Part shown: in pieces, positions 1 to 64,000 of the stretch
Layout: every line of letters begins with the position of its first letter
Numbering within the stretch: position 1 is the first letter of the stretch
From: Rhodobacter sp. 24-YEA-8
GTDB lineage: Bacteria > Pseudomonadota > Alphaproteobacteria > Rhodobacterales > Rhodobacteraceae
DNA length: 64,000 bases
Direction of reading: 5' to 3'
Assembly: GCF_900105075.1 (NCBI RefSeq)
Contig: NZ_FNSK01000001.1
Coordinates: forward strand, 3,135,001-3,199,000
The notes under the pieces: model-generated
Seen by the model: the letters and a program-made list of their open reading frames with translations, nothing else
What the model was told of the DNA's origin: nothing
Database searches by the model: none
Position numbers and translations under genes: made by a program

Positions 1-1
1 C

Positions 2-262
2 CAGCACGCCGACGACCCCGAGCGGTATGCCGGCCTGCCGAAAGATCCGAAAATCTCGCCCATCGTTGAGGGCTGGAAGGATCTGCTGAAACCCGCCGCT
101 GCCGTTGCCGGTGCGGTCGCGGTTGGCGCGATGGCGGCGCATTTCATCGGGGTTGGCCCCAATACCACCGATGATGATGACCACCCCGAAGGCTCGGATG
201 GCATGCTGCCGGAAGCGCCGCCGGACAATGTCACACCTTTCCCGCAGCACGCGGCAGAGTGA
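2..262 (+). CDS. fdoH: Formate dehydrogenase iron-sulfur (beta) subunit, C-terminal fragment
   Basis: This is the 3' end of a gene that begins before the window; 86 codons are visible. The stretch with HADDPERYAGLPKDPKIS followed by LKP and a hydrophobic segment (AAVAGAVAVGAMAAHFIGVGPN) matches the C-terminal membrane anchor of FdoH/FdnH beta subunits. In the family this subunit carries four [4Fe-4S] clusters and passes electrons from the molybdenum/tungsten formate dehydrogenase alpha subunit to the cytochrome b subunit; those cluster motifs lie outside the window. The tail is rich in Asp and Pro. The next gene starts 10 bp after the stop, so this is an operon. The O-type versus N-type assignment cannot be decided from this fragment. 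Confidence 0.85.
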   Translation, partial: QHADDPERYAGLPKDPKISPIVEGWKDLLKPAAAVAGAVAVGAMAAHFIGVGPNTTDDDDHPEGSDGMLPEAPPDNVTPFPQHAAE

Positions 263-272
263 GGGGCACGCC

Positions 273-914
273 ATGGCAAAACCCAAAAAAGACCAGATCC
301 TGCGCACGAAATTCCTTGAGCGGCTTTGCCACTGGAGCATCGTTCTGTGCTTCTTTTTCGCCGCAACTTCGGGGATCTCCTGGTTCTTCCCGACCTTTTC
401 CTGGCTGTCCGGTTTCCTCGGCTCGCCCCAGATGGCGCGGGTGCTGCACCCGTTCTTCGGGATCGCGGTGTTCCTCGGGCTTTGCTACATGTTCAAACGT
501 TTCATGCATCACAATCTGCCGGCCCGGACCGATAAGATCTGGTTTAAGAACGTGGTGCCGGTGCTGGCGGGCGATCACTCCCGCAAACTGCGGATCGGCA
601 AATACAATGCCGGGCAGAAAGTGCTCTTCTGGCTGATCATGGCCTCGATTGTGGCGCTGCTGATTTCCGGCCTGATCATGTGGCGCGCCTATTTCGCGGA
701 ATATTTCCCGATCTGGGTGCTGCGCCTTGCCATCCTCGCGCATTCCGTGGCCGGGATCGGGCTGATCCTCCTGATCCTCGGGCATATCTATCTTGCGATC
801 TGGGTCAGGGGTTCGATCACGGGCATGGTGACGGGCTATGTCTCGAAACGCTGGGCGGCGCAGCACCATGACCGCTGGGCCGAAGAAGTTGAATCCGGGA
901 AGGCCGACCATTGA
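273..914 (+). CDS. fdoI: Formate dehydrogenase cytochrome b556 (gamma) subunit
   Basis: A 213-residue membrane protein, the usual length for FdoI/FdnI (about 210). The ATG at 273 is chosen over an upstream in-frame extension because the extension overlaps the preceding gene and is not membrane-like. Four hydrophobic segments are seen, with histidines in helix contexts expected for two b hemes (ERLCHWSI near the N-terminus, RVLHPFFG, and ILAHSVAGIG...LGHIYLAIW near the C-terminus). It anchors the complex in the inner membrane and passes electrons to quinone. It ends in a 4-bp overlap with fdhE, so translation is probably coupled. Confidence 0.9.
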   Translation: MAKPKKDQILRTKFLERLCHWSIVLCFFFAATSGISWFFPTFSWLSGFLGSPQMARVLHPFFGIAVFLGLCYMFKRFMHHNLPARTDKIWFKNVVPVLAGDHSRKLRIGKYNAGQKVLFWLIMASIVALLISGLIMWRAYFAEYFPIWVLRLAILAHSVAGIGLILLILGHIYLAIWVRGSITGMVTGYVSKRWAAQHHDRWAEEVESGKADH

Positions 915-1753
915 GCATCCACCCCATCCCCGAGGCGCGCCATTTCGACCCGATCCTGCGCGAGGATCTCGGCGCGCTTTATACCGCCCGCGCGACGCGG
1001 CTGCGGGCTCTGGCCGAGGGGCATGAGCTTTCGGCATTCCTGAACCTTGCGGCTGAGATTGCGTTCGCGCAGCACGCCGCGATCAGGGCCAGTTATACGG
1101 GGACAGAGCCGGTTGACGCCGCCCGTATCGCGGTATCGGGATGCTGGCTCCCGGGGCTTGAAACGATGATCACGCAGATTGGCGGGCGCGTTCCCGAAGG
1201 GGTCCATCCGCATCTCGACCGTCTTGCTGCGCTGCCCGAAGCCGACAAGATCACAGCCGCTGTGGCCCTGACCGAAAGCCGTTTCGACGCAGTCGATCCG
1301 GCGCTGGCTCCGTTTATCTGGGCTGCCTTGTCGGTTGAGGTGGCCCAGGCCGCCCGTGCCGCGCCCTTGCCGCCGATGGGCGATGAGGAAACGACATATT
1401 GCCCGATCTGCGGTTCGCACCCGGTGGCAAGCCATATCCATACCAGCGAACGCCAGGGGCTGCGCTATCTGCATTGCGCGCTATGCGATTGCGAATGGCA
1501 TATGGTGCGGGCGAAATGTTCCTGTTGCGGCGAAGCGGGGCAGCTGGATTACCTCAGTTTCGACACGCCCGAAGCGGCGATCCGGGCCGAGGCCTGCAAT
1601 GACTGTGGCGGTTATCTCAAAGTGATCAGCGCCGAGCGTGACCCGGATATCGAGACCGTGGCCGATGATCTGGCCAGCCTGGTGCTGGATGATGCAGCGG
1701 TGTCTGAAGGCTTTGGCCGCACCGGGTTCAACCCTTTCGCGCTTCCGGGCTGA
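911..1753 (+). CDS. fdhE: Formate dehydrogenase accessory protein FdhE
   Basis: This 280-residue protein starts at TTG, overlapping the fdoI stop by 4 bp. The C-terminal half has the rubredoxin-like Cys pairs typical of FdhE: CPICGSHP, CALCDCEW, CSCCGEAG and CNDCGGYL, roughly residues 163-230. FdhE is a cytoplasmic iron-binding protein needed for maturation of respiratory formate dehydrogenases in proteobacteria. All cysteine pairs are intact, so the neighbouring enzyme is probably made in active form. The formate dehydrogenase operon ends here; a 115-bp gap separates it from the next gene on the same strand. Confidence 0.92.
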   Translation: MSIHPIPEARHFDPILREDLGALYTARATRLRALAEGHELSAFLNLAAEIAFAQHAAIRASYTGTEPVDAARIAVSGCWLPGLETMITQIGGRVPEGVHPHLDRLAALPEADKITAAVALTESRFDAVDPALAPFIWAALSVEVAQAARAAPLPPMGDEETTYCPICGSHPVASHIHTSERQGLRYLHCALCDCEWHMVRAKCSCCGEAGQLDYLSFDTPEAAIRAEACNDCGGYLKVISAERDPDIETVADDLASLVLDDAAVSEGFGRTGFNPFALPG

Positions 1754-1868
1754 GGCGTAAGGGGCCGGGCCGCAGGAACCGGAATGGTCCGGTCATTTCG
1801 CCGCAATGGCTTTTCCTGAACCGCGCGGCAGGGGATAAGCCTCTGACCGGGATCAGAGCGGTGGGACC

Positions 1869-3482
1869 ATGGCTGCGTTTGACTATATCATCATCGGGGC
1901 TGGATCGGCCGGCTCGGTTCTGGCGGAACGGCTGAGTGCCTCGGGCAGGTTCTCTGTCCTGGTTCTGGAGGCCGGCGGCAGCGACCGGCGGTTCATGATC
2001 CGGATGCCGGCCGGCTATGGCCACAGCTTTTACAATCCGAAGGTGAACTGGTGTTTCTGGACCGGCCCGCAAGCGGCGCTGGCCGGGCGGCAATCTTACT
2101 GGCCGCGCGGCAAGGTGCTGGGCGGGTCTTCCTCGATCAATGCGATGGTCTGGGTGCGTGGTCAGCACAGTGATTTCGACGACTGGCAGGCGCATGGCAA
2201 TCCCGGCTGGGGCTGGGACGATGTGCTGCCGCATTTTCGCGCGATCGAGACCTGGGAGGGCGGCGAGGATGCCTGGCGCGGTGGTTCGGGCGGGGTGAAG
2301 GTCGGGGAAATGGGCGCTTCGGTCCATCCGCTCAGCCACGACTGGCTGGCGGCGGCGAAAAGCGCGGGGTTCAGTGAGACCCCGGATTACAATGGCGCGA
2401 CGCAGGAAGGTGTCTCGATCTACCAGATCAGCGCGGCCAGGGGGCTGCGGTCTTCTGCAGCCACCGCCTTCCTGCATCCGGCAATGCGGCGCGCCAATCT
2501 GCGGGTCGAGACTGGTGCGCTGGTGAACCGCCTGACGATTTCGGAGGGGCGCGTTACGGGTGTTGAATACGCGCGGGATGGCCAGGTCATGACCGCCACG
2601 GCGCGGGCCGAGGTGATCCTGTCTGCGGGCGCAGTGCTGTCGCCGGTGATCCTGCAACGGTCCGGCCTCGGACCGGGGGCGCTGCTGCAAAGCCGGGATG
2701 TGGGCGTGATCCGCGACCTGCCGGCCATTGGCGCCAATCTTCAGGACCATCTGGGGATCGACTATCTCTTCCGCTCGAAAGTGCCGACGCTGAACACGCA
2801 GCTCAGGCCCTGGCTCGGGCGGGCGATGCTGGGGCTGAGATACCTGCTCTTGCGCGATGGGCCGCTGGCGATTTCGGTCAACCAGGCGGGCGGGTTCGTC
2901 CGTTCGCGCCCCGGGCTCGACCGGGTGGATCAGCAGCTTTATTTCTCGCCGGTCAGCTATTCAAAGCCGACGCCGGGCAGGCGGCGACTGACGCTGCCGG
3001 ATCCGTTTCCGGGGTTTTTCATCGGTATCCAGCCCTGCCGGCCGCAAAGCCGTGGCCGGATCAGTCTGGCATCAACCGACCCGAATGCGCCGCCTGTGAT
3101 CGAGCCGGATTACCTCTCTGCACCGGGCGATATGGAGCAGATGCTTGACGGGGTGCGGCTGATCCGGCGCATTGCGGAACGCCCCGAGATCGCCCGCTAT
3201 ATCGAGGCCGAGATGCAGCCCGGTCCGGATATCAGGGATGAAGAGGCGCTGATCGCCGATATCCGCGCCCGCGCCGGCAGTGTGTTCCATGCCTGCGGGA
3301 CCTGCCGGATGGGGCCGGATGACGGAACCAATGCGGTCGATTCGAAGCTGCGGCTTTACGGGATCGAAGGGTTGCGGGTGGTGGATGCCTCGGCCTTCCC
3401 GAATGTCACCTCCGGCAATATCAACGCGCCGGTGATCATGCTCGCCGACCGCGCCGCAGCGATGATCCTCGGGGACCGTTAA
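1869..3482 (+). CDS. GMC-family FAD-dependent oxidoreductase (choline dehydrogenase-like)
   Basis: A 537-residue flavoprotein of the glucose-methanol-choline family. The N-terminus is an FAD-binding Rossmann fold (YIIIGAGSAGSVLAERL ... VLEAGG, residues 4-35), followed by the GMC signature around GGSSSINAMVWVRG (about residues 85-98). The C-terminus has the catalytic His contexts HACGTCRMG and VTSGNINAPVIMLADRAA. Such enzymes oxidise an alcohol to an aldehyde or acid. BetA is the closest named member by pattern, but no betaine aldehyde dehydrogenase gene is adjacent, so the substrate is open. The stop overlaps the end of the convergent MocR gene by 4 bp. It may belong with the MocR/enolase cluster, but no operator motif was seen before it. 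Confidence 0.85.
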   Translation: MAAFDYIIIGAGSAGSVLAERLSASGRFSVLVLEAGGSDRRFMIRMPAGYGHSFYNPKVNWCFWTGPQAALAGRQSYWPRGKVLGGSSSINAMVWVRGQHSDFDDWQAHGNPGWGWDDVLPHFRAIETWEGGEDAWRGGSGGVKVGEMGASVHPLSHDWLAAAKSAGFSETPDYNGATQEGVSIYQISAARGLRSSAATAFLHPAMRRANLRVETGALVNRLTISEGRVTGVEYARDGQVMTATARAEVILSAGAVLSPVILQRSGLGPGALLQSRDVGVIRDLPAIGANLQDHLGIDYLFRSKVPTLNTQLRPWLGRAMLGLRYLLLRDGPLAISVNQAGGFVRSRPGLDRVDQQLYFSPVSYSKPTPGRRRLTLPDPFPGFFIGIQPCRPQSRGRISLASTDPNAPPVIEPDYLSAPGDMEQMLDGVRLIRRIAERPEIARYIEAEMQPGPDIRDEEALIADIRARAGSVFHACGTCRMGPDDGTNAVDSKLRLYGIEGLRVVDASAFPNVTSGNINAPVIMLADRAAAMILGDR

Positions 3483-4990
3483 CCGGTTTCAGCGGCGATC
3501 TGCGCTTCGAGCACCGAGGCGAGCACCCCGACCCCGCGCTGGATCGTGCGGGGCGGCACCGCCGTCACCCCCAGCACCAGCCCGGCGGGGCAGGGGTCAG
3601 GGCCAAAGCGAAAGCGGTCAAGGCCCGAGACGATAAGCCCCGCCGTCTCGCAGGCGCTGACCACGGCGGGCTCGGACAAAGCGGGATGCCGGAACGTGCC
3701 GATCCGGTGAAACCCTGCGGCGGGCGAGGCGCGCAGTTCCATCAGCCCGTCAAGCCGGGTCGCCGCAGCCTCGGCAAAGGCCATGTGGCGCGCGGCATAG
3801 ATTTCGCGCATCCGGCGCAGATGGGTGGCGAAATGGCCCTCGGCGATAAAACGGGCCAGCACCGCCTGGCTGTCAGGCGAGACGCCTTGCAGGAAGGCGC
3901 GCGAGACATGCGAGAACACATCGACCAGCGGCGGCGGTGCGATGTAAAAGCCCAGCCGCAGCGCGGGAAACAGGTTTTTGGAAAAGGTGCCGACATAGAT
4001 CACCCGATCTGCACGGTCGGCGCTTTTCAGTGTCGGCAGCGGTCGCCCGTCATAGCGAAACTCGCCGTCGTAATCATCTTCGATGATCCAGCCGTCGCAG
4101 TCATAGGCGGCGCGCAACAGCGCCGCGCGCCGTGCAAGGCTCATCTCGGCCCCGGTCGGATGCTGATGCGAGGGCGTGACAAAGGCCAGCCGGAAAGCAG
4201 GCGCGCGGGCAAGGCCAGCGGCCACGTCCAGCCCCTCGTCATCGACCGGAACCGGAATCATGTCAGCCCCGCAGGCAATCAGGCTGTTGCGGGCACCAAT
4301 GGCGCCGGGGTTCTCGAACCAGACCGGATCGCCGGGGTTCAACAGCACGCGGCCGATCACGTCAAAGGCCTGCTGGGCGCCTGCGGTGATGAAAATCTGT
4401 TCCGCCTCGCAGGCGATGCCGCGATTGGCGCGCAGGTGATCGGCAATGGCGCGGCGCAGCTCCGGATCGCCCTCGGGTTCGGCATAGCCAAGGATGCGGT
4501 TGCGCGACGATCTCCAGTGGCTGGCGGTCAGGCGCGCCCAGATCGCCAGCGGGAAACTGTCGAAATCGGGGAGGCCGGTGACAAAGGCGCGGGGCTGATG
4601 CGGATGCGGCAGGCGCTGGTGAAAGCGCTGCGAGGCAGTGTCGATGGCGGTCGAGAGCCGGGCTGTGCGGGCCTCCGGCGGCGGCTCGACCCCGATGATC
4701 CCCTGCGGCAGCCTTGCCCCGGCCTGGGCTGAAACGTAGGACCCTGACCCGGTTCGCGCCTCGATCAGCCCTTCGGATAAAAGCCGGTCATAGACCGCCA
4801 CAGCCGTCGTGCGCGAAATATCGAGATCCCGGGCGAGGCTGCGGCTTGACGGCAGGCGCCGCCCGGGCGCGAGATCGCCCGCAAGGATCAGTCCGCGCAA
4901 AGCCGCACAGACCTGCAGGGTGATCGAGGCAGGCAGGCTGCGGTCGATGCGCAGACCGAAGAGCAACTCTCCAGATGAGCGTTTGACCAA
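3479..4990 (-). CDS. MocR-type transcriptional regulator (GntR HTH fused to aminotransferase domain)
   Basis: The N-terminus is a GntR winged helix (ITLQVCAALRGLILAGDLAPG, then SRSLARDLDISRTTAVAVYDRL). About 400 residues follow that resemble fold-type I aminotransferases, with the PLP-lysine context YVGTFSKNLFPALRLGF and the motif IEDDYDGEFRYDG. This architecture defines MocR/PdxR/TauR-like regulators, which sense an amino acid, amine or PLP adduct. The reading frame extends to a TTG at 5038; a TTG at 4990 lies behind a GGAGG-AGGGA stretch and is preferred, leaving room for the upstream operator. It is divergent from the enolase-superfamily gene. It probably controls that gene and the downstream transporter through the repeated 17-nt motif. 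Confidence 0.88.
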   Translation of the reverse strand: MVKRSSGELLFGLRIDRSLPASITLQVCAALRGLILAGDLAPGRRLPSSRSLARDLDISRTTAVAVYDRLLSEGLIEARTGSGSYVSAQAGARLPQGIIGVEPPPEARTARLSTAIDTASQRFHQRLPHPHQPRAFVTGLPDFDSFPLAIWARLTASHWRSSRNRILGYAEPEGDPELRRAIADHLRANRGIACEAEQIFITAGAQQAFDVIGRVLLNPGDPVWFENPGAIGARNSLIACGADMIPVPVDDEGLDVAAGLARAPAFRLAFVTPSHQHPTGAEMSLARRAALLRAAYDCDGWIIEDDYDGEFRYDGRPLPTLKSADRADRVIYVGTFSKNLFPALRLGFYIAPPPLVDVFSHVSRAFLQGVSPDSQAVLARFIAEGHFATHLRRMREIYAARHMAFAEAAATRLDGLMELRASPAAGFHRIGTFRHPALSEPAVVSACETAGLIVSGLDRFRFGPDPCPAGLVLGVTAVPPRTIQRGVGVLASVLEAQIAAETG

Positions 4991-5039
4991 ATCCCTGTCC
5001 CTTCCTCCGGTCGCCCGGCTGTAACCGGCTTCCGACAAT

Positions 5040-5056
5040 TTCGAAAGTGGACCTTA
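5040..5056. promoter_or_regulatory. Putative MocR-regulator operator, copy 1
   Basis: The sequence TTCGAAAGTGGACCTTA lies between the divergent MocR and enolase genes and recurs identically at 6296-6312. The core AAAGTGGACC resembles published MocR-family sites of the AAGTGGNCTA / CTGGACYTAA type. Position and exact repetition are seen directly; binding by the adjacent MocR protein is inference. Confidence 0.6.
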
Positions 5057-5138
5057 TCCGACGCACCTGGCCCGGGGCAATCTTGTCGCCACAAAGAGGC
5101 CCGCTGCAAGAGGCCAGCCTTAAGAGAGGACCGACCCC

Positions 5139-6257
5139 GTGAAGATCACCCGTATCGAGACCTTTTCGTCGCGCTATATCGGTTTTGTCCGGATCACGGA
5201 TGCCAGCGGCGCGACCGGCTGGGGCCAGGTCTCGACTTATAATTCCGACATCACCGCCCAGGTGCTGCACCGCCAGGTTGCGCCCTGGGTGCTGGGGGTG
5301 GAGTTTGACGATCTCGACGCGCTGACCGACAAAGTGTTCGAGCGCGAGCATAAATTCCCCGGCTCGTATCTGAAGCGCGCCATTGGCGGGTTTGACACCG
5401 CGCTCTGGGATCTGCGCGGCAAAGAGGCCGGTCTGCCGGTCTGTTCGCTGATCGGTGGCAGCCCGGGGCCCTTGCGCTGCTACGCCTCGTCGATGAAGCG
5501 CGATATCACGCCTGTGCAGGAGGCCGAGCGCTTCCGCCGCCTTCAGGGCGAGTTCGGCTTTGATGCCTTCAAGTTCCGCATCGCGGCCGAATATGGTCAT
5601 GACATCGATGAGTGGCCGGGCCGGACCGAGGAAATCATCCCGACGATCCGGAAGGCGCTCGGCCCGGATGCAGCGCTGCTGGTCGATGCCAATTCCGGCT
5701 TTTCGCCGCGCCGCGCGATCCAGGTTGCGGATATCCTGCTCGACAACGGGATCGAACATTTCGAGGAACCCTGTCTCTACTGGGAACTGGACCAGACCGC
5801 CGAAGTCACCCGTGCGCTGGCGGACAAACCCATCGCGGTCACCGGCGGCGAGCAGGATTGCGAGATGCCGGTCTGGCGGCAGATGATCACCGACCGCGTG
5901 GTCGATATCGTGCAGCCCGATATTCTTTATCTGGGCGGGATCAGCCGCACGCTCAGAGTCTGCGAAATGGCCCGCGCGGCCGGCCTGCCGGTCACGCCCC
6001 ATGCCGCCAATCAGGGGCTGGTGACGCTGTTCACCATGCATCTTCTGCGCGCCATCGAAGGGGCGGGCAAATATCTCGAATTCTCGATCGAGGGGCCGGA
6101 TTACTACCCCTGGCAATACGGGCTTTACACCGAAGACCCCTACCGGGTCGAAGCGGGCCAGGTCACCATCAGCGACCGGCCGGGCTGGGGCGTCGAGATC
6201 GCGCCGGAATGGCTGGCGAAATCGGCCTGGCAGATGTCAGACATATCGGATCTCTGA
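5139..6257 (+). CDS. Enolase-superfamily enzyme, mandelate racemase subgroup
   Basis: A 372-residue protein starting at GTG, behind AGAGAGGA. It shows the full active-site set of the mandelate-racemase-like enolase superfamily: K145-F-R147 on the second strand, metal ligands D183 (LVDANSGF), E209 (HFEEPC) and E238 (TGGEQD), and the D261/H288 general-base dyad (PDILYLGG, TPHAANQG). Members abstract the proton alpha to a carboxylate, giving racemisation, epimerisation or acid-sugar dehydration. The spermidine/putrescine-type transporter next to it and the MocR regulator favour a nitrogen-containing or betaine-like carboxylate over a sugar acid, but that is inference. The substrate cannot be assigned from sequence. 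Confidence 0.85.
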   Translation: MKITRIETFSSRYIGFVRITDASGATGWGQVSTYNSDITAQVLHRQVAPWVLGVEFDDLDALTDKVFEREHKFPGSYLKRAIGGFDTALWDLRGKEAGLPVCSLIGGSPGPLRCYASSMKRDITPVQEAERFRRLQGEFGFDAFKFRIAAEYGHDIDEWPGRTEEIIPTIRKALGPDAALLVDANSGFSPRRAIQVADILLDNGIEHFEEPCLYWELDQTAEVTRALADKPIAVTGGEQDCEMPVWRQMITDRVVDIVQPDILYLGGISRTLRVCEMARAAGLPVTPHAANQGLVTLFTMHLLRAIEGAGKYLEFSIEGPDYYPWQYGLYTEDPYRVEAGQVTISDRPGWGVEIAPEWLAKSAWQMSDISDL

Positions 6258-6295
6258 GCCCGCGCCGCGGGCTGGCAAAAGCGGTCTCATGTTTC

Positions 6296-6312
6296 TTCGA
6301 AAGTGGACCTTA
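6296..6312. promoter_or_regulatory. Putative MocR-regulator operator, copy 2
   Basis: TTCGAAAGTGGACCTTA is a 17-nt exact copy of 5040-5056, placed 90 bp before the transporter binding-protein gene. A GC-rich inverted repeat (AGCCCGCG/CGCGGGCT, about 6257-6273) sits just upstream, after the enolase stop. The transporter therefore probably has its own promoter under the same regulator. Confidence 0.6.
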
Positions 6313-6401
6313 GCCCCTGTCACGCCGGGCCACATAGTCAGAGCTTATAAAATACGAGCGGGGTCATTGATGCCCCGCCGGATCAACATAGGGAGTGAAC
6401 A

Positions 6402-7490
6402 ATGACTGCCAGGACAACCCTGTTTGCACGGCTGCTTGCCGCGTCCGCCTGCGCCACCGCCCTTTGCATCGGCGCAGCCCAGGCCGAGACGCTGCGTCTT
6501 CTGACCTGGGGCGGCTATGCGCCTGACAATGTGATCGCGCTTTTTGAAAAGGAATATCCCGATATCAAGGTCGAGGTGACCCTTTCCAACAATGAGGAAA
6601 TGGTTGCCAAGCTGCGCGCCACCGGCGGTGCGGGCTTTGATCTTGCGCAGCCCAGCCATGACCGCATCTTCGCGGCGCAAAGCGAGTTCGAGATCTACAA
6701 GCCGCTGGATCTGTCGCAGATCGAGACCGGCAAGATGCAGGCCAACCTGCTGGAGGCCGTCAAAGCCAATACCACCATCGATGGCGCCGTCTACGGCGTG
6801 CCGCATCAATGGGGTACGTCCGGCCTTGTGGTCGATGTGACCAAAGCGGCAGATGTGAAGGACTGGTCCGATCTGTGCAAAGAGGAATATAAGGGCAAGA
6901 CCTCGATGCGCCTGCGCCGGACGATCCTTCTCGGGATGGGCTTCTCGCTCGGCTATGACCCTTTCGCGCTTTACTCTGACACGGCGGCCTATAGCGAGAT
7001 GCTCGACAAGGTGGCCGATAAGATGATCGCCTGTAAATCGGTGATCAAGACCTATTGGAATGGTGGCGACGACCTCTCGACGCTTCTGCTGTCGGGCGAG
7101 GTTGTGGCGTCTGAATCCTGGGATTCCACCGCGTTCAAGCTTTATGGCGAGAACCAGAACCTTGTTTATGTGCCGCCGGCTTCGGGCGCACTGACCTGGA
7201 TCGACACCTTTGTGATCCCCGCCAAGGGTCGCGCCGATGACGCCGCCTACAAGTGGATCAATTTCGTGATGCGCCCCGAAATCGTGACCATCATGTCGGA
7301 TTCGACCGGTGCGATTGCTGCGGTCGAGGGCGGGATCGAACTTCTGCCTGAGGCGAAGAAGGTTGCGGTCAAGCTGGCCTTTGACGATGCAGCCATCGCG
7401 AATATGAAATTCTTCGCCAATATCCCCCCGGGGCTGGAAGATATCGAAGGCAAGGTGCTGGAGCGTATCAAAGCCGCTTCGGGGAACTGA
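6402..7490 (+). CDS. ABC transporter substrate-binding protein, spermidine/putrescine (PotD/PotF) type
   Basis: A 362-residue periplasmic binding protein. A Sec signal peptide covers about residues 1-29 (LFARLLAASACATALCIG, cleavage after AAQA). The mature start AETLRLLTWGGYAPDNVIALFEKEYP is typical of the PotD/PotF family. It is the first gene of a four-gene transporter operon (binding protein, ATPase, two permeases) and is separated from the ATPase by a hairpin that may limit downstream expression. The likely ligand is a polyamine or another organic cation/betaine, possibly the substrate of the enolase-superfamily enzyme upstream. The specific ligand is not determined. Confidence 0.88.
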   Translation: MTARTTLFARLLAASACATALCIGAAQAETLRLLTWGGYAPDNVIALFEKEYPDIKVEVTLSNNEEMVAKLRATGGAGFDLAQPSHDRIFAAQSEFEIYKPLDLSQIETGKMQANLLEAVKANTTIDGAVYGVPHQWGTSGLVVDVTKAADVKDWSDLCKEEYKGKTSMRLRRTILLGMGFSLGYDPFALYSDTAAYSEMLDKVADKMIACKSVIKTYWNGGDDLSTLLLSGEVVASESWDSTAFKLYGENQNLVYVPPASGALTWIDTFVIPAKGRADDAAYKWINFVMRPEIVTIMSDSTGAIAAVEGGIELLPEAKKVAVKLAFDDAAIANMKFFANIPPGLEDIEGKVLERIKAASGN

Positions 7491-7507
7491 GGCCCCCTTA
7501 TGACACC

Positions 7508-7533
7508 GGGACAGGCGTATCCCCGCCTGTCCC
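7508..7533 (+). terminator. Intercistronic hairpin after the binding-protein gene
   Basis: A 10-bp perfect stem, GGGACAGGCG / CGCCTGTCCC, with a 6-nt loop (tatccc) lies 17 bp after the binding-protein stop. No T-run follows, so it is more likely an mRNA-stabilising or attenuating element that raises binding-protein over transporter-core expression. It also argues that the ATPase starts at 7563 and not at the in-frame ATG at 7500 before it. Confidence 0.6.
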
Positions 7534-7562
7534 CGCCGCTACTTACCTTTGACGAGCCCCCT

Positions 7563-8639
7563 ATGCATGATCTGGAATGTGTGAACCTGACCAGGGTTTT
7601 TGGTCGCCACAGGGCCGTGAATGACGTCTCTTTCACCGTGCCGCGCGGGTCATTCTTTTCGATCCTCGGGCCATCGGGCTGTGGCAAGACCACATTGATG
7701 CGGATGATCGCGGGGTTCGAGACGCCGGATTCCGGCGATATCCGCATCAAAGGCAAATCGGTGCTGGAGGTGCCGCCGAACAGGCGTTCGGTCAAGATGG
7801 TGTTCCAGCATCTGGCGCTGTTTCCGATGATGAATGTCGGCGAGAATATCGCTTATGGTCTGAAATGCAGGGGCGAGAGCCGTTCGGAAATTGCGCGCAA
7901 GGTCGCGGATGTACTGGCGCGGATCGGGCTGCCGGGGGTGCAGGAAAAGCAGGTCGCGCAACTTTCTGGCGGGCAAAAACAACGCATCGCCATCGCACGC
8001 TGCATGGTGCTGGAGCCGGATGTCCTTTTGCTCGATGAACCGCTTGGCGCACTGGATCTGAAACTGCGCGAGCAGATGAAGATCGAGCTGAAGCTCTTGC
8101 AGCATCAGTTCAACACGACCTTCCTCTATATCACCCATGATCAGTCCGAAGCGCTGGTGATGTCTGACAATGTCGCGGTGATGAATGCCGGTCGGTTCGA
8201 ACAGATCGGCACTCCGAAAGAGCTTTATAACCAGCCGGGATCGGGCTTTGTCGCGGGCTTTGTGGGCGACACCAACCGCTGGGCGGGCCGGGTGACGGCG
8301 CTCAGCGGCGATGAGGCGCGGATCGTGCTGGACGGCGGGCCGGAAACCATTGCCCGCCAGGGCGCGACCCTGGCCGCAGGCAGCCGCGTCGAGGTGTTTT
8401 TCCGCCCTGAGACAATTTCCCTCACGCCTGTCGAAGGCGGCAACCAGCTTGCGGGTGAAATTGACAGCCTTTTGTTCAATGGCGCCAATTCGCGGATCCT
8501 GTTGCGCAGCTCGGGCCGGCTGATCGAGATCGCGCAAAGCGTAATGGATGCGACCACCCCGGTCGCGCGCGGTGACAGCGTGACGGCCTTCTTCCGCTCT
8601 ACACATGCGCTGGCCTTTCCGGCGCCAGAGGCGGGGTGA
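7563..8639 (+). CDS. ABC transporter ATP-binding protein, spermidine/putrescine (PotA) type
   Basis: A 358-residue ATPase. Walker A is GPSGCGKTT, the signature LSGGQKQRIAIARC, Walker B VLLLDEPLGALD, and the switch His is in LYITHDQSEAL. A TOBE-type C-terminal region follows from about residue 240. The start at 7563 (MHDLECVNL) is chosen because the alternative at 7500 would be translated through the intercistronic hairpin. It energises the two following permeases, with a 3-bp gap to the first. It is intact and of family length. Confidence 0.9.
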   Translation: MHDLECVNLTRVFGRHRAVNDVSFTVPRGSFFSILGPSGCGKTTLMRMIAGFETPDSGDIRIKGKSVLEVPPNRRSVKMVFQHLALFPMMNVGENIAYGLKCRGESRSEIARKVADVLARIGLPGVQEKQVAQLSGGQKQRIAIARCMVLEPDVLLLDEPLGALDLKLREQMKIELKLLQHQFNTTFLYITHDQSEALVMSDNVAVMNAGRFEQIGTPKELYNQPGSGFVAGFVGDTNRWAGRVTALSGDEARIVLDGGPETIARQGATLAAGSRVEVFFRPETISLTPVEGGNQLAGEIDSLLFNGANSRILLRSSGRLIEIAQSVMDATTPVARGDSVTAFFRSTHALAFPAPEAG

Positions 8640-8642
8640 GGG

Positions 8643-9512
8643 ATGAAAAGCTCTGACGCTAGCCGGTTGACGCTGATCCTGCTGTTCGCGCCCTTTGCGC
8701 TGTGGATCATCCTTCTGATCATCCTGCCGCAGATCGGTGTCGGCTGGCTCTCCTTGCGCGAAAAGCTGGGGCCGCGCGAATATGCGTTCGGTTTCGGCAA
8801 TTACTTCGATTTCTTCCGCGAGCCGATCTACTGGAACACGCTGTTGCGCACCGCCTGGATCTCGGTTCTGGTCACGATCCTTGCGCTTTTCATCGGCTTT
8901 CCGGTCGCCTGGTATATCGCGAAAATTGCACGGCAGCGGTCGCGCGCGGCCTTGTTCCTGATGTGCCTGATCCCGCTCTGGGTGTCGGATCTGGTACGCG
9001 CTTTCGGCTGGATCCTGTTGCTGCGCGAGACCGGGATCATCTCGGGCGCGCTGCAATGGGCGGGGCTGAGCTCGGGCCCGGTCGAGCTTTTGTATAACGA
9101 CGTCACAGTCGTGATCGGCATGGTCTATACGGTGGTTCTGTTCATGATCGTGCCGCTGGTCTCGACGCTGGACGGGATGGATAATGCGCTGCTTGAGGCC
9201 GGTTACAATCTCGGCGGCAGCCGGATCACCGTGTTTCGCCGTATCGTCATTCCCTATGCAATGCCGGGAATCGTTGCGGGCTGCATCATCACCTTCATGC
9301 TTGCGGCGGGCAGCTATCTGACGCCGATCCTTCTGGGCGGCAAAAATTCCATGTGGTTCACCGAGCAGATCTACGAGCAATTCGTCACCCGCTATAACTG
9401 GGAATCCGGGGCGACATTCGGTGTGCTTTTGCTGGTCTTCACCTCGGGCGTGGTCTGGCTCGGGCTGCGGCTGACCGGGCAGAACCTTGCCTCCACCGTG
9501 GCGAAGGAGTGA
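8643..9512 (+). CDS. ABC transporter permease, spermidine/putrescine (PotB) type
   Basis: A 289-residue inner-membrane protein with about six hydrophobic segments, beginning LTLILLFAPFALWIILLIILP. The cytoplasmic EAA loop that contacts the ATPase is LEAGYNLGGSRITVFRRIVIP (about residues 182-202). It forms a heterodimeric channel with the next gene. It starts 3 bp after the ATPase stop and ends 4 bp before the second permease, a tight operon. Substrate specificity is not visible in the permease. Confidence 0.88.
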   Translation: MKSSDASRLTLILLFAPFALWIILLIILPQIGVGWLSLREKLGPREYAFGFGNYFDFFREPIYWNTLLRTAWISVLVTILALFIGFPVAWYIAKIARQRSRAALFLMCLIPLWVSDLVRAFGWILLLRETGIISGALQWAGLSSGPVELLYNDVTVVIGMVYTVVLFMIVPLVSTLDGMDNALLEAGYNLGGSRITVFRRIVIPYAMPGIVAGCIITFMLAAGSYLTPILLGGKNSMWFTEQIYEQFVTRYNWESGATFGVLLLVFTSGVVWLGLRLTGQNLASTVAKE

Positions 9513-9516
9513 GAGG

Positions 9517-10383
9517 ATGAACGTCGCCGCCCCCCGTTCCGGTCTGATGCGTGGCCTTTATCTCGGCTATATGCTGGCCTTTTTCTTCTACCTCGCCGCG
9601 CCGCTGATCGCCGCCGCGATCTTTGCCTTCAACGACTCGCAATTCCCGGCCTTGCCGTGGAAGGGCTTTACGCTCAATTGGTTTTTCGGCAGCGAAGAGC
9701 CGGTGATCGGCCTGTTCCATGACCGCCGTCTGATGGCGGGGCTGATCAATTCGCTCTGGATCGGGCTGATCGTCTCGGGCCTGGCGGTCGTGATCGGCAC
9801 CTGCAATGCGTTTTTGTTCGAGCGGAAGAGCTTCCCCTTCAAAAACGTGCTTTACGTGCTGATGATCGTGCCGCTGGTGATCCCGGGCGTGATCCTCGGG
9901 ATCTCGATCCTGGTGTTTTCCAGCATGATCGCGAATGGCGTCAGCGATGCCTTCTGGTGGGAATGGGATTTCCTGCGCCCGGGCGTATTGCTGGTGATTC
10001 TGGGGCAGCTTTCCTTCCTGGTGACGATCACGACGCTGGTGATCTCGGCCCGGCTGCGCAAATTCGACATCGCGCTGGAGGAGGCGGCGCTGAACCTTGG
10101 CGCCTCGCGCATCAGGGTGCTGGCGACGGTGACGCTGCCATACCTTACCCCGGCGCTGTTTTCCGGCTTTGTGGTGGCCTTCCTGGTCTCGTTCGAGAAT
10201 TTCAACACGACCCTGATGCTGGTCGGCTCAGACGCGCCGCTGACCATCACCATGTATGACCGCATGGTCAAAGTCGGCTCGACGCCGGTCCTGAATGCCG
10301 TTTCGGTGTTTCTGATGGTCGGATCGGGGTTGCTGGCGCTGGCCAGTGTCTTCGCGCAGCGTCCGCGTCGCGGCGAGGGCTAG
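9517..10383 (+). CDS. ABC transporter permease, spermidine/putrescine (PotC) type
   Basis: This 288-residue permease starts at the ATG at 9517 (MNVAAPRSG), behind a GGAGTGAGAGG stretch overlapping the end of the previous gene. About six membrane segments are seen. The EAA loop is LEEAALNLGASRIRVLATVTLP (about residues 188-209). It is the second half of the channel with the preceding PotB-like protein. The gene closes the operon and is convergent with the aldolase/dehydrogenase gene 21 bp away. Confidence 0.88.
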   Translation: MNVAAPRSGLMRGLYLGYMLAFFFYLAAPLIAAAIFAFNDSQFPALPWKGFTLNWFFGSEEPVIGLFHDRRLMAGLINSLWIGLIVSGLAVVIGTCNAFLFERKSFPFKNVLYVLMIVPLVIPGVILGISILVFSSMIANGVSDAFWWEWDFLRPGVLLVILGQLSFLVTITTLVISARLRKFDIALEEAALNLGASRIRVLATVTLPYLTPALFSGFVVAFLVSFENFNTTLMLVGSDAPLTITMYDRMVKVGSTPVLNAVSVFLMVGSGLLALASVFAQRPRRGEG

Positions 10384-10404
10384 GCCCCGCCGCGCGCTTT
10401 CGCG

Positions 10405-12474
10405 TCAGCGCAAAGCCGCTTCGATATTGCCGCCATCCACCGTCATCACATGCGCGGTGGTGCGGGCCGACGCCGCCAGCGCGGTGAAGGCCTGCGCAAC
10501 ATGGCCCGCCTCGACCTCGCGGCCCAGCAGGTTGCCGCCCATATAGCTCGCCTCATCAAGACCACGCGCGGCGGAGCGCGCCGCGATCATCTCGCCGGTC
10601 AGAAGGCCCGACCGGATGCGGTCGGCATTGATCCCGTTCACGCGGATGCCCTCGGCCCCGAGTTCCAGCGCGAGCTGGCGCAGAAGGAAGAAGGTCGTTG
10701 CCTTGGGCAACCCATAAGCGCCGAAATTCCTGCCCGGGTTCACCGCCTGTTTCGAGACATTGATCAGGATCTGCCCGGCATCGCCCGCGCCGCGTGTGCC
10801 GCGCGCGGCGGTCTGGGCGCGGAACACCGCGACGGCGGCCTGGGCAAAGGCCTGATGCGCAAAGAAATTCAGCTCGAAACTCTGGCGCAGCGTGTCGTCG
10901 GGCAGGGTCGCAATCTCGCCTGTGATCGCGGCACCTGCATTTGACACCAGGATATCGAGCCCGCCGAAGCGTGCCACGCAGGCCTCGACCGCGACCTCTG
11001 CCGCGCCTTTCGCGGTGATGTCACAGCTGATGCCGCCATGATCGCGGCCAAGCGCCTTCAGGGCGGCGTCAAGCAGCGCCTCGTCGCGGTCGACAAGGAA
11101 GATCGCCGCGCCTTCCGCCGCGAAAGCCCGCGCGGTGGCAAGACCAATCGCCCCCGCGCCGCCGGTGACCAGCACCACCTTGCCCTGAAAGCGCGGCGGC
11201 TTGCCCTTACCGAGCTTGGCCTGTTCCAGCGACCAGTATGCCATCTCGAAAAGGTCACGCTCGCCGATCGGATAGAACCCGCCAAGCCGCTCGCCATCCG
11301 CCATCACGCGGGTGGTCTGGCTGCCGATATCGCCGGCAATCCGCGCCGCTGCGGCAGTGGCGCCGATACCGACGACGCCTTCACCTTCGATCCATGCAAG
11401 GCCGGGCATCGGCGAGAGCATGGTCTTCGGTGTTGCGGCAAGCGGCGCCTGACGGTCGAAATAGCCCGCGTAATCTGCAGCGAAATCGGTCACCGCCTGG
11501 CGCAGCGCCTCTGGCCCGCCTGCGAGGATCTCACGGGTGATCACCAGCGGATGGCCCTTGGTGCGGATCACGTGATCCGGGGTCGCCACACCGCGTTTCG
11601 CAAGCGTGGCCAGGTCGTCGCGCAGAGTAAAGGCGCGGGCCGCATCATCGGCGCGCAGGTCAAGGACCGGCAGGCCTGCCGCCTCGGGCAGGCAAGAGGC
11701 CAGCGCGCCGCGCAGCGATGCCAGCGTCTGCGCCAGTTGCGGCGGCGGCAAAGCGGCGCCCGGATAGACCGGGCCGGGGCGGCGCTGCGCGAGCCATGCC
11801 TCGACCTCGTTCGTATGCGAGATCAGCCGGTCGTAAGAGGCTTTCGCTCCTGGCCCCCAGGTGAAATGGCCGTGATTGATCAGCAAAAGCCCTTCGGCCT
11901 CGGGATTGCGGTCATAGGCATCTGCCGCTGCTTTCGCGAGCGCAAAGCCCGGCATGATATAGGGCAGAAGCGTCAGCCGGTCGCCGAAGATCTCGCGCGT
12001 GGCGGCTTCGACCTCGGGCAGGTTCGCCAGCGTCAGGAAGGCGGTTGCATGGGTGTGATCGACATATTTATGCGGGATCCAGGCGTGGAGCAGCGTTTCG
12101 ACCGACGGATTGGGGCCGGTGCTGTCCAGAAGATTGGCGCGCTGGACATCGACCATCGCTTCGTCCGACAGCGCAGCCAGTCCGCGCAGCCGTGCAAGGG
12201 GCGCCATGCGCACAGCGGGCAGACCTGCGGCCAGGATGGTCTCCAGATCCCAGCCCGAGCCCTTCACATGCAGCACATCAACCGTGTCGCCGTAAACATC
12301 GACGGCCTGCGCCTTCATCGAAGTATTGCCGCCGCCATGCATCACCATATCCGGGTCGCGCCCGATGATGCGCGAGGAATAGACTCGGAGCGCGAGTTCC
12401 CGCGCCGCCGCGTCAGACCCCGCCGCCTCCTGCAATGCCTGCGCCTCGGTCTCATTCCAGAGATTCGTTCTCAT
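10405..12474 (-). CDS. Bifunctional class II aldolase / short-chain dehydrogenase (RhaD-like fusion)
   Basis: A 689-residue fusion. The N-terminal ~400 residues form a class II (Zn) aldolase domain: the phosphate-binding stretch HGGGNTSMK, the metal-ligand HTH in YVDHTHATAF, and a third His in NHGHFTWGPG. The C-terminal ~260 residues are an NAD(P) short-chain dehydrogenase: VTGGAGAIGLA, VSNAGAA and YGLPKAT for the Tyr/Lys pair. In the family it splits rhamnulose-1-phosphate to DHAP and lactaldehyde and processes the aldehyde. Here there is no rhamnose gene; methylthioribose kinase and isomerase share its operator. Splitting 5-methylthioribulose-1-phosphate to DHAP plus methylthioacetaldehyde is therefore the likely role (inference). 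The start at 12474 is preceded by GGGAGGG. Confidence 0.8.
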   Translation of the reverse strand: MRTNLWNETEAQALQEAAGSDAAARELALRVYSSRIIGRDPDMVMHGGGNTSMKAQAVDVYGDTVDVLHVKGSGWDLETILAAGLPAVRMAPLARLRGLAALSDEAMVDVQRANLLDSTGPNPSVETLLHAWIPHKYVDHTHATAFLTLANLPEVEAATREIFGDRLTLLPYIMPGFALAKAAADAYDRNPEAEGLLLINHGHFTWGPGAKASYDRLISHTNEVEAWLAQRRPGPVYPGAALPPPQLAQTLASLRGALASCLPEAAGLPVLDLRADDAARAFTLRDDLATLAKRGVATPDHVIRTKGHPLVITREILAGGPEALRQAVTDFAADYAGYFDRQAPLAATPKTMLSPMPGLAWIEGEGVVGIGATAAAARIAGDIGSQTTRVMADGERLGGFYPIGERDLFEMAYWSLEQAKLGKGKPPRFQGKVVLVTGGAGAIGLATARAFAAEGAAIFLVDRDEALLDAALKALGRDHGGISCDITAKGAAEVAVEACVARFGGLDILVSNAGAAITGEIATLPDDTLRQSFELNFFAHQAFAQAAVAVFRAQTAARGTRGAGDAGQILINVSKQAVNPGRNFGAYGLPKATTFFLLRQLALELGAEGIRVNGINADRIRSGLLTGEMIAARSAARGLDEASYMGGNLLGREVEAGHVAQAFTALAASARTTAHVMTVDGGNIEAALR

Positions 12475-12550
12475 TTGCACCCTCCCCGGTGGATCCCTAA
12501 AAGCAGCCTGTCCAAAGGCAATTGCACGATCATCCGGCATTGTCTACAAA

Positions 12551-12574
12551 TGTCAAATATAGCTGTCAAACGTT
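12551..12574. promoter_or_regulatory. Putative SorC-family operator between aldolase fusion and regulator
   Basis: Two direct copies of TGTCAAA start at 12551 and 12564, 13 bp apart. The second, TGTCAAACGTT (12564-12574), is identical over 11 bp to the left half of the palindrome at 16091-16108. It lies in the divergent promoter region and almost touches the regulator start, consistent with autoregulation. Binding is inference. Confidence 0.6.
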
Positions 12575-12588
12575 GAATGAGGCCAGAG

Positions 12589-13563
12589 GTGAACAACACA
12601 GCCAGGCGGCGCACAATCGGCCAGGTCAGCGGCGAGAATGCCGTGATCGAGGTTGCCTGGCTCTATTATCACGAGGGGCTGAACCAGAAGGATATTGCTG
12701 AAACGCTGGGGATTTCGCGCGCGACAGTGGTGAATTACCTGCAGGAGGCGCGCGAGCGCGAACTGATCCGCATCACCCTGGCGGCGCCTGCTTTCACCAC
12801 GCATCGGCTGGCTTCGGATCTCTGCCGCCGCTTCGGGCTGAAAGCGGCCTATGTGGTGCCCGATGAGGGCGCGAGCGTCGAGGACGCCTTTCGCCGGGTG
12901 GTGAAGGGCGCGGCGCTCTGGTTGCCGGATCTGCTGGCGCCGGGCGACAATCTGGGCGTGGCCTGGGGGCGCACCGTCTATGATCTCGCCGAGGCGCTGG
13001 AGATCACCCGCACCGAAGAGATGACGGTGTTGCAACTGGTCGGTTCTATGGCCACGCCTTACGGCTTTACCGCCGAGGCCTGCTCGACCCGGCTGGCGCA
13101 AAGGCTGGGGGCGCGCTGCCTCAACCTCCATGCGCCCGCGATCCTGTCCAGCGCCGATCTCGCCCGCGCGCTGCGGGCCGAGCCGATCCTGCGGGTACAG
13201 CTCGATGAAATTGAAAAGCTGAACAAGCTCCTGTTCTCGGTCGGCACCGCCAGCGAGGACAGCCATATCGTGTCGAGCGGCCTCGCCACGACTGAGGACC
13301 TGGCGCATTACACCGGCAATGGTGCGGTGGGGGTGATCTGCGGGCGGTTCGTCGATGCGGCAGGTCGCGCGATCCCTGGCCCGATGGAAGACCGCATGAT
13401 CGGCATCCCGCTTGAACGCCTGACCGGGCTTGAAATGGGCATCCTGGTGACGCCGGGCCATGACAAGGTTGAGGCCACCATGGCCGCGATCCGGGGCGGC
13501 TATGCCACCCATCTCGTCACCGGCCTTACCGTGGCCGAGGCTTTGCTGGCGCAGGATCTGTAA
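12589..13563 (+). CDS. SorC/DeoR-family sugar-binding transcriptional regulator
   Basis: About 324 residues. The N-terminal helix-turn-helix, in KDIAETLGISRATVVNYLQEA, is followed by a sugar-phosphate-sensing domain of the SorC/LsrR/CggR type (LGVAWGRTVYDLA, LVGSMATPYGF, VGVICGRFVDAAG, VTPGHDKVEA). Such proteins are released from or activated on DNA by a phosphorylated sugar. The GTG at 12589 is preferred because GAGG lies 6 bp before it; an ATG at 12577 has no ribosome site and abuts the operator. It is divergent from the aldolase fusion. The same operator core before the transporter/RuBisCO-like operon makes it the probable regulator of the whole 10.4-22.9 kb cluster. The inducer may be a methylthioribose-derived phosphate (inference). 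Confidence 0.87.
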   Translation: MNNTARRRTIGQVSGENAVIEVAWLYYHEGLNQKDIAETLGISRATVVNYLQEARERELIRITLAAPAFTTHRLASDLCRRFGLKAAYVVPDEGASVEDAFRRVVKGAALWLPDLLAPGDNLGVAWGRTVYDLAEALEITRTEEMTVLQLVGSMATPYGFTAEACSTRLAQRLGARCLNLHAPAILSSADLARALRAEPILRVQLDEIEKLNKLLFSVGTASEDSHIVSSGLATTEDLAHYTGNGAVGVICGRFVDAAGRAIPGPMEDRMIGIPLERLTGLEMGILVTPGHDKVEATMAAIRGGYATHLVTGLTVAEALLAQDL

Positions 13564-13584
13564 CCCCCCGCGCCAGCCTCATTT

Positions 13585-14691
13585 TCAGCGTTTCAGCGCG
13601 GCGGATTTCAGATCGCCGAACATTGCCTCCATCGCGGCCGCATCGGCGGCGACCACGCCGCGCTCGGTGATCAGGCCCGTCACGAGCGCCGCCGGTGTCA
13701 CGTCAAAGGCCGGATTGCGGCCGCCGGTGCCATCAGGGCTGATCTGCACCTGGATGATCCTGCCCGAGGCGTCCTTGCCCTGAACATGGGTGACCTCGGT
13801 ATCGGAACGCTCTTCGATCGGAATCTCTTTCACGCCGTCGACCACCGTCCAGTCGATGGTCGGCGAAGGCAGGGCCACATAAAACGGCACCCCATTGGCC
13901 TTTGCGGCCAGCGCTTTCAGATAGGTGCCGATCTTGTTGCAGACATCGCCCTGTGCCGTGGTGCGGTCGGTGCCGACGATCACCAGATCGACCTCGCCAT
14001 GCTGCATCAGATGGCCACCGGCATTGTCGACGATCAGATCATGGCTGACGCCTGCCGAGTTCAGCTCCCATGCGGTCAGCTGTGCGCCCTGGTTGCGGGG
14101 GCGGGTCTCATCGACAAAAACATGCACCGGAATGCCGGCCTCGACCGCGTGATAGATCGGCGAGGTTGCGGTGCCCCAGTCGACCGTTGCGGGCCAGCCC
14201 GCGTTGCAATGGGTCAGGATATTGACGGTCTGCCCCGGTTTCCTGGCTGCGATCTCGCGGATCAGCGCGAGGCCGTGTTCGCCGATGCGGCGGTTGATTT
14301 CGACATCTTCATCGGCGATCTCATCGGCGCGTTTCGCCGCCGCCGCCGCGCGTTCCCCGGCAGGCAGCGGGCGCAACACGCGGTCCATCTCATCCAACGC
14401 CCAACGCAGGTTGATCGCTGTGGGCCGCGTTTCATGCAGCACTTCCCAGGTCTCGGTGAGCGACGCGTCCGAAGGGTCGCGCGCCATCTGATCGGCCACG
14501 CCATAAGCCGCCGTGGCCCCGATCAGCGGGGCGCCACGCACCCACATATCGCGGATCGCGACGGCATATTCGTCGCGCGTGCTCAGCGGCACGATGCGCA
14601 ATTCATGCGGCAGCCAGCGCTGGTCGATGATCATCACCTGACCTGACGCCTCGCGCCAGATGGAGCGGTAGGGTTTGCCATTGATCTTCAC
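13585..14691 (-). CDS. mtnA: S-methyl-5-thioribose-1-phosphate isomerase
   Basis: A 368-residue member of the MtnA / eIF2B-alpha-like isomerase family. It converts 5-methylthioribose-1-phosphate to 5-methylthioribulose-1-phosphate. Catalytic residues are present: C162 in THCNAGW and D242 in [11 protein letters not shown], with NKIGTY following. The substrate-binding [16 protein letters not shown] is near residue 49. The GTG start overlaps the mtnK stop by 4 bp, so the two are co-translated. It is convergent with the SorC regulator. A 5-deoxyribose-phosphate isomerase function, as in 5-deoxyribose salvage, is a real alternative, since those enzymes are close paralogues. Confidence 0.9.
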
Positions 14692-15965
14692 AGGTGGTTC
14701 TCCAGGCTGATGCGCCGTGCGAGGTCAAGCACGGCAGGAATTCCGGTAAGGCCATTGCGGCCATGGATCAGTGCGGTGCCAAGCGCGAGGGCACGGGCCT
14801 CGCAGCCGGCGCGGGTGGGTGCATCGCTGATGCGTTCGAAATCGGCGTTATGGGCAAGACCAAGGATGCGGCGATGCATCTCGACCCCGCAGAAGCCAAG
14901 CGCATCGCGCCAGATCATGCCAAGCCGTTCCGCCCGCGCGATCTCGCCGGCGAGGCCGTGGCCCTGATCCTCATACAGCGTTGCCTGATAGAGGATGCCG
15001 GTGCGTTCCTCGCGCCAGAGCCGGGTGAATTCGGCTTCGAACGAGGTCCAGACCGCGGCGGTGACCGACAGCAGCCAGTCCTGGTAGCCGGCCCGCGCGC
15101 CCGCGCTGGTCTCGTGGCCGGGCTGCGACATATAGGCCATCAGAAAGTTGGAAATCAGCATGCCGACGTCAAAGCCGATCGGGCCATAAGTGGCGAATTC
15201 CGGATCAATCACACGGATATCGTCATCAGACACCATGATGGATCCGGTATGGAGATCGCCGTGCAGCATGGTCTCGGCCTGCGAGGTGAAGCCCATCTTC
15301 AGATGCTGCGCGGCGACTTTCAGGGCCATATCGGCCTGGATGCGGGCAATGGCGCCTTCCAGCCCAGGTGTATGGTGGTTCAGCTTTGCGTTGAAATAGG
15401 GGTCGGAAAAGACAAGGTTTTCCGTGATGTCGCAAAGTTCGACATTGCCCGCGAACAGCGCCATATCGGCCTTTTTCGCGGCCGGGGTCATCGACAGATC
15501 CGATCCCCGGAACAGCGTGCGCGCGCAGAAATCGCCCAGCCTTTCACCAAGGCCCTTATAGCGTTTTCCTGCGATCAGCCCGTGGCGCAGGATGATATGC
15601 GGCGTCAGGAATTCCATCACGACAATGGCCTGCGCCTCGTCGAAATGCCAGACCTCCGGCACTGCGCCCGGGTCACGCGCTTCCTGGCGGATCAGCGCGT
15701 TATATTCAAAGAAGCTGCGTTTCAGCGGCAGGGGCCAGGATTCGCCCACCAGCCGCACATAGGGCAGCGCCTGTTTCACAATCGCCGCACCCGCCGCGCC
15801 GCGCAGAATGAAAACGAGGTTCAGGTTGCCATCGCCGACCTCTTCGACCTGCCAGCTGTCGGCTGGGCCGACGCGGTTGGTCAAGATGCTCAGCCCGCCC
15901 AGACGGGACGGCAATGTGCTGGGGGTCAGCGCCTCATATTGCGACGCAGTGTCTGACGGAATCAC
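14688..15965 (-). CDS. mtnK: S-methyl-5-thioribose kinase
   Basis: A 425-residue kinase of the aminoglycoside-phosphotransferase-like fold. MtnK hallmarks are seen: [17 protein letters not shown] (about residues 63-79), the catalytic loop HGDLHTGSI with D237, and the metal-binding [16 protein letters not shown] near residue 253. It phosphorylates free 5-methylthioribose at C1 with ATP. The GTG start lies behind GGAGGAG. It heads the mtnK-mtnA pair, divergent from the sugar transporter operon, and shares its operator region. No methylthioadenosine phosphorylase or nucleosidase gene is in the window, so the ribose moiety probably arrives through the transporter or from a nucleosidase encoded elsewhere. 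5-deoxyribose is an alternative substrate. Confidence 0.9.
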
Positions 15966-16090
15966 GGCTTTCTCCTCCCGCAGGTGACATGCCAGAGCTG
16001 GCCCGGCCCACCAAATCTTGCCCTCCGGAATGCGGATTCCTCCTCCCGCATCCCGGGGTTCCGGCTAAGGATTTCCATTCTTGCGGCATT

Positions 16091-16132
16091 TGTCAAACGT
16101 TATTGACATTTGAATAACCGAGACGCTAGCCT
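16091..16132 (+). promoter_or_regulatory. Palindromic operator and candidate promoter of the transporter/RuBisCO-like operon
   Basis: TGTCAAACGTTATTGACA (16091-16108) is a perfect inverted repeat, TGTCAA-N6-TTGACA. Its right arm is also a consensus -35 hexamer, with a weak -10 (TAGCCT, 16127-16132) 18 bp further on. The first 11 bases match the operator before the SorC gene. Overlap of the arm with -35 would suit repression. Confidence 0.65.
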
Positions 16133-16154
16133 CGGGTCGGGAGAGGAGACCATC

Positions 16155-17663
16155 GTGCCGCAGGACGCCATCGTTATCACGGGGCTGACCCGTTCTTTTG
16201 CGCGCAATCATGTGCTCCGGGGGGTCAATCTGACCCTGCCGGCCGGCAAAGTGACAGTGTTGATGGGGGCGAACGGGGCGGGGAAATCCACTCTGGTCAA
16301 GATCCTCTGCGGGGTGCAGCGCCGCGATACCGGCGAGATCACGCTGGATGGCCAGCCCTTTGATCCGCCCGATCCGGCCAGTGCTTTGCGCGCCGGGGTG
16401 GTGACCGTGCATCAGAACATCAATGACGGGGTGGCGCCTGATCTCGACGTGGCCTCGAACCTCCTGCTCGACGAGCTGGCGGCGGGTTCGTCATTCTTTC
16501 TCAACGGGCGTCGGATGCGCGCGGAGGCACGGCGGATTGCCGGCGCCGTGGGGCTGGATGTCGATGTCACGCGCCCGGTGCGCGAGCTGAGCCTTGCAGA
16601 CCGGCAGCTGGTTTCCATCGCGCGCGCCATGTCACATCGCCCCCGGCTGCTGATCCTGGACGAGCCGACCTCGTCACTTTCGGCGACTGAAACAGAACGG
16701 TTGTTCATTTTGATCGACCGGCTGAGGGCCGAGGGTGTGGCGATCCTTTATATCTCGCATCGCATGTCCGATATCCGTCGCCTCGCCGACCGGATTGTCT
16801 CGATGCGGGACGGGCAGATTTCCGGCCAGTTCGAGGGCGAGACCCTGGATTATGCCGGTGCGGTACGCGCCATGCTGGGTCATGAGATCACCGAAGTCGA
16901 TATCGACATTCCGCCTCAGGGCCGCGCGGTGATTGAGGCGCGTGCACTGCGGCTGCGCCCTGATGCGGTGCCGTTCGATCTGAGTCTGCATGAAAATGAG
17001 GTCGTGGCGGTCACCGGCCTTGTCGGGTCGGGGAAATCCCTGCTGGCCGAGGTGCTTTTTGGCGTCTCGCGCGCCGAGGGCGGCACGATCAGCCTGGACG
17101 GCACCCCGTATACACCGAAAAATCCGGGCGCAGCGGTGCAGGCGGGGGTGTTTCTTTCGGCGAAAGACCGGCTTTTGAATGCGGTAATCCCGGAATTCGA
17201 CATCACCCGCAATATGGTGCTGCCATTCCTGTCGCGTCATACCGGGCTGCTGGCACTGCTGCGCCCCGGGTCCGAGCGCGCCACCGCAACCAGGATGATC
17301 GGCGAGATGGGCGTCGTGTGTCAGAGCCCGAAAGACGGGATCCTCACGCTGTCGGGCGGCAATCAGCAAAAGGTTGTCGTCGCGCGCTGGCTGGCCGAGG
17401 CCTCGCGCCTTCTGATCCTTGATGAGCCCTTCCAGGGCGTCGACATCCAGGCCCGCCGCGACATCGGCCGCCATATCCGGGCCAGCGCCTCTGGCCGCGC
17501 CACCCTGGTTCTGTGTGCCGAAATCGACGAGGCGCTGGAAGTGGCCGACCGCATCCTTGTCATGAGCGAGCATTCGATCATCGGCACCCACCGCAATCAG
17601 AATATCGACCTCGGCCTGGTGATGGCGCAGGTCACCGAATCCGCCGCAGGACATGTCGCATGA
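16155..17663 (+). CDS. CUT2 sugar ABC transporter ATP-binding protein (RbsA/LsrA-like)
   Basis: A 502-residue protein with two ATPase domains. The N-terminal half has Walker A GANGAGKST and LILDEPTSSL. The C-terminal half has GLVGSGKS, the signature LSGGNQQKVVVARW and LILDEPFQGVD. The GTG at 16155 behind GGAGAGGAG is chosen; an in-frame TTG at 16110 lies inside the operator region and has no ribosome site. It is the first gene of a six-gene operon continuing through permease, binding protein, split transketolase and RuBisCO-like protein, and overlaps the permease by 4 bp. The substrate is inferred to be methylthioribose or a similar pentose because mtnK-mtnA is divergent from it. Confidence 0.88.
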   Translation: MPQDAIVITGLTRSFARNHVLRGVNLTLPAGKVTVLMGANGAGKSTLVKILCGVQRRDTGEITLDGQPFDPPDPASALRAGVVTVHQNINDGVAPDLDVASNLLLDELAAGSSFFLNGRRMRAEARRIAGAVGLDVDVTRPVRELSLADRQLVSIARAMSHRPRLLILDEPTSSLSATETERLFILIDRLRAEGVAILYISHRMSDIRRLADRIVSMRDGQISGQFEGETLDYAGAVRAMLGHEITEVDIDIPPQGRAVIEARALRLRPDAVPFDLSLHENEVVAVTGLVGSGKSLLAEVLFGVSRAEGGTISLDGTPYTPKNPGAAVQAGVFLSAKDRLLNAVIPEFDITRNMVLPFLSRHTGLLALLRPGSERATATRMIGEMGVVCQSPKDGILTLSGGNQQKVVVARWLAEASRLLILDEPFQGVDIQARRDIGRHIRASASGRATLVLCAEIDEALEVADRILVMSEHSIIGTHRNQNIDLGLVMAQVTESAAGHVA

Positions 17664-18676
17664 AAAAAGACTTCAATCTGACCGATTTCGCGATCCGCTA
17701 CGGGTTCCTGATCCTGATGGCGGGGCTGGTGATCGGCTTTTCCGTCGCGCAACCGGCCTTCCTGACCGCACGCAGCGGCGTGTTCATCCTGCAATCGGTG
17801 GCGATCACCGGCATTCTGGCGCTTGGCGTGACCGCCACGCTGGTGGTCGGGGGGTTCGATCTTTCCATCGGGGCGGTGGCGACCTCATCGCTGATGCTTT
17901 CGGCCTATACGATGGTGATCTGGGATCTCGGCGCGGTCGAGGCGGTGGTGTTCTGCCTGGCGATGGGGGCTTTCGTGGGCCTGGTCAACGGATTGCTGAT
18001 CGTCAAAATGCGGGTGCCGGATCTTCTGGCGACGCTTGGGATGATGTTCCTGCTGATGGGGTTGCAGCGTATCCCGACGGAAGGAAATTCCATCTCGACC
18101 GGCATGTCGCTGCCCGGAGGCGGCACCGCGACCGGCACATTCTCGCCCGGCTTTCTGATGCTGGGGCGGCACCGGCTCGATTTCATCCTTGACGATCTGG
18201 TGCCGCTTTCTGTGGTGTTCCTGATCGTGATCGCGTTTCTGGTCTGGGGGTTTCTCGAACTCACGCGCCATGGCCGCGTCATGTATGCGATCGGGTCGAA
18301 CGCAAAAGCGGCGAGCCTTGCCGGCATCAACGTGAATTTCTACCGCATTCTGGCCTATGTGATCTCAGGCACGCTGGCGTCTTTTGGCGGCATCCTGCTG
18401 GCGGCGCGGCTGGGGCGGGGTGATGTCGCTTCGGGCAATAATCTCTTGCTCGATGCGGTTGCCGCAGCGCTGATCGGCTTTGCCGTACTGGGCGCCGCGA
18501 AACCCAACGCCTTTGGCACCGCCATCGGCGCACTGTTTGTCGGCATCCTGTTGCAGGGGCTGACCATGCTGAACGCACCTTATTACACGCAGGATTTCAT
18601 CAAGGGCGCTGTTCTCGTTGTCGCCCTCGTCTTTACTTTCGCGCTTTCCGGTCGGGGAGGCCGGGCGCGCGGCTGA
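17660..18676 (+). CDS. CUT2 sugar ABC transporter permease (RbsC-like)
   Basis: A 338-residue inner-membrane permease with 8-10 hydrophobic segments. The CUT2 signature lies near residues 62-75 (LVVGGFDLSIGAVA), and the conserved loop ...YAIGSNAKAASLAGINV is near residue 210. The ATG at 17660 overlaps the ATPase stop as ATGA. CUT2 permeases work as homodimers, so one permease gene suffices. It is intact and of family length. Confidence 0.9.
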   Translation: MKKDFNLTDFAIRYGFLILMAGLVIGFSVAQPAFLTARSGVFILQSVAITGILALGVTATLVVGGFDLSIGAVATSSLMLSAYTMVIWDLGAVEAVVFCLAMGAFVGLVNGLLIVKMRVPDLLATLGMMFLLMGLQRIPTEGNSISTGMSLPGGGTATGTFSPGFLMLGRHRLDFILDDLVPLSVVFLIVIAFLVWGFLELTRHGRVMYAIGSNAKAASLAGINVNFYRILAYVISGTLASFGGILLAARLGRGDVASGNNLLLDAVAAALIGFAVLGAAKPNAFGTAIGALFVGILLQGLTMLNAPYYTQDFIKGAVLVVALVFTFALSGRGGRARG

Positions 18677-18709
18677 GCAAAACGGATAACAGAGAAGAGG
18701 GAGGAAACC

Positions 18710-19747
18710 ATGTTCTCAAGACGGGTGTTTGTGGGCCTGATGGGTGGTATTGCCCTGATCCCGGGCCTCGCTATCGCGCAGGATGCTCCGGCGCCATTCG
18801 ACAAGCCCGCCGATGTAAAGATCGCGCTGGTGCGCTATCTGTCGACCGGTGATTTCTTCCAGGCCTATCTTTCCGGCGTGGAAAAGCAGTCAGAGGCCCT
18901 CGGCGTCAGCCTCCAGGTCTTCGACTCGCGCCAGGATGCGGCTTTGCAGGCCGATATGGTCGATCAGGCCATCGCGCTGGGCGTTGATGGCATCATCATC
19001 CAGCACGGTCTGACCGAGTCGATGAAGGAAGCCGCGCAGCGCGCGGTCGACGCTGGCATCAAGGTTGTGGCCTTCGACGTGAATGTCGAAAATGCCGCCA
19101 TCCCGCAGGTCGAACAGTCTGACCGTGACCTCGCCCGTCTGGCGCTGGAACAGGCGATCAAGGATCAGGGCGAGACCTGGACCGCAGGTTACGTCTATGT
19201 CCCCGGCATCGCGCCGCTTGATCGCCGTGATGAGACCTGGAAAGAGTTCAAGGCGAAATATCCGGGCATCACCGAGAAAGCGATGTTCGGCACAATGGAC
19301 AACCCGATTGCCAATTCGGTCGCGAACCAGGCGCGGTCTGTCCTTTCCGCGAACCCGGATATCCAGGTTGTTTTCGCCCCCTATGACGAGTTCGCCAAGG
19401 GCGTGAAAATCGCCGTGGACGAGGCCGGCATGGGCCAGGATGTCGCGATCTATTCGGCTGACGTCTCGACCGCTGATATTGCCCTGATGCGCGAAGACGG
19501 GTCGGGCTGGAAGGCGACTGCCGCGACCAACCCCGCCGTGGTGGGTGAAGTCTCGGTGCGTACCCTCGCGCAGCTTCTTGCCGGTGAGACCGTCGCGGCC
19601 CAGGTCATCGTGCCGCCGACCCTGATCACCCAGGCCGATCTGAACGAACTCGATATCTCGAATATGGAAGAGCTGGGCGCGAAAATGCCGGCTTTCGTCC
19701 ATGCTGAAGTGTCGGTGAGCCCCTGGATGAAGCTCCCCGCACGTTGA
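18710..19747 (+). CDS. CUT2 sugar ABC transporter substrate-binding protein
   Basis: A 345-residue periplasmic binding protein, Peripla_BP type 1 fold. The signal peptide is residues 1-23 (VFVGLMGGIALIPGLAIA, cleavage after AIAQ). The mature chain begins with IALVRYLSTGDFFQAYLSGVEKQSEALG, typical of RbsB/LsrB-like proteins, and has GVDGIIIQHGL and AFDVNVENA further on. A GGAGG site precedes the ATG. A hairpin with a short T-run follows the gene, probably setting higher expression than the catabolic genes downstream. The ligand is inferred from context to be a pentose derivative. Confidence 0.88.
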   Translation: MFSRRVFVGLMGGIALIPGLAIAQDAPAPFDKPADVKIALVRYLSTGDFFQAYLSGVEKQSEALGVSLQVFDSRQDAALQADMVDQAIALGVDGIIIQHGLTESMKEAAQRAVDAGIKVVAFDVNVENAAIPQVEQSDRDLARLALEQAIKDQGETWTAGYVYVPGIAPLDRRDETWKEFKAKYPGITEKAMFGTMDNPIANSVANQARSVLSANPDIQVVFAPYDEFAKGVKIAVDEAGMGQDVAIYSADVSTADIALMREDGSGWKATAATNPAVVGEVSVRTLAQLLAGETVAAQVIVPPTLITQADLNELDISNMEELGAKMPAFVHAEVSVSPWMKLPAR

Positions 19748-19754
19748 TCTGACC

Positions 19755-19781
19755 GGGGCCGGTCTGTCCGGCCCCGATTTT
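19755..19781 (+). terminator. Attenuator-like hairpin after the binding-protein gene
   Basis: GGGGCCGG (19755-19762), a 5-nt loop, CCGGCCCC (19768-19775), then gatttt. This 8-bp GC stem plus short T-run resembles a weak intrinsic terminator. It would allow partial read-through into the transketolase and RuBisCO-like genes, which have no other obvious promoter. Confidence 0.6.
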
Positions 19782-19798
19782 CCGCGATGAGGCCACAA

Positions 19799-20728
19799 AT
19801 GCAAAACTCCCGTACCACCGAAGAGGTGGCCCATGGCATCCGCTGCCGCGTGTTCGAGCATTCGATGCGCAACAATGGCGGCTATCTGAGCCAGGCCTGT
19901 TCCGCCGCCGAGCAACTGGCGTTTCTGTATAACGAGGCGCTGAATCTCGGCCCCTCGACCATGCCGATGGTGCCGCCGCCCTTTGGCGGGGTGCCCTCGG
20001 CCGCGAACCATGATTACCGCACCGGCGCAGGCTATAACGGCCCGTTTGACGCCGTGCATGACCGGCTGTTCATCGCGCCCGCGCATTACGCATTGGTGGC
20101 TTACGCCTGCCTGATCGAGACCGGCCGTATGGCCCCCGAAGGGCTGGAGATGTTCAACCAGGATGGCTCATCCGTCGAGATGATCGGCGCCGAACATTCC
20201 CCGGGGATGGAGGTGCATAATGGCACTCTCGGCATCGGGCTTTCGACCGGCGCGGGCCTTGCCTGGGGCCGCAAGCGGCGGGGCGAGACCGGCGAGGTCT
20301 GTGTCTATATGTCGGATGGCGAGGTTCAGGAGGGGCAGACCTGGGAGGCGGTGCAGGCAGCCTCCCATCACGGCATCGACAATCTCTGGGCCCTGATGGA
20401 CGTGAACCGCCAGCAATGCGACGGCGCGATGGATTCGGTGATGACGGTGGGCGATATCGCCACCAAATTCCGCAATTTCGGCGCGGTGGTGGCCGAAGTT
20501 GATGCCCATGACCTGACGGCACTGCGTCAGGCCAAAGCCACGCCGCATGAAGGCCAGCCGCTGATCATCCTTGCCCATTCCAGCCCGACAAAAGGCATGG
20601 AATTCCTGATGAAGCGCTTCCCGCGCCTGCATTACGTGCGGTTCAAATCTGACGAGGAACGCCGCGAGATGAACATCGCCATAGCCGCAGAGCTTGGCAT
20701 TGCACCTGTCGACCTGGGAGGGCACTGA
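19799..20728 (+). CDS. Transketolase-like N-terminal (thiamine-diphosphate-binding) subunit
   Basis: About 309 residues, the N-terminal half of a split transketolase. The ThDP/Mg motif is MSDGEVQEGQTWEAVQAA followed by MDVNRQQCDG. The upstream GAEHSPGMEVHNGTLGIGLSTGAGLAW matches the transketolase pyrophosphate domain. The ATG at 19799 lies 6 bp behind GAGG; another in-frame ATG at 19787 has no ribosome site. It must pair with the next gene to make an active enzyme. Split transketolases are known both as ordinary pentose enzymes and in branched-sugar (apiose) catabolism. Here the RuBisCO-like protein and methylthioribose genes suggest an unusual keto-sugar phosphate donor. The reaction is not established. 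Confidence 0.88.
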   Translation: MQNSRTTEEVAHGIRCRVFEHSMRNNGGYLSQACSAAEQLAFLYNEALNLGPSTMPMVPPPFGGVPSAANHDYRTGAGYNGPFDAVHDRLFIAPAHYALVAYACLIETGRMAPEGLEMFNQDGSSVEMIGAEHSPGMEVHNGTLGIGLSTGAGLAWGRKRRGETGEVCVYMSDGEVQEGQTWEAVQAASHHGIDNLWALMDVNRQQCDGAMDSVMTVGDIATKFRNFGAVVAEVDAHDLTALRQAKATPHEGQPLIILAHSSPTKGMEFLMKRFPRLHYVRFKSDEERREMNIAIAAELGIAPVDLGGH

Positions 20729-20730
20729 AG

Positions 20731-21732
20731 ATGGAAATGGTGAACCGCCCCTATGCGAAGGCGTTTGAAGATTACGCCGTGCAGCACCCCGAGGTGCTGT
20801 GCCTTTCCGCCGACCTGACCTCCAGCTGCGAGATCGACGGCTTTCGTGATCGCCACCCGGACCAGTTTCTGTCGCTTGGCATGGCAGAACAGAACATGCT
20901 GTCCTTCGCCGGCGGGCTTGGCCTCGCGGGCTTCCGGCCTTTCCTGCATTCCTTCGGCGTGTTCCTTTACCGCAGGCCCTATGACCAGCTGATGGCCTCC
21001 ATCGCCTATCCGCGCCGCCAGGTGCGGCTGATGGGGTTCCTGCCCGGCATCACCACTCCGGGCGGCATGACGCATCAGGCAATCGAAGACATTTCGGTGA
21101 TGCGCACGATCCCGAACATGACCGTGCTGGAGGCCGGTGACGCGAGTGAGGTCGAGAGCATCGTCGCTGCCGCCGACAGTGTCGATGGTCCGGTTTATTG
21201 CCGCATCCTGCGCGGCGCGGTGCCGCGGCTTTTTGATACCCCGCTGGAGATCGGCAAGATCCGCGTTCTGGCAGAAGGCACCGATGTGCTGATCGTTACC
21301 GCAGGGATCACCACCGAAGAAGCGATCCGGGCAAGGGCCGCGCTGGACCGGGCGGGGGTTTCGGTGCGTCACCTGCATCTGAACACCCTGAAACCCTTTG
21401 ATGCCGCGACGATCATCGGCCATGCGGAACAGGTGAAACATGGTGTCATCACGCTGGAAAACCACCTGGTGACCGGCGGTATCGGCTCGATGGTGGCCGA
21501 GGCGCTGGCCGAGGCCGGGCTTTCGCGCCGCCTGATCCGGCTGGGGCTGCAGGACACCTATGCGCATGGCGGCTCGCGCCCCTATCTCATGTGCTATTAC
21601 GGGATGGATGCGCTGAGCCTTGTTCGCGCGGTCGAACGCCTGACCGGACAGCAGACCGGCATTGACGAAGATGCGCTTGGCGCGGTCCGGGTCGAGGCGG
21701 TGCATTCGGTGGTCAAGGCCGAGGCGCTTTGA
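20731..21732 (+). CDS. Transketolase-like C-terminal subunit
   Basis: A 333-residue pyrimidine-binding and C-terminal half of a split transketolase. The catalytic Glu that activates ThDP is in LSLGMAEQNMLSFAGGLG. The loop GITTPGGMTHQAIEDISVMRTIPNM lies where transketolases bind the donor substrate. The C-terminal domain has VIVTAGITTEEA and the ENHLVTGGIGSMVAEAL motif. A GGAGGG site precedes the ATG, two bases after the partner's stop. The stop overlaps the RuBisCO-like gene start by 4 bp, so the transketolase and RuBisCO-like protein are translationally coupled, an argument for consecutive steps. Confidence 0.88.
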   Translation: MEMVNRPYAKAFEDYAVQHPEVLCLSADLTSSCEIDGFRDRHPDQFLSLGMAEQNMLSFAGGLGLAGFRPFLHSFGVFLYRRPYDQLMASIAYPRRQVRLMGFLPGITTPGGMTHQAIEDISVMRTIPNMTVLEAGDASEVESIVAAADSVDGPVYCRILRGAVPRLFDTPLEIGKIRVLAEGTDVLIVTAGITTEEAIRARAALDRAGVSVRHLHLNTLKPFDAATIIGHAEQVKHGVITLENHLVTGGIGSMVAEALAEAGLSRRLIRLGLQDTYAHGGSRPYLMCYYGMDALSLVRAVERLTGQQTGIDEDALGAVRVEAVHSVVKAEAL

Positions 21733-22850
21733 TGCGCTTTACCGTCACCTACCGCATCCGCGCCGGTGATCTGGCCGAAGCTCGCGCCCGCGCGGATGCA
21801 ATCGCGCTGGAACAGACGGTCGAGATCCCGCGCGCGGTGGTGCCGCCGGGCTATATCGAAGACGATATCCTCGGCCGGGTTGAAGAGACCGGCACGCTGT
21901 CGGACGGCGTCTTTCAGGCGAAAATCTCTTACTCGCCCGACAGCGCCGGAGAGGAGTTCAGCCAGTTCCTGAATGTGGTTTTCGGCAATTCCTCGATCCA
22001 GCAGGGGATCCGGGTGACCGGAGTTGAGCCGGGTGAGACGATGCTGGCGCGCTTTCCAGGCCCGCGTTTCGGCATCAAAGGCATCCGGGCGCGCTGCGGT
22101 CGCGCAACAGGCGGAATGATTGCGCCGGTGCTGAAGCCGATGGGCCAGCCACCCGCGGCCTTTGCCGCGCTGGCCGCAGGCGCGGTGCGCGGTGGGGCTG
22201 ACATCATCAAGGAAGATCACGGGCTTGCGGGTCAGGATGCCGCGCCGTTCGAGGCCCGCGTCGAGGCCGTAGCGAAGGCCGTGGCCGTGGCCAATGCCGA
22301 ATATGGGCGCAATGCGATCTATATCCCGAACCTCTCTGGCCGGGCGGACCAGATCGAGGCCCGGCTGCGCTTTGCCCGGGATGCCGGAGCGGGCGGTGTC
22401 ATTGTGATGCCGGGGCTTCTGGGGTTTGGCATGGTACATCGCATCGCGCAGGATCCGGGCCTTGACCTGCCGGTGATGACGCATCCGTCTTTCCTGGGCC
22501 CCTGGGTGCTGAACCCCGATACCGGCATGGATCACGGTGTGGTCTTCGGCACGCTTCCAAGGCTTGCGGGGGCGGATATCTCGGTTTTCCCGAATGTCGG
22601 CGGGCGGTTCGGCTTCTCGGCAGCGGATTGTCTGCAAATCGCAGAGGCCTGCCGCGCGCCTGACGGGCCTGCGACGGCGATGCTGCCCAGCCCCGGTGGC
22701 GGGATGAGTGTGGAACGCGTCGCTGACATGGTGCGGATGTATGGCCAGGATGTCGTCTATCTGCTGGGCGGCAGCCTGCTGGCCGATCCGCCGAACATCC
22801 ATCTTGCTGTGGGCGCGATGCGCAAGGCGGTGGATGCGGCGGAGAGCTGA
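21729..22850 (+). CDS. RuBisCO-like protein (form IV), probable keto-pentose-phosphate isomerase or related enzyme
   Basis: A 373-residue form IV RuBisCO homologue. Conserved positions are K135 (APVLKPMGQP), K160 in GGADIIKEDHG (the lysine carbamylated in RuBisCO), D162, a His in THPSF (251), and the phosphate-binding glycines at SPGGGMSV (320-326) and LLGGSLL (344-350). The usual KDDE is KEDH, so one metal ligand is replaced. The loop-6 region reads FPNVGGRFGFSAADC instead of a catalytic loop Lys, so carboxylase activity is excluded. In Rhodospirillum rubrum a related protein isomerises 5-methylthioribulose-1-phosphate to 1-methylthioxylulose-5-phosphate. With mtnK-mtnA in the same regulon this is the best guess. 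Decarboxylase or hydrolase functions known from apionate pathways remain possible. Confidence 0.87.
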   Translation: MMRFTVTYRIRAGDLAEARARADAIALEQTVEIPRAVVPPGYIEDDILGRVEETGTLSDGVFQAKISYSPDSAGEEFSQFLNVVFGNSSIQQGIRVTGVEPGETMLARFPGPRFGIKGIRARCGRATGGMIAPVLKPMGQPPAAFAALAAGAVRGGADIIKEDHGLAGQDAAPFEARVEAVAKAVAVANAEYGRNAIYIPNLSGRADQIEARLRFARDAGAGGVIVMPGLLGFGMVHRIAQDPGLDLPVMTHPSFLGPWVLNPDTGMDHGVVFGTLPRLAGADISVFPNVGGRFGFSAADCLQIAEACRAPDGPATAMLPSPGGGMSVERVADMVRMYGQDVVYLLGGSLLADPPNIHLAVGAMRKAVDAAES

Positions 22851-22853
22851 GGC

Positions 22854-23185
22854 TCAGCCCCTGATCGTTCCGGACGAGAGGCGGCGTTCCAGCGCCTCGC
22901 CTGCCGTGTCAAACAGACTGCAGTCGGCGGCACTGAACCCGACGGTGGCCGCCTGGTCGCCGGGCAGGAAATTCATCCGCAGATTGCCGATGACCCCCGC
23001 GACGAATGTGTTTTGCGGCTTGTGATACAGGTCCTGCGGCGCACCGCCCCGGGCGATTTGGCGCCAATCTGTTTATGCAGCCGGGTGAGTTCAATCCGCA
23101 TATCGGCGCGCAGGGCGGCATCAGAATTCGAGAGCGGCGCGTCAAAGAGGAAGATTTCGGCGCCTTCGACGGAATAAGGCGTGAT
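22854..23185 (-). pseudogene. Remnant of a sugar ABC transporter ATPase (UgpC/MalK type)
   Basis: Two frames together read [33 protein letters not shown], then [29 protein letters not shown] to a stop. This is the Walker B/D-loop region joined to the start of the TOBE domain, with the switch His and linker deleted and the frame shifted. The Walker B glutamate is also lost (DAP for DEP). The N-terminal half, with Walker A and signature, is absent. Confidence 0.8.
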
Positions 23186-23383
23186 GTCCTGATAGGCCGT
23201 CAGCGCGGCGAGGACTTCGGTACTGTCCATGGTGATGCTGCCATCGGCGTCGATGATCTGGTCGTTATTGGTACAGGCTCAGTGCAGGAACTGGTGGACG
23301 GGAGTGTCAAAGGTCCTGGCGGGCAGGGCGGTGGTGCAGGCCAGCACCGCGCCGATCAGGCTGTTCCGAAAGAGGTCGGACAC
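23186..23383 (-). pseudogene. Remnant of a family 1 extracellular solute-binding protein
   Basis: A GTG start followed by VSDLFRNSLIGAVLACTTALPA looks like a Sec signal peptide. After a stop in that frame, another frame gives [28 protein letters not shown], a typical internal segment of sugar-binding proteins (GG.IVD.DGK.T.DS.E...AL..Y). The rest is deleted, and the fragment is fused directly to ATPase sequence. Not functional. Confidence 0.7.
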
Positions 23384-23409
23384 GTCACATACTCCCGGTT
23401 GTGAAGGGT

Positions 23410-23622
23410 ATTTTTTACCGCCCCGGCGGTCAGCCCGCCGACAAGGTATCTTTGCAGGAAAAGGATGATGATCATGGCTGGGGCGATGCCTAGGAAAGCG
23501 GTGGCCATCAACTCGTTCCAGAGCACATCCTGCTTGCCGAAAAAGGCATAAAGGCCAATCGGCAGAGGCATGTATTCGGTTCTGGAATTGAAGGTCAGCG
23601 CGAAGGTGAATTGCTCGTCCAT
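23410..23622 (-). pseudogene. Remnant of a sugar ABC transporter permease (MalG type)
   Basis: The stretch FTFALTFNS...PLPIGLYAFFGKQDVLWNELMATAFLGIAPAMIIILFLQRYLVGGLTAGAVK is the C-terminal part of a MalG-like permease. The frame runs past the usual end without a stop. The first ~200 residues, including most membrane segments and the EAA loop, are missing. Confidence 0.8.
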
Positions 23623-24421
23623 CGACAAATCCAGCACACCTGCCGCAGGGGTATCGAGGCGCGAGACCGGCAGGGCCACGCCTTTGGTTTCAAAGGCTGC
23701 GCAACGGCGGACCTGGTAGTCGAAGATATCACCATCGGAAACGAAGGCTTTCTCCGACCCGTTCCAGCCCGACGGTTTTTATAGAACATATCCACATCGT
23801 TGACGCCATAAATGCGCGGGCCATTTTCCGGGATAAAGGTCTTCCTGCCTCCGAAAGACGCCACCCGCTCGGGCCACGCCCGGATCAGCCCGTTGTAAAG
23901 GTCGAGATCATGGCAGCATTTCTCCTGGCGCCGCCAGTCGCGCATGAAAAGCGCGCCGTGGCAGCAGGGGTAGATATGTTCGGCCGCCTCGACCGAGACG
24001 ATATCGCCCAGAGGGTCGGCGTCACGCGCCGCCAGAGGTCGCGGTGCGACGGCGCGTAGCGCACACGGGGGCGACCGAGGGGTTCTCAGGCCAGTATCGC
24101 ACCAGCAGATGCGCCAGCGCATAAGTGTCCTCAGGTGATGAGATGATGGGTTTTTCCGAGAAGACCTGCCCCCGCTTCCAGCCCCAGCCGGATATGGTCA
24201 AGGTGGAAATGATCGGACGAGCTGATCATCGGCAGATCGAAACCGCCGGCCTTTACCAGCGCCTCGGCGCTTTCATGCGAGATGCCGGCGGGGATGCCAT
24301 GTCCGGTCAGGGTCGCCGCCCCGGCCCTGGATCTCGAAATCCGGGTCCATTTCGCGGAATACATGGGCAAGATAGCCGAGACAAAAAGCCGGGGCCGATA
24401 ATCGCACCTCGTATAATTCAC
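23623..24421 (-). pseudogene. Frameshifted Gfo/Idh/MocA-family oxidoreductase
   Basis: Pieces in different frames reconstruct a sugar dehydrogenase: GAIIGPGF (Rossmann start), AEALVKAGGFDLPMISSSDHFHLDHIRLGLEAGAGLLGKTHHLIT, then EAAEHIYPCCHGALFMRDWRRQEKCCHDLDLYNGLIRAWPERVASFGGRKTFIPENGPRIYGVNDVDMFYKN. At least three frameshifts or small deletions are needed. The 3' end runs into the permease remnant. The four remnants together were probably one carbohydrate uptake operon. Confidence 0.8.
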
Positions 24422-24506
24422 TCCCTGGGGGGATTACCTTTCTGTAACCTGGAGGGATCGCGCGATGATCCCCAATGAGTTTTCGATGGCGCAGACTGTT
24501 GCACGC

Positions 24507-24533
24507 AAAACCGGCGGAACATCACTCCGCCGG
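24507..24533 (-). terminator. Intrinsic terminator of the ROK kinase / nagA operon
   Basis: Read on the minus strand: CCGGCGGA, a 7-nt loop (gtgatgt), TCCGCCGG, then TTTTGC. It lies 24 bp after the ROK kinase stop. The 8-bp GC stem followed by a T-run is a good rho-independent terminator. Confidence 0.75.
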
Positions 24534-24556
24534 GCAAGCAGGAAATATGGGGCGGG

Positions 24557-25489
24557 TCAGCCGTCGCGCTTCCGGTTCAGGCCAAGCACTGCTGCGCCGA
24601 CAAGGCCGGGCTCGATCGGGCATTGTGCCTGGACGATCAGCGGGCGGGAAAGCCGTTGCAGGATCCGTCCCCGAACCGCCTTATCCAGCGCGTCGATCAG
24701 CGGACGCGCATTCGACAGGCCGCCGCCCACCGCGATCACCCCGGCCCCGAGCATGTTCTGCACCATGGCGAGAGGGCCAGAGAGCAGGTCGAGCCAGATC
24801 GCGATGGTGCGCGAGGCTGCGGGCTCCTCAGCCTGCCAGGCGGCAATGATGTCCTCTGCGGTTAGTGCCACGCCGCCAAGGGCGAGATGCAGCTTTTCCA
24901 TCCCGCGCGCCGAACAGATCGCGTCAAGGCAGCCGGTCTGGCCGCAGCCGCAGGGAAAGGCCGGAAGCACGGTATCGCCGACAATGCGCTGGGCGACAGG
25001 GCCATGGCCCCATTCGCCGGTAAAGCCGCCGCCTGATCCGCCGCCCGATGCGGAACTGTCATTGATCAGCCGGCCCCGGACCACGATGCCGCCACCGACC
25101 CCGGTGCCGAGGATGATGCCGAACACGACCGCATGGCCGCGCCCGGCGCCGATGGTGGCTTCGGCCAGCGCAAAGCAATCGGCATCATTGCCCAGAACCA
25201 CCGGCAGGCCGAGCGCCGCCTCAAGGTCAGAGCGCAGGCGCCGTCCGCTCAGGCAGGGGATATTTGCCACGGTCGCGATGCCGGTTTCCGGGTCGATCAC
25301 CCCGGCGATGGAAAAGGCGAGACAGTCGGGCCGCTCGGGTGCGGCGTCGATGGCGGACTGCAAAACGCTGGTGAAGGCGGTGAAATCCAGGGCCGGTGTC
25401 GGAACGCGGATCGTTGGCCTGATGTCGTCGGGGCCAAAGGCTTCGGCGATCTTTATCGTGGTGCCGCCGATGTCAAAGCACAGGATCAC
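24557..25489 (-). CDS. ROK-family sugar kinase (probable N-acetylglucosamine or N-acetylmannosamine kinase)
   Basis: A 310-residue kinase. The N-terminal ATP-binding motif is CFDIGGTTIKI, the second phosphate motif GTGVGGGIVVRGRL, and the zinc-binding ROK motif CGCGQTGCLDAICS. The GTG at 25489 lies behind AGGAGG and overlaps the nagA stop; longer upstream extensions of the frame lie inside nagA. ROK kinases phosphorylate hexoses or amino sugars at C6. Coupling to nagA makes N-acetylglucosamine the most likely substrate. It is the last gene of the operon, followed by a terminator. Confidence 0.85.
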   Translation of the reverse strand: MILCFDIGGTTIKIAEAFGPDDIRPTIRVPTPALDFTAFTSVLQSAIDAAPERPDCLAFSIAGVIDPETGIATVANIPCLSGRRLRSDLEAALGLPVVLGNDADCFALAEATIGAGRGHAVVFGIILGTGVGGGIVVRGRLINDSSASGGGSGGGFTGEWGHGPVAQRIVGDTVLPAFPCGCGQTGCLDAICSARGMEKLHLALGGVALTAEDIIAAWQAEEPAASRTIAIWLDLLSGPLAMVQNMLGAGVIAVGGGLSNARPLIDALDKAVRGRILQRLSRPLIVQAQCPIEPGLVGAAVLGLNRKRDG

Positions 25490-26640
25490 GACCGCGCCTC
25501 CTGTGCGGCAATCCCGCCAGAGGGTGCGCCTGCAATCCAACAGCCGAGGACCTGCAGCGCATCGTCCAGGCAGATCAGATCCGCCCATGTGCCGGGCCGC
25601 AGATGCCCGCGATCCGTCAGGCCAAGCGCCGCCGCTGGCGCTGCCGAGCCCAGGCGCAGTGCCGCGCCCATGTCCAGGCCCAGCCGCAGATGGCAGTACC
25701 GCACCGCATCTGCGAGCGCGATATCAGCACCGGCCAGGGTGCCGTCTGCGAGGGTCAGCCTTCCCCCGGCACGGAAAATTTCACGACCGTTCAGCATGAA
25801 GCCGGTCAGATCGCTGCCGACGGTCGACATCGCGTCTGACACGAGAAACACCTCCCCGGGCTTTGCCCGCAGCGCGACCTGCATCGCGGCATCGGCGATA
25901 TGAAAGCCGTCTGCGATCAGCCCGGCATGAAGGCCGGGCGCCGTCAGCGCGGCGCCGACCAGCCCAGGGGCGCGGTGGCCGAGCTGGCTCATGGCGTTGA
26001 AGAGATGGGTGACCATGCGGGCGCCCGCCGCGATATAGTCGCGCGCGGTGTCATAGTCGCAATCGCTGTGGCCGAGGCTCACCGTTACCCCGGCTGCGAC
26101 AAGCGCGCGCACCTGATCCGGCGTGACCGATTCCGGCGCCAGCGTCACGATCAGATGCCGCAGCCGGCCCGCCGCAGCGAGGATCATGCCGAGGTCCTGA
26201 TCCTGCATCACCCGGATCAGCGCGGGGTCGTGGGTGCCTTTGCGGGCCAGCGACAGATGCGGGCCTTCGAGATGCAGCCCGAGGAAGCCAGGCACGCATG
26301 CCGCTTCCGCCGCCGCGACCGCGCGGTCGGTGATATCGGGGCGGTCGGTGATCAGCGTCACCATCACAGCCGTGGTGCCAAGTTGCGCATGCGCGGCGCA
26401 GATCGTTGCGATCCCCCCTGGCGTGGGGTCATTATTGAATAGCACCCCGCCACCGCCATTGACCTGAAGGTCGATATAGCCGGGCGCGATCAGGCCGGGC
26501 AGGCGCGGCCCAGGGGGGGCCGCACCCGACGGGCGGATCGCGGTGATCCGGCCCGCGTCAAAGCTGATCGCCGCATCCTGGTGCCAGGTCTCACCATCGA
26601 AGATCTGGCCTGCGTGAAGGGTTCCGTTGCCCATGCTCAC
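25486..26640 (-). CDS. nagA: N-acetylglucosamine-6-phosphate deacetylase
   Basis: A 384-residue amidohydrolase that removes acetate from N-acetylglucosamine-6-phosphate. Metal and substrate motifs are present: HLEGPHLS, LGHSDCDYDTA, HLFNAMSQLGHRAPG and the catalytic Asp in FLVSDAMSTVG. It overlaps the upstream D-threonine-aldolase-like gene and the downstream ROK kinase by 4 bp each. No glucosamine-6-phosphate deaminase gene is next to it. The adjacent degraded sugar transporter may once have supplied the substrate. Confidence 0.92.
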   Translation of the reverse strand: MSMGNGTLHAGQIFDGETWHQDAAISFDAGRITAIRPSGAAPPGPRLPGLIAPGYIDLQVNGGGGVLFNNDPTPGGIATICAAHAQLGTTAVMVTLITDRPDITDRAVAAAEAACVPGFLGLHLEGPHLSLARKGTHDPALIRVMQDQDLGMILAAAGRLRHLIVTLAPESVTPDQVRALVAAGVTVSLGHSDCDYDTARDYIAAGARMVTHLFNAMSQLGHRAPGLVGAALTAPGLHAGLIADGFHIADAAMQVALRAKPGEVFLVSDAMSTVGSDLTGFMLNGREIFRAGGRLTLADGTLAGADIALADAVRYCHLRLGLDMGAALRLGSAAPAAALGLTDRGHLRPGTWADLICLDDALQVLGCWIAGAPSGGIAAQEARS

Positions 26641-27758
26641 CAGACTGTGCCCCGCGCGGCCAGAGGCTCGACCCGCGTGACCACGCCATTCTTGTGGAAC
26701 ACCATCCGGTCAAAGAGGTTCGAGACCACACAGGTATGGTTCGGCACCACCCGCACCAGATCGCCAACCTGCGGCAGGGGGCTGGTACAGGCGCTCAGAT
26801 CGACCACGGCATGTTCCTCGGAAAGGCTGGTGATCCTGGCGCCCGCGAGGCCTTCGATCTCGCCGTAGTCCGTAAAGCCCAGCAGATCAGAAGTCAGCGT
26901 CTTCGATCCGCAATCGAGAACCGCACGCACAGGCGTCGGGCGGGAGACCACCGTCGCCAGCACATGCATCGCCAGATCCTCCGGCCCGCACGCGCCCGCC
27001 CGCACCATCGAGCGGTCATTATAGACGTAAGTGCCGGCGCGATGCTCGGTCGCCGAAGGCACCAGATGCGCTTTCCACAGATCGGGCGAGCCGCCATTCG
27101 TGCGCATAGGGCAGGGAAGGCCCGCCTGCGCCAGCAGCGCCATGGTCTCTTGCAGGAAGGCCTCGACCCGCGCGGCGCCGCCAGGGCCGGGATAAGTCAT
27201 CAGCCCGCCGAAATTCAGGCCCGGCGCGGCGGTGATCAGCTGCGCCAGGGCGAAGGCATCGGCGGCGCTCTGCACGCCGCAGCGCCCGCCGCCGGTATCG
27301 CATTCGACCAGAACGGTGAGCGGTTTCTCTGCCGGGAAAGCTGCCGCCAGCCCCGCCACCGTCACCGCCGAATCCGTCGTTACCGCCAGCCGCGTCACAC
27401 GGGCGTTCAGCGCGAGCAGCCGCGCGACCCGCACCGGCCCGAGGATGTTATAGGTGATCAGGATATCGTCGAATCCGGCATCGGCAAAGGCCTCGGCCTC
27501 GGTCAGCTTCTGGCAATTGATGCCCACAGCCCCGGCCGTGATCTGCTGACGGGCCACGGCGGCGATCTTATGGGTTTTGATATGGGGGCGGAAATTCAGC
27601 CCATGCGCCGCCATATAGTCCTGCGCCCGCGCGATGTTGGTGGCGAGCCGGTCCTCGTCGATCACCGGCAGCGGTGTTGCCACATCTGCCAGCGGCGTGC
27701 CGGCTTCGGGCCAGGGAAAACCCGGAATGGGAAGGCCGGGTGGGGGAAAGCTCATCAC
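26637..27758 (-). CDS. D-threonine aldolase / D-serine dehydratase-like PLP enzyme
   Basis: A 373-residue member of the fold-type III family (alanine-racemase-like barrel plus D-serine-dehydratase-like C-terminal domain). The PLP lysine is K61 in FRPHIKTHK. The metal-binding His-Cys pair is in VPNHTCVVSNL near the C-terminus. Such enzymes cleave D-3-hydroxy amino acids to glycine and an aldehyde, or dehydrate D-serine. The tight operon with nagA and a sugar kinase suggests a 2-amino-3-hydroxy acid related to amino sugars as substrate; this is inference. It overlaps a truncated MlrC-like gene upstream by 4 bp. Confidence 0.85.
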   Translation of the reverse strand: MMSFPPPGLPIPGFPWPEAGTPLADVATPLPVIDEDRLATNIARAQDYMAAHGLNFRPHIKTHKIAAVARQQITAGAVGINCQKLTEAEAFADAGFDDILITYNILGPVRVARLLALNARVTRLAVTTDSAVTVAGLAAAFPAEKPLTVLVECDTGGGRCGVQSAADAFALAQLITAAPGLNFGGLMTYPGPGGAARVEAFLQETMALLAQAGLPCPMRTNGGSPDLWKAHLVPSATEHRAGTYVYNDRSMVRAGACGPEDLAMHVLATVVSRPTPVRAVLDCGSKTLTSDLLGFTDYGEIEGLAGARITSLSEEHAVVDLSACTSPLPQVGDLVRVVPNHTCVVSNLFDRMVFHKNGVVTRVEPLAARGTVW

Positions 27759-28548
27759 ATCTCTCCGAAAGGGTCATCCATGCGCGGCCAGATATCCGCC
27801 CGGACCAGCCGGTAGGGATTGGGTGCCGGAATATTCGGATAGGGCTTCCCGGCGCCGCAATAAAGCACTTCCGAGGCGATGGGCGCAAAAGCTGCACAGA
27901 AATGGTTGGTTGATCTGATCACGACGATATTTTGCGCCACCGGATCGATCCCGAGCGCGGTGAAAAGTGAAGGGTCATAGCTTTGCACCCGCAGGGTCTT
28001 GAGGAGGACCGCGATCCCGGTCGTCTCGCCCGCACGGTCGAGAGGCGCAATCTGCGCCGCCGGACCGACAAGCGCGATGCTCTCGCCGAACCGCATTTCG
28101 GCCTCCGCATTCAGACCGATGACCCGGATCAGCGCGTCGCAGTGCTTGCCGGTCTCGGGCGCGGATCTGGCGTCAAAGCGCAGGGGCTTCCCGGCGCCCT
28201 CGCCGGCGACGAAACAAAGCTGCGCCGCTACCGGGGCCCAGGGCGCGCCAATGGCCACGCCGCGCGCGCGCCTCAGTCTCATTGATCTGCGGCATCATAT
28301 GCTTGCCGCGATTGCGAGAAGCGCGCGCCCGAGTTGCTTGGCCAGGATGCGCCAGAGACCCTCGGCGCGGCCGACGAAATCGGTATGGGGGAATTCCTTG
28401 AAGACGGTGAGGAAATCCGGTGCGGCGACGCGTTTTGCAGTCAGATGGTTGTGGAGGGGCATCTCGGCGCCACGCAGCCCCAGCACCACTGCATCCACCG
28501 GCAACGCGCGCTGCAGCCGGGCAAGCATTTCGTCCTGGACGAGCCGCT
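27755..28548 (-). pseudogene. Internally deleted MlrC-type (M81) metallopeptidase
   Basis: The 5' part reads DEMLARLQRALPVDAVVLGLRGAEM ... NHLTAKRVAAPDFLTVFKEFPHTDFVGRAEGLWRIL, matching the N-terminal catalytic domain of MlrC/DUF1485 proteins. The 3' part in another frame (27755-28282, 175 codons) reads VVIRSTNHFCAAFAPIASEVLYCGAGKP...YRLVRADIWPRMDDP, the MlrC C-terminal domain. The start of the gene and a central segment are gone and the frames differ. The last part still overlaps the next gene's start as ATGA, so it was the first gene of that operon. Confidence 0.78.
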
Positions 28549-28672
28549 GAACAAAACCGTCGTGATGGTACTGCATGACATCAATTTCGCCTCGGCCCAT
28601 TCCGACCGGTTTATCGCGATGAAGGCCGGGCGCGTGATCCGCGAAGGCAGCGCGGCCGAGATCGTTCCGCCC
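28529..28672 (+). pseudogene. Fragment of a ferric-siderophore ABC transporter ATPase (FepC/FecE type)
   Basis: The plus strand reads FVLDEPL joined directly to NKTVVMVLHDINFASAHSDRFIAMKAGRVIREGSAAEIV. This is the switch-histidine and C-terminal segment of iron-siderophore ATPases. Most of the gene is missing, and it abuts the MlrC remnant head to head. The exact junction, about 28540-28550, is uncertain. Confidence 0.7.
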
Positions 28673-28729
28673 CTTTCTCCTTTGTCCTGGCCTCAGAGCC
28701 GGACCTGGGCGGCCAGCTGACCGAACGGC

Positions 28730-29870
28730 CCACCTCGTAAAGCGGGGTGATCGGGTTGAAATCCTGGCCATCGATGGCGCGGTCGCCACAGGTCCTGTCG
28801 CAAAGGTTGTTGACCCCGGCCCGGTTCACCGGGCCCTCGACCGCAGGCGGCTGATCATCGGTGAAGAGGTTCGGTACTGCATAGCCCGCGACGGCTTAAT
28901 GACCGTGGCATCTCTGTGGCCACTGGCCTTTGCCGCCCTGATCGAGCCGCCAAAGGTCAAGGCACTGCCCTCTGGCATGTGCCGCGCCTCGATGGCCAGC
29001 ACGCCCCCGAGAGGGGTTCCAGGATCGACCGCGCGCCAGCTGTCGGTGCCGGCGCCGTTTACTTTGATCCTGCTTTGCGAGTAGCGCGCAGATAGCCGCT
29101 CTCCCGGCCATTCATGATCACGCGGTCGCGGGCAGCGACGATCTTTGACAGGAAAATCTCGCCACCGAGGCTGCGATTACCGGTCTCAGAGTCAAAACCA
29201 GCGCGAAACTTTTCGACCGCGAAGCGTCAGAGCATCGGCCCGCATCACAGACTATCGAGGCATAGCCGCTCAACCCCGAGAAATCGCTCTTACGGCCGGA
29301 GATGCCGGTAACGCTCTGGTCATTTCAGAGAAGCCCGAAAGATCTCGACAGCCCTCGGTCGGTTCAGGCCGCGCCTGGGCATAAAGGTCAACATTTCTGG
29401 CTTTTTCGGACAGCGGGCCGAAGGTCAGATCGCCAAAGGTGCTGTCCTGGTTGTAACAGTCGACGCCGGCGGTGATCGTATTGGTATCTGACAGGTAGAA
29501 GCGGTTTTCTGCCCGTGCCGGGAAGTCTGGTGCAGCGTTCAATGGCGGCGCAAGGGCTGCGGCGCGTCATCATCCATGCGCTGTCCGCACAGCTTGAACC
29601 GGTGACCTTCGGGGGGGGCATAGGCCAGTTTTACTTGTGCCGAGGTCACAGCGGTGGTGCTGCCTTCGAGCCTGGTGCCGGGGCCGGTTCTGTCATCCTT
29701 GCCCTCGGCGCGTTTGTCTTAAAGCAACCATTCGAAGCCGGCATAGCGGCCGGAAAGTGTTCCGGTTTCAGCAGCAGCATTTTGATACGGAAGATCCCGT
29801 GAAGTCGCGTCGCGATCAGGTGCGGCGTGTTCAGCGCCCGCGCCGCACCTGTTCTGCACATGCTCGACCG
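28730..29870 (-). pseudogene. Frameshifted TonB-dependent receptor remnant
   Basis: Minus-strand pieces in several frames fit an outer-membrane receptor: YAGFEWLL then QDKRAEGKDDRTGPGTRLEG and VTSAQVKLAYAPPEGHRFKLC; FYLSDTNTITAGVDCYNQDSTFGDL..LSEKARNVDLYAQARPEPT; IVAARDRVIMNGRESGYLRAT; and the C-terminal AGVNNLCDRTCGDRAIDGQDFNPITPLYEVGRSV. Many stops and frame changes make it non-functional. With the FepC-like fragment it suggests a lost iron or heme uptake locus. Confidence 0.72.
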
Positions 29871-29967
29871 TGACAATGCCAATCCGCGCAAGCGCGGCTG
29901 TCTCGCGAAAGGTCGGTTTGCGCAACACCCGGACCTGGTTCGGGCACCGAGGGAAGATGGCTATGTT

Positions 29968-29999
29968 CCGGGCGGTGAAGCAAGCTGTTCACCGCCCGG
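29968..29999 (-). terminator. Strong hairpin after the last binding-protein gene
   Basis: CCGGGCGGTGAA (29968-29979), an 8-nt loop, TTCACCGCCCGG (29988-29999): a 12-bp perfect stem 25 bp beyond the stop of the minus-strand gene. No T-run follows on that strand, so it may stabilise the mRNA 3' end as well as terminate. Confidence 0.6.
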
Positions 30000-30024
30000 C
30001 ACGAGGGTTGGATAAAGACAGCGC

Positions 30025-31371
30025 TCAGGTCGATTTATGCGGCGAAGGTCCGTCGAATTTGATTTTATAGTGATCGGCATATTCCGCGCGCAGCTGATCC
30101 CATTCGCCATTGTCGCGCGCCGCAAGATAGGGTGCCGGGTATTCCCAGCTCGCGGGGCGGTCGACACCGGCCCAGGCCTTGTCGACATCCAGCGGGAAAA
30201 CCTCGGCCTGGGGGTCCCAGTCGTCGGGATGCAGGACCTTAGAAATCTTGCGGTAATCAAAGGGATCAAGGCCGTTCGTATCGACATAGCGTTCGATATA
30301 GCTTTCGACATTCTCCGCCGTGACCGTGAGCGAGCGCCAGTTGAGCAGCCGCTCGGACGCGCGCGGCACCCAGCCGTGGCTGACATCATAGATGCGGCCG
30401 GTCAGGATCGCCGCCGCATAGGCGGGGCTGTTCCCTGAAGTCGCCAGCTGTTTGCCGTCGCGGATCGCCTGGGCGCCAAGGCTGGTGCCATCGGCGCCGA
30501 CCACGAGGATATCCTCGCCCGGGCGCAGACCGGCGGCCTGGATCGCCGCAATCGCGCCCTGTGCCACATCGTCATTCTGCGCCACGACCCCTTTCAGGCC
30601 GGGATGGCGGGTCAGCAGATCTTCGGTGGCCTTCAGCGAATCTTCGCGGTTCCATTTGCCCGGCAGCGTGTCGACCAGCCTTGTCTTCGGGAAATCGCGG
30701 AACGCGTCGTCACGCCCGCGCGAGCGTTGCAGATCGGTCAGATTGCCATTGGTGCCGGTCACGCCGACGATATCACCGCCGCCGAACTTTTCCGTCACAG
30801 CCGCCAGCAGTTTCGCGGTCACCGCGCGATGGGCCTCGAATTCTTCGGGCACGGTGTAAAGCGTCCAGTAATCCGAGGCTTCGAACGGGGTGAACCAGGG
30901 CAGGCTGTCCCAGACATTGGCGACCCAGACCTTGTTTTGCTCGGCCAGCCGGCTGACGCCCCGGATGGTGCCACCATCGGCCAAGTTGAAGATCCCGGCC
31001 TGCACACCCGAGGTCACCTGTTGTTCGAACTGATTGAACTGGCGTTCGCCGTCGAACTGGCTGTCGAGCCCGGTATACGAGAAATCCAGCGCTTTGGTTG
31101 CAGATTCAAAGGCGCCATTCAGGATCTGGTTATATTCATTCGACATGAAAGCCGAGATGAAGGCCAGTTTACCATTCCCCGAGGCCAGCGCGACATTCGG
31201 CATTCCCGCCGCCGCCGCAAAGGCCGAGGCTGCGGCCCCGGCCGATGCCATTGCGAGGAAATCGCGCCGCGATACGCCATGGGTGTCGAGGCGCTCCATA
31301 TGACGCCCGACGGCTTTCGGGTTATCAAGATCGCGCATCCAGCGCGGCAGGGTGACTTTGCCCATTTCCAT
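30025..31371 (-). CDS. Tat-exported CUT2-type substrate-binding protein, paralogue A
   Basis: 448 residues. A long basic n-region with HMERLDTHGVSRRDFLAMASAG (twin Arg 35-36) and a hydrophobic stretch ending PNVALA indicate Tat export, unusual for sugar-binding proteins. The mature part is a Peripla_BP type 1 fold (LAFISAFMSNEYNQILNGAF, GVVAQNDDVAQGAIAAI, VVGADGTSLG). It carries a ~100-residue C-terminal extension (YIERYVDTNGLDPFDYRK to KFDGPSPHK) not found in ordinary RbsB proteins. Three other paralogues in the window share the Tat motif and extension. It is the last gene of the operon with the ATPase, permease, LLM monooxygenase and two sister binding proteins. The ligand is unknown. Confidence 0.85.
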   Translation of the reverse strand: MEMGKVTLPRWMRDLDNPKAVGRHMERLDTHGVSRRDFLAMASAGAAASAFAAAAGMPNVALASGNGKLAFISAFMSNEYNQILNGAFESATKALDFSYTGLDSQFDGERQFNQFEQQVTSGVQAGIFNLADGGTIRGVSRLAEQNKVWVANVWDSLPWFTPFEASDYWTLYTVPEEFEAHRAVTAKLLAAVTEKFGGGDIVGVTGTNGNLTDLQRSRGRDDAFRDFPKTRLVDTLPGKWNREDSLKATEDLLTRHPGLKGVVAQNDDVAQGAIAAIQAAGLRPGEDILVVGADGTSLGAQAIRDGKQLATSGNSPAYAAAILTGRIYDVSHGWVPRASERLLNWRSLTVTAENVESYIERYVDTNGLDPFDYRKISKVLHPDDWDPQAEVFPLDVDKAWAGVDRPASWEYPAPYLAARDNGEWDQLRAEYADHYKIKFDGPSPHKST

Positions 31372-31393
31372 ATCCTTTTGTTCTGTTCTGCCG

Positions 31394-31416
31394 GGGCTGC
31401 GTATTGCGCGCAGCCC
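31394..31416 (-). terminator. Intercistronic hairpin between binding-protein paralogues B and A
   Basis: GGGCTGCG (31394-31401) and CGCAGCCC (31409-31416) form an 8-bp stem with a 7-nt loop, 15 bp after the stop of paralogue B on the minus strand. No T-run follows. Similar hairpins follow paralogues A and C, so they look like expression-setting mRNA elements. Confidence 0.55.
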
Positions 31417-31430
31417 GGGCCTGCGTCGGC

Positions 31431-32774
31431 TCAGGCCGGTTTGTTCGGCGAAGGCCCGTCGAATTTGATCTTGTTGCGGGCGGCGTAATCCTCGCGGACC
31501 GCGTCGAACTCGCCATGCGCCTTTGCCTCGGCGAGAGCCGCGGGAAGGGTCCAGCCTTCGGGGCGCTGATAGCCTTTCCAGATCTCTTCGGTCTCGGCGG
31601 GGTAGACATAGGCCTGGGGATCCCAGTCATCGGGGTTCAGGACGCGCGAGAATTTGCGGAAATCAAAGGGATCAACGCCGTTATTGTCGACATAGCGTTC
31701 GACATAGGCATCGACATTGTCCTTCGTCACCACGGTCGGTTTCCAGAACAGCTGACGTTCTGCCGCGCGCGGTTTCCAGCCATTTGCCACATCATAAAGC
31801 CAGCTGGTCAGGAAGGCGCCGGTAAAGACCGGGCTGTTGCCGCTGGTCGAGGTCTGAAGCCCTTCCTGGATCGCCTTTGCCCCCAGCGAGGTGCCATCCG
31901 CCCCGCCGACGAAGAAATCCTCGCCCGGCCTGAGCCCGGCATTCCTGAGCGCGGTCAGCGCCCCCTGGGCCTCGTCATCGTTCTGCGCGACGATACCCCT
32001 CAGGTTGCCGTTGCGGGTCAGGAGATCCTCGGTCGCACGCAAGGATTCCTCGCGCAGCCATTTGCCGGGCAGCTCGTCGGTCTGACGGATATTCGGGAAT
32101 TCCTCCAGCGCGAGATTGCGGCCCGCATTGCGCGAGATCTCGCACCAGTTGCCGGGGGTGCCGGTCAGCGCCGCAACCTCGCCCTCGCCGAATTTGTCGG
32201 TCACGGCCTGATAGACGGCGCGGGCGACGCCGCGATGGGCCTCGTCCTCATGCGGGTTCAGATAGACGGTGAAATAGTCGCCGACATCAAAGGGGGTAAA
32301 CCAGGGCACGCTGTCCCAGATCGCGGCGAAAAAGGTCTGGTTGTCTTCGGCAAACTGCCCGGCGCGGCGCAGTGCCGAGCCGTCGAGGATGTTGAAGAAC
32401 CCGCCGATCGCCTGTTCGGTGCCAAGCTGTTCAAACTGCGACAATTGCCGCCCGGAATCGATCTGGCCGTCGAAAAAGCTGTAATTCAGCCCAAGCGCAG
32501 ATGCCGCTTTTTCAGCGCCGAGGCTGACGAGCTGATTATATTCGGTGCTGGCGCTCCAGGCCAGATAGGCCACCTTATTCGATCCCGAGGCCACCGCGAC
32601 ATTGGGCATCCCAAGTGCTGCCGCCGCCGCGCTGGCCGCGACACCGGCCGAGGCGAGCGACAGGAAATCGCGCCGCGACACGCCGCTGGTATCCAGCCGC
32701 TCCATATGGCGGTCGATGATCTTTTTCTGCGTGAAGTCGGGCAGATGCCGGGGGTTAAAGCCTTTGCGGACCAT
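31431..32774 (-). CDS. Tat-exported CUT2-type substrate-binding protein, paralogue B
   Basis: A 447-residue paralogue of its two neighbours. The Tat motif is HMERLDTSGVSRRDFLSLASAG (Arg 34-35), with cleavage near PNVAVA. The binding-protein core has VAYLAWSASTEYNQLVSLGAEKA, IVAQNDDEAQGALTAL and GGADGTSLG, and the same C-terminal extension ends in KIKFDGPSPNK. Sequence around the ligand pocket differs clearly from A and C (for example AGRNLALEEFPNIRQ, TGTPGNWCEI), suggesting a different ligand for the shared transporter core. GGAGG-like sequence precedes the ATG. Confidence 0.85.
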   Translation of the reverse strand: MVRKGFNPRHLPDFTQKKIIDRHMERLDTSGVSRRDFLSLASAGVAASAAAAALGMPNVAVASGSNKVAYLAWSASTEYNQLVSLGAEKAASALGLNYSFFDGQIDSGRQLSQFEQLGTEQAIGGFFNILDGSALRRAGQFAEDNQTFFAAIWDSVPWFTPFDVGDYFTVYLNPHEDEAHRGVARAVYQAVTDKFGEGEVAALTGTPGNWCEISRNAGRNLALEEFPNIRQTDELPGKWLREESLRATEDLLTRNGNLRGIVAQNDDEAQGALTALRNAGLRPGEDFFVGGADGTSLGAKAIQEGLQTSTSGNSPVFTGAFLTSWLYDVANGWKPRAAERQLFWKPTVVTKDNVDAYVERYVDNNGVDPFDFRKFSRVLNPDDWDPQAYVYPAETEEIWKGYQRPEGWTLPAALAEAKAHGEFDAVREDYAARNKIKFDGPSPNKPA

Positions 32775-32855
32775 GATGGCCTCCGTGAGGGTGCAACCGG
32801 CCGCATCGCGCCGCGACCAGCGGGCGAAGGGCCTGGAAAAAGCGGGGCGGGGGGA

Positions 32856-32876
32856 CCCGGCCCGTTACGGGCCGGG
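32856..32876 (-). terminator. Intercistronic hairpin between binding-protein paralogues C and B
   Basis: CCCGGCCCGT (32856-32865) and ACGGGCCGGG (32867-32876) form a 10-bp near-continuous palindrome, 7 bp past the stop of paralogue C on the minus strand. It lacks a T-run. It is the third hairpin in the tandem array, each directly after a binding-protein stop. Confidence 0.55.
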
Positions 32877-32883
32877 ATGGAGG

Positions 32884-34221
32884 TCAGGCCTTGTTCGGCG
32901 AAGGCCCGTCATATTTGATTTTGTAGTGATCGGCATATTCCGCCGCGACCGCAGCGCTTTCGCCATTCTCACGCGCGGCAACATAGGCGGCGGGGTATTC
33001 ATAGCCCTGGGGCTTGTCGATCCCGGCGAAGTTATTGTCGATATCCAGCGGATAGACCTCGTTCTGCGGATCCCAGTCTTCCGGGTGCAGCACTTTCGAC
33101 ATGCGTTTGTAATCGAACGGTTCGACATCGCCATTGTCGACATAGCGTTCGATCCAGCCGTCGATATTCGACTGATCCAGCGTCAGCGTGTTCCAGTTCA
33201 GCTGCCGTTCCGGTGCGCGCGGCACCCAGCCGTTCAGCACGTCGTAGATCCGCGTGGTGAAAAGCGCGGCGGCGAATGCCCCGGTATTCCCCTTGGTTGC
33301 CAGCATCTCGCCGTTCTTGACCGCCTTCGACCCGAGCCCGGTGCCCGAGGTGCCGACGATCAGCACATCCTCGCCCGGGCGCAGGCCGGCGGCCTTCAGC
33401 GCCGCGATGGAGCCAAGCGCGATATCGTCGTCCTGGGTCACGATGCCGACCACATTCGGGTTGCGGGTCAGCAGATCTTCGGTCGCTTTCAGTGCGTCCT
33501 CGCGGTTCCATAGGCCCGGAAGCTCATCGACCAATTTCGTCTTCGGGAATTTCTCGAAAGCCTGGTCGCGGCCGCGGTTCCGTTGCAGCTCCAGAAGGCT
33601 GCCTTTCGATCCGGTGACGCCGATGATGTCGCCGCCGCCGAATTTCTCGGTGACTTCGGCCAGCAGCACTTCGGTGATTTCGCGATGCGCAGTGACCTCT
33701 TCCGAGACCGCGAAGAGGGTGTAGTATTCATCGGCGTCAAAGGGGGTGAACCAGGGCAGGCTGTCCCAGACATTGGCGACATAGATCTTGTTTTGCGAGG
33801 CGACACGCGAGATCCCCCGGATCGCGCTGCCATCCGCCAGGTTGAAGATCACGCCATTGGTGCTGGCCGCGACCTGGCTTTCAAACTGGTTATATTGCTT
33901 TTCGCCATCCAGCGAGCTGTCGAACGAGCTGTAATTCAGCCCCAGAACCTCACCTGCCTTTTTCGCGGTGCGGTCAAAGGTGACGTTCCATTCATTGATC
34001 AGGAAGCCGGTGAGATAGGCGAATTTGCCGTTTTCCGAGGCAATCGCGGTGGCGGGCAGGCCGAGATAGGCTGCCCCTGCCGCCGCCGCAGCACTTGCCG
34101 AGGCAAAGGACAGGAAGTCGCGCCGCGACACGCCGCTGGTGTCGAGCCGCTCCATATGGGCGTCGATCACTTTGCGGTTGGTAAAGTCGGGCATCCGACG
34201 GGCGAGGTCTTTGAAGTTCAT
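32884..34221 (-). CDS. Tat-exported CUT2-type substrate-binding protein, paralogue C
   Basis: 445 residues. The Tat motif is HMERLDTSGVSRRDFLSFASASA (Arg 33-34), with an Ala-rich h-region. The core has FAYLTGFLINEWNVTFDRTAKKAGEVLG, IIGVTGSKGSLLELQRNRGRD and VTQDDDIALGSIAAL. The C-terminal extension ends in KIKYDGPSPNKA. It directly follows the LLM monooxygenase gene (32-bp gap), so it is the first binding protein in the operon. The 9-residue block RLDTSGVSRRD is identical with paralogue B, indicating relatively recent duplication of the export signal or selection on it. The ligand is unknown. Confidence 0.85.
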   Translation of the reverse strand: MNFKDLARRMPDFTNRKVIDAHMERLDTSGVSRRDFLSFASASAAAAAGAAYLGLPATAIASENGKFAYLTGFLINEWNVTFDRTAKKAGEVLGLNYSSFDSSLDGEKQYNQFESQVAASTNGVIFNLADGSAIRGISRVASQNKIYVANVWDSLPWFTPFDADEYYTLFAVSEEVTAHREITEVLLAEVTEKFGGGDIIGVTGSKGSLLELQRNRGRDQAFEKFPKTKLVDELPGLWNREDALKATEDLLTRNPNVVGIVTQDDDIALGSIAALKAAGLRPGEDVLIVGTSGTGLGSKAVKNGEMLATKGNTGAFAAALFTTRIYDVLNGWVPRAPERQLNWNTLTLDQSNIDGWIERYVDNGDVEPFDYKRMSKVLHPEDWDPQNEVYPLDIDNNFAGIDKPQGYEYPAAYVAARENGESAAVAAEYADHYKIKYDGPSPNKA

Positions 34222-34253
34222 CTTGATAGGGCCTTGGCTCAGGTTGGTAAGGG

Positions 34254-35657
34254 TTATTTTGCCGGAACGGTCGCGGCTTTTGCGACCGGCGCGGTGGCTT
34301 GCGCAAAGGCGCCGCGATAGCGCGATGCCGGGTGACGGGTGTTGACGCGGGCTCCCTCGCCGAGGATTTTCTCGCGATAGGTCCCGGGGGCGTAGTCGCG
34401 CTGCGCGAGGCCGCGTTTTTGCAGTACTGGCACCACATGTTCGGCGAATTCCAGGAACGACGCCGGCAGGCGGTGATAGCTGACATTGACGCCGTCGATT
34501 CCGGCCTCCTGCCAGACTTCCAGTGCATCGGCGATGCTTTCCGGTGTGCCGGTGATATTGCCGGCCTTCGCATAGACCTGGCCCAGATCGCGCACTTTCG
34601 GGACCACGCCGGGGTTTGAATCCTCAAACGCGCGGACCACGCCCTGAACGCCCTCGATCTCCAGCTCTTTCACCGGGCGTTCCGGGTCGAGAACGCCAAG
34701 GTCAATGCCCAGATCGCGCGAGAGATGCGCGAGATAGCCGTCGAGGCTGACATCCTCACTGATGTCGCGGGCTTTCCGCGCCGCCTCTTCCTCGGTCGAG
34801 CCGATGATGAAGCTCATGCCCTGGATATATTTCAGATCGCCGACCTTGCGCCCGGCCTCGATCAGATAGCGGTTGGTTTCCTCGATCTGGCGGCGCGCCC
34901 CTTCGGGTTTTTGCGCGACGATATAGGTGCCTTCTGCGTTACGGGCCGCAAAGGCGCGACCGGCGGTTGATGATCCGGCCTGGAACAACAGCGGCACCCG
35001 CTGCGGTGAGGGCTGCGACAGATGCGGGCCCAGCACCTTGTAGCGTTTGCCCTCATGATGGATGCGGTGGATTTTGGCCGGATCGGCGTAGCGGTTGCCT
35101 TTTTTATCGGCCAGCACCGCGCCCTCGTCCCAGGATCCTTCCCAGAGCTTATAGACCACGTCGATATATTCATCGGCCCAGGCGTAGCGCTCGTCATGTT
35201 TGACGATGCGGTCAAAGCCGAAATTCTGCGCCGCGTTATGGCTGACCGATGTCACCAGGTTCCAGCCGATCCGCCCTTTCGAGAGATGATCCAGCGTCGA
35301 GATCTTGCGGGCGAAGTTGAACGGATGTTCCTGCAGGATCGAGGAGGTCAGGGTGAGGCCCAGCTGATCCGTTGCGCCGATCAGCGCGGCAATCAGCGCG
35401 CCGGAATCGTTGATCGGGATCTGGACGGCCTCTTCGATATAGGTCTCCCACCCGCCTTTATAGGCCGGGTCGACTCCGATGATATCGGCGGAAAAGAGGG
35501 CGTCGAATTTGGCGGCCTCCAGCGCTTTTGCCAGCGTGGTCCAGGTGTTCAGATCGTTGAATTCGGTTTGCAGCGTATCGTCACGGCGCCAGAGGCCGTG
35601 ATGGATATGCGAGACAGAGTTCATCACGAACCCGTTGAGGATCAGACGTTTGGTCAT
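34254..35657 (-). CDS. LLM-class flavin-dependent monooxygenase (NtaA/SnaA/DszA family), first copy
   Basis: A 467-residue TIM-barrel monooxygenase related to nitrilotriacetate, pristinamycin and DszA monooxygenases. Family motifs are seen: FDALFSADIIGVDPAYKGGWETYIE, ISTLDHLSKGRIGWNLVTSVSHNAAQNFG, RYAWADEYIDVVYKLWEGSWDEGA and PLLFQAGSSTAGRAFAARNAEGTYI. It uses FMNH2 from a separate reductase, which is not in this window, and O2 to hydroxylate or cleave C-S, C-N or similar bonds. It lies between the permease and the binding proteins in one operon, so the imported compound is its likely substrate. The C-terminal ~20 residues are Ala/Lys/Pro-rich. Confidence 0.87.
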   Translation of the reverse strand: MTKRLILNGFVMNSVSHIHHGLWRRDDTLQTEFNDLNTWTTLAKALEAAKFDALFSADIIGVDPAYKGGWETYIEEAVQIPINDSGALIAALIGATDQLGLTLTSSILQEHPFNFARKISTLDHLSKGRIGWNLVTSVSHNAAQNFGFDRIVKHDERYAWADEYIDVVYKLWEGSWDEGAVLADKKGNRYADPAKIHRIHHEGKRYKVLGPHLSQPSPQRVPLLFQAGSSTAGRAFAARNAEGTYIVAQKPEGARRQIEETNRYLIEAGRKVGDLKYIQGMSFIIGSTEEEAARKARDISEDVSLDGYLAHLSRDLGIDLGVLDPERPVKELEIEGVQGVVRAFEDSNPGVVPKVRDLGQVYAKAGNITGTPESIADALEVWQEAGIDGVNVSYHRLPASFLEFAEHVVPVLQKRGLAQRDYAPGTYREKILGEGARVNTRHPASRYRGAFAQATAPVAKAATVPAK

Positions 35658-35668
35658 GAGCTTATGCC

Positions 35669-36667
35669 TTATTTGATGACCTGATCAGCGCCGGATTTGC
35701 GGCTGACCAGCACGGCGGCGATGACGACGAGGCCCTTGATGATCATCTGCAGGAACTGCGAGACGCCCATCAGGTTGAGGCCATTGTCGAGGATCGCGAT
35801 GATGAGAACGCCGATCAGCGTGCGGTGAACGCCGCCGACACCGCCGGCCAGAGAGGTGCCGCCCACCACGATTGCGGCCAGGCTGTTCAGCAAAAGATCC
35901 GAGCCAAGCGATGGCCCCGCCGCGCCGAGGCGCGCGACCGCCAGGATCGCACCAAAGCCCGCAAGCAGCCCCGACAGCGCGAAGGCGTAAAGCTTATACC
36001 GTTCCACCGGGACGCCTGCGGTGCGCGCGACCTGCTCGCCGCCGCCGATCAGGTACATATAGCGGCCAAAGCGTGTGCGGGTCCCGATGACGACCAGCAC
36101 CACCCAGGCGAGGATCGCCCAGAGCGCGATATTCGGCAGGCGCGGGATCCATTGGCCGATCGAGATATCTTCCAGCCCCGGGGCGTTGAACTGGATGGCG
36201 CGGCCATCAAGCAGTGTCAGCGCGATGCCGGAGAAAACTGACAGCGTGCCGAGGGTGACGATGAAAGAGGGGATCTTTCCGCGGGTATAGATCAGCCCGT
36301 TCACCAGCCCGAGGCCCGCGCCGACAAGGGCTGCAAAGGGGATCACCAGCCAGCCGATGCTGAACGCGTTCAGCACCGAGACCGAGACCGCACCGACCAG
36401 CAGCACAATCGCGCCGACAGAAAGGTCAATCGACCCCATCAGCACGATGAACGTCGCGCCAAGGCAGACGATCAGCAGCGTCGCCGCCTGGCCGCTGACG
36501 GCCGAGAAATTGCGCAAAGTGGCGAAACTGTCGGTGGCAAAGCTGAAAAAGACGAACAGCGCCAGCACGACCCCGATGGGGAACCAGAGCGAGGTCTCGA
36601 CCTTTGCAAAAAGGCCGGTGAGGGGGGACAGGAAGGTGCGGCCTTCCGGATGCGGGGCGGTGGTCAT
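35669..36667 (-). CDS. CUT2-type ABC transporter permease
   Basis: A 332-residue RbsC-like membrane protein. The N-terminus is followed by VVLALFVFFSFA. The signature region VLMGSIDLSVGAIVLLVGAV lies near residue 80, with YLIGGGEQVARTAGVPVERYKLYAFALSG near 210. It overlaps the ATPase stop by 4 bp. It is the only permease in the cluster and presumably serves all four binding proteins. It is intact. Confidence 0.88.
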   Translation of the reverse strand: MTTAPHPEGRTFLSPLTGLFAKVETSLWFPIGVVLALFVFFSFATDSFATLRNFSAVSGQAATLLIVCLGATFIVLMGSIDLSVGAIVLLVGAVSVSVLNAFSIGWLVIPFAALVGAGLGLVNGLIYTRGKIPSFIVTLGTLSVFSGIALTLLDGRAIQFNAPGLEDISIGQWIPRLPNIALWAILAWVVLVVIGTRTRFGRYMYLIGGGEQVARTAGVPVERYKLYAFALSGLLAGFGAILAVARLGAAGPSLGSDLLLNSLAAIVVGGTSLAGGVGGVHRTLIGVLIIAILDNGLNLMGVSQFLQMIIKGLVVIAAVLVSRKSGADQVIK

Positions 36668-38355
36668 TCTGCGGCTTCCAGCTGTGTTTCAGGTGCGGCG
36701 GTTTGGGCGCCAGGGGCAGGGTTGGCCACGGGCTGCGCCCGGGGCGCGGCCTGGCCGGGGTCGCTCAGCATCAGGCCGACAAGGGTCTGTTCCGAGGGTT
36801 TGTCATCCGCCGGCGCGGCCACTTCGGCCACCACGCCGCCATGTTGCAGGATCAGGATGCGGTTCGAGAGGCCAATGAGTTCGAGGAGTTCATCGGTGAT
36901 CAGGATGATCGCGACGCCCTGATCGGTCAGGTCGCGCAGCACGCGGTAAATTTCCTGTTTCGCCCCCGCATCGACACCGCGCGTCGGGTTGTCGAGGATC
37001 AGCACATCGGGTTTGCGCTCCAGCCAGCGGGCCAGCACCACCTTTTGCTGATTGCCGCCCGAGAGCCGCGACATGGCAAGATCTGGTGTGGCCGAACGGA
37101 TCGCCAGCGCGTCGATATGGGCGCGGACGGCGCGGCGTTCCTTCCGGCCGCGCCAGATTCCGAAGCGGTTCGAAAACAGATCGCCGCCGCTGCCGGTCGA
37201 GAAATTCCAGGCAGTGGGGAAAGAGGGGATGATGCCCTCGGCAAGGCGTTCCGCCGGGATATAGCCAAGCCCCTCGCGCGTGGCGCGGCCGATATCGGGG
37301 CGCCGGAGCGGGCCATTCCCGATCGCGACCTGACCGGCAAGCGGCCGGATCACACCGGCAATCGCCTTACCGAGCCGCGACTTGCCGGAATCGAGCAGCC
37401 CGCCAATGCCAAGGATCTCGCCCGGCCGGATCTCAAGATTGATCTCTGGCCCATCGGCCAGCACGCGCAACCCCTCGGCCCGCAAGGCGGGCGTCACCGG
37501 CAGCGTGGTCTGCTGGCGGTTCTCGTAATAGTAGTCGGTGGCGCGTTCACGCCCGACCATGAAACCATGCAGCCGGTGCTCGTCGGTTTCTGCGGGCGTT
37601 ACCCGGGTGACCATCTCGCCGTCTTTCAGAACATAGATCACATCCGAGATGTCCAGCACCTCGGTCAGCCGGTGCGAGACGAAGAGGAGCGAGCCATATT
37701 GGCGGATTTTGCGCACCAGCCCGAAAAAGCTCTCTTCGTCGCGCCGGTCGAGCGCCGAAGTCGGCTCGTCCAGCAAGACCAGAGGTTCTGTGACCCCGCG
37801 CAGAAGTTTCGGCGTCAGGCAGGCCCGGGCGATCTCGATGGATTGCCGGGTCGAGAAATCATAGTCACCGGTCTTGCGACGGACATCGACATCCAGCCCC
37901 GCCTCCTGAACGATTTCCCGTGCGGCGCGGATCATCGCATCGCGATCAACCCATTGGCCAAACCTGGTAAAACGCGCCTCTTCACCCAAAAGCAGGTTTT
38001 CATAGACCGGCACATTCTGGACGAGGGATTGTTCCTGAAAGACGCGGGTGATGCCCTGCGCCACCGCCGCGCGATGGCTCGGCGGGCTAAAGGGCGCACC
38101 GGCGAGATGCAGCGTGCCATGATCGGGCGCAGTCAGGCCCGAAAGGATGTTGAATATGGTCGATTTCCCGGCGCCATTCTCTCCGACCAGCGTCACCACC
38201 GATCGGCGCGGCACGTCAAAAGAGACGTCGGAGATCACCTGTACGGGGCCATAGGATTTCGAAAGGTTGCGCACCTCCAGCAGGTTGTCGCCAGTTTGTG
38301 CCGCGTCCCCCGGCCTCTGCGCCGGGATGGAGTTCCATTCTGATCTGAATGACAT
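36664..38355 (-). CDS. CUT2-type ABC transporter ATP-binding protein with altered second Walker B
   Basis: 563 residues from the ATG at 38355 (MSFRSEWNS), chosen because GGAACAG precedes it; the frame extends 22 codons further. There are two ATPase domains. The first has GENGAGKST and VLLDEPTSALD. The second has GLLDSGKS and LSGGNQQKVVLARW, but Walker B reads VLILDNPTRGVD: Asn replaces the catalytic Glu, so the second site should hydrolyse ATP poorly. The C-terminal ~45 residues are Ala/Pro/Gln-rich and lie beyond the normal end. It is the first gene of the minus-strand operon and divergent from binding protein D. Confidence 0.86.
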   Translation of the reverse strand: MSFRSEWNSIPAQRPGDAAQTGDNLLEVRNLSKSYGPVQVISDVSFDVPRRSVVTLVGENGAGKSTIFNILSGLTAPDHGTLHLAGAPFSPPSHRAAVAQGITRVFQEQSLVQNVPVYENLLLGEEARFTRFGQWVDRDAMIRAAREIVQEAGLDVDVRRKTGDYDFSTRQSIEIARACLTPKLLRGVTEPLVLLDEPTSALDRRDEESFFGLVRKIRQYGSLLFVSHRLTEVLDISDVIYVLKDGEMVTRVTPAETDEHRLHGFMVGRERATDYYYENRQQTTLPVTPALRAEGLRVLADGPEINLEIRPGEILGIGGLLDSGKSRLGKAIAGVIRPLAGQVAIGNGPLRRPDIGRATREGLGYIPAERLAEGIIPSFPTAWNFSTGSGGDLFSNRFGIWRGRKERRAVRAHIDALAIRSATPDLAMSRLSGGNQQKVVLARWLERKPDVLILDNPTRGVDAGAKQEIYRVLRDLTDQGVAIILITDELLELIGLSNRILILQHGGVVAEVAAPADDKPSEQTLVGLMLSDPGQAAPRAQPVANPAPGAQTAAPETQLEAAE

Positions 38356-38859
38356 TTCGCTGTTCCGGGATGGATGCAACAAGCCTCTCTTTGCCCGGGG
38401 ACAAAAAGTCTGGCTCGCCACCGGCTACGGACCTCCGCAGCCTCATTCCGGTGAATATAGGCAAGTCAGAGAGTAAGTGTTTCCAAACATTCCCCGCTTG
38501 CGGCGATGCAGCATTCTTAAATCACGATTCTTACAGGCGATATTTTCTCCGTCTCGCCTGTCAGCTGCGCTTTGCTGAAATTACAGGTCGATTCTGAGAG
38601 GTTATTGCCCGCAGATTGGAAGGGTGGCGCCAGGGCAATTCCTGCCGGGGCAGAATATTTTTCGCCTCAAGTGGCCACGAACAGATCATATCTTCTGTTG
38701 AGCGCATTCCTTCCAATTCGACCCGGCTAATTGGCAGGAATTTCCCGGATCTGCACCGAGAATGATAAAGATCTGACTGCGCCCCCTGTGTCATCTGTTC
38801 TGGCGCCAGGCCCTGACGCTGAGCGTTGCGGGATGCCGGCATCAGATGCGGAGATATCC
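38356..38859. promoter_or_regulatory. Divergent promoter region of the monooxygenase/transporter cluster
   Basis: This 504-bp stretch is non-coding and visibly more AT-rich than its surroundings. It holds two widely spaced inverted pairs: ATTGGAAGG (38615-38623) with CCTTCCAAT (38709-38717), and AATTCCTGCC (38637-38646) with GGCAGGAATT (38733-38742). The pairs are 85-86 bp apart and interleaved. Such spacing could suit a looping or multi-site regulator. No regulator gene is adjacent. A GGAGA site precedes the ATG at 38860. Confidence 0.45.
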
Positions 38860-40200
38860 ATGAAATTCCTGAAACAGGCCGGCGGATGGTTTTCCCCCGA
38901 TGGTTCTGCGGCGGTTGACGCTCACCTTGACCGGCTCGACACGAAAGGCGTGTCGCGGCGCGATCTGCTGGCGCTCGGGTCGGCGGGGCTGGCGGCGACT
39001 GCTTTTGCCGGGGTCAGCGGTCTGCCGAATGTGGCGCTTGCGTCGGCGGATGGCAAACTGGCCTATCTGGCCTGGACCAGCCGGGTCGAATTCATGATCC
39101 AGGCGAGCCGCGCAACCGAAGCCGCCACCCGTGAGTTTGGCTTTTCCTATAGCTATCTCGATGGTCAGATGAGCAGCCAGACCCAGCTGGACCAGGCTGA
39201 ACAGCAGCTGGGCCTTGGCGTGAATGCGATCATCCTGCATGCGCCTGATGGCAGTGCGGTGCGGCGGATTGCGGAATATTCGGCGCAGAACAAGACCTAT
39301 TTCTCGAATGTATGGGCCACTTTACCCTGGCTGACCCCCTTCGATGTCAGTGATTACTACACGCTCTATGCGGTGCCCGAAGAGTTCACGGCCCATGGCG
39401 CGGTGACGCGGATCCTGCTTGACGAGGTGACAAAGCGCTTTGGCGGCGGCAAGATCATCGGCGTGACCGGAGTGCCCGGCTTCTCGACCGATACGGTGCG
39501 CAGCCGGGGTCGGGATGCGGCCTTTGCCGATTTCCCCAAAACCACGCTTGCCGACCAGCTGCCGGGCCTTTTCAACCGCGAGGATTCGCTCAAGGCCGCC
39601 CAGGATCTGCTGACCCGCCACCCCGATATAAGGGGCGTGGTGGCGCAAAATGACGATGTGGCGATGGGGGTGATCGCCGCGCTGCGCGCGGCCGGACTGG
39701 TGCCGGGCGAGGATGTGCTGGTGGTTGCCGCCGATGGCACGGCCGAGGGGCTGCTGGCGGTCAAAAGCGGGCAGTTGTTGGCCACTTCGGCCAATTCTCC
39801 GGCCTATCAGGCAGGCCTTTTCACCTCGCGGCTTTATGACGTTCTGAATGGCTGGCAACCGCGTGCCTCTGAACGGATGCAAAACTGGAAATCGCTGATC
39901 GTTACGGCGGAGAACGTCGACGGCTATATCGCGCGCCATGTCGATAATGGCGATGTTTTGCCCTTTGATTATCGCCGCATGTCGAAAGTTCTTCACCCGG
40001 ATGACTGGGATCCCCAGGCACAGGTGACGCCGCTTGATATTGACCAGGAATGGAACGGGTTTGAGAAACCCCCGGGCTGGGATTATCCGGCGCCTTATAA
40101 AGCCGCCAAAGAGAATGGCGAATGGGAGGCGGTGACGGCGGAATATGCCGAACATTACCGGATCCCGTTCGAGGGACCTTCGCCTTTCGCGAAATCCTGA
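38860..40200 (+). CDS. Tat-exported CUT2-type substrate-binding protein, paralogue D
   Basis: 446 residues from the ATG at 38860, behind GGAGATATCC; this length matches paralogues A-C, while the longer open frame from 38731 does not. The Tat motif is HLDRLDTKGVSRRDLLALGSAG (Arg 33-34). The core has LAYLAWTSRVEFMIQASRATEAA, GVVAQNDDVAMGVIAAL and VAADGTAEGLLA, and the C-terminal extension ends in RIPFEGPSPFAK. It lies opposite the other three across the divergent promoter. It starts the plus-strand operon of four redox enzymes, so its ligand is probably their substrate. Confidence 0.85.
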   Translation: MKFLKQAGGWFSPDGSAAVDAHLDRLDTKGVSRRDLLALGSAGLAATAFAGVSGLPNVALASADGKLAYLAWTSRVEFMIQASRATEAATREFGFSYSYLDGQMSSQTQLDQAEQQLGLGVNAIILHAPDGSAVRRIAEYSAQNKTYFSNVWATLPWLTPFDVSDYYTLYAVPEEFTAHGAVTRILLDEVTKRFGGGKIIGVTGVPGFSTDTVRSRGRDAAFADFPKTTLADQLPGLFNREDSLKAAQDLLTRHPDIRGVVAQNDDVAMGVIAALRAAGLVPGEDVLVVAADGTAEGLLAVKSGQLLATSANSPAYQAGLFTSRLYDVLNGWQPRASERMQNWKSLIVTAENVDGYIARHVDNGDVLPFDYRRMSKVLHPDDWDPQAQVTPLDIDQEWNGFEKPPGWDYPAPYKAAKENGEWEAVTAEYAEHYRIPFEGPSPFAKS

Positions 40201-40209
40201 TCATGGCTG

Positions 40210-41631
40210 ATGATTTCAGCCATGACTAACCAGGCGACAAGGGCCGTATTCGTGATCGGCGACGGGCTTTCCGGGGCGCTCGTGGCGGCGGCTCTGCTGC
40301 GCCAGGGCGCCGAGGTGATCCTGATCGGCGAGAATGGCCGGCCGGGGCGGGGCACTGCCTATACCGCTGGTGCAGATATCCACCAGGCCAATGGCCCGGC
40401 CTCGGCGCTCAGCGCTGACCCTGCTGACCCGGACCATTTCAGCCGCTGGCTGGAGGAGCGCTATGCCGGTGGCCCGATCCCCGGGGGCGGGCCTCAGGCG
40501 CGGGCGGCGGATGTCTTTGTGCCGCGCTGGCTTTACGGGCATTATGCCGCTTCGATCCTGGAGGCGGCAGCCCGGAATGGTGGCCTGACCTGCATCACGG
40601 CTGAGGTCACCGACCTTGCGCCGAAAGCGGGCGGGTTCAACGCCAGGCTGGCGGATGGGCGCGAGATTGCAGGCAGCCATGCCGTGCTGGCAACCGGGCT
40701 GCATTTTTCGCGCCCCGATGCAGGTCAGGCAGCGGGTAGCGCGATTGCCCCCTGGGACATCGCGCGGATGCGCGCGCTGCGGCCGGGGGCCGAAGTTGCG
40801 ATCATCGGTTCGGGGCTGAGCATGGTCGATGCCGTGGCCTCGCTTGCCGAGGCAGGCCATCACGGCCATATCACGGTGTTTTCGCGCCATGGCCGCCGGC
40901 CAGAGCCGCGTCGGCTGGCGCCGGAATGGCCGGATTATCTCGCCGACCTGCCTGACCGCATCACCATCCGCGCCCTTTTCGCGCTGGTGGTCCGGGAATG
41001 CCGGCTGGCGCAGGCCTCGGGGGGCGACTGGCAATCGCCGCTTGATCTGGTGCGGGCCCATATCGGGCGCTGGTGGCGGGCTTCGGACCTAAGAGAGAAA
41101 CGTCGCTTTCAGCGCCATGTCCGCAGCCTGTGGGAGGTCAACCATCACCGCGCCCCGCCCATCGGACATGCCCATGTCATTGCAGCCGCGCGCGAAGGGC
41201 GGCTGCATCAGGTCGCCTCGACCGTGCAGGGGATCAAGGAGGGCCGGGGCGTGACGATCCGCCACCGTCTGCGCGGTGGCCAGGCGGTGACGGCTTCGCG
41301 CTTCGATGCGGTGATCCTCTCTGCCGGGGTGGAATATGACTGGCGGCGGATCGAACGCCCGCTGGTTCAGAACCTGCTCGAACGCGGGCTGGTGCGACCC
41401 GGCCCCTTGTCGCTGGGGATTGACGCGGCGCCTGATGGGCGGGTGACCGACCGGGATGGGCGGTGCTCGCTTCGGCTGTTTGCCCTTGGCCCCCCTTTGC
41501 GCGGGCTGTGGTGGGAGAGCACCGCCATCCCCGACATCGCAAGGCAAGCCGTGGAAATTGCAGAAATTATAGGGTCGGAACGGGATGCTGTCTCTGACCA
41601 GACGAAGGAGAAAGTGAATGAGCCAGATTGA
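40210..41631 (+). CDS. FAD/NAD(P)-binding oxidoreductase
   Basis: A 473-residue flavoprotein. The N-terminal dinucleotide fold is VFVIGDGLSGALVAAALLRQGAEVILIG, followed by GRGTAYTAGADIHQANGPASALS, a pattern of the NAD_binding_9 / hydroxyacylglutathione-unrelated FAD-NAD(P) family. A second nucleotide motif is EVAIIGSGLSMVDAVASLAEAG near residue 195. No covalent-FAD or disulfide motif was recognised. It starts 9 bp after paralogue D and overlaps the next gene by 14 bp. A role as an oxygenase or a reductase partner for the following flavoenzymes is possible, but the substrate is unknown. An ATG at 40222 is an alternative start. Confidence 0.75.
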   Translation: MISAMTNQATRAVFVIGDGLSGALVAAALLRQGAEVILIGENGRPGRGTAYTAGADIHQANGPASALSADPADPDHFSRWLEERYAGGPIPGGGPQARAADVFVPRWLYGHYAASILEAAARNGGLTCITAEVTDLAPKAGGFNARLADGREIAGSHAVLATGLHFSRPDAGQAAGSAIAPWDIARMRALRPGAEVAIIGSGLSMVDAVASLAEAGHHGHITVFSRHGRRPEPRRLAPEWPDYLADLPDRITIRALFALVVRECRLAQASGGDWQSPLDLVRAHIGRWWRASDLREKRRFQRHVRSLWEVNHHRAPPIGHAHVIAAAREGRLHQVASTVQGIKEGRGVTIRHRLRGGQAVTASRFDAVILSAGVEYDWRRIERPLVQNLLERGLVRPGPLSLGIDAAPDGRVTDRDGRCSLRLFALGPPLRGLWWESTAIPDIARQAVEIAEIIGSERDAVSDQTKEKVNEPD

Positions 41632-42883
41632 CCAGCTTTGGGGCGCCCCCCCTGCCGCGCAGACGGATCCTGGCAGCCGGTATGAGGAGGTCGCGTCCGG
41701 CTTCCGCCCGATCCTGGCCGCGATCACCGATGCATTTGGCCGGCGCGAGCGCGAGCACAGCCTGCCGCTGGAACAGATCGCGGCGCTGAAGCAAAGCGGC
41801 TTTACCGCGACGCGGCTGCCGGTTGCAGAAGGCGGCAAGGGCCTCAGCTTTCCGGAATTCCTGAACCTGATCATCGAGCTGGCCGAGGCGGATTCGAACA
41901 TCGCCCAGGCGCTCCGGGTGCATTTCGGCTTTGTCGAGGATGTGCTGAACCAGCGCGATGCGGCGCGGCGCGCGCTCTGGGCCCCGCGGCTGGCGGCGGG
42001 CGATCTGGTCGGTGTCGGCTTTACCGAGATCGGCGAGGCAAAGACCGACCGTTTTTCGACCCGGCTCAGCCAGACTGCTGACGGGCTGCGGCTGACCGGC
42101 AAGAAGTTCTACACCACCGGCACGCTTTACGCCGACTGGATCGACGTTTCCGCCAGTGATGATCAGGGCGAGACCGTCTTTGCCTTTGTGCCCCGCACCG
42201 CGCCGGGTGTGACCGTTCTGGATGACTGGGACGGGTTCGGCCAGCGGCTTTCGGCCTCGGGCACCAGCATTTACGAGAATGTCGAAGTCGCGCCCGGGAA
42301 CCTCTGGCAAGGGGCCGAACGGCTGCGCTATTCGACCGCCTATTATCAGCTTTACCATCTCGCGACGCTGGTGGGCATCGGGCGGGCGCTGGTGCGTGAC
42401 ACAGTGGCGGAGCTTGGGTTGCGGCGGCGCACCTTCAGTCACGCGAATGCGGCGCTGCCCCGCCATGATGCTCAGGTTCTGGCGGTGCTGGGCAAGCTTC
42501 GCGCGCAGGTCTATGCCGCCCAGGCCATCACGCTGAAAGCGGCAGAGGCGGTCGGGCGCGCCTTCGCCACCCGGTTTGCCGGCGACGAGGCAGCAGAGGA
42601 GGCGGCCAATATCGTGGCCGAGCTGGAATCGGCCCAGGCGCAATCGGTGGTGATCGATCTGATCCTGGCGGCGACGACCTCGCTTTTTGACGCGCTGTCG
42701 GCCTCGGCCACGCGCAGCGGGCTGGGGCTCGACCGGCATTGGCGCAATGCCCGCACCCTCGCCTCGCATAATCCGCGTATCTACAAGGACCGGATCATTG
42801 GCGACTGGGCGGTGAACGGCACGGTGCCGCCGCCGCAATGGATCGCCGCGATACACCCGGATGCCAAACCGGCGGTGGCATAA
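41618..42883 (+). CDS. Acyl-CoA-dehydrogenase-fold flavin monooxygenase (SfnB/DszC-like)
   Basis: A 421-residue protein of the acyl-CoA dehydrogenase fold. N-terminal helices contain AALKQSGFTATRLPVAEGGKGLSFPEF. The middle has GVGFTEIGEAK and LTGKKFYTTGTLYADWIDVSASDD, and GFGQRLSASGTSIYENVEV follows. The motif pattern resembles SfnB/DszC proteins, which monooxygenate sulfur compounds with reduced flavin, more than true acyl-CoA dehydrogenases. No clear catalytic Glu was identified. It is in one operon with an LLM monooxygenase, a combination common in organosulfur use (established knowledge), so a sulfur-containing substrate is plausible but unproven. Confidence 0.8.
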   Translation: MSQIDQLWGAPPAAQTDPGSRYEEVASGFRPILAAITDAFGRREREHSLPLEQIAALKQSGFTATRLPVAEGGKGLSFPEFLNLIIELAEADSNIAQALRVHFGFVEDVLNQRDAARRALWAPRLAAGDLVGVGFTEIGEAKTDRFSTRLSQTADGLRLTGKKFYTTGTLYADWIDVSASDDQGETVFAFVPRTAPGVTVLDDWDGFGQRLSASGTSIYENVEVAPGNLWQGAERLRYSTAYYQLYHLATLVGIGRALVRDTVAELGLRRRTFSHANAALPRHDAQVLAVLGKLRAQVYAAQAITLKAAEAVGRAFATRFAGDEAAEEAANIVAELESAQAQSVVIDLILAATTSLFDALSASATRSGLGLDRHWRNARTLASHNPRIYKDRIIGDWAVNGTVPPPQWIAAIHPDAKPAVA

Positions 42884-42895
42884 GGGAGCAAGATC

Positions 42896-43753
42896 ATGAC
42901 ATTAAGGGATAACTCTGTCTGGTTCATCACCGGTGCCTCCACCGGCTTCGGGGCGATCTTTGCCCGCCAGGCGCTGGAGGCCGGGCATCGTGTGGTCGCG
43001 ACCGCGCGCGACATCCGCGCACTGGACCCGCTGGTCGCGCGGTTTGGCAATCGCGTGCTGCCGCTTGCGCTGGATGTGACGGATGACCGCGCGCGCGAGG
43101 CGGCGATCAGCGCCGCCGAGGCACGGTTCGGGGCGATTGATATCCTCGTGAACAATGCGGGATTTGGCTATCTCGCGGCCCAGGAGGAAGGCCAGGACGC
43201 CGAAATCCGCCAGCTTTTCGAGGTGAATGTCTTTGCCCTTGCGGCGCTGACGCGGCTGGTTCTGCCGGGGCAGCGGGCGCGTGGCTATGGTCATGTCGTC
43301 AATATCAGCTCGGTCGCCGGTCTCGCGGCGAAGCCTGGCGTCGGTTATTATGCGGCGACGAAATTCGCGGTCGAAGCGCTGTCAGAGGCGCTGTCGGAAG
43401 AGGTGGCCGAGTTCGGGATCCGGGTGCTTCTGGTCGAACCGGGGCCGTTCCGCACCGATTTCGCCGGGCGTTCGATCCTTGCGGCACCGCAGATCGACGC
43501 CTATCGCGGGCGCGTCGCGCATCAGCGTCCGGCTTCGATCCGGGCCAGAGCGGGCCAGGAAGACGGAGATCCCGAACGCGCGGTGCAACTGGTGCTGGCG
43601 CAGCTCGCGCGCGATGATGCACCGCTGCGGCTGGCGCTTGGCGCCGTCGCGGTCGATCGCGCATTGGAAAAGCTGGAGCCGCTGGTGGCAGAGCTGAAGG
43701 CGCAGCGCGCCCTTTCTATCGCCGCCGACCACAAACCGGAGGGGGGCGCATGA
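42896..43753 (+). CDS. Short-chain dehydrogenase/reductase
   Basis: A 285-residue classical SDR. The cofactor motif is ITGASTGFGAIFARQ (family TGxxxGxG), followed by NNAGFGY, the catalytic Ser in NISSVAGLA and YYAATKFAVE for the Tyr/Lys pair. The cofactor loop VVATARDIRAL suggests NADP. It starts 12 bp after the previous gene and overlaps the LLM monooxygenase by 4 bp. It probably oxidises or reduces an alcohol/carbonyl intermediate of the compound handled by this operon. Confidence 0.87.
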   Translation: MTLRDNSVWFITGASTGFGAIFARQALEAGHRVVATARDIRALDPLVARFGNRVLPLALDVTDDRAREAAISAAEARFGAIDILVNNAGFGYLAAQEEGQDAEIRQLFEVNVFALAALTRLVLPGQRARGYGHVVNISSVAGLAAKPGVGYYAATKFAVEALSEALSEEVAEFGIRVLLVEPGPFRTDFAGRSILAAPQIDAYRGRVAHQRPASIRARAGQEDGDPERAVQLVLAQLARDDAPLRLALGAVAVDRALEKLEPLVAELKAQRALSIAADHKPEGGA

Positions 43754-45102
43754 GCCGCAAGCTTCGCCTTGGTGCGTTTTTGCCCGGCGGTGGTCAGCAT
43801 GTCGCGGCCTGGCGCCATCCGGATCAGCCGCTGGACGGCGCGGTCAGCCTCGCCTTTCACCAGGAGCTCGCGGCCCTGGCCGAACGCGGGCTGTTCGACG
43901 CCTATTTCCTTGCCGATACGCTTTCCGCCGAAATTGGCGGGCGCGAGGGGGGCAGTGCAAAGGCCGCCGGTTTCGAGCCGCTGACCCTGTTTGCGGCGCT
44001 TTCGGTGACGACAAAGCACATTGGTTTCATCGCCACCGCCTCGACGAGCTATGAGGAACCCTATCATGTCGCGCGCCGTTTCGCTTCACTGGATATGATT
44101 TCGGGCGGGCGCGCGGCCTGGAATGTGGTGACCTCGCATGGGGACGGGCCGGCGCGGAACTTCGGTCTTGCGGCACAATATGGCCATGACGCGCGCTATG
44201 CCCGGGCGGCCGAGCATCTCGATGTGGTCAGACAGCTTTGGGACAGCTGGGATGATGATGCCTTCCTGCGGGACCGCGCCACGGGGGTCTATTTCGACCC
44301 GGCAAAGGTGCGGCCGATCCGGCATGAGGGCAAATATTTCCGCGTCGAAGGCCCGCTGAATGCGCCGCGCCCGCCGCAGGGTCATCCGGTGATCGTCCAG
44401 GCTGGTCAATCCGAGACGGGCCGCGATTTTGCCGCCGCCTCGGCCGAGGTGATCTTTACCACCCAGCAGGATCTGGCTTCGGCCCAGGCATTTTATGCCG
44501 ATGTGAAGGGGCGGGCGGCGGCATTTGGCCGGTCGTCGGATGAGATCCTGATCATGCCGGGCCTCGCCCCTTTTATCGGGGCGACAAAGGCCGAGGCCCA
44601 GGCGAAATATGACGCGTTGAACGCGCTGATCCTGCCGGAAGAGGGCATCGGGCTTCTGAACGCGCTGACCGGCGGCACGCTGGATCTGGCGGGCTATCCG
44701 CTGGACGGGCCGCTGCCCGAGGCGCCTGTGACCGAGGGGATGAAGAGCCGTCAGCAGCTTTTGCGCCGTATCGCGGATGAGACCGGTTTCTCGATCCGCG
44801 AGCTTTACGCCTGGGTTGCCACCGCGCGCGGCCATCTGACGCTGATCGGCACGCCGGTCGAGATCGCCGATCTGATGGAGGAATGGCTTATCGGCAAGGG
44901 CGCAGACGGGTTCAACATCCTGCCCCCCTGGCTGCCGGGCGGGCTTGAGGATTTCGTGACGCTTGTCATCCCCGAATTGCAACGGCGCGGTATCTTCCGC
45001 CGCGAATATGAGGGGCGGACCCTGCGCGAAAATCTCGGGCTGAAACGACCCGCGAACCGCTGGGCTACGGTCGGATCAGATCAGGGTCTGGCGGCGGAGT
45101 AA
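43750..45102 (+). CDS. LLM-class flavin-dependent monooxygenase (NtaA/SnaA/DszA family), second copy
   Basis: A 450-residue TIM-barrel monooxygenase, clearly diverged from the copy at 34254. Motifs: FDAYFLADTLSAEIGGREGG, FASLDMISGGRAAWNVVTSHGDGPARNFG, RYARAAEHLDVVRQLWDSWDDDAF and PVIVQAGQSETGRDFAAASAEVIFTTQQ. It needs reduced flavin from a reductase not encoded here. Presence of one such enzyme on each side of the divergent promoter suggests two related oxidations or two substrate variants. It is the last gene of the operon, convergent with fliI. Confidence 0.87.
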   Translation: MSRKLRLGAFLPGGGQHVAAWRHPDQPLDGAVSLAFHQELAALAERGLFDAYFLADTLSAEIGGREGGSAKAAGFEPLTLFAALSVTTKHIGFIATASTSYEEPYHVARRFASLDMISGGRAAWNVVTSHGDGPARNFGLAAQYGHDARYARAAEHLDVVRQLWDSWDDDAFLRDRATGVYFDPAKVRPIRHEGKYFRVEGPLNAPRPPQGHPVIVQAGQSETGRDFAAASAEVIFTTQQDLASAQAFYADVKGRAAAFGRSSDEILIMPGLAPFIGATKAEAQAKYDALNALILPEEGIGLLNALTGGTLDLAGYPLDGPLPEAPVTEGMKSRQQLLRRIADETGFSIRELYAWVATARGHLTLIGTPVEIADLMEEWLIGKGADGFNILPPWLPGGLEDFVTLVIPELQRRGIFRREYEGRTLRENLGLKRPANRWATVGSDQGLAAE

Positions 45103-45134
45103 GCCGGTGCCGGGGCGCCTGTCGTCCCGGTCCC

Positions 45135-46439
45135 TCACGCTTTCAGGTGGATCTGCAACCGCTCGAAGCTCGCCTTATTGCCGCCGGGGGGCGCGGATTC
45201 TGCCAGAAAGCCATCAAGGCCCGGCCAGAGCCGGATCGCGCGGTCGATCTGCGGGTCGCTTCCGGCGACATAAAGCCCGGCATGGATCATCATCTCGGCC
45301 TGATCATAGATGGATAAGAGCCTGCGCGCCTCGGTGATCACGTCGTTCTCTGCATCGGTTGCGGCACCGGGCAGGCTGCGCGAGACCGAGCGCAAGAGAT
45401 CCACCGCCGGATAGCGGCCACGCTCGGCAATCTCGCGGCTGAGCACGACATGGCCGTCCACCGTGCCGCGAATGATATCGGCAATCGGCTCTTCCATATC
45501 CGAGCCGGCGACCAGAACCGAAAACACTGCCGTAATATCGCCGGGCCCGTCGCTGCCCGGCCCCGCCCGTTCGCATAAAGACATCAGCGCATGGGCGGTC
45601 GAGGGCGGATAGCCCCGCAGCGAGGCCACCTCGCCCGAGGCCAGCGCGACCTCGCGATGCGCTTCGGCAAAGCGGGTGACAGAATCGACCAGCAGCAGCA
45701 CATGTTTGCCAAGGTCGCGGAAATACTCGGCCACCGTCATCGCCGAGAGGAGGCAGCGTTTGCGCATCAGTGGTGACTGATCCGAGGTTGCGGTGACGAC
45801 GACCGCGCGCGCCATGCCATCCGGCCCCAGCACCTTATCGGTGAATTCCCTGAGTTCGCGCCCGCGTTCCCCCACCAGGGCGATCACCGCCACATCCGCC
45901 TGCACCCCGCGCGCGAACCGCGCCAGCAGCGATGATTTTCCGACGCCGGATCCCGCGAAAAGCCCGATCCGCTGCCCCCGGACCAGCGGCAGCAGCGTGT
46001 CGAACACCGCGACCCCGGTCGAGAGCCGCGCGCCGAAACCGCGCCGATGCGCGGGGTCGGGCGGGGTTGCGACCATCGGGCGCCGTTCCGGCCCCGCCAG
46101 CAGGGGGCGTCCGTCAAGCGGTCGGCCCAGCGGGTCGACGATCCGGCCCAGCCAGGAGGAATCGGGCGCAAGTTCGGCCTTTCCGACCAGCTCGACCCGG
46201 TTGCCGATCCCGAGACCGCCGGTCTCGCCCTCGGGCAGGATCAGGGCGCCTGTTTCCGAGACACTGATCACTTCGCCGCCGAGTTGCCCCGCGCCTGCAA
46301 GCACGCGGTCGCCGGGCGAGGCACCGTGTAAGCCTTTGACAATAAGGCTTCCCATCGAGTTTCCGGTGATACGGCCCACCTCTCGCACGGCAGAGAGAGC
46401 GGCGATTTCTGCGCGAAGCGAGTCAAATTCGAATGCCAT
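45135..46439 (-). CDS. fliI: Flagellum-specific ATP synthase
   Basis: A 434-residue type III export ATPase, F1-beta-like. Walker A is GSGVGKSSL, followed by VALVGERGRELREF and the Walker B region LLLVDSVTRFAEAHREV. The start at 46439 lies behind AGGAGG; the frame extends 27 codons further upstream without a ribosome site. It works at the cytoplasmic base of the flagellar export gate to deliver rod, hook and filament proteins. It is divergent from flgB. No fliJ or fliH is visible beside it. Confidence 0.93.
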   Translation of the reverse strand: MAFEFDSLRAEIAALSAVREVGRITGNSMGSLIVKGLHGASPGDRVLAGAGQLGGEVISVSETGALILPEGETGGLGIGNRVELVGKAELAPDSSWLGRIVDPLGRPLDGRPLLAGPERRPMVATPPDPAHRRGFGARLSTGVAVFDTLLPLVRGQRIGLFAGSGVGKSSLLARFARGVQADVAVIALVGERGRELREFTDKVLGPDGMARAVVVTATSDQSPLMRKRCLLSAMTVAEYFRDLGKHVLLLVDSVTRFAEAHREVALASGEVASLRGYPPSTAHALMSLCERAGPGSDGPGDITAVFSVLVAGSDMEEPIADIIRGTVDGHVVLSREIAERGRYPAVDLLRSVSRSLPGAATDAENDVITEARRLLSIYDQAEMMIHAGLYVAGSDPQIDRAIRLWPGLDGFLAESAPPGGNKASFERLQIHLKA

Positions 46440-46485
46440 CCGGAGCCTCCTGTTCAGCCAATTACGGTTTCTAAAGGAATCACCC

Positions 46486-46500
46486 TTAAACCTTGGTGAA
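46486..46500 (+). promoter_or_regulatory. CtrA-like box before flgB
   Basis: TTAAACCTTGGTGAA fits TTAA-N7-TTAA with one mismatch (TGAA). It lies 38 bp before the flgB GTG, between fliI and flgB. CtrA controls motility genes in many Rhodobacterales (established). Binding here is inference. Confidence 0.45.
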
Positions 46501-46537
46501 GCAGATGAGGGAAACCGCATCCGAAGGGAGAACCCCG

Positions 46538-46918
46538 GTGTTCGCTAAACTTGAACTGACCAGAATGGCACAGGCGCTGGCGTCACATGCAGGATCGCGC
46601 ATGGATGTCATCGCCCGCAACGTCGCCAATGCAGATACGCCGGGATACCGGGCGCATGACCTCCGGCCATTTGCCGAGGTCTATAAAAGTGAACCCGACA
46701 TGCGCGCGACCCGCCCCGGGCATTTCGCCACAGGGGGCAATGCGCCGCGTGGTGAGATCATCGCCGGCAGCGGCAGCGAGGCACCCAATGGCAATGATGT
46801 CTCGATCGAAATGGAAATGGTGAAATCGGCCACCGCCCGTCAGGACCATGAAATGGCGCTGGCGATCTATCGCGCAACTTCGGGCGTCATCCGCGCCTCA
46901 CTCGGTCGCAATAGCTAG
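46538..46918 (+). CDS. flgB: Flagellar proximal rod protein FlgB
   Basis: 126 residues, the normal FlgB length. The N-terminal rod motif is VIARNVANADTPGYRAHDLRPF. The GTG at 46538 is preferred, with GAAGGGAG 7 bp upstream; a longer frame reaches a TTG at 46493 without a ribosome site. It forms part of the proximal rod in the periplasm. First gene of a nine-gene flagellar operon. Confidence 0.93.
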   Translation: MFAKLELTRMAQALASHAGSRMDVIARNVANADTPGYRAHDLRPFAEVYKSEPDMRATRPGHFATGGNAPRGEIIAGSGSEAPNGNDVSIEMEMVKSATARQDHEMALAIYRATSGVIRASLGRNS

Positions 46919-46929
46919 GGACGGACATC

Positions 46930-47310
46930 ATGAATGATCTGACCACGTCACTCGCCGTCTCTGCCTCGGGGATGGAAGCCCAGGCCAACCGTTTGCGCCA
47001 TGTGTCCGAGAATATCGCGAATGCCGATACGCCCGGCTATCGCCGCAAGGTGATCAGCTTTGACCAGGTGGTCGAAAGTGGGACGGTTCGGGCCGGAAAA
47101 GTCCGCCTTGATCCGCGCGAACTGCCCGAGATTTACAGCCCTGGCCATCCGATGGCCAATGAGGCCGGATATTACAACGGGTCCAATGTGGACCTGATGA
47201 TCGAGATCGCTGACGCCCGCGAGGCACAGCGCAGTTACGACGCAAATGTCAGACTCTTTGATCAGGCAAGGCAGATGATGCAGAGCCTGTTTGAGGTTCT
47301 GCGCCGCTAG
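46930..47310 (+). CDS. flgC: Flagellar proximal rod protein FlgC
   Basis: 126 residues. The N-terminal motif is HVSENIANADTPGYRRKVISF. The C-terminal helix (EAQRSYDANVRLFDQARQMMQSLFEVLRR) is the coiled-coil typical of FlgC and other axial proteins. It starts 11 bp after flgB, with GGGACGG ahead. It assembles with FlgB and FlgF into the proximal rod. Confidence 0.93.
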   Translation: MNDLTTSLAVSASGMEAQANRLRHVSENIANADTPGYRRKVISFDQVVESGTVRAGKVRLDPRELPEIYSPGHPMANEAGYYNGSNVDLMIEIADAREAQRSYDANVRLFDQARQMMQSLFEVLRR

Positions 47311-47321
47311 GAGACACCAGA

Positions 47322-47603
47322 ATGGATGTAAACACTTCTTTTGCCGCAGCACATTACGCGCAGGCCAGAACGGCCGCAGCGCCCGGCTCCGGCAGCGGTC
47401 TTAGCTTTGCCTCGGTTGCGGGCGAGTTCACCGATACTTTGATGCGTCATGAAATCACGGCGCGTGACGCGATGGCCGGCAATGCCAGCCCGCATGCGCT
47501 GGTCGAGGCGCTGTCCTCGTCGCAGCTTGCCGTCGAGACTGTGGCGACGGTGCGCGACAAGGTGGTCGAGGCCTATCAGGAAATCCTGAGGATGCCGGTA
47601 TGA
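47322..47603 (+). CDS. fliE: Flagellar hook-basal body complex protein FliE
   Basis: 93 residues, family length. The C-terminal region VEALSSSQLAVETVATVRDKVVEAYQEILRMPV is the conserved FliE block. FliE joins the MS ring to the rod. GGAG precedes the ATG and the stop overlaps fliQ by 4 bp. The N-terminal 35 residues are Ala/Ser/Gly-rich and weakly conserved, as usual. Confidence 0.9.
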   Translation: MDVNTSFAAAHYAQARTAAAPGSGSGLSFASVAGEFTDTLMRHEITARDAMAGNASPHALVEALSSSQLAVETVATVRDKVVEAYQEILRMPV

Positions 47604-47866
47604 CCGAGGCCGCCTTTTTCGATGTTTTGCGCCAGGCGCTTTGGGTGGCGGTGAAAATATCCGCCCCGATCCTTGTCGTGGCGCTGGTGACAGGTGTGGC
47701 GATCGGCCTCTTCCAGGCCCTGACCTCGGTGCAGGAGATGACGCTGACTTTTGTCCCCAAACTGGCGGCGATGCTGGCGGCATTCTGGATCTCGATGGGC
47801 TTTATGACCAGTTCGATGACCGCGCTTTACGGTGACGTCATCATCCCGCTGATCGAAGGAGGCTGA
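47600..47866 (+). CDS. fliQ: Flagellar biosynthesis protein FliQ
   Basis: 88 residues with two membrane helices (LWVAVKISAPILVVALVTGVAIGLFQALT and MLAAFWISMGFMTSSMTALYG) around QEMTLTFVPK, the FliQ pattern. It is a component of the export gate in the inner membrane. It overlaps fliE as ATGA and is followed by flgF after 2 bp. Confidence 0.93.
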   Translation: MTEAAFFDVLRQALWVAVKISAPILVVALVTGVAIGLFQALTSVQEMTLTFVPKLAAMLAAFWISMGFMTSSMTALYGDVIIPLIEGG

Positions 47867-47868
47867 CC

Positions 47869-48576
47869 ATGGATTCCGCAGGTTACGTCGCGCTCAGCCG
47901 GCAATCCGGGCTGATGCGGGAAATGCAGATCGTGGCGAATAACGTTGCCAATATCTCGACCAACGGCTTCCGGCGCGAAGGCCTCGTCTTTGCCGAACAT
48001 GTTGCGCGGCTTGACCGGGAACCGTCGCTTTCGCTCAGCCATGGCAATGTGCGGATCGCCGATCTTGCCCAGGCGGGTGTGACCATGACCGGCGGTGCTT
48101 TTGATCTCGCGATCCAGGGCGATGGCTTTTTCCTTGTCATGACGCCCGAAGGGGAACGCCTGACCCGCGCGGGCAGCTTTACGCCCTCGGTCGATGGCGA
48201 GCTTGTCACCCCCGAAGGGTATCAGCTGCTGGATGCCGGCGGCGCCCCGGTTTTCGTGCCATCTGGTGCCGCGATTGCCGTGGGCGAGGATGGCACCATC
48301 TCTGCAAATGGCGAGGCGGTGGGGCAGATCGGGCTCTGGCAGCCCGGCGATCCACTGGCGCTGCGCCACCGCTCCGGCACGCTGTTTGACGGCGGAATGG
48401 TCGAACCGGTTGCGACCGGCAAGATCATTCAGGGCTTTCTCGAAGAGAGCAATGTGAACCCGGTCGCGGAGATCGCCCGCATGATCGAGGTGCAGCGGAC
48501 CTATGAGATGGGCCAGAAATTCCTCGAGGCCGAGGACAGCCGTGCCCGCAACGTCATCCAGACCCTTGGTCAATAG
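47869..48576 (+). CDS. flgF: Flagellar basal-body rod protein FlgF
   Basis: 235 residues. The N-terminal rod motif is QIVANNVANISTNGFRREGLVF. The central FlgF/FlgG/FlgE-type domain has AFDLAIQGDGFFLVMTPEGERLTRAGSFT. The C-terminal block GFLEESNVNPVAEIARMIEVQRTYEMGQKFL matches FlgF. GGAGG precedes the ATG. It forms part of the proximal rod. Confidence 0.93.
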   Translation: MDSAGYVALSRQSGLMREMQIVANNVANISTNGFRREGLVFAEHVARLDREPSLSLSHGNVRIADLAQAGVTMTGGAFDLAIQGDGFFLVMTPEGERLTRAGSFTPSVDGELVTPEGYQLLDAGGAPVFVPSGAAIAVGEDGTISANGEAVGQIGLWQPGDPLALRHRSGTLFDGGMVEPVATGKIIQGFLEESNVNPVAEIARMIEVQRTYEMGQKFLEAEDSRARNVIQTLGQ

Positions 48577-48584
48577 GTGGGCCG

Positions 48585-49370
48585 ATGAAAGCACTCCATA
48601 TCGCCGCGACCGGCATGTCGGCCCAGCAGATGAAGGTCGATGTCGTCTCGAACAATCTCGCGAATATGTCGACCACCGGCTATAATGCGCGGCGCGCCGA
48701 TTTCGCGGATCTGCACTATCAGCAATATACCCGCCCCGGCACGGTCTCGGCCAGTGATGGCACCATGCTGCCGACCGGGGTGCAGATCGGCCTTGGCGTG
48801 CGGCCTTCCTCGGTTTCCGTCGTTTTGCAGCAAGGCTCGCTTTCGCAGACCAATGGCGACCTCGATGTCGCCATCGACGGCAATGGCTATCTGGAGGTCG
48901 AGCTGCCCTCCGGCATCTCCGGCTACACCCGGGATGGCGCGCTGAAACGCTCGGCGGATGGGCAGATCGTGACCTCCGACGGTTATCCGATGGTCCCGGG
49001 GATCACCATCCCGCCCGAAACGCGCTCGGTTGCGATCAATGCCGCCGGAGAGGTCTGGGCCTATTTCAGCGACCGTGTCCAACCCGAGCTTCTGGGCCAG
49101 TTCACCCTGACCGATTTTACCAATGAAAAGGGGCTGGAGGCCATCGGCTCGAACCTCTTCCTGGAAACCGCCGCCTCCGGCCCGCCGATTGTAAACGAAC
49201 CCGGCACCGAAGGTCTGGGCACGCTGCGTCAGGGCTATCTCGAGGAAAGCTCGGTCGATGCGGTGCGAGAGATTACCGATCTGATCAAGGCGCAGCGCGG
49301 CTATGAGCTGAATGCGAAAGTCATCACCGCCGCCGACCAGATGCTCGGCGCAACGACGCAGTTGCGCTGA
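48585..49370 (+). CDS. flgG: Flagellar distal rod protein FlgG
   Basis: 261 residues, the standard FlgG length. The N-terminus is MKALHIAATGMSAQQMKVDVVSNNLANMSTTGY, and the C-terminal block GYLEESSVDAVREITDLIKAQRGYELNAKVI...DQMLGATTQL is diagnostic. It builds the distal rod crossing the periplasm. It overlaps flgA by 1 bp. Confidence 0.95.
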   Translation: MKALHIAATGMSAQQMKVDVVSNNLANMSTTGYNARRADFADLHYQQYTRPGTVSASDGTMLPTGVQIGLGVRPSSVSVVLQQGSLSQTNGDLDVAIDGNGYLEVELPSGISGYTRDGALKRSADGQIVTSDGYPMVPGITIPPETRSVAINAAGEVWAYFSDRVQPELLGQFTLTDFTNEKGLEAIGSNLFLETAASGPPIVNEPGTEGLGTLRQGYLEESSVDAVREITDLIKAQRGYELNAKVITAADQMLGATTQLR

Positions 49371-49804
49371 TGCTTCGGGGCCTTGCACGACTTATCCTGC
49401 CCATCCTGATCCAGGCTGGGACAGCCCGCGCTGAAAGCCTTGTCGCGGCCCGAAATCTGCCGGCGCAGACCATCATTGCGCCAGGCGATCTGATGCAGGT
49501 TGTGACCAGTATCAGCGGCGCCCTGACGCTGCCCGCCGAGGCCGTCGGCCAGGAGACCCGCGTTGCCATCTATGCCGGCAGACCTGTCAGGCCAGGCGAT
49601 ATCGGTCCTCCTGCCCTGATCGAGCGCAACTCAATCGTTGCGCTGGAATATCGGGCGGGCGGGCTTGTGATCCGTGCCGAGGGCCGCGCCCTTGCCCGGG
49701 GTGGGGCAGGGGAGATGATCCGCGTCATGAACCTGGCGTCAAAAACCACCGTTTCGGGCCGCATCGGTGCCGATGGTCTGATCCTGGTCGGAGGATTTCC
49801 GTGA
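49370..49804 (+). CDS. flgA: Flagella basal body P-ring formation protein FlgA
   Basis: 144 residues. A signal peptide (residues 1-19, cleavage after GTARA) is followed directly by an SAF-type domain: ESLVAARNLPAQTIIAPGDL, VGQETRVAIYAGRPVRPGDI and RVMNLASKTTVSGRI. It is shorter than the ~220-residue enterobacterial form and lacks its N-terminal domain, as in many alphaproteobacteria. It is a periplasmic chaperone for P-ring assembly. The flgI gene it serves is not in the window. Confidence 0.88.
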   Translation: MLRGLARLILPILIQAGTARAESLVAARNLPAQTIIAPGDLMQVVTSISGALTLPAEAVGQETRVAIYAGRPVRPGDIGPPALIERNSIVALEYRAGGLVIRAEGRALARGGAGEMIRVMNLASKTTVSGRIGADGLILVGGFP

Positions 49805-50526
49805 AATACACGCTCATTCTTTTGTCTCCGCTGGCTCTGCTGGGCTGCGGTGATCTTTCTCAGGTCGGCAAGGCCCCTGACTTCAGCCCGCTGGAGGGCA
49901 GCTACCAGCATCACGCGATCTATTCGACACCAATGCCCCGGACGACACCCCCTTCCGGCGTGGCCTATGATTCCTCTCTTTGGAACGCCAGTTCGGAATC
50001 GCTCCTGGGCGACAGGCGTGCGGCAACGCGTGGCGATATTCTGACGGTCGTGATCGAAATCGACGACAGCGCCGAGATCTCGAATTCGACCGGCCGGTCG
50101 CGCACCGGCGCGCAAAAAATGGGGATGCCGCAGCTTTTCGGAATTCCGCAACGGATCAACGAGAAACTTCCGACCGGTGCGACGATGGGGAACGCGGTAG
50201 ATACCAGCTCTTCATCGACATTTTCCGGCAGTGGTGACGTGTCGAGGTCGGAGAAGCTGACCCTCCGCATCGCAGCCACGGTGGTCGAACAACTGGCAAA
50301 TGGTGTTTTGCGTATCGAGGGGCAACAGGAGGTAAGGGTGAATAACGAACTTCGCGAACTTATCGTCACCGGCTATGTGCGCCCGACCGATGTCTCGCGG
50401 CAGAACGAGATCACCTATGACAAGATCGCGGGAGCGCGGATCTCTTATGGCGGCAGAGGACAGATCACAGATGTTCAGCAGCCCCGCTACGGGCAGCAGA
50501 TCACCGATATTCTGCTGCCGTTCTGA
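49801..50526 (+). CDS. flgH: Flagellar L-ring lipoprotein FlgH
   Basis: 241 residues starting at GTG, overlapping flgA by 4 bp behind GGAGG. A lipoprotein signal (LILLSPLALLGCG, Cys at residue 17) is followed by SLWNASSESLLGDRRAATRGDILTVVIEIDD and, near the C-terminus, YVRPTDVSRQNEITYDKIAGARISYGG. Both are FlgH hallmarks. It forms the L-ring in the outer membrane. Confidence 0.93.
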   Translation: MKYTLILLSPLALLGCGDLSQVGKAPDFSPLEGSYQHHAIYSTPMPRTTPPSGVAYDSSLWNASSESLLGDRRAATRGDILTVVIEIDDSAEISNSTGRSRTGAQKMGMPQLFGIPQRINEKLPTGATMGNAVDTSSSSTFSGSGDVSRSEKLTLRIAATVVEQLANGVLRIEGQQEVRVNNELRELIVTGYVRPTDVSRQNEITYDKIAGARISYGGRGQITDVQQPRYGQQITDILLPF

Positions 50527-50528
50527 CC

Positions 50529-50999
50529 ATGAAAAAGCTGCTTGTCCCATTGCTTCTTTCCCTGATCGGGTTCGCGCTCGGCGGTGGTGCCGGCTACTAC
50601 CTGCGCGTGACACCTGCCGGCGAGCTCGCCCAGGAAGGTTCTGATCGCAAAGCGAGCGAAACGCCCGATCCTGCGAAAGTGGAGTTTGTGCGGCTCAACA
50701 ATCAGTTCATCGTGCCGGTGATGGAGGGCGGGCGGATCGTGTCTCTGATCGCGGCCTCGCTGAGCCTGGAGATTGTTGCAGGGCAGTCTGACCTGGTCTT
50801 TGCCCGCGAGCCAAAACTGCAGGATGCCTTTCTTCAGGTCATGTTCGATCACGCGAATTCCGGGGGGTTCAGGGGGTCTTTCACGGATTCCTCAAATCTT
50901 ATTGTCCTCCGTAAAGCTCTGCTGGAACAAGCGAGAACGGTACTTGGTCCGACGGTCAATGATGTGCTGATCACCGAGATCGCGAGACAGGACAGTTAG
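50529..50999 (+). CDS. fliL: Flagellar basal body-associated protein FliL-like
   Basis: 156 residues. One N-terminal membrane segment (LLVPLLLSLIGFALGGGAGYYL) is followed by a periplasmic domain with FVRLNNQFIVPVMEGGRI and ALLEQARTVLGPTVNDVLITEIARQ, matching the FliL C-terminal pattern. FliL surrounds the stator and affects torque. It starts 2 bp after flgH and is the last intact flagellar gene before an insertion-sequence remnant. Confidence 0.8.
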   Translation: MKKLLVPLLLSLIGFALGGGAGYYLRVTPAGELAQEGSDRKASETPDPAKVEFVRLNNQFIVPVMEGGRIVSLIAASLSLEIVAGQSDLVFAREPKLQDAFLQVMFDHANSGGFRGSFTDSSNLIVLRKALLEQARTVLGPTVNDVLITEIARQDS

Positions 51000-51039
51000 G
51001 GCATTGGGGCCTGGGGGGAATAAACTCTGCCTGGTTGGC

Positions 51040-52260
51040 AGTCAGCTGCCCCGGGTTTCCCGGGCGCTTTCGCGTCTCATTACTTGCTGCCGTTTGAACC
51101 CGGCGGGCGACAGCATTCCATTCCCCGCTTGCTTGCGCTTTGGGTTGCAGAATATTCCGATGTTGTCGAACATGCCCTGCCTGGCGTTTTCGCAGCTCTG
51201 GCAGGTCCTGCGTCTGATCCGCCCGCGCCTGGGCTAGGATGAGAAGCGCTCGGCGACTGCGTTGTCGTGGCAGTTGTCACGGCGTTTTCTGGAAGGCTCC
51301 CGATTATCGGTGCGTGAGACAACGCCGCCGGGACCGTGCTGGTGACCTGGCTCCCCTGATCCGCAAAACCGAGCACTTTCCCCCACGGCTTGCGCCGTGA
51401 TACAGCCATCGGCAGGGCCTGCAGAACGACATCCGGCGTCTGCCTGCTTTGCATCAACCAGCCGATTACGTGCCGGGTACAGAGGTCAATGATCGGGCCA
51501 TAGGAACGCCATTGGTCCGGGAGACCATGGCGAGGCGAAAGGTAAACAAAGCTCTCTTGCCGCGGGATGAAGGTGATATCGGTCAGCCAGGCCTTGTCCG
51601 GGGCCTCAGGATTGAGCTGCCGATCGTGGCCAAACCAGTTCACCTGAACCGCTGGCGTTCACCGGCTCGATGATGACCACGACCGATGGCTTGCCACATC
51701 AGTTGCGGGGACAGCGCCTGTATCCGATCTGCGACCTGATCTCGGCAAGCGAGGCCAATCTGGCAGCGAAGGGTTCGGGCCGCTGCTTTCGCTCTGTTCA
51801 ACCAGATCGTTATGCAGCTCGCGATATCCGCAGATCTGGCCGCTCTCCGCCCAGGCGTTCCGCAGCCGCTCAGTCAGGCGTCGGCCTTGCCTCATGCGCG
51901 CACCCTCATCGAGGCGTGGAGCCGGGCATGGAATCCGCTCGGCTGCAGGCGCAGGCACATGGCCGGGACAGAAAACTGCCCCCGATGCCCGGTCACGAAC
52001 TCCGTCGCCATTCGGGCCGAGCCAATGGCGTCTCAATGGCTGCACTTACTTTGCATCCCTGACGAAATATGCGGTGGCTTTTCTCAGGATATCACGCTCC
52101 CCAACGACCCGCGTCAGCCCTCGCTTCAGGCACAGAGATAGGGCTTGCTCACCCCAGGCCGGCGCGAAACGTCACCGACCGGACAGAGATCTGCGCGACG
52201 GCATCGCGCCTGAACCCTTCAGCGGAATTATATGTGCCCCTCACGGCCTCCCTGCCTCAA
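51040..52260 (-). mobile_element. Degraded IS3-family insertion sequence
   Basis: The minus strand carries remnants of both transposase frames. OrfA pieces (about 52063-52235) read TYNSAEGFRRDAVAQISVRS and ERDILRKATAYFVRDAK. OrfB pieces follow from about 52050 to 51080. The left boundary region CTGCCCCGGGTTTCCCGGGCG (51048 onward) resembles the terminal sequence of IS3 elements; the right end was not recognised. Multiple frameshifts make it inactive. It occupies most of the 1.4-kb gap between fliL and the betaine transporter, and nothing else was recognised there. Confidence 0.75.
51080..52050 (-). pseudogene. IS3-family transposase OrfB remnant
   Basis: The integrase core is recognisable: RLTERLRNAWAESGQICGYRELHNDLVEQSE at the 5' side, then AWLTDITFIPRQESFVYLS, IDLCTRHVIGWLMQSRQTPDVVLQALPMAVSRRKPWGKVLGFADQGSQVTS in the middle. 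The last third, with the catalytic Glu region, is readable only in other frames. DITFI and FADQGSQ correspond to the first two DDE acidic residues. Confidence 0.75.
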
Positions 52261-52395
52261 AATCTGCGAAGAAGACCTGCACAGCATGGGGCTATTCACA
52301 AATGACCTGCGCCGGTTTCACAATTGCCGCCAATTCCTGTCGCTCGGATTGCATGGATATCGCGCCCGTCCGGTCCGGGCGGAACACCTGCGCCC

Positions 52396-53877
52396 TCATT
52401 TGCTGCGGCCCTGGACGATACGGTCAATCACCATGGCACAGGCCAGAATCGCGAGACCGGCGAGGACGCCTTTTCCGACTGCAGCATATTGCAGCGCGGA
52501 AAGGACATCTTCGCCAAGGCCCCGCGCCCCGATCAGCGAGGCGATCACGACCATCGAGAGGCACATCAGCAGCGTCTGGTTCACGCCGGCCATGATCGAG
52601 GGGCGCGCGATGGGCAGGTCGACCTGAAAAAGCATGAACCGGCGGGAGGCGCCAAAGGCCTGGGCGGCCTCGCGGATGCTCTCGGGCACCGATGCGATAC
52701 CCAATGCCGTCAGGCGGATCACCGGCGGCATCCCGAAAATCAGCGTGGCGATAATGCCGGGGGGCTTGCCGATCCCAAAAAATGCAATGACCGGAATAAG
52801 ATAGACGAAGGCCGGCATGGTCTGCATCAGATCGAGCACCGGCCGCATCAGGGTGAGGACACGGCGGTCCCGACCCGCCCAGATGCCCAAAGGCAGGCCA
52901 AAGAAGACACAGAGGAACGCGGCGGTTCCCAAAAGGGCGACCGTTGCCATGCTCTTTTCCCAAAAGCCGAACAGCGCGAGATAGGCCAGGGCTGCGGCGG
53001 AAAAGATCGCGACGCGGCGGCCGGACACCTGCCAGGCGATCAGGATCACGCCGGCCATCACAACGGGCCAGGGCGTGGCCACGAGCGCCAGTTCCAGCAG
53101 GGTGAGGATGGCGTTGATGCCCGATGCGATGGCGCGAAACAGGCCGCCCAGCCCGTCGGCGGCAGATCTGAACCCGCGATCCAGCCAGCGCGCGCAGGCG
53201 TTGTAGATCTCGGGGGATGAAGGGAAGCTGGTCAGCCAGGCAGGAGGGTCGGTAAAGGCGAACCGCCAGGCCGAAAGCGCTGCGCTGGCAAGGGTCAGGC
53301 TGGCCGCGAAAACGGCGCGTTGTGGCGGCAGCCCATGCCCGAGCCGGCGGTCAGCCCGCCAGCGCCGGAAGCGCCGGTTCAGCAGGATGGTTCCCAGAAA
53401 TCCGGTCGCCAGATGCACGGCGATCAGACCGAGCCCGCCCGCAAGGCCATAGCCAAAGGATTGCGATTGTGCCTCTTCTGCCTCGGCCCGGGCATTTGTG
53501 GCAGCTTTCGCGATACCTTCGGCCGAACGTTTCATGCCCTCGCCCAGCGGGTCGCCATTGGCGATGGCGGTTTCGGCAGCGGCAAGGCGGTTTGCGGATT
53601 GTGCCTCAAGCCGGTCGGCCCTGGCGCGGGCATCAGCGCCCGGGTCTCCAAGTACTGCAATGGCCAGCAGGACCACACTGACGACAGTGGCGAAAAACGC
53701 CGGCCAGAAAGCGGCCCAGAGCGATCTCGCCCCGAGCCAGGACGCGCCGAACAGGGCCGCCATCGGGTTGAAACGCGGGCGGGGCCGGGCCTCTTCATCC
53801 AGCAGCGCGAAGGCGCGGCTGTAAAACGCCGCGCCGCGCTGTACGAATTCGGCGACAAGCGGATCCGGTCGGGTCAT
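52396..53877 (-). CDS. proW: Glycine betaine/proline-type ABC transporter permease (ProW-like), long form
   Basis: 493 residues, longer than E. coli ProW (354). The C-terminal 220 residues are the permease core (MATVALLGTAAFLCVFFGLPLGIWAG, MRPVLDLMQTMPAFVYLIPVIAFFGIGKPPGIIATLIFGMPPVIRL) with the EAA-like loop PESIREAAQAFGASRRFMLFQVDLP. The N-terminal ~250 residues hold extra membrane segments and a charged helical stretch (ADARARADRLEAQSANRLAAAETAI...NARAEAEEAQ, residues ~80-145) that looks coiled-coil. It overlaps the ATPase gene by 4 bp. It probably imports betaine or another quaternary amine for the genes that follow to the right. Confidence 0.87.
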   Translation of the reverse strand: MTRPDPLVAEFVQRGAAFYSRAFALLDEEARPRPRFNPMAALFGASWLGARSLWAAFWPAFFATVVSVVLLAIAVLGDPGADARARADRLEAQSANRLAAAETAIANGDPLGEGMKRSAEGIAKAATNARAEAEEAQSQSFGYGLAGGLGLIAVHLATGFLGTILLNRRFRRWRADRRLGHGLPPQRAVFAASLTLASAALSAWRFAFTDPPAWLTSFPSSPEIYNACARWLDRGFRSAADGLGGLFRAIASGINAILTLLELALVATPWPVVMAGVILIAWQVSGRRVAIFSAAALAYLALFGFWEKSMATVALLGTAAFLCVFFGLPLGIWAGRDRRVLTLMRPVLDLMQTMPAFVYLIPVIAFFGIGKPPGIIATLIFGMPPVIRLTALGIASVPESIREAAQAFGASRRFMLFQVDLPIARPSIMAGVNQTLLMCLSMVVIASLIGARGLGEDVLSALQYAAVGKGVLAGLAILACAMVIDRIVQGRSK

Positions 53878-54917
53878 TGCGCGGCCTCTCCTCGATTGCC
53901 GATGGCGGCGAGCAGCGTCTTCTGATGCACAAGGCCGACCGGAACGCCGTCACGGCAGACCAGAACCGGGGCGTCGCTGGTGGCAAAATGTGTCGTCAGC
54001 GCGGTAAGCGGCGTGTTCAGATCGACCCGCGCCGGATCCTCTGTCAGACCTTCCGGCAGTGCAGGCAGCGGCTCCATGATCGTGCCGGCGCGCAAGACCT
54101 GCAACGGCGAGACATGGCGGGTGAATTCCGCGATGAAATCGGTGGCGGGCCGGGTCACGATCTCTTCCGGCTGGCCGATCTGCTGGATCTCGCCATCCTT
54201 CATGATGGCGATCCGCGACCCGATGGCGATGGCCTCGTCGAGATCATGGGTGATGAAGATCACCGTCTTGCCCATTTCCCGGGCGAGATTGCGGAACTGG
54301 TCCTGCAACTGGCGTCGGATCAGCGGGTCGAGCGCGGAAAAGGGTTCGTCCATCAACAGGATCGGCGGGTCGGCGGCCAGAGCACGGGCAAGGCCGACGC
54401 GCTGCTGCATGCCTCCGGAAAGCGCGGTCGGCAGGCTGTCCCCCCAGCCGGCCAGCCCAACCTTTGCCAGCGCAATCTCGGCCTGGTCGAAACGCTGACG
54501 CGGCGTGGCGCCCTGGATCTCCAGCGGCAGGGCCACGTTTTCGCGCACCGTGCGATGCGGCAACAGGCCAAAGCTCTGAAATACCATGCCGATCCGGGAC
54601 GATCGCAGCTCGCGCAGGCGTGCGGGGCTGGCCTGCGTGATATCCTCGCCTTCGAGAAGGATCTTGCCCTCGGTCGGCTCGATCAGCCGGTTGATCAGCC
54701 GCACCAGGGTCGATTTTCCCGACCCTGACAGGCCCATGACGCAAAAGACTTCGCCCCGCGAGACGGAAAACCCCGCATCGCGCACGCCGATCACCGCGTC
54801 AAAGGCGGCCATCAGCTCGGCTTTGCTTTTGCCGGATTTTGCCCCGGCCAGCGCCGCTCTGGCGTCATGGCCGAAGACTTTCCAGACCGAGCGCAGTTCG
54901 ATTACGGGGTCGCTCAC
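53874..54917 (-). CDS. proV: Glycine betaine/proline-type ABC transporter ATP-binding protein (ProV-like)
   Basis: 347 residues from the GTG at 54917 (VSDPVIELRS), with GGAACAG upstream; the frame extends 44 codons further but overlaps non-coding sequence after proX. Walker A is GLSGSGKSTL, the signature LSGGMQQRVGLARAL and Walker B ILLMDEPFSALDPLIR. The C-terminal ~100 residues form a CBS-type regulatory region (VDLNTPLTALTTHFATSDAPVLVCRDGVPVGLVHQKTLL). CBS domains in this family often sense ionic strength. Part of the proX-proV-proW operon. Confidence 0.88.
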   Translation of the reverse strand: MSDPVIELRSVWKVFGHDARAALAGAKSGKSKAELMAAFDAVIGVRDAGFSVSRGEVFCVMGLSGSGKSTLVRLINRLIEPTEGKILLEGEDITQASPARLRELRSSRIGMVFQSFGLLPHRTVRENVALPLEIQGATPRQRFDQAEIALAKVGLAGWGDSLPTALSGGMQQRVGLARALAADPPILLMDEPFSALDPLIRRQLQDQFRNLAREMGKTVIFITHDLDEAIAIGSRIAIMKDGEIQQIGQPEEIVTRPATDFIAEFTRHVSPLQVLRAGTIMEPLPALPEGLTEDPARVDLNTPLTALTTHFATSDAPVLVCRDGVPVGLVHQKTLLAAIGNRGEAAQ

Positions 54918-55014
54918 TGTTCTGTTCCGTCTGACTGGCCGCGGGGGGCGGCGGAAAAGCGGAAAGCCGGAGAGGCAAGACCGCTCCGGCCCCGAAGGTG
55001 CAAAGGATGATAGA

Positions 55015-55980
55015 TTACTGCGCGGTCCAGGCGGCAATCTGCGCCGCATTGGCCTCGATCCAGGGCTTCACGACCTCATTCGGGTCTTTGCCGTTGATGA
55101 TCTCCAGCGACCATTTGTTCACATCATCGGCGCTGAGCTGGATGTTTTGCAGCAGCGTCACCAGAGCGGGGTCGCGCGTCGCCAGATTGGCCGACCAGGA
55201 GATGTGCACGGTGGTCTCGGGATAGGCCGAAGCGACATGGGATTTCGCCTGCCAGTCCGGGTCCTGGTCGGGCTGCACGATGACGAAATTCGCGGGGTCA
55301 TGCGCCGGTTCCTGCAGCAGGACCAGATCATAAATCGCGAAATTCTGGTGCGGGCCGTAGCAATAGCCCAGCCAGGGGCGGTCGGCTTTCACCGCCGCGT
55401 CCAGACCGGCTGTAGCAATGGCCTCATCAGTCGATTGCAGCTCGAAAAACTCGGCAAAGCCGTAATCGCGGGCACGGATGGTCTCGATATTGGTCGACAG
55501 CCAGCCCTGCGGGCCGATCCAGACCTCGCCTTTGCCATTGCCATCCGAATCGAACAGTGCGGCAATCTCGGGATTCGCCAGGTCGAAAACCGAACGGATA
55601 TTGTGCTTTTCGGCGGCGGCTTTCGGCACGCAATAGCCCTGCACGGCGGGGAAAGACTTCTCGCCGACGGTGACCAGCTTTTCCTCATCGGCATATTTGG
55701 TTTTGGGCGCGCTCTGGTTCGGCAGCCAGGTCTCGGTCCAGATATCGACCTCGCCGGTGCCGCGCGACATTGCCTCCCATACCACCGGGACCGAGGCGAC
55801 CGGCACGGTTTCCACCTCAAGCCCGAGCGCCTCTTCGATGATGCCCTTGACCGCGAAAGCAGTCGCGCGGCCCGAGGCGTAATTCGGATCCGGGATCACC
55901 AGCTTTTCGGCCAGCGCAAGGCCCGGCGCGAGGCTGGCAGAGGTGATCAGAGCGGCAAAAAGGCGGGAGGCGGTCAGCAT
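55015..55980 (-). CDS. proX: Glycine betaine-type substrate-binding protein (ProX/OpuAC-like)
   Basis: 321 residues. A signal peptide (LFAALITSASLAPGLALA, cleavage near residue 24) is followed by EKLVIPDPNYASGRATAFAVKGIIEEALGLEVETVPV and WEAMSRGTGEVDIWTETWLPNQ, typical of OpuAC-fold betaine-binding proteins. Several Trp residues (WIGPQGW, DRPWLGYCYG) could form the aromatic cage for a quaternary ammonium group. It is first in the operon, 98 bp before proV. Ligand assignment to betaine-like compounds is from family plus the neighbouring MttB and dimethylglycine-dehydrogenase-like genes. Confidence 0.87.
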   Translation of the reverse strand: MLTASRLFAALITSASLAPGLALAEKLVIPDPNYASGRATAFAVKGIIEEALGLEVETVPVASVPVVWEAMSRGTGEVDIWTETWLPNQSAPKTKYADEEKLVTVGEKSFPAVQGYCVPKAAAEKHNIRSVFDLANPEIAALFDSDGNGKGEVWIGPQGWLSTNIETIRARDYGFAEFFELQSTDEAIATAGLDAAVKADRPWLGYCYGPHQNFAIYDLVLLQEPAHDPANFVIVQPDQDPDWQAKSHVASAYPETTVHISWSANLATRDPALVTLLQNIQLSADDVNKWSLEIINGKDPNEVVKPWIEANAAQIAAWTAQ

Positions 55981-56186
55981 TGCTATGGTCCTGTCTGGGT
56001 ATGGGAGTGGCTGCGCGTTTCCGTCATTCCCTGCAGCGCTTTATCGCATCGCAGGTGGTTAAGGGACATTCCAAAGCCTGGAGCCGGACAGAAGGTTTGT
56101 TGTCCGAATACACGGTTTTTGGGCATATCTGTTCTGTTCGACCCGGGATCTGGCCCTGTGACAGAGAAAATTTCCCGAGATGATGG

Positions 56187-57512
56187 TCAGCCCCGTCTGG
56201 CGCGGTCAAAGGCGCGGTCCAGCCCCTCGGCGACCTGATCGACATCTTTGAGTGTCAGGCACAAAGGCGGCACCATCCGCAAAGTCGACCGGTGCGGCCC
56301 CGATTTCGACAGGATCAGCCCGGCTTCGCGGCAGGCTTCAAACACCGCGCCGGTGGTTTCGGCGTCTGGGGTCTTTTTCGCCCTGTCCGAGACCATTTCG
56401 ATTGCCAGCATCAGGCCGCGACCGCGCACATCGCCGATAACCGGATATTTCTGCCGCAGCTCGCGCAGGCGCGAGAGCAGCGCGGCGCCGACTTCTTTTG
56501 CATTCTCCTGCATCCGGTCGCGTTTCAGGATTTCGAGCACCGCGCGCCCGGCGGCGCAGGAGGTCGGGTTTGAGCCATAGGTGTGGAACATGAACCTCTC
56601 GCCCATCGGCTCGGCGATCTCACGCCGCACCACCACCGCGCCCAGCGGGAAGCCATTCGAGATGCCCTTGGCCATGACGACGATATCGGGGATGACGCCG
56701 TCGGCCTCGAACCCCCAGAAATGATCGCCGGTGCGGCCAAAGCCCGATTGCACCTCATCCGCGATATAGAGCCCGCCCGCCGCGCGGATGCGTTCGGCCG
56801 CGCCGGACATATAGCCCGGCGGCATTTCGATGATGCCGCCATAGCCCTGGACGCTTTCGACCAGTATCCCGGCGACCCGGCCGGTGGTCGAGGACTGGAT
56901 CACGTGGTCGATCTCATCAAGATAGGGGGCGGCGCCGGCATTCTCGCCGAAAATGCCGCGATACTGGTTCGGCTCGGCCACAAAGGCGACATTCCCGGGC
57001 ATACCCGGATGCCGCCAGCCGGCGATCCCGGTCACCGATTGTGCGGCAGAGGTCGGGCCGTGATAGGCGGTCCTGAGCGCGATCAGATCGAGATTGCCGG
57101 TATATCCCCGCGCCATCGCCATCGCGAGGTCAATGGCCTCGGACCCGGAATTGGTGAAATGCACCACCCATTCGATATCGCCCTTTTCGCCTTTCGGCAT
57201 GGTGGACGCCAGTTCCTCAGCGAAATGCGCGGGCACCGGATGGTAGAACATCGTGGTGCAATGGGTCAGCTCTGCCGCCTGATCCATCGCGGCTTTGACC
57301 ACTTCGGGATGCGAATGACCGACCGAGATGCAGACATTCATCCCCAGAAGGTCGGTATAGCGGCGGCCCGCCTCGTCCCAGAGATATTGCATCTCGCCCC
57401 GGCGAAACACCATCGGCTCGCGGAAGGGGACGAATTTGCGCAAAGCGGCCGAATAATAGCGGTCGCGGCGGACGGCGGTTTCCTCGAGGTTCCAGCTGGT
57501 GTGAAGCGTCAT
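56187..57512 (-). CDS. Class III (omega-type) PLP-dependent aminotransferase
   Basis: A 441-residue fold-type I aminotransferase. N-terminal region GMNVCISVGHSHPEVVKAAMDQA; middle VESVQGYGGIIEMPPGYMSGAAERIRAAGGLYIADEVQSGFGRTGDHFW; the PLP lysine is in VVMAKGISNGFPLGAVV. The pattern is closest to alanine-glyoxylate (AGXT2-like) and beta-alanine/omega-amino-acid aminotransferases. It overlaps the MttB-family gene by 4 bp, so it is translated with it. A role in removing an amino group from a compound demethylated by the neighbours is inference. Confidence 0.87.
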   Translation of the reverse strand: MTLHTSWNLEETAVRRDRYYSAALRKFVPFREPMVFRRGEMQYLWDEAGRRYTDLLGMNVCISVGHSHPEVVKAAMDQAAELTHCTTMFYHPVPAHFAEELASTMPKGEKGDIEWVVHFTNSGSEAIDLAMAMARGYTGNLDLIALRTAYHGPTSAAQSVTGIAGWRHPGMPGNVAFVAEPNQYRGIFGENAGAAPYLDEIDHVIQSSTTGRVAGILVESVQGYGGIIEMPPGYMSGAAERIRAAGGLYIADEVQSGFGRTGDHFWGFEADGVIPDIVVMAKGISNGFPLGAVVVRREIAEPMGERFMFHTYGSNPTSCAAGRAVLEILKRDRMQENAKEVGAALLSRLRELRQKYPVIGDVRGRGLMLAIEMVSDRAKKTPDAETTGAVFEACREAGLILSKSGPHRSTLRMVPPLCLTLKDVDQVAEGLDRAFDRARRG

Positions 57513-59041
57513 GCCATCTCTCCGGTGATCTCATATGTGCGGCGCGCGACGAAATCGTCGAGCGCTTCGCGGATGCTTTCGTCCATCGCGGGCGCCTCGT
57601 AATCGCGCAGGATTTGTCTGACGCGGTCCGATGCGCGGTCCTGCTGCCAGAGCCCGCCTTCCGCCGTCCATTGCTCGTAAGTGCCGTTGTCCGACATCTC
57701 GCCCAGCCAGAAGGCGGATTCAAAGTTTTCGCGGGTATGGGCTGCGCCGAGGAAATGGCCGCCAGGGCCGATTTCGTGAAAGGCCTCCATCGCCTGGGCG
57801 GCTTCTGAAAAATCAATGCCTTGCGTGAAACGCGCCATGGCGGCGCAGCGGTCGGCATCCATCACGATCTTCTCGTAACCGGTGGTGAGCAAGCCTTCGA
57901 GGCAGCCCGTGGCATGGATAATGAAATTCACGCCCGCCATCACGGCGCCCATCAGCTGGGCCTGTGACTCATACCCGGCCTGGGCATCGGGCACTTTCGA
58001 CGCGGTCAGCGCGCCGACCGAATGGAAGGGCAGGCCAAGGCGATCCGCCAGCGTCTTCGCGCACATCTGGAACTGGGTGCCTTCGGGCGTGCCAAAGGTG
58101 GGGGCACCGGTGCGCAGGCTCAGCGGTGAGAAAAACGTGCCAAAAACCGAAGGCGCGCCGGGCCGGATCAACTGGATCAGCGCCACACTCGCCATGACCT
58201 CGGCCAACACCTGCGCGAGTGTGGCCGCGACCGTCACCGGCGACATCGCGCCGCCCAGCACGAAGGGCGAAACGACCGTGGCCTGCCCGGCCCTGGCATA
58301 TTCCTTCAGCGCCCAGAGCATGGTCTCATCCAGCACCAGCGGCGCATTGGTATTGACCACGGAATAAAGCACGCAATTCGCGTCGACGAACTCTGCCCCC
58401 ATGGCGAGCTTTGCCATTTCAATCGTGTCACGGGCGCGTTCGGGCGCGGTGACGGCCCCCATGAAGGGTTTGTCAGAATGGGTCAGATGGGTATGGGCCA
58501 TATGCAGATGGCGCACAGGAACCGGCAGATCGACCGGTTCGACCACCACGCCGCCGGAATGGTTCACGGCGTTCAGGCTGTAATGCAGCTTGGTTATCTC
58601 ACGGAAGTCGTGGATCGTCGCATAGCGGCGCCCCTTTTCCATGTCATGCACGAAAGGAGGGCCGAAACTGGGCGCGAAAAGCTGCGCCTCGCCGCCGATC
58701 TGGACGGATCGGCCCGGGTTGCGGGCATGTTGGGTAAAGACCTTGGGCGCGGTTTTGATCTTGTCGCGGCACCAGCCGGGATCAAAGCGCACCCTTTCGC
58801 CATCGACCCGCGCACCGGCCTTGCGGAAGATCTCCAGCACCTCGGCATCGCCGCGGAATTCCATGCCAATCTCGTCGAGGATGCGGTCTGCATTTCTCTC
58901 GATGATGGCGACGGATTCGTCGTCGATCAGACTGACAATGCCGATGCGGCGCAGCACATAGGGCGACGAGACCTTGTTCCTCGCGCTTCTCTCCTGCATC
59001 CGGGCACTGCGGCCCCGCCTCTCCTGCATCCCGGTCTCCAT
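57509..59041 (-). CDS. Trimethylamine methyltransferase (MttB) family protein, non-pyrrolysine type
   Basis: About 510 residues of the MttB family. The frame has no in-frame amber codon, so it is a non-pyrrolysine member such as glycine betaine methyltransferase MtgB. Conserved blocks: VNTNAPLVLDETMLWAL, SPFVLGGAMSPVTVAATLAQVLAEVMASVALIQLIRPGAPSVFG and HATGCLEGLLTTGYEKIVMDADR. These enzymes move a methyl group to a corrinoid protein, but no corrinoid-protein gene is adjacent. Start uncertain: TTG 59086, ATG 59041, ATG 59029 (GGAG 6 bp before) and ATG 59002 are possible, and the N-terminus repeats MQERxxRSARMQERSAR. The aminotransferase is co-translated. Confidence 0.85.
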   Translation of the reverse strand: METGMQERRGRSARMQERSARNKVSSPYVLRRIGIVSLIDDESVAIIERNADRILDEIGMEFRGDAEVLEIFRKAGARVDGERVRFDPGWCRDKIKTAPKVFTQHARNPGRSVQIGGEAQLFAPSFGPPFVHDMEKGRRYATIHDFREITKLHYSLNAVNHSGGVVVEPVDLPVPVRHLHMAHTHLTHSDKPFMGAVTAPERARDTIEMAKLAMGAEFVDANCVLYSVVNTNAPLVLDETMLWALKEYARAGQATVVSPFVLGGAMSPVTVAATLAQVLAEVMASVALIQLIRPGAPSVFGTFFSPLSLRTGAPTFGTPEGTQFQMCAKTLADRLGLPFHSVGALTASKVPDAQAGYESQAQLMGAVMAGVNFIIHATGCLEGLLTTGYEKIVMDADRCAAMARFTQGIDFSEAAQAMEAFHEIGPGGHFLGAAHTRENFESAFWLGEMSDNGTYEQWTAEGGLWQQDRASDRVRQILRDYEAPAMDESIREALDDFVARRTYEITGEMA

Positions 59042-59112
59042 CGGCGTGTTGCCGGGCCGACGATAGCGGGGCGCGAAGCTCTGCAAAGGTTAAACTTATA
59101 CTATCGGTAATC

Positions 59113-60099
59113 CTAATAAGACGGATTAGCGATCTCGTGGTAACTCACCTGGCCGGAGATTGCGGGGAAATGACGATCGAAGGCACGTTTCAGGATCTTC
59201 TGGCTTTCCAGCGCGATGCGCAGCGGTATCGTGCCAAGATCATCACGACGCGACACCAGGCGGATGGTGCGTTTGAGCGGCGCGAAGGGCAGCGGCTCGA
59301 TCCTGAGACGCATCCCTTCGGCGACACCGTCGATCAGAAGCGTCGGTGACAGGATCGCGAAACATTTGCCGGTGATGACGCCGGCCATCACCATCGCGGT
59401 GCGGTCGGCCTCGATCGCGCGGGGCAGATCAAGGCGGCAGCGTTGCAGATGCTGGTCGGTGCGGCGCCCGACCGGGGTGGTTGTGCCAAAACGTGCGAGG
59501 GAAAGCTTGCGGGAAATGGCGTGAATGTCGTCAGCGGGTCCTGTGTAACTATCTGGCAGAATAAGATAAAACGGCTCATCCAGGATCGGGATAAAGCTGA
59601 ATCCCGGCCCGTCCTGCAGCCGTTCAGAGGTGACCGCCATATCGATCCGCCGGTCATTCAGTGCCGCGAAATGGTCGGTGGCGAGGCCTGCCGACAGGAT
59701 CAGCTCGGGCACTTTCATCGCATTATTGACCAGATCATAAAGCCCCGGCGTCAGCGTGGTCGCGGTCGAGGCCAGCAGCCCGACCCTGAGCGCCGGCAGC
59801 GAAGAGGCGCCCAGATGCTGCATGTCGCGCTTCAGATCGTCGATTTGGTTCAGGAGCCGAAAGCCATGCCGCTGCAGCGTTTCGCCGGCATAGGTCAGGG
59901 CAATCGGCCGGGTCGAGCGGTCGAACAGTGCCATGCCAAAGATCAGCTCCAGGTTCTTCAGATGCTGCGAGGCGGCCGATTGTGTGATCCGCAGGGCCGA
60001 GGCCGCCGCCGTCACCTGCCGCATCTCGGCCACCGCCATGAAAACCTCGATGGCGCGGAACAGGTTGATATCAGGTTCGTCTTTGCCGCGTTCGCGCAT
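59113..60099 (-). CDS. LysR-family transcriptional regulator
   Basis: 328 residues. The N-terminal helix-turn-helix lies at residues ~15-75 (VFMAVAEMRQVTAAASALRITQSAASQHLKNLELIFGMALFDR), followed by an effector-binding domain. It lies between the MttB-aminotransferase pair and the divergent flavoprotein genes, with a short palindrome between it and the latter. It probably controls both sides in response to a methylated amine; that is inference. The tail residues NPSY end 27 bp before the MttB frame limit. Confidence 0.9.
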   Translation of the reverse strand: MRERGKDEPDINLFRAIEVFMAVAEMRQVTAAASALRITQSAASQHLKNLELIFGMALFDRSTRPIALTYAGETLQRHGFRLLNQIDDLKRDMQHLGASSLPALRVGLLASTATTLTPGLYDLVNNAMKVPELILSAGLATDHFAALNDRRIDMAVTSERLQDGPGFSFIPILDEPFYLILPDSYTGPADDIHAISRKLSLARFGTTTPVGRRTDQHLQRCRLDLPRAIEADRTAMVMAGVITGKCFAILSPTLLIDGVAEGMRLRIEPLPFAPLKRTIRLVSRRDDLGTIPLRIALESQKILKRAFDRHFPAISGQVSYHEIANPSY

Positions 60100-60129
60100 G
60101 ATCTTAACCGGGTTGTTGTTCTGATAAGA

Positions 60130-60144
60130 ATTAGTATCCCTAAT
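60130..60144. promoter_or_regulatory. Candidate LysR-type operator
   Basis: ATTAGTATCCCTAAT is a 5-bp inverted repeat with a 5-bp spacer and fits the T-N11-A pattern of LysR sites. It lies 30 bp upstream of the LysR gene and 72 bp before the flavoprotein gene. A similar sequence (ATTAGGATTACCGAT, minus strand, about 59104-59118) lies before the MttB gene. Confidence 0.5.
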
Positions 60145-60215
60145 GATGCCTGTCCATCCTTGCGCGAAAGCCGCTGCCTCTGTCTGATTTTGCCAGAAGA
60201 GACGGGGCGCCTGGA

Positions 60216-62606
60216 ATGCGGAAGATCGTGATTATCGGCGGCGGTGCGGTGGGGCTCAGCCTCGCATATCATCTGACAAAGACCGCTGCTGCTTCGGTCA
60301 CGCTGCTGGAGCGTGGCAGCCTGACCTCGGGCACCAGCTGGCATGCGGCCGGGATCGTCGGGCCGCTGCGCGCGACCCCCAATGCGACCCGGCTCGCGAT
60401 GTATGCGGGCGAGCTTTTTCCAAAGCTTGAGGCAGAAAGCGGGCTTTCGACCGGCTATCGTCGCACCGGCGGCTATTGGCTGGCGCGCGATCCGGCGCGG
60501 ATGGATGAATTGCACCGGATTGCGGCGCTTGGCCGGCATTTCGGGCTGCACCCGACACTTACCGGGCCTGAAGACGTTAATGTGCGGGGGCTCGATCTGA
60601 CCGGCGTGATCGGCGCGATGGCGGTCGAGGAAGACGCCAATGTGAACCCGGTCGATCTGTGCATGGCCTATGCGCGGCTGGCAAAAGCCCAGGGTGCGCA
60701 GATCCGCGAGGGCGCGCGGGTTGACCGGATCCTGACCGAAGGCAGCCGCGTGACCGGCGTGTTGCTGGCAGATGGCGAGGTGATAGAGGCCGATCAGGTC
60801 GCGCTATGCGCCGGCGCCTGGTCAAAGCGGCTGGCCGATCCGCTGGGCGTCGCGCTGCCCTTGCAGGCGGTTGAGCATATGTATGTCGTGACCGAAGCCA
60901 TGCCCTTGATGCCGCATCCTTTTCCGGTGCTGCGCGACCTTGATCGCGGCATCTATATCAAGGGCGATGCCGGCAAGCTGGTGATCGGTGGCTTCGAGCC
61001 CGATGCCAAATGCTGGGATGCGTTCGGCCCTTCGGGCGACCGGCCGTTTCTGGAACTGCCCGAGGACTGGGAGCAGTTTACCCCCTTTATGGAGGCGGCC
61101 CTTGCGCTGATCCCGGGCCTTGCCGATGTCGGCATCCAGCATTTCATGAACGGCCCCGAAAGTTTCACCACCGACACCAGGATGCTTCTGGGTGAAGCGC
61201 CCACGGTCGACGGGCTTTACGTTGCGGCGGGGATGAATTCGGTGGGCGTGATGTCATCGGCCGGGGTAGGTCGGGTGCTGGCCGACTGGATGCTGGCCGG
61301 CCATGCTCCGATGGATCTCTGGGAGACCGATATCGCCCGCGCCGATCCGCTGGCGGCCGCGGCCGCGCATGTCGAGACCCGGATGCAAGAAGCCGTGGCC
61401 GATGCTTTCGCGCTGCATTGGCCGTTCAAACAGCCGAAAGCCGGGCGCGGTTTGCGCAAATCGGCGCTGCATGATGAATGGCAGGCTGCGGGTGCGGTCT
61501 TCGGCCTTACCGCCGGGTGGGAGCGCGGTCTGTGGTATGCGCAAACCCCGTCGGAACAATCCCTGCCGCTGTCGACCGGCGCGCAGCCCTGGTATCCGAT
61601 TGCGGTCCGCGAGGCGGCACAGATGGCGACGGGGGTGGTGCTGCTCGATCTTACGCCTTTCGGGAAATTCGACATTGCCGGGCCCGATGCGCTGCCCTTC
61701 CTGCAACAGATCACCACCGCCAATATGGATGTGGCGCCTGGCCGTGCGACCTATACGCTGCTTCTGAACGCGCAGGGCGGGATCGAGGGCGATGTGACGG
61801 TGCGCCGGGCTGCGGATCACTTCCGCCTGGTGTCCGGTGCGGCGACGCGCTGGCGGGATATGGCCTGGCTCCGGCGCCGGGCGCACGGGTTTGATGTCGC
61901 GATAACCGATGCGACGGAATCCGAATCCGTGATCGGCGTGATGGGCGCGGGGTCGCGGGCGCTGCTGGCCGGGCTGTCGCCGGATGACTGGCAGGATTTC
62001 GCCTTTTCGACCGCACGCGAGGTGGTGATCGCGGGCCGGTCCTGCCTGGCGCAGCGGGTCAGCTTTGTCGGCGAACTCGGCTGGGAGCTTTACATCCCCA
62101 ACGCCGCCGCCCCGGCGGTGTTCCGGGCGCTGCGCGCAGCGGGGGCGGCGCCGATGGGCCATCACGCGCTGGATGCCTGTCGGATCGAGAAGGGGTTTCG
62201 CCATATGGGCCATGATCTGGGCCAGGACATTTCAGCGCTTGAGGCGGGGCTTGGCTTTACCATTGACTGGTCGAAGGATTTCATCGGTAAAGCGGCGCTT
62301 GAGGCGCAGCGCAAAGAGGGTCTCCGGCGCCGCCTCGTGCTGTTCGATCTGCCCGATCACCCTTTGGTCCTGCATGACGAACCGATCTGGGATTCGGGCC
62401 GGGTGGTCGGGCTGACCACTTCGGGCGCGCGGGGCGCGCGGACAGGCAGGACCCTGGCGCTTGGCCTTATCGAAATTGCGCCGGGCGAGACCCCGCAGGC
62501 CACGGCCACACGGCAGTTTACCATTGAAATCGCAGAGAAACATTATGCGGCACTGGCGCTGAGCCGGCCGCCATTCGACCCCTCGGGCGAGAGGATGAAG
62601 GCATGA
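60216..62606 (+). CDS. Dimethylglycine/sarcosine-dehydrogenase-like flavoprotein with GcvT domain
   Basis: 796 residues. The N-terminal FAD domain (KIVIIGGGAVGLSLAYHL) holds SLTSGTSWHAAGIVGPLR, where the His corresponds to the covalent-FAD site of dimethylglycine dehydrogenase. A middle region has GLYVAAGMNSVGVMSSAGVGRVLADWM. The C-terminal ~330 residues are an aminomethyltransferase (GcvT) folate-binding domain (VVLLDLTPFGKFDIAGPDALPFLQQ, FVGELGWELYIPN, DACRIEKGFRHMGHDL). Such enzymes oxidatively demethylate N-methyl amino acids and pass formaldehyde to tetrahydrofolate. The start at 60216 is behind GGCGCCTGGA. It overlaps the next gene by 4 bp. Confidence 0.9.
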   Translation: MRKIVIIGGGAVGLSLAYHLTKTAAASVTLLERGSLTSGTSWHAAGIVGPLRATPNATRLAMYAGELFPKLEAESGLSTGYRRTGGYWLARDPARMDELHRIAALGRHFGLHPTLTGPEDVNVRGLDLTGVIGAMAVEEDANVNPVDLCMAYARLAKAQGAQIREGARVDRILTEGSRVTGVLLADGEVIEADQVALCAGAWSKRLADPLGVALPLQAVEHMYVVTEAMPLMPHPFPVLRDLDRGIYIKGDAGKLVIGGFEPDAKCWDAFGPSGDRPFLELPEDWEQFTPFMEAALALIPGLADVGIQHFMNGPESFTTDTRMLLGEAPTVDGLYVAAGMNSVGVMSSAGVGRVLADWMLAGHAPMDLWETDIARADPLAAAAAHVETRMQEAVADAFALHWPFKQPKAGRGLRKSALHDEWQAAGAVFGLTAGWERGLWYAQTPSEQSLPLSTGAQPWYPIAVREAAQMATGVVLLDLTPFGKFDIAGPDALPFLQQITTANMDVAPGRATYTLLLNAQGGIEGDVTVRRAADHFRLVSGAATRWRDMAWLRRRAHGFDVAITDATESESVIGVMGAGSRALLAGLSPDDWQDFAFSTAREVVIAGRSCLAQRVSFVGELGWELYIPNAAAPAVFRALRAAGAAPMGHHALDACRIEKGFRHMGHDLGQDISALEAGLGFTIDWSKDFIGKAALEAQRKEGLRRRLVLFDLPDHPLVLHDEPIWDSGRVVGLTTSGARGARTGRTLALGLIEIAPGETPQATATRQFTIEIAEKHYAALALSRPPFDPSGERMKA

Positions 62607-64000
62607 CGCGCGACGCACAGGTTCTGATCATCGGCGGCGGCGCCATGGGCGTTTCGCTGATGTATCACCTGATGAAATCGGGCTGGACCGATGTGATCCT
62701 GACCGAGAAAAACGACCTCACCCATGGGTCCACCTGGCATGCGGCCGGGCTTTGCACCCATTTCGCGCATAACCCGACCATCCAGGAGCTGCGCGCCACC
62801 AGCGTCAGGCTTTACCGCGATATTCTGCCCGCCGAGACCGGCGAAAGCTGCGGCTTTCACCCGTCGGGCGCGATGCGGATCACTTCGAACCCCGAGCGGA
62901 TGGCGGAATTTGCCCATGTCGCGGGCCTGTCGAAATTCACCGGCTATGAGCTCAGGCTTTTGCACTCGCCCGAAGAGGTGGCGGCGCTGCATCCGCTCGC
63001 GCGGACCGAAGGGATCATCGGCGGAATTTATGAGCCCGATGACGGACATGTCGACCCGACGCTTGCGACCAATGCGATGGCGAAGGTCGCCCGTGCGCGC
63101 GGCGCTGTGATCTTGCGGCGCAATCCGGTGCTTTCGATCCGGCGCGAAAACGGTGTCTGGGCGGTCGAGACAAAGCAGGGTCTGATCCGGGCGCAGCATA
63201 TCGTCAATGCCGCGGGCACCTGGGGGTTCGAGATCGGGCGGATGATGGGGGCGAATGTGCCCTCCGTCCCGGTGCTGCATCAGTATCTGGTGACCGATAC
63301 TGTCCCGGCGGTGGCCGACCGGATCAAAGCGGGGCTGCCGGAACTGCCGATGATCCGCGACCCCGAGGAAAGCTGGTATGTCCGCCAGGAGCGTGATGCG
63401 CTGATCCTTGGCCCCTATGAGAAAGAGGCGCAGGTCTGGTCGGTTGACGGCGTGCCGCCCGAATTCGGTGCCGAACTGATGGAGCCGGATCTTGACCGGG
63501 TTGAACATATCCTGATGGCGGCAATGGCGCGGATCCCGGCGCTGGAAACCGGCGGCGTGAAATCGGTGGTCAATGGCCCGATCACTTTTACTCCCGATGC
63601 CAATCCGCTGATCGGGCCGGCCTGGGGTCTTGAAAACGCCTGGCTTCTGACCGGGTCTTCGATGGGGGTGATGGAGGGCGGCGGCTCCGGCTGGTTCCTG
63701 GCGCATTGGATGACCCATGGCGCGCCGCCGATGGATGCGCTGGCGGTGGACAGCCGCCGCTTTGGCCCCTGGGCGGATCGCGATTACCGGGTGGCAAAGG
63801 CGGTTGAGTGTTTCGGCCTGCAATTCGGGGTGCATTACCCGCATGAGGAACGCCCCGCCGCACGCGGCAAACGCCTGACGCCGCTTTACGATCTGATGCT
63901 GGCGCGCGGCGCGCAGATGGGCGCGGCTTATGGATGGGAACGCCCGAACTGGTTCGGCGCGCCGGCGCGGCTTACCTTCGGGCGGCCCGACTGGTTCGAT
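62603..64000 (+). CDS. Second dimethylglycine/sarcosine-dehydrogenase-like flavoprotein (runs off the window)
   Basis: 466 codons are open from the ATG at 62603, with no stop before the window ends. The FAD motif VLIIGGGAMGVSLMYHL is followed by LTHGSTWHAAGLCTHFAHNP, the covalent-FAD His context. Later motifs are VNAAGTWGFEIGRM, PLIGPAWGLENAWLLTGSSMGVMEGGGSGWFLAHWM and a C-terminal region beginning LTPLYDLMLARGAQMG, which leads into a GcvT domain in this family. It is a paralogue of the preceding gene. Two copies in tandem may handle successive N-demethylations (inference). Confidence 0.9.
   Translation, partial: MTRDAQVLIIGGGAMGVSLMYHLMKSGWTDVILTEKNDLTHGSTWHAAGLCTHFAHNPTIQELRATSVRLYRDILPAETGESCGFHPSGAMRITSNPERMAEFAHVAGLSKFTGYELRLLHSPEEVAALHPLARTEGIIGGIYEPDDGHVDPTLATNAMAKVARARGAVILRRNPVLSIRRENGVWAVETKQGLIRAQHIVNAAGTWGFEIGRMMGANVPSVPVLHQYLVTDTVPAVADRIKAGLPELPMIRDPEESWYVRQERDALILGPYEKEAQVWSVDGVPPEFGAELMEPDLDRVEHILMAAMARIPALETGGVKSVVNGPITFTPDANPLIGPAWGLENAWLLTGSSMGVMEGGGSGWFLAHWMTHGAPPMDALAVDSRRFGPWADRDYRVAKAVECFGLQFGVHYPHEERPAARGKRLTPLYDLMLARGAQMGAAYGWERPNWFGAPARLTFGRPDWFD

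Follow-up and report, generated by a model that had tools for sequence, protein, structure and literature searches.

The locus described here raises the question of what a RuBisCO-like protein (RLP) and a split transketolase (TKT) might do together beside genes for methylthioribose handling. Within the window, that is, the whole 64,000-nucleotide stretch analyzed, the locus reads as follows:

10405..12540, minus strand: bifunctional class II aldolase/short-chain dehydrogenase, a RhaE-like paralogue (NF006192, 822.6 bits; cut-off 639)
12577..13563, plus strand: SorC-type sugar-responsive regulator (PF04198, 192 bits)
13585..14691, minus strand: mtnA, methylthioribose-1-phosphate isomerase (TIGR00512, 418.7; NCBI curated cut-off 279)
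14688..15965, minus strand: mtnK, methylthioribose kinase (TIGR01767, 469.6; NCBI curated cut-off 275)
16110..17663, plus strand: CUT2 sugar ABC transporter ATPase (judged by eye, probably starting from the GTG at 16155)
17660..18676, plus strand: single CUT2 permease (PF02653; longer frame 17513-18676)
18710..19747, plus strand: periplasmic sugar-binding protein, Peripla_BP_4 (PF13407, 118.8 bits)
19787..20728, plus strand: tktN, N-terminal (thiamine diphosphate) half of the split transketolase (PF00456)
20731..21732, plus strand: tktC, pyrimidine-binding/C-terminal half of the split transketolase (PF02779/PF02780)
21729..22850, plus strand: RLP (PF00016, 58.2 bits; likely ATG start at 21732)

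Profile scores, strands and coordinates bore out the layout given in the original prediction, with mtnK and mtnA (overlapping by 4 bp) divergent from the CUT2 transporter, split TKT and RLP genes. A second 4-bp overlap, claimed for tktC and the RLP gene, holds only for a TTG start at 21729; the ATG at 21732, favored by its TGATG junction with tktC and by a database copy of 372 aa (P0001), shortens it to 1 bp. The gene list was likewise correct for the transporter, TKT, RLP and mtnKA, and omitted the aldolase/dehydrogenase and the SorC-type regulator lying within the same interval. These two are recurring partners at related loci. The regulator was matched in 20 of 25 loci and the aldolase/dehydrogenase, which shares 43% identity with a second copy in the same genome, in 13 of 23 (E ≤ 1e-8, leaving out a 30% match in L024), several loci ending in that region.

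The kinase assignment was supported by PDB matches to 2pyw (315 bits) and to 2olc, named methylthioribose kinase (262 bits), and the mtnA product was the sole IF-2B-family/MtnA-family match genome-wide. Cupin, MtnB/C/D and MTA phosphorylase are absent at the level of the locus, as had been noted from the sequence. Among genome matches listed at E ≤ 1e-30, an MTA phosphorylase is encoded away from the locus (L081, NF006492, 499.9 vs. 437), together with a canonical transketolase (L088, TIGR00232, 768.2 vs. 682.25) and two short class II aldolases that match other families, OxoTetrPhDc and PRK07490, above cut-off. A genome-wide search for acireductone dioxygenase (ARD/MtnD, PF03079) gave 0 matches, and the universal methionine salvage pathway was not recovered by this test. 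Among the related loci, L012 and L064 have a purine phosphorylase without an MtnK match, and the genome of locus L013 had no MtnA match.

Phylogeny grouped the RLP (AF2 model pLDDT 91.2; best fold match 3qfw) with cupin-linked RLPs, among the 34 of 44 tree rows that a branch sets off from the OiaX and RuBisCO rows; the 100/100 support applies to this outer branch and does not extend to how the three groups within it are ordered. In the neighboring clade a cupin adjoins the RLP in 13 of 14 loci, the 14th stopping at a contig end, matching the published gene order of methylthioribulose-1-phosphate isomerase RLPs beside a cupin (PMC5893883 and PMC4958253). The original prediction had left the choice between these RLPs and OiaX to a phylogeny, and the outcome favors the former. 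Because the neighboring clade adjoins a cupin and its gene order agrees with that literature, the placement suggests a Deep-Ykr-type RLP (a predicted methylthioribulose-1-phosphate 1,3-isomerase), in a tree built without named Deep-Ykr or MtnW sequences. A K-x-D-H motif was found in all 18 rows of alignment A1 and in the six cupin-type rows aligned; the same motif reads K-x-D-E in OiaX and in two MtnW-type PDB sequences, 4nas and 2zvi. An MtnW-type (DK-MTP-1-P enolase) role was rejected on model scores (NF007095, 175.6 vs. 409; TIGR03332, 130 vs. 513.6) and on the missing MtnD. No cupin match was obtained in the TKT-type loci scanned, and the cupin-beside-RLP arrangement of the MTA-isoprenoid shunt was not seen there.

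The transketolase is encoded by separate, adjacent N- and C-terminal genes conserving an SDG...DVN motif, which we take to be the thiamine diphosphate motif, and the Glu of AEQN, presumably catalytic. The nearest PDB entries were 6yak (split transketolase) for tktN and 6yaj for tktC. Identity to the window proteins ranged over 71-94% for TktN and 72-94% for TktC versus 43-78% for the RLP, and conservation of the TKT halves was comparable to that of the permease and binding protein. The window TKT lacks the residues aligned to His103 and His30 of yeast TK. This loss was discarded as proof of a C1-modified substrate: of 20 split TKTs used as controls and chosen as the best remaining matches, 16 are likewise missing both histidines.

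In a survey of 390 genomes of the window's order, scoring at most five candidates per genome so that misses are possible, the RLP was found in 26 (E ≤ 1e-60), the TktN subfamily in 31 and both in 26 (Fisher p 7e-36, ignoring phylogeny). All 26 co-occurrences were on one contig at a distance of 1003-1288 bp, so that the neighborhood search put forward with the prediction returned a conserved RLP-TKT set. Among the 23 related loci drawn from genome contigs, all genomes carried the TKT: it adjoins the RLP in 21, lies about 20 kb off on the same contig in L024 and is on the same contig in L023. The apparent RLP without TKT in L023 and L024 was therefore dismissed as an artefact of locus ends. One genome encodes an MtnA-TktN fusion of 656 aa, and a Lachnospiraceae microcompartment contig carries MtnK, MtnA, RLP and TKT together. 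Their adjacent positions, the fused gene and the reappearance of the set in a second phylum tie TKT, RLP and MtnA together. That the gene set exists and is conserved is established; its exact chemistry is a proposal.

The TKT is not strictly bound to the RLP, as 5 of the 31 TktN genomes of the order had no RLP match. TKTs of these RLP-less genomes are interspersed with RLP-linked TKTs in the tree (L133 lies outside it). A xylulokinase-like (XylB-like) kinase was found at four of the five loci (L132; L134, 8 kb off; L136; and L133, with the same matches as L132) and not in the scanned part of L135. Since these relatives pair the same TKT with such a kinase, a xylulose-5-phosphate-type TKT substrate, as originally envisaged, fits. 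All five also have a bisC-family S/N-oxide reductase at most one gene from the TKT. Such reductases lie within two genes of the TKT in L012, L013 and L128 as well, and in only 8 of 30 TKT loci overall; four tested candidates scored 834-909, under the family cut-off of 1017.6, and bisC-family enzymes reduce N-oxides too. In the RLP-less genomes this neighborhood suggests an alternative supply of a xylulose-5-phosphate, which perhaps carries sulfur.

Taken on balance, we consider it somewhat probable that the locus encodes a catabolic or salvage pathway that acts, through the RLP and split TKT, on 5-methylthioribose (MTR) and on the MTR-1-phosphate supplied by the MTA phosphorylase of the cell. 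Enzyme families, linkage and clade were read from the sequence, and homology suggests the central steps: MtnK would phosphorylate MTR to MTR-1-phosphate, MtnA would isomerize this to methylthioribulose-1-phosphate, and the RLP would move the carbonyl to give 1-methylthio-D-xylulose-5-phosphate, as published for Deep-Ykr RLPs. We infer the flanking steps, beginning with import of the free sugar by the CUT2 transporter. At the other end, the thiamine diphosphate of TKT would attack C2 and break C2-C3, leaving glyceraldehyde-3-phosphate and a cofactor-bound two-carbon methylthio unit, which most simply would shed methanethiol by beta-elimination to acetyl-ThDP or might leave as methylthioacetaldehyde. 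Phosphoketolase and Xsc-like enzymes offer a precedent for such an elimination. The aldolase/dehydrogenase could provide a parallel aldol-cleavage branch, as Ald2 beside RLP1 in Rhodopseudomonas palustris; should this ketose phosphate already be its substrate, the presence of another route calls for an explanation. The sole MtnA, the MTA phosphorylase encoded elsewhere and the missing MtnD were counted in favor of this pathway. The cleavage proposed originally is partly supported, as regards RLP clade, gene linkage and a fitting substrate type; methylthio instead of H on C1, the fate of the two-carbon unit and a TKT devoid of ordinary activity are conjectural.

The same enzymes might serve 5-deoxyribose (from 5'-deoxyadenosine), the RLP giving 1-deoxyxylulose-5-phosphate and the TKT glyceraldehyde-3-phosphate and an acetaldehyde unit, which we judge a minority possibility. 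1-Deoxyxylulose-5-phosphate, however, already feeds isoprenoids directly, and the S/N-oxide reductases near 8 of 30 TKT loci speak for sulfur. Genes specific to sulfur are missing from the window locus itself, a point for 5-deoxyribose and against the methylthioribose pathway. The tktC chain scored almost equally with DXP synthase (156.9 bits, cut-off 465.95) and transketolase (191.6) models, both below cut-off, so that a 1-deoxy substrate would be natural too. In the DHAP shunt, MtnK and MtnA handle either sugar (PMC10986504), but the published substrate of related RLPs is a methylthio sugar (PMC5893883). Rather unlikely, in our view, is an ordinary or acceptor-type TKT that would, for example, add a normal two-carbon ketol unit to an aldolase-made modified aldehyde, the RLP and TKT being neighbors without consecutive steps. 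The split transketolases of the sulfo-TK pathway do move a normal two-carbon unit (PMC11659671), 5-deoxyribose is usable as a transketolase acceptor (PMC8102628) and genes of the class II aldolase type turn up repeatedly at these loci. Yet the genome already has the canonical transketolase L088, and the tight RLP-TktN spacing in 26/26 genomes, with the xylulokinase-like genes of RLP-less relatives, points to the donor side.

The aldolase/dehydrogenase could also be the main cleavage enzyme of a DHAP-shunt cluster, with RLP and TKT forming a minor sulfur-recovery side branch, and the aldolase-type genes near these clusters and the parallel Ald2 and RLP1 of R. palustris (PMC5893883) agree with this. 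We regard it as improbable, since both TKT halves vary less in sequence than the RLP and the aldolase type varies among loci (matched in 13/23, several ending there). Apiose catabolism (AptAB and OiaX) employs a split transketolase and an RLP, and apiose/apionate-type chemistry with an OiaX-like RLP and AptAB-like transketolase had been named as the main alternative. The RLP part is mentioned in PMC6302742. The window RLP, however, shares 24% identity with OiaX, a distant RLP, and reached 73.5 bits with its model (cut-off 700); an apionate role is unlikely because a separate, near-cut-off OiaX (683.6 vs. 700) with an SBD_N/NBD_C neighbor is encoded elsewhere in the genome. Apiose is not known to require MtnK or MtnA, and this chemistry appears barely credible here.

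Returning to the methylthioribose pathway, it shares MtnA, the RLP side of the tree, an MTA phosphorylase in the genome and the lack of an MtnD match with the MTA-isoprenoid shunt of R. rubrum and R. palustris (MtnP, MtnA, Deep-Ykr RLP and cupin methylsulfurylase), but has a dedicated split TKT in place of a cupin beside the RLP, and a sugar importer and MtnK in the cluster. The TKT seems to replace the cupin of the Rhodospirillum methylthioadenosine route. As in the DHAP shunt (MtnK/MtnP, MtnA and Ald2), the locus combines MtnK and MtnA with a class II aldolase, of putative substrate, whereas RLP and transketolase are added and the aldolase is fused to a dehydrogenase. The sulfo-TK pathway (SqwGH, sulfoquinovose) likewise recruits a split transketolase to a sulfur-bearing sugar, but transfers a non-sulfonated two-carbon unit to glyceraldehyde-3-phosphate (PMC11659671), whereas here the sulfur would sit on the two-carbon unit. 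No RLP-transketolase-methylthioribose route was found among titles and abstract openings, a coverage with most subscription journals outside it. The literature did yield the RLP routes already known, and PMC4958253, PMC6302742 and PMC5893883 use the word 'transketolase' 0 times in their main text. S-adenosylmethionine use yields methylthioribose and 5-deoxyribose as by-products, and E. coli without the DHAP shunt excretes them (PMC10986504). A TKT step instead of the cupin, if true, would add another route that needs no oxygen and might be a source of methanethiol; it would also mean a new reaction for a thiamine enzyme family and a RuBisCO relative tied to carbon catabolism.

More tentatively, the TKTs might form a thiosugar-specific family that cleaves 1-methylthio-xylulose-5-phosphate and eliminates methanethiol to acetyl-ThDP in place of the cupin, with interchangeable front ends and a microcompartment locus in Lachnospiraceae. 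One front end would be MtnK or a purine phosphorylase with MtnA and RLP; the other would combine a Zn-dehydrogenase, a xylulokinase-like kinase and an AraD-like protein with the S-oxide reductase. The small aldolase of L128, L132 and L136 was rejected as Ald2 and may be an epimerase, because it scored best with the L-ribulose-5-phosphate 4-epimerase model, just under the cut-off (245.7-248.9 vs. 251). Relatives of the locus also carry an RbsD/FucU-family protein.

The genes and gene order of the original prediction were borne out in the window: mtnA and mtnK scored above curated cut-offs, and are accompanied by a CUT2-like transporter, a split transketolase (TktNC, encoded by tktN and tktC) and a RuBisCO-like protein (RLP), with an aldolase/dehydrogenase and a SorC-type regulator likewise part of the locus. 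The RLP was modeled with a RuBisCO fold (AF2, pLDDT 91.2); its best PDB match was an RLP from R. palustris (3qfw), followed by MtnW structures, and it fell below every NCBIfam cut-off (MtnW 175.6 of 409, OiaX 73.5 of 700). The stretch 3' of the RLP (22855-24460) contains no ORF longer than 175 aa; as ABC-transporter genes follow the RLP in two loci from other genomes (L003, L004), it may be a decayed remnant of such genes.

The proposed neighborhood search showed that RLP, transketolase and MtnA recur together across genomes. In an RLP-based scan of genome contigs yielding 23 loci, tktN and tktC adjoined the RLP in 21, and the remaining two genomes carried the transketolase on the same contig as the RLP, as in a Lachnospiraceae record (L126), where it lies upstream. 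In an Afifellaceae genome the RLP sits in its own operon (L024:5321-11149, forward strand) with a two-permease CUT2 transporter, and the transketolase pair is ~20 kb away (L128). MtnA was found inside 19 of the 23 loci and elsewhere in three of the other four genomes (same contig in L011, different contig in L024, in two pieces in L014); no MtnA match was found in the L013 genome. Among 385 genomes drawn evenly from the class, the TktN subfamily occurred in three (>378 bits, next best 165.7), which were also the best RLP matches, the two genes side by side. Within the order (390 genomes; Rhodobacterales, as named relatives indicate), 26 encoded the RLP, all with TktN 1003-1288 bp away. TktN also occurred in a further five, in which no protein matched the RLP at E<=1e-60. 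In one genome (G202) MtnA and TktN are fused in a single open frame of 656 residues (L064:7149-9119, reverse strand), the parts being 43.7% and 50% identical to window MtnA and TktN, respectively. A nucleoside transporter and a purine phosphorylase lie close to this fusion.

In a tree of 44 RLP/RuBisCO proteins, the phylogenetic placement called for by the prediction, the window RLP grouped with cupin-linked RLPs. A 100/100 branch separated 34 rows, comprising the window type (17), a group of 14, and L023, L064 and L065; the order among these was not settled and some branches were long. A Cupin_2 protein adjoined the RLP in 13 of the 14 loci (the 14th stops at a contig end) and was absent from every transketolase-type locus scanned, including L126-L136. 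In R. rubrum and R. palustris, according to two studies, a Deep-Ykr RLP converts methylthioribulose-1-P to 1-methylthioxylulose-5-P and a cupin then releases methanethiol (PMC4958253, PMC5893883). Given this pairing, we read the group of 14 as the Deep-Ykr type, from a tree whose rows included neither a named R. rubrum sequence nor MtnW. Whereas RLP is paired with a cupin in those organisms, here it is paired with a transketolase, which seems to occupy the cupin's place.

By homology, MtnK, MtnA and RLP would convert 5-methylthioribose (MTR) to 1-methylthio-xylulose-5-P. Gene position, the MtnA-TktN fusion, the cupin replacement and an alternative supply suggest that the transketolase would then cleave this sugar. 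Phosphoketolase and sulfoacetaldehyde acetyltransferase chemistry provide precedent for the fate of the two-carbon methylthio unit, which could by analogy proceed similarly. The substrate may instead be a 1-deoxy sugar, with which the DXS-like score of tktC is compatible. An S/N-oxide reductase of the bisC family near the transketolase in 8 of 30 transketolase loci hints at a sulfur or sulfoxide sugar. It lies no more than one gene away in all five RLP-less genomes of the order (L132-L136, L132 and L133 being near copies); among RLP-bearing loci, it adjoins the transketolase in L013 and L128 and is two genes off in L012. The transketolase lacks both histidines that correspond, in the alignment, to His103 and His30 of the yeast enzyme. 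This loss was rejected as a specific feature, since 16 of 20 control split transketolases (the best other matches of the search) share it.

Transketolases of four of the five RLP-less genomes and of L128 were interspersed with RLP-linked ones in the transketolase tree, and are thus probably the same enzyme, differing in supply alone; both supplies would lead to a xylulose-5-P-type sugar. Kinases of L132, L134 (~8 kb from the transketolase) and L136 matched XylB best, under the cut-off (271.1-279.7 of 380.25), L133 gave matches equal to L132, and the L135 candidate was NuoF-like. Zn-dehydrogenases (closest PDB entries sorbitol or L-threonine dehydrogenases) accompany RLP-less loci, and AraD-like proteins occur in L132, L136 and L128. 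Other variants include a purine nucleoside phosphorylase in L012 and L064, which have no MtnK match (L064 also has a nucleoside transporter), and an RbsD/FucU-family protein, expected if a free aldose is imported, in nine scanned loci and L126. The Lachnospiraceae contig (L023, L126) combines an RbsD-like gene, transketolase, DhaK/DhaL, a sugar transporter, MtnK, MtnA and RLP with a class II aldolase, a PduL-like protein, a CoA-type aldehyde dehydrogenase and two shell proteins (EutN, BMC), possibly a new bacterial microcompartment type; our literature search found no description of such a type. Nor was an RLP-transketolase-methylthioribose route found in the literature searched, of partial coverage; the closest ideas found there were 5-deoxyribose as a transketolase acceptor (PMC8102628) and SqwGH (PMC11659671).

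Elsewhere in the same Rhodobacter genome, methylthioadenosine phosphorylase is encoded, ARD was not found, and the short class II aldolases scored above cut-offs of other families. With window MtnA also the genome's sole hit for that Pfam family, any MTR-1-P that the cell makes itself would need to be handled by this enzyme. TktNC is an extra enzyme beside a canonical transketolase and a gene whose start looks DXS-like on visual inspection. The window aldolase/dehydrogenase (43% identical to a second copy in the genome) keeps catalytic-looking motifs, as judged by eye, and could form a parallel branch, by analogy with the aldolase branch alongside the RLP branch described for R. palustris (PMC5893883). 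A second RLP on another contig scored 683.6 of 700 for OiaX and lies beside an SBD_N/NBD_C family protein; this stretch (L080:7996-11559) is likely an apionate locus.
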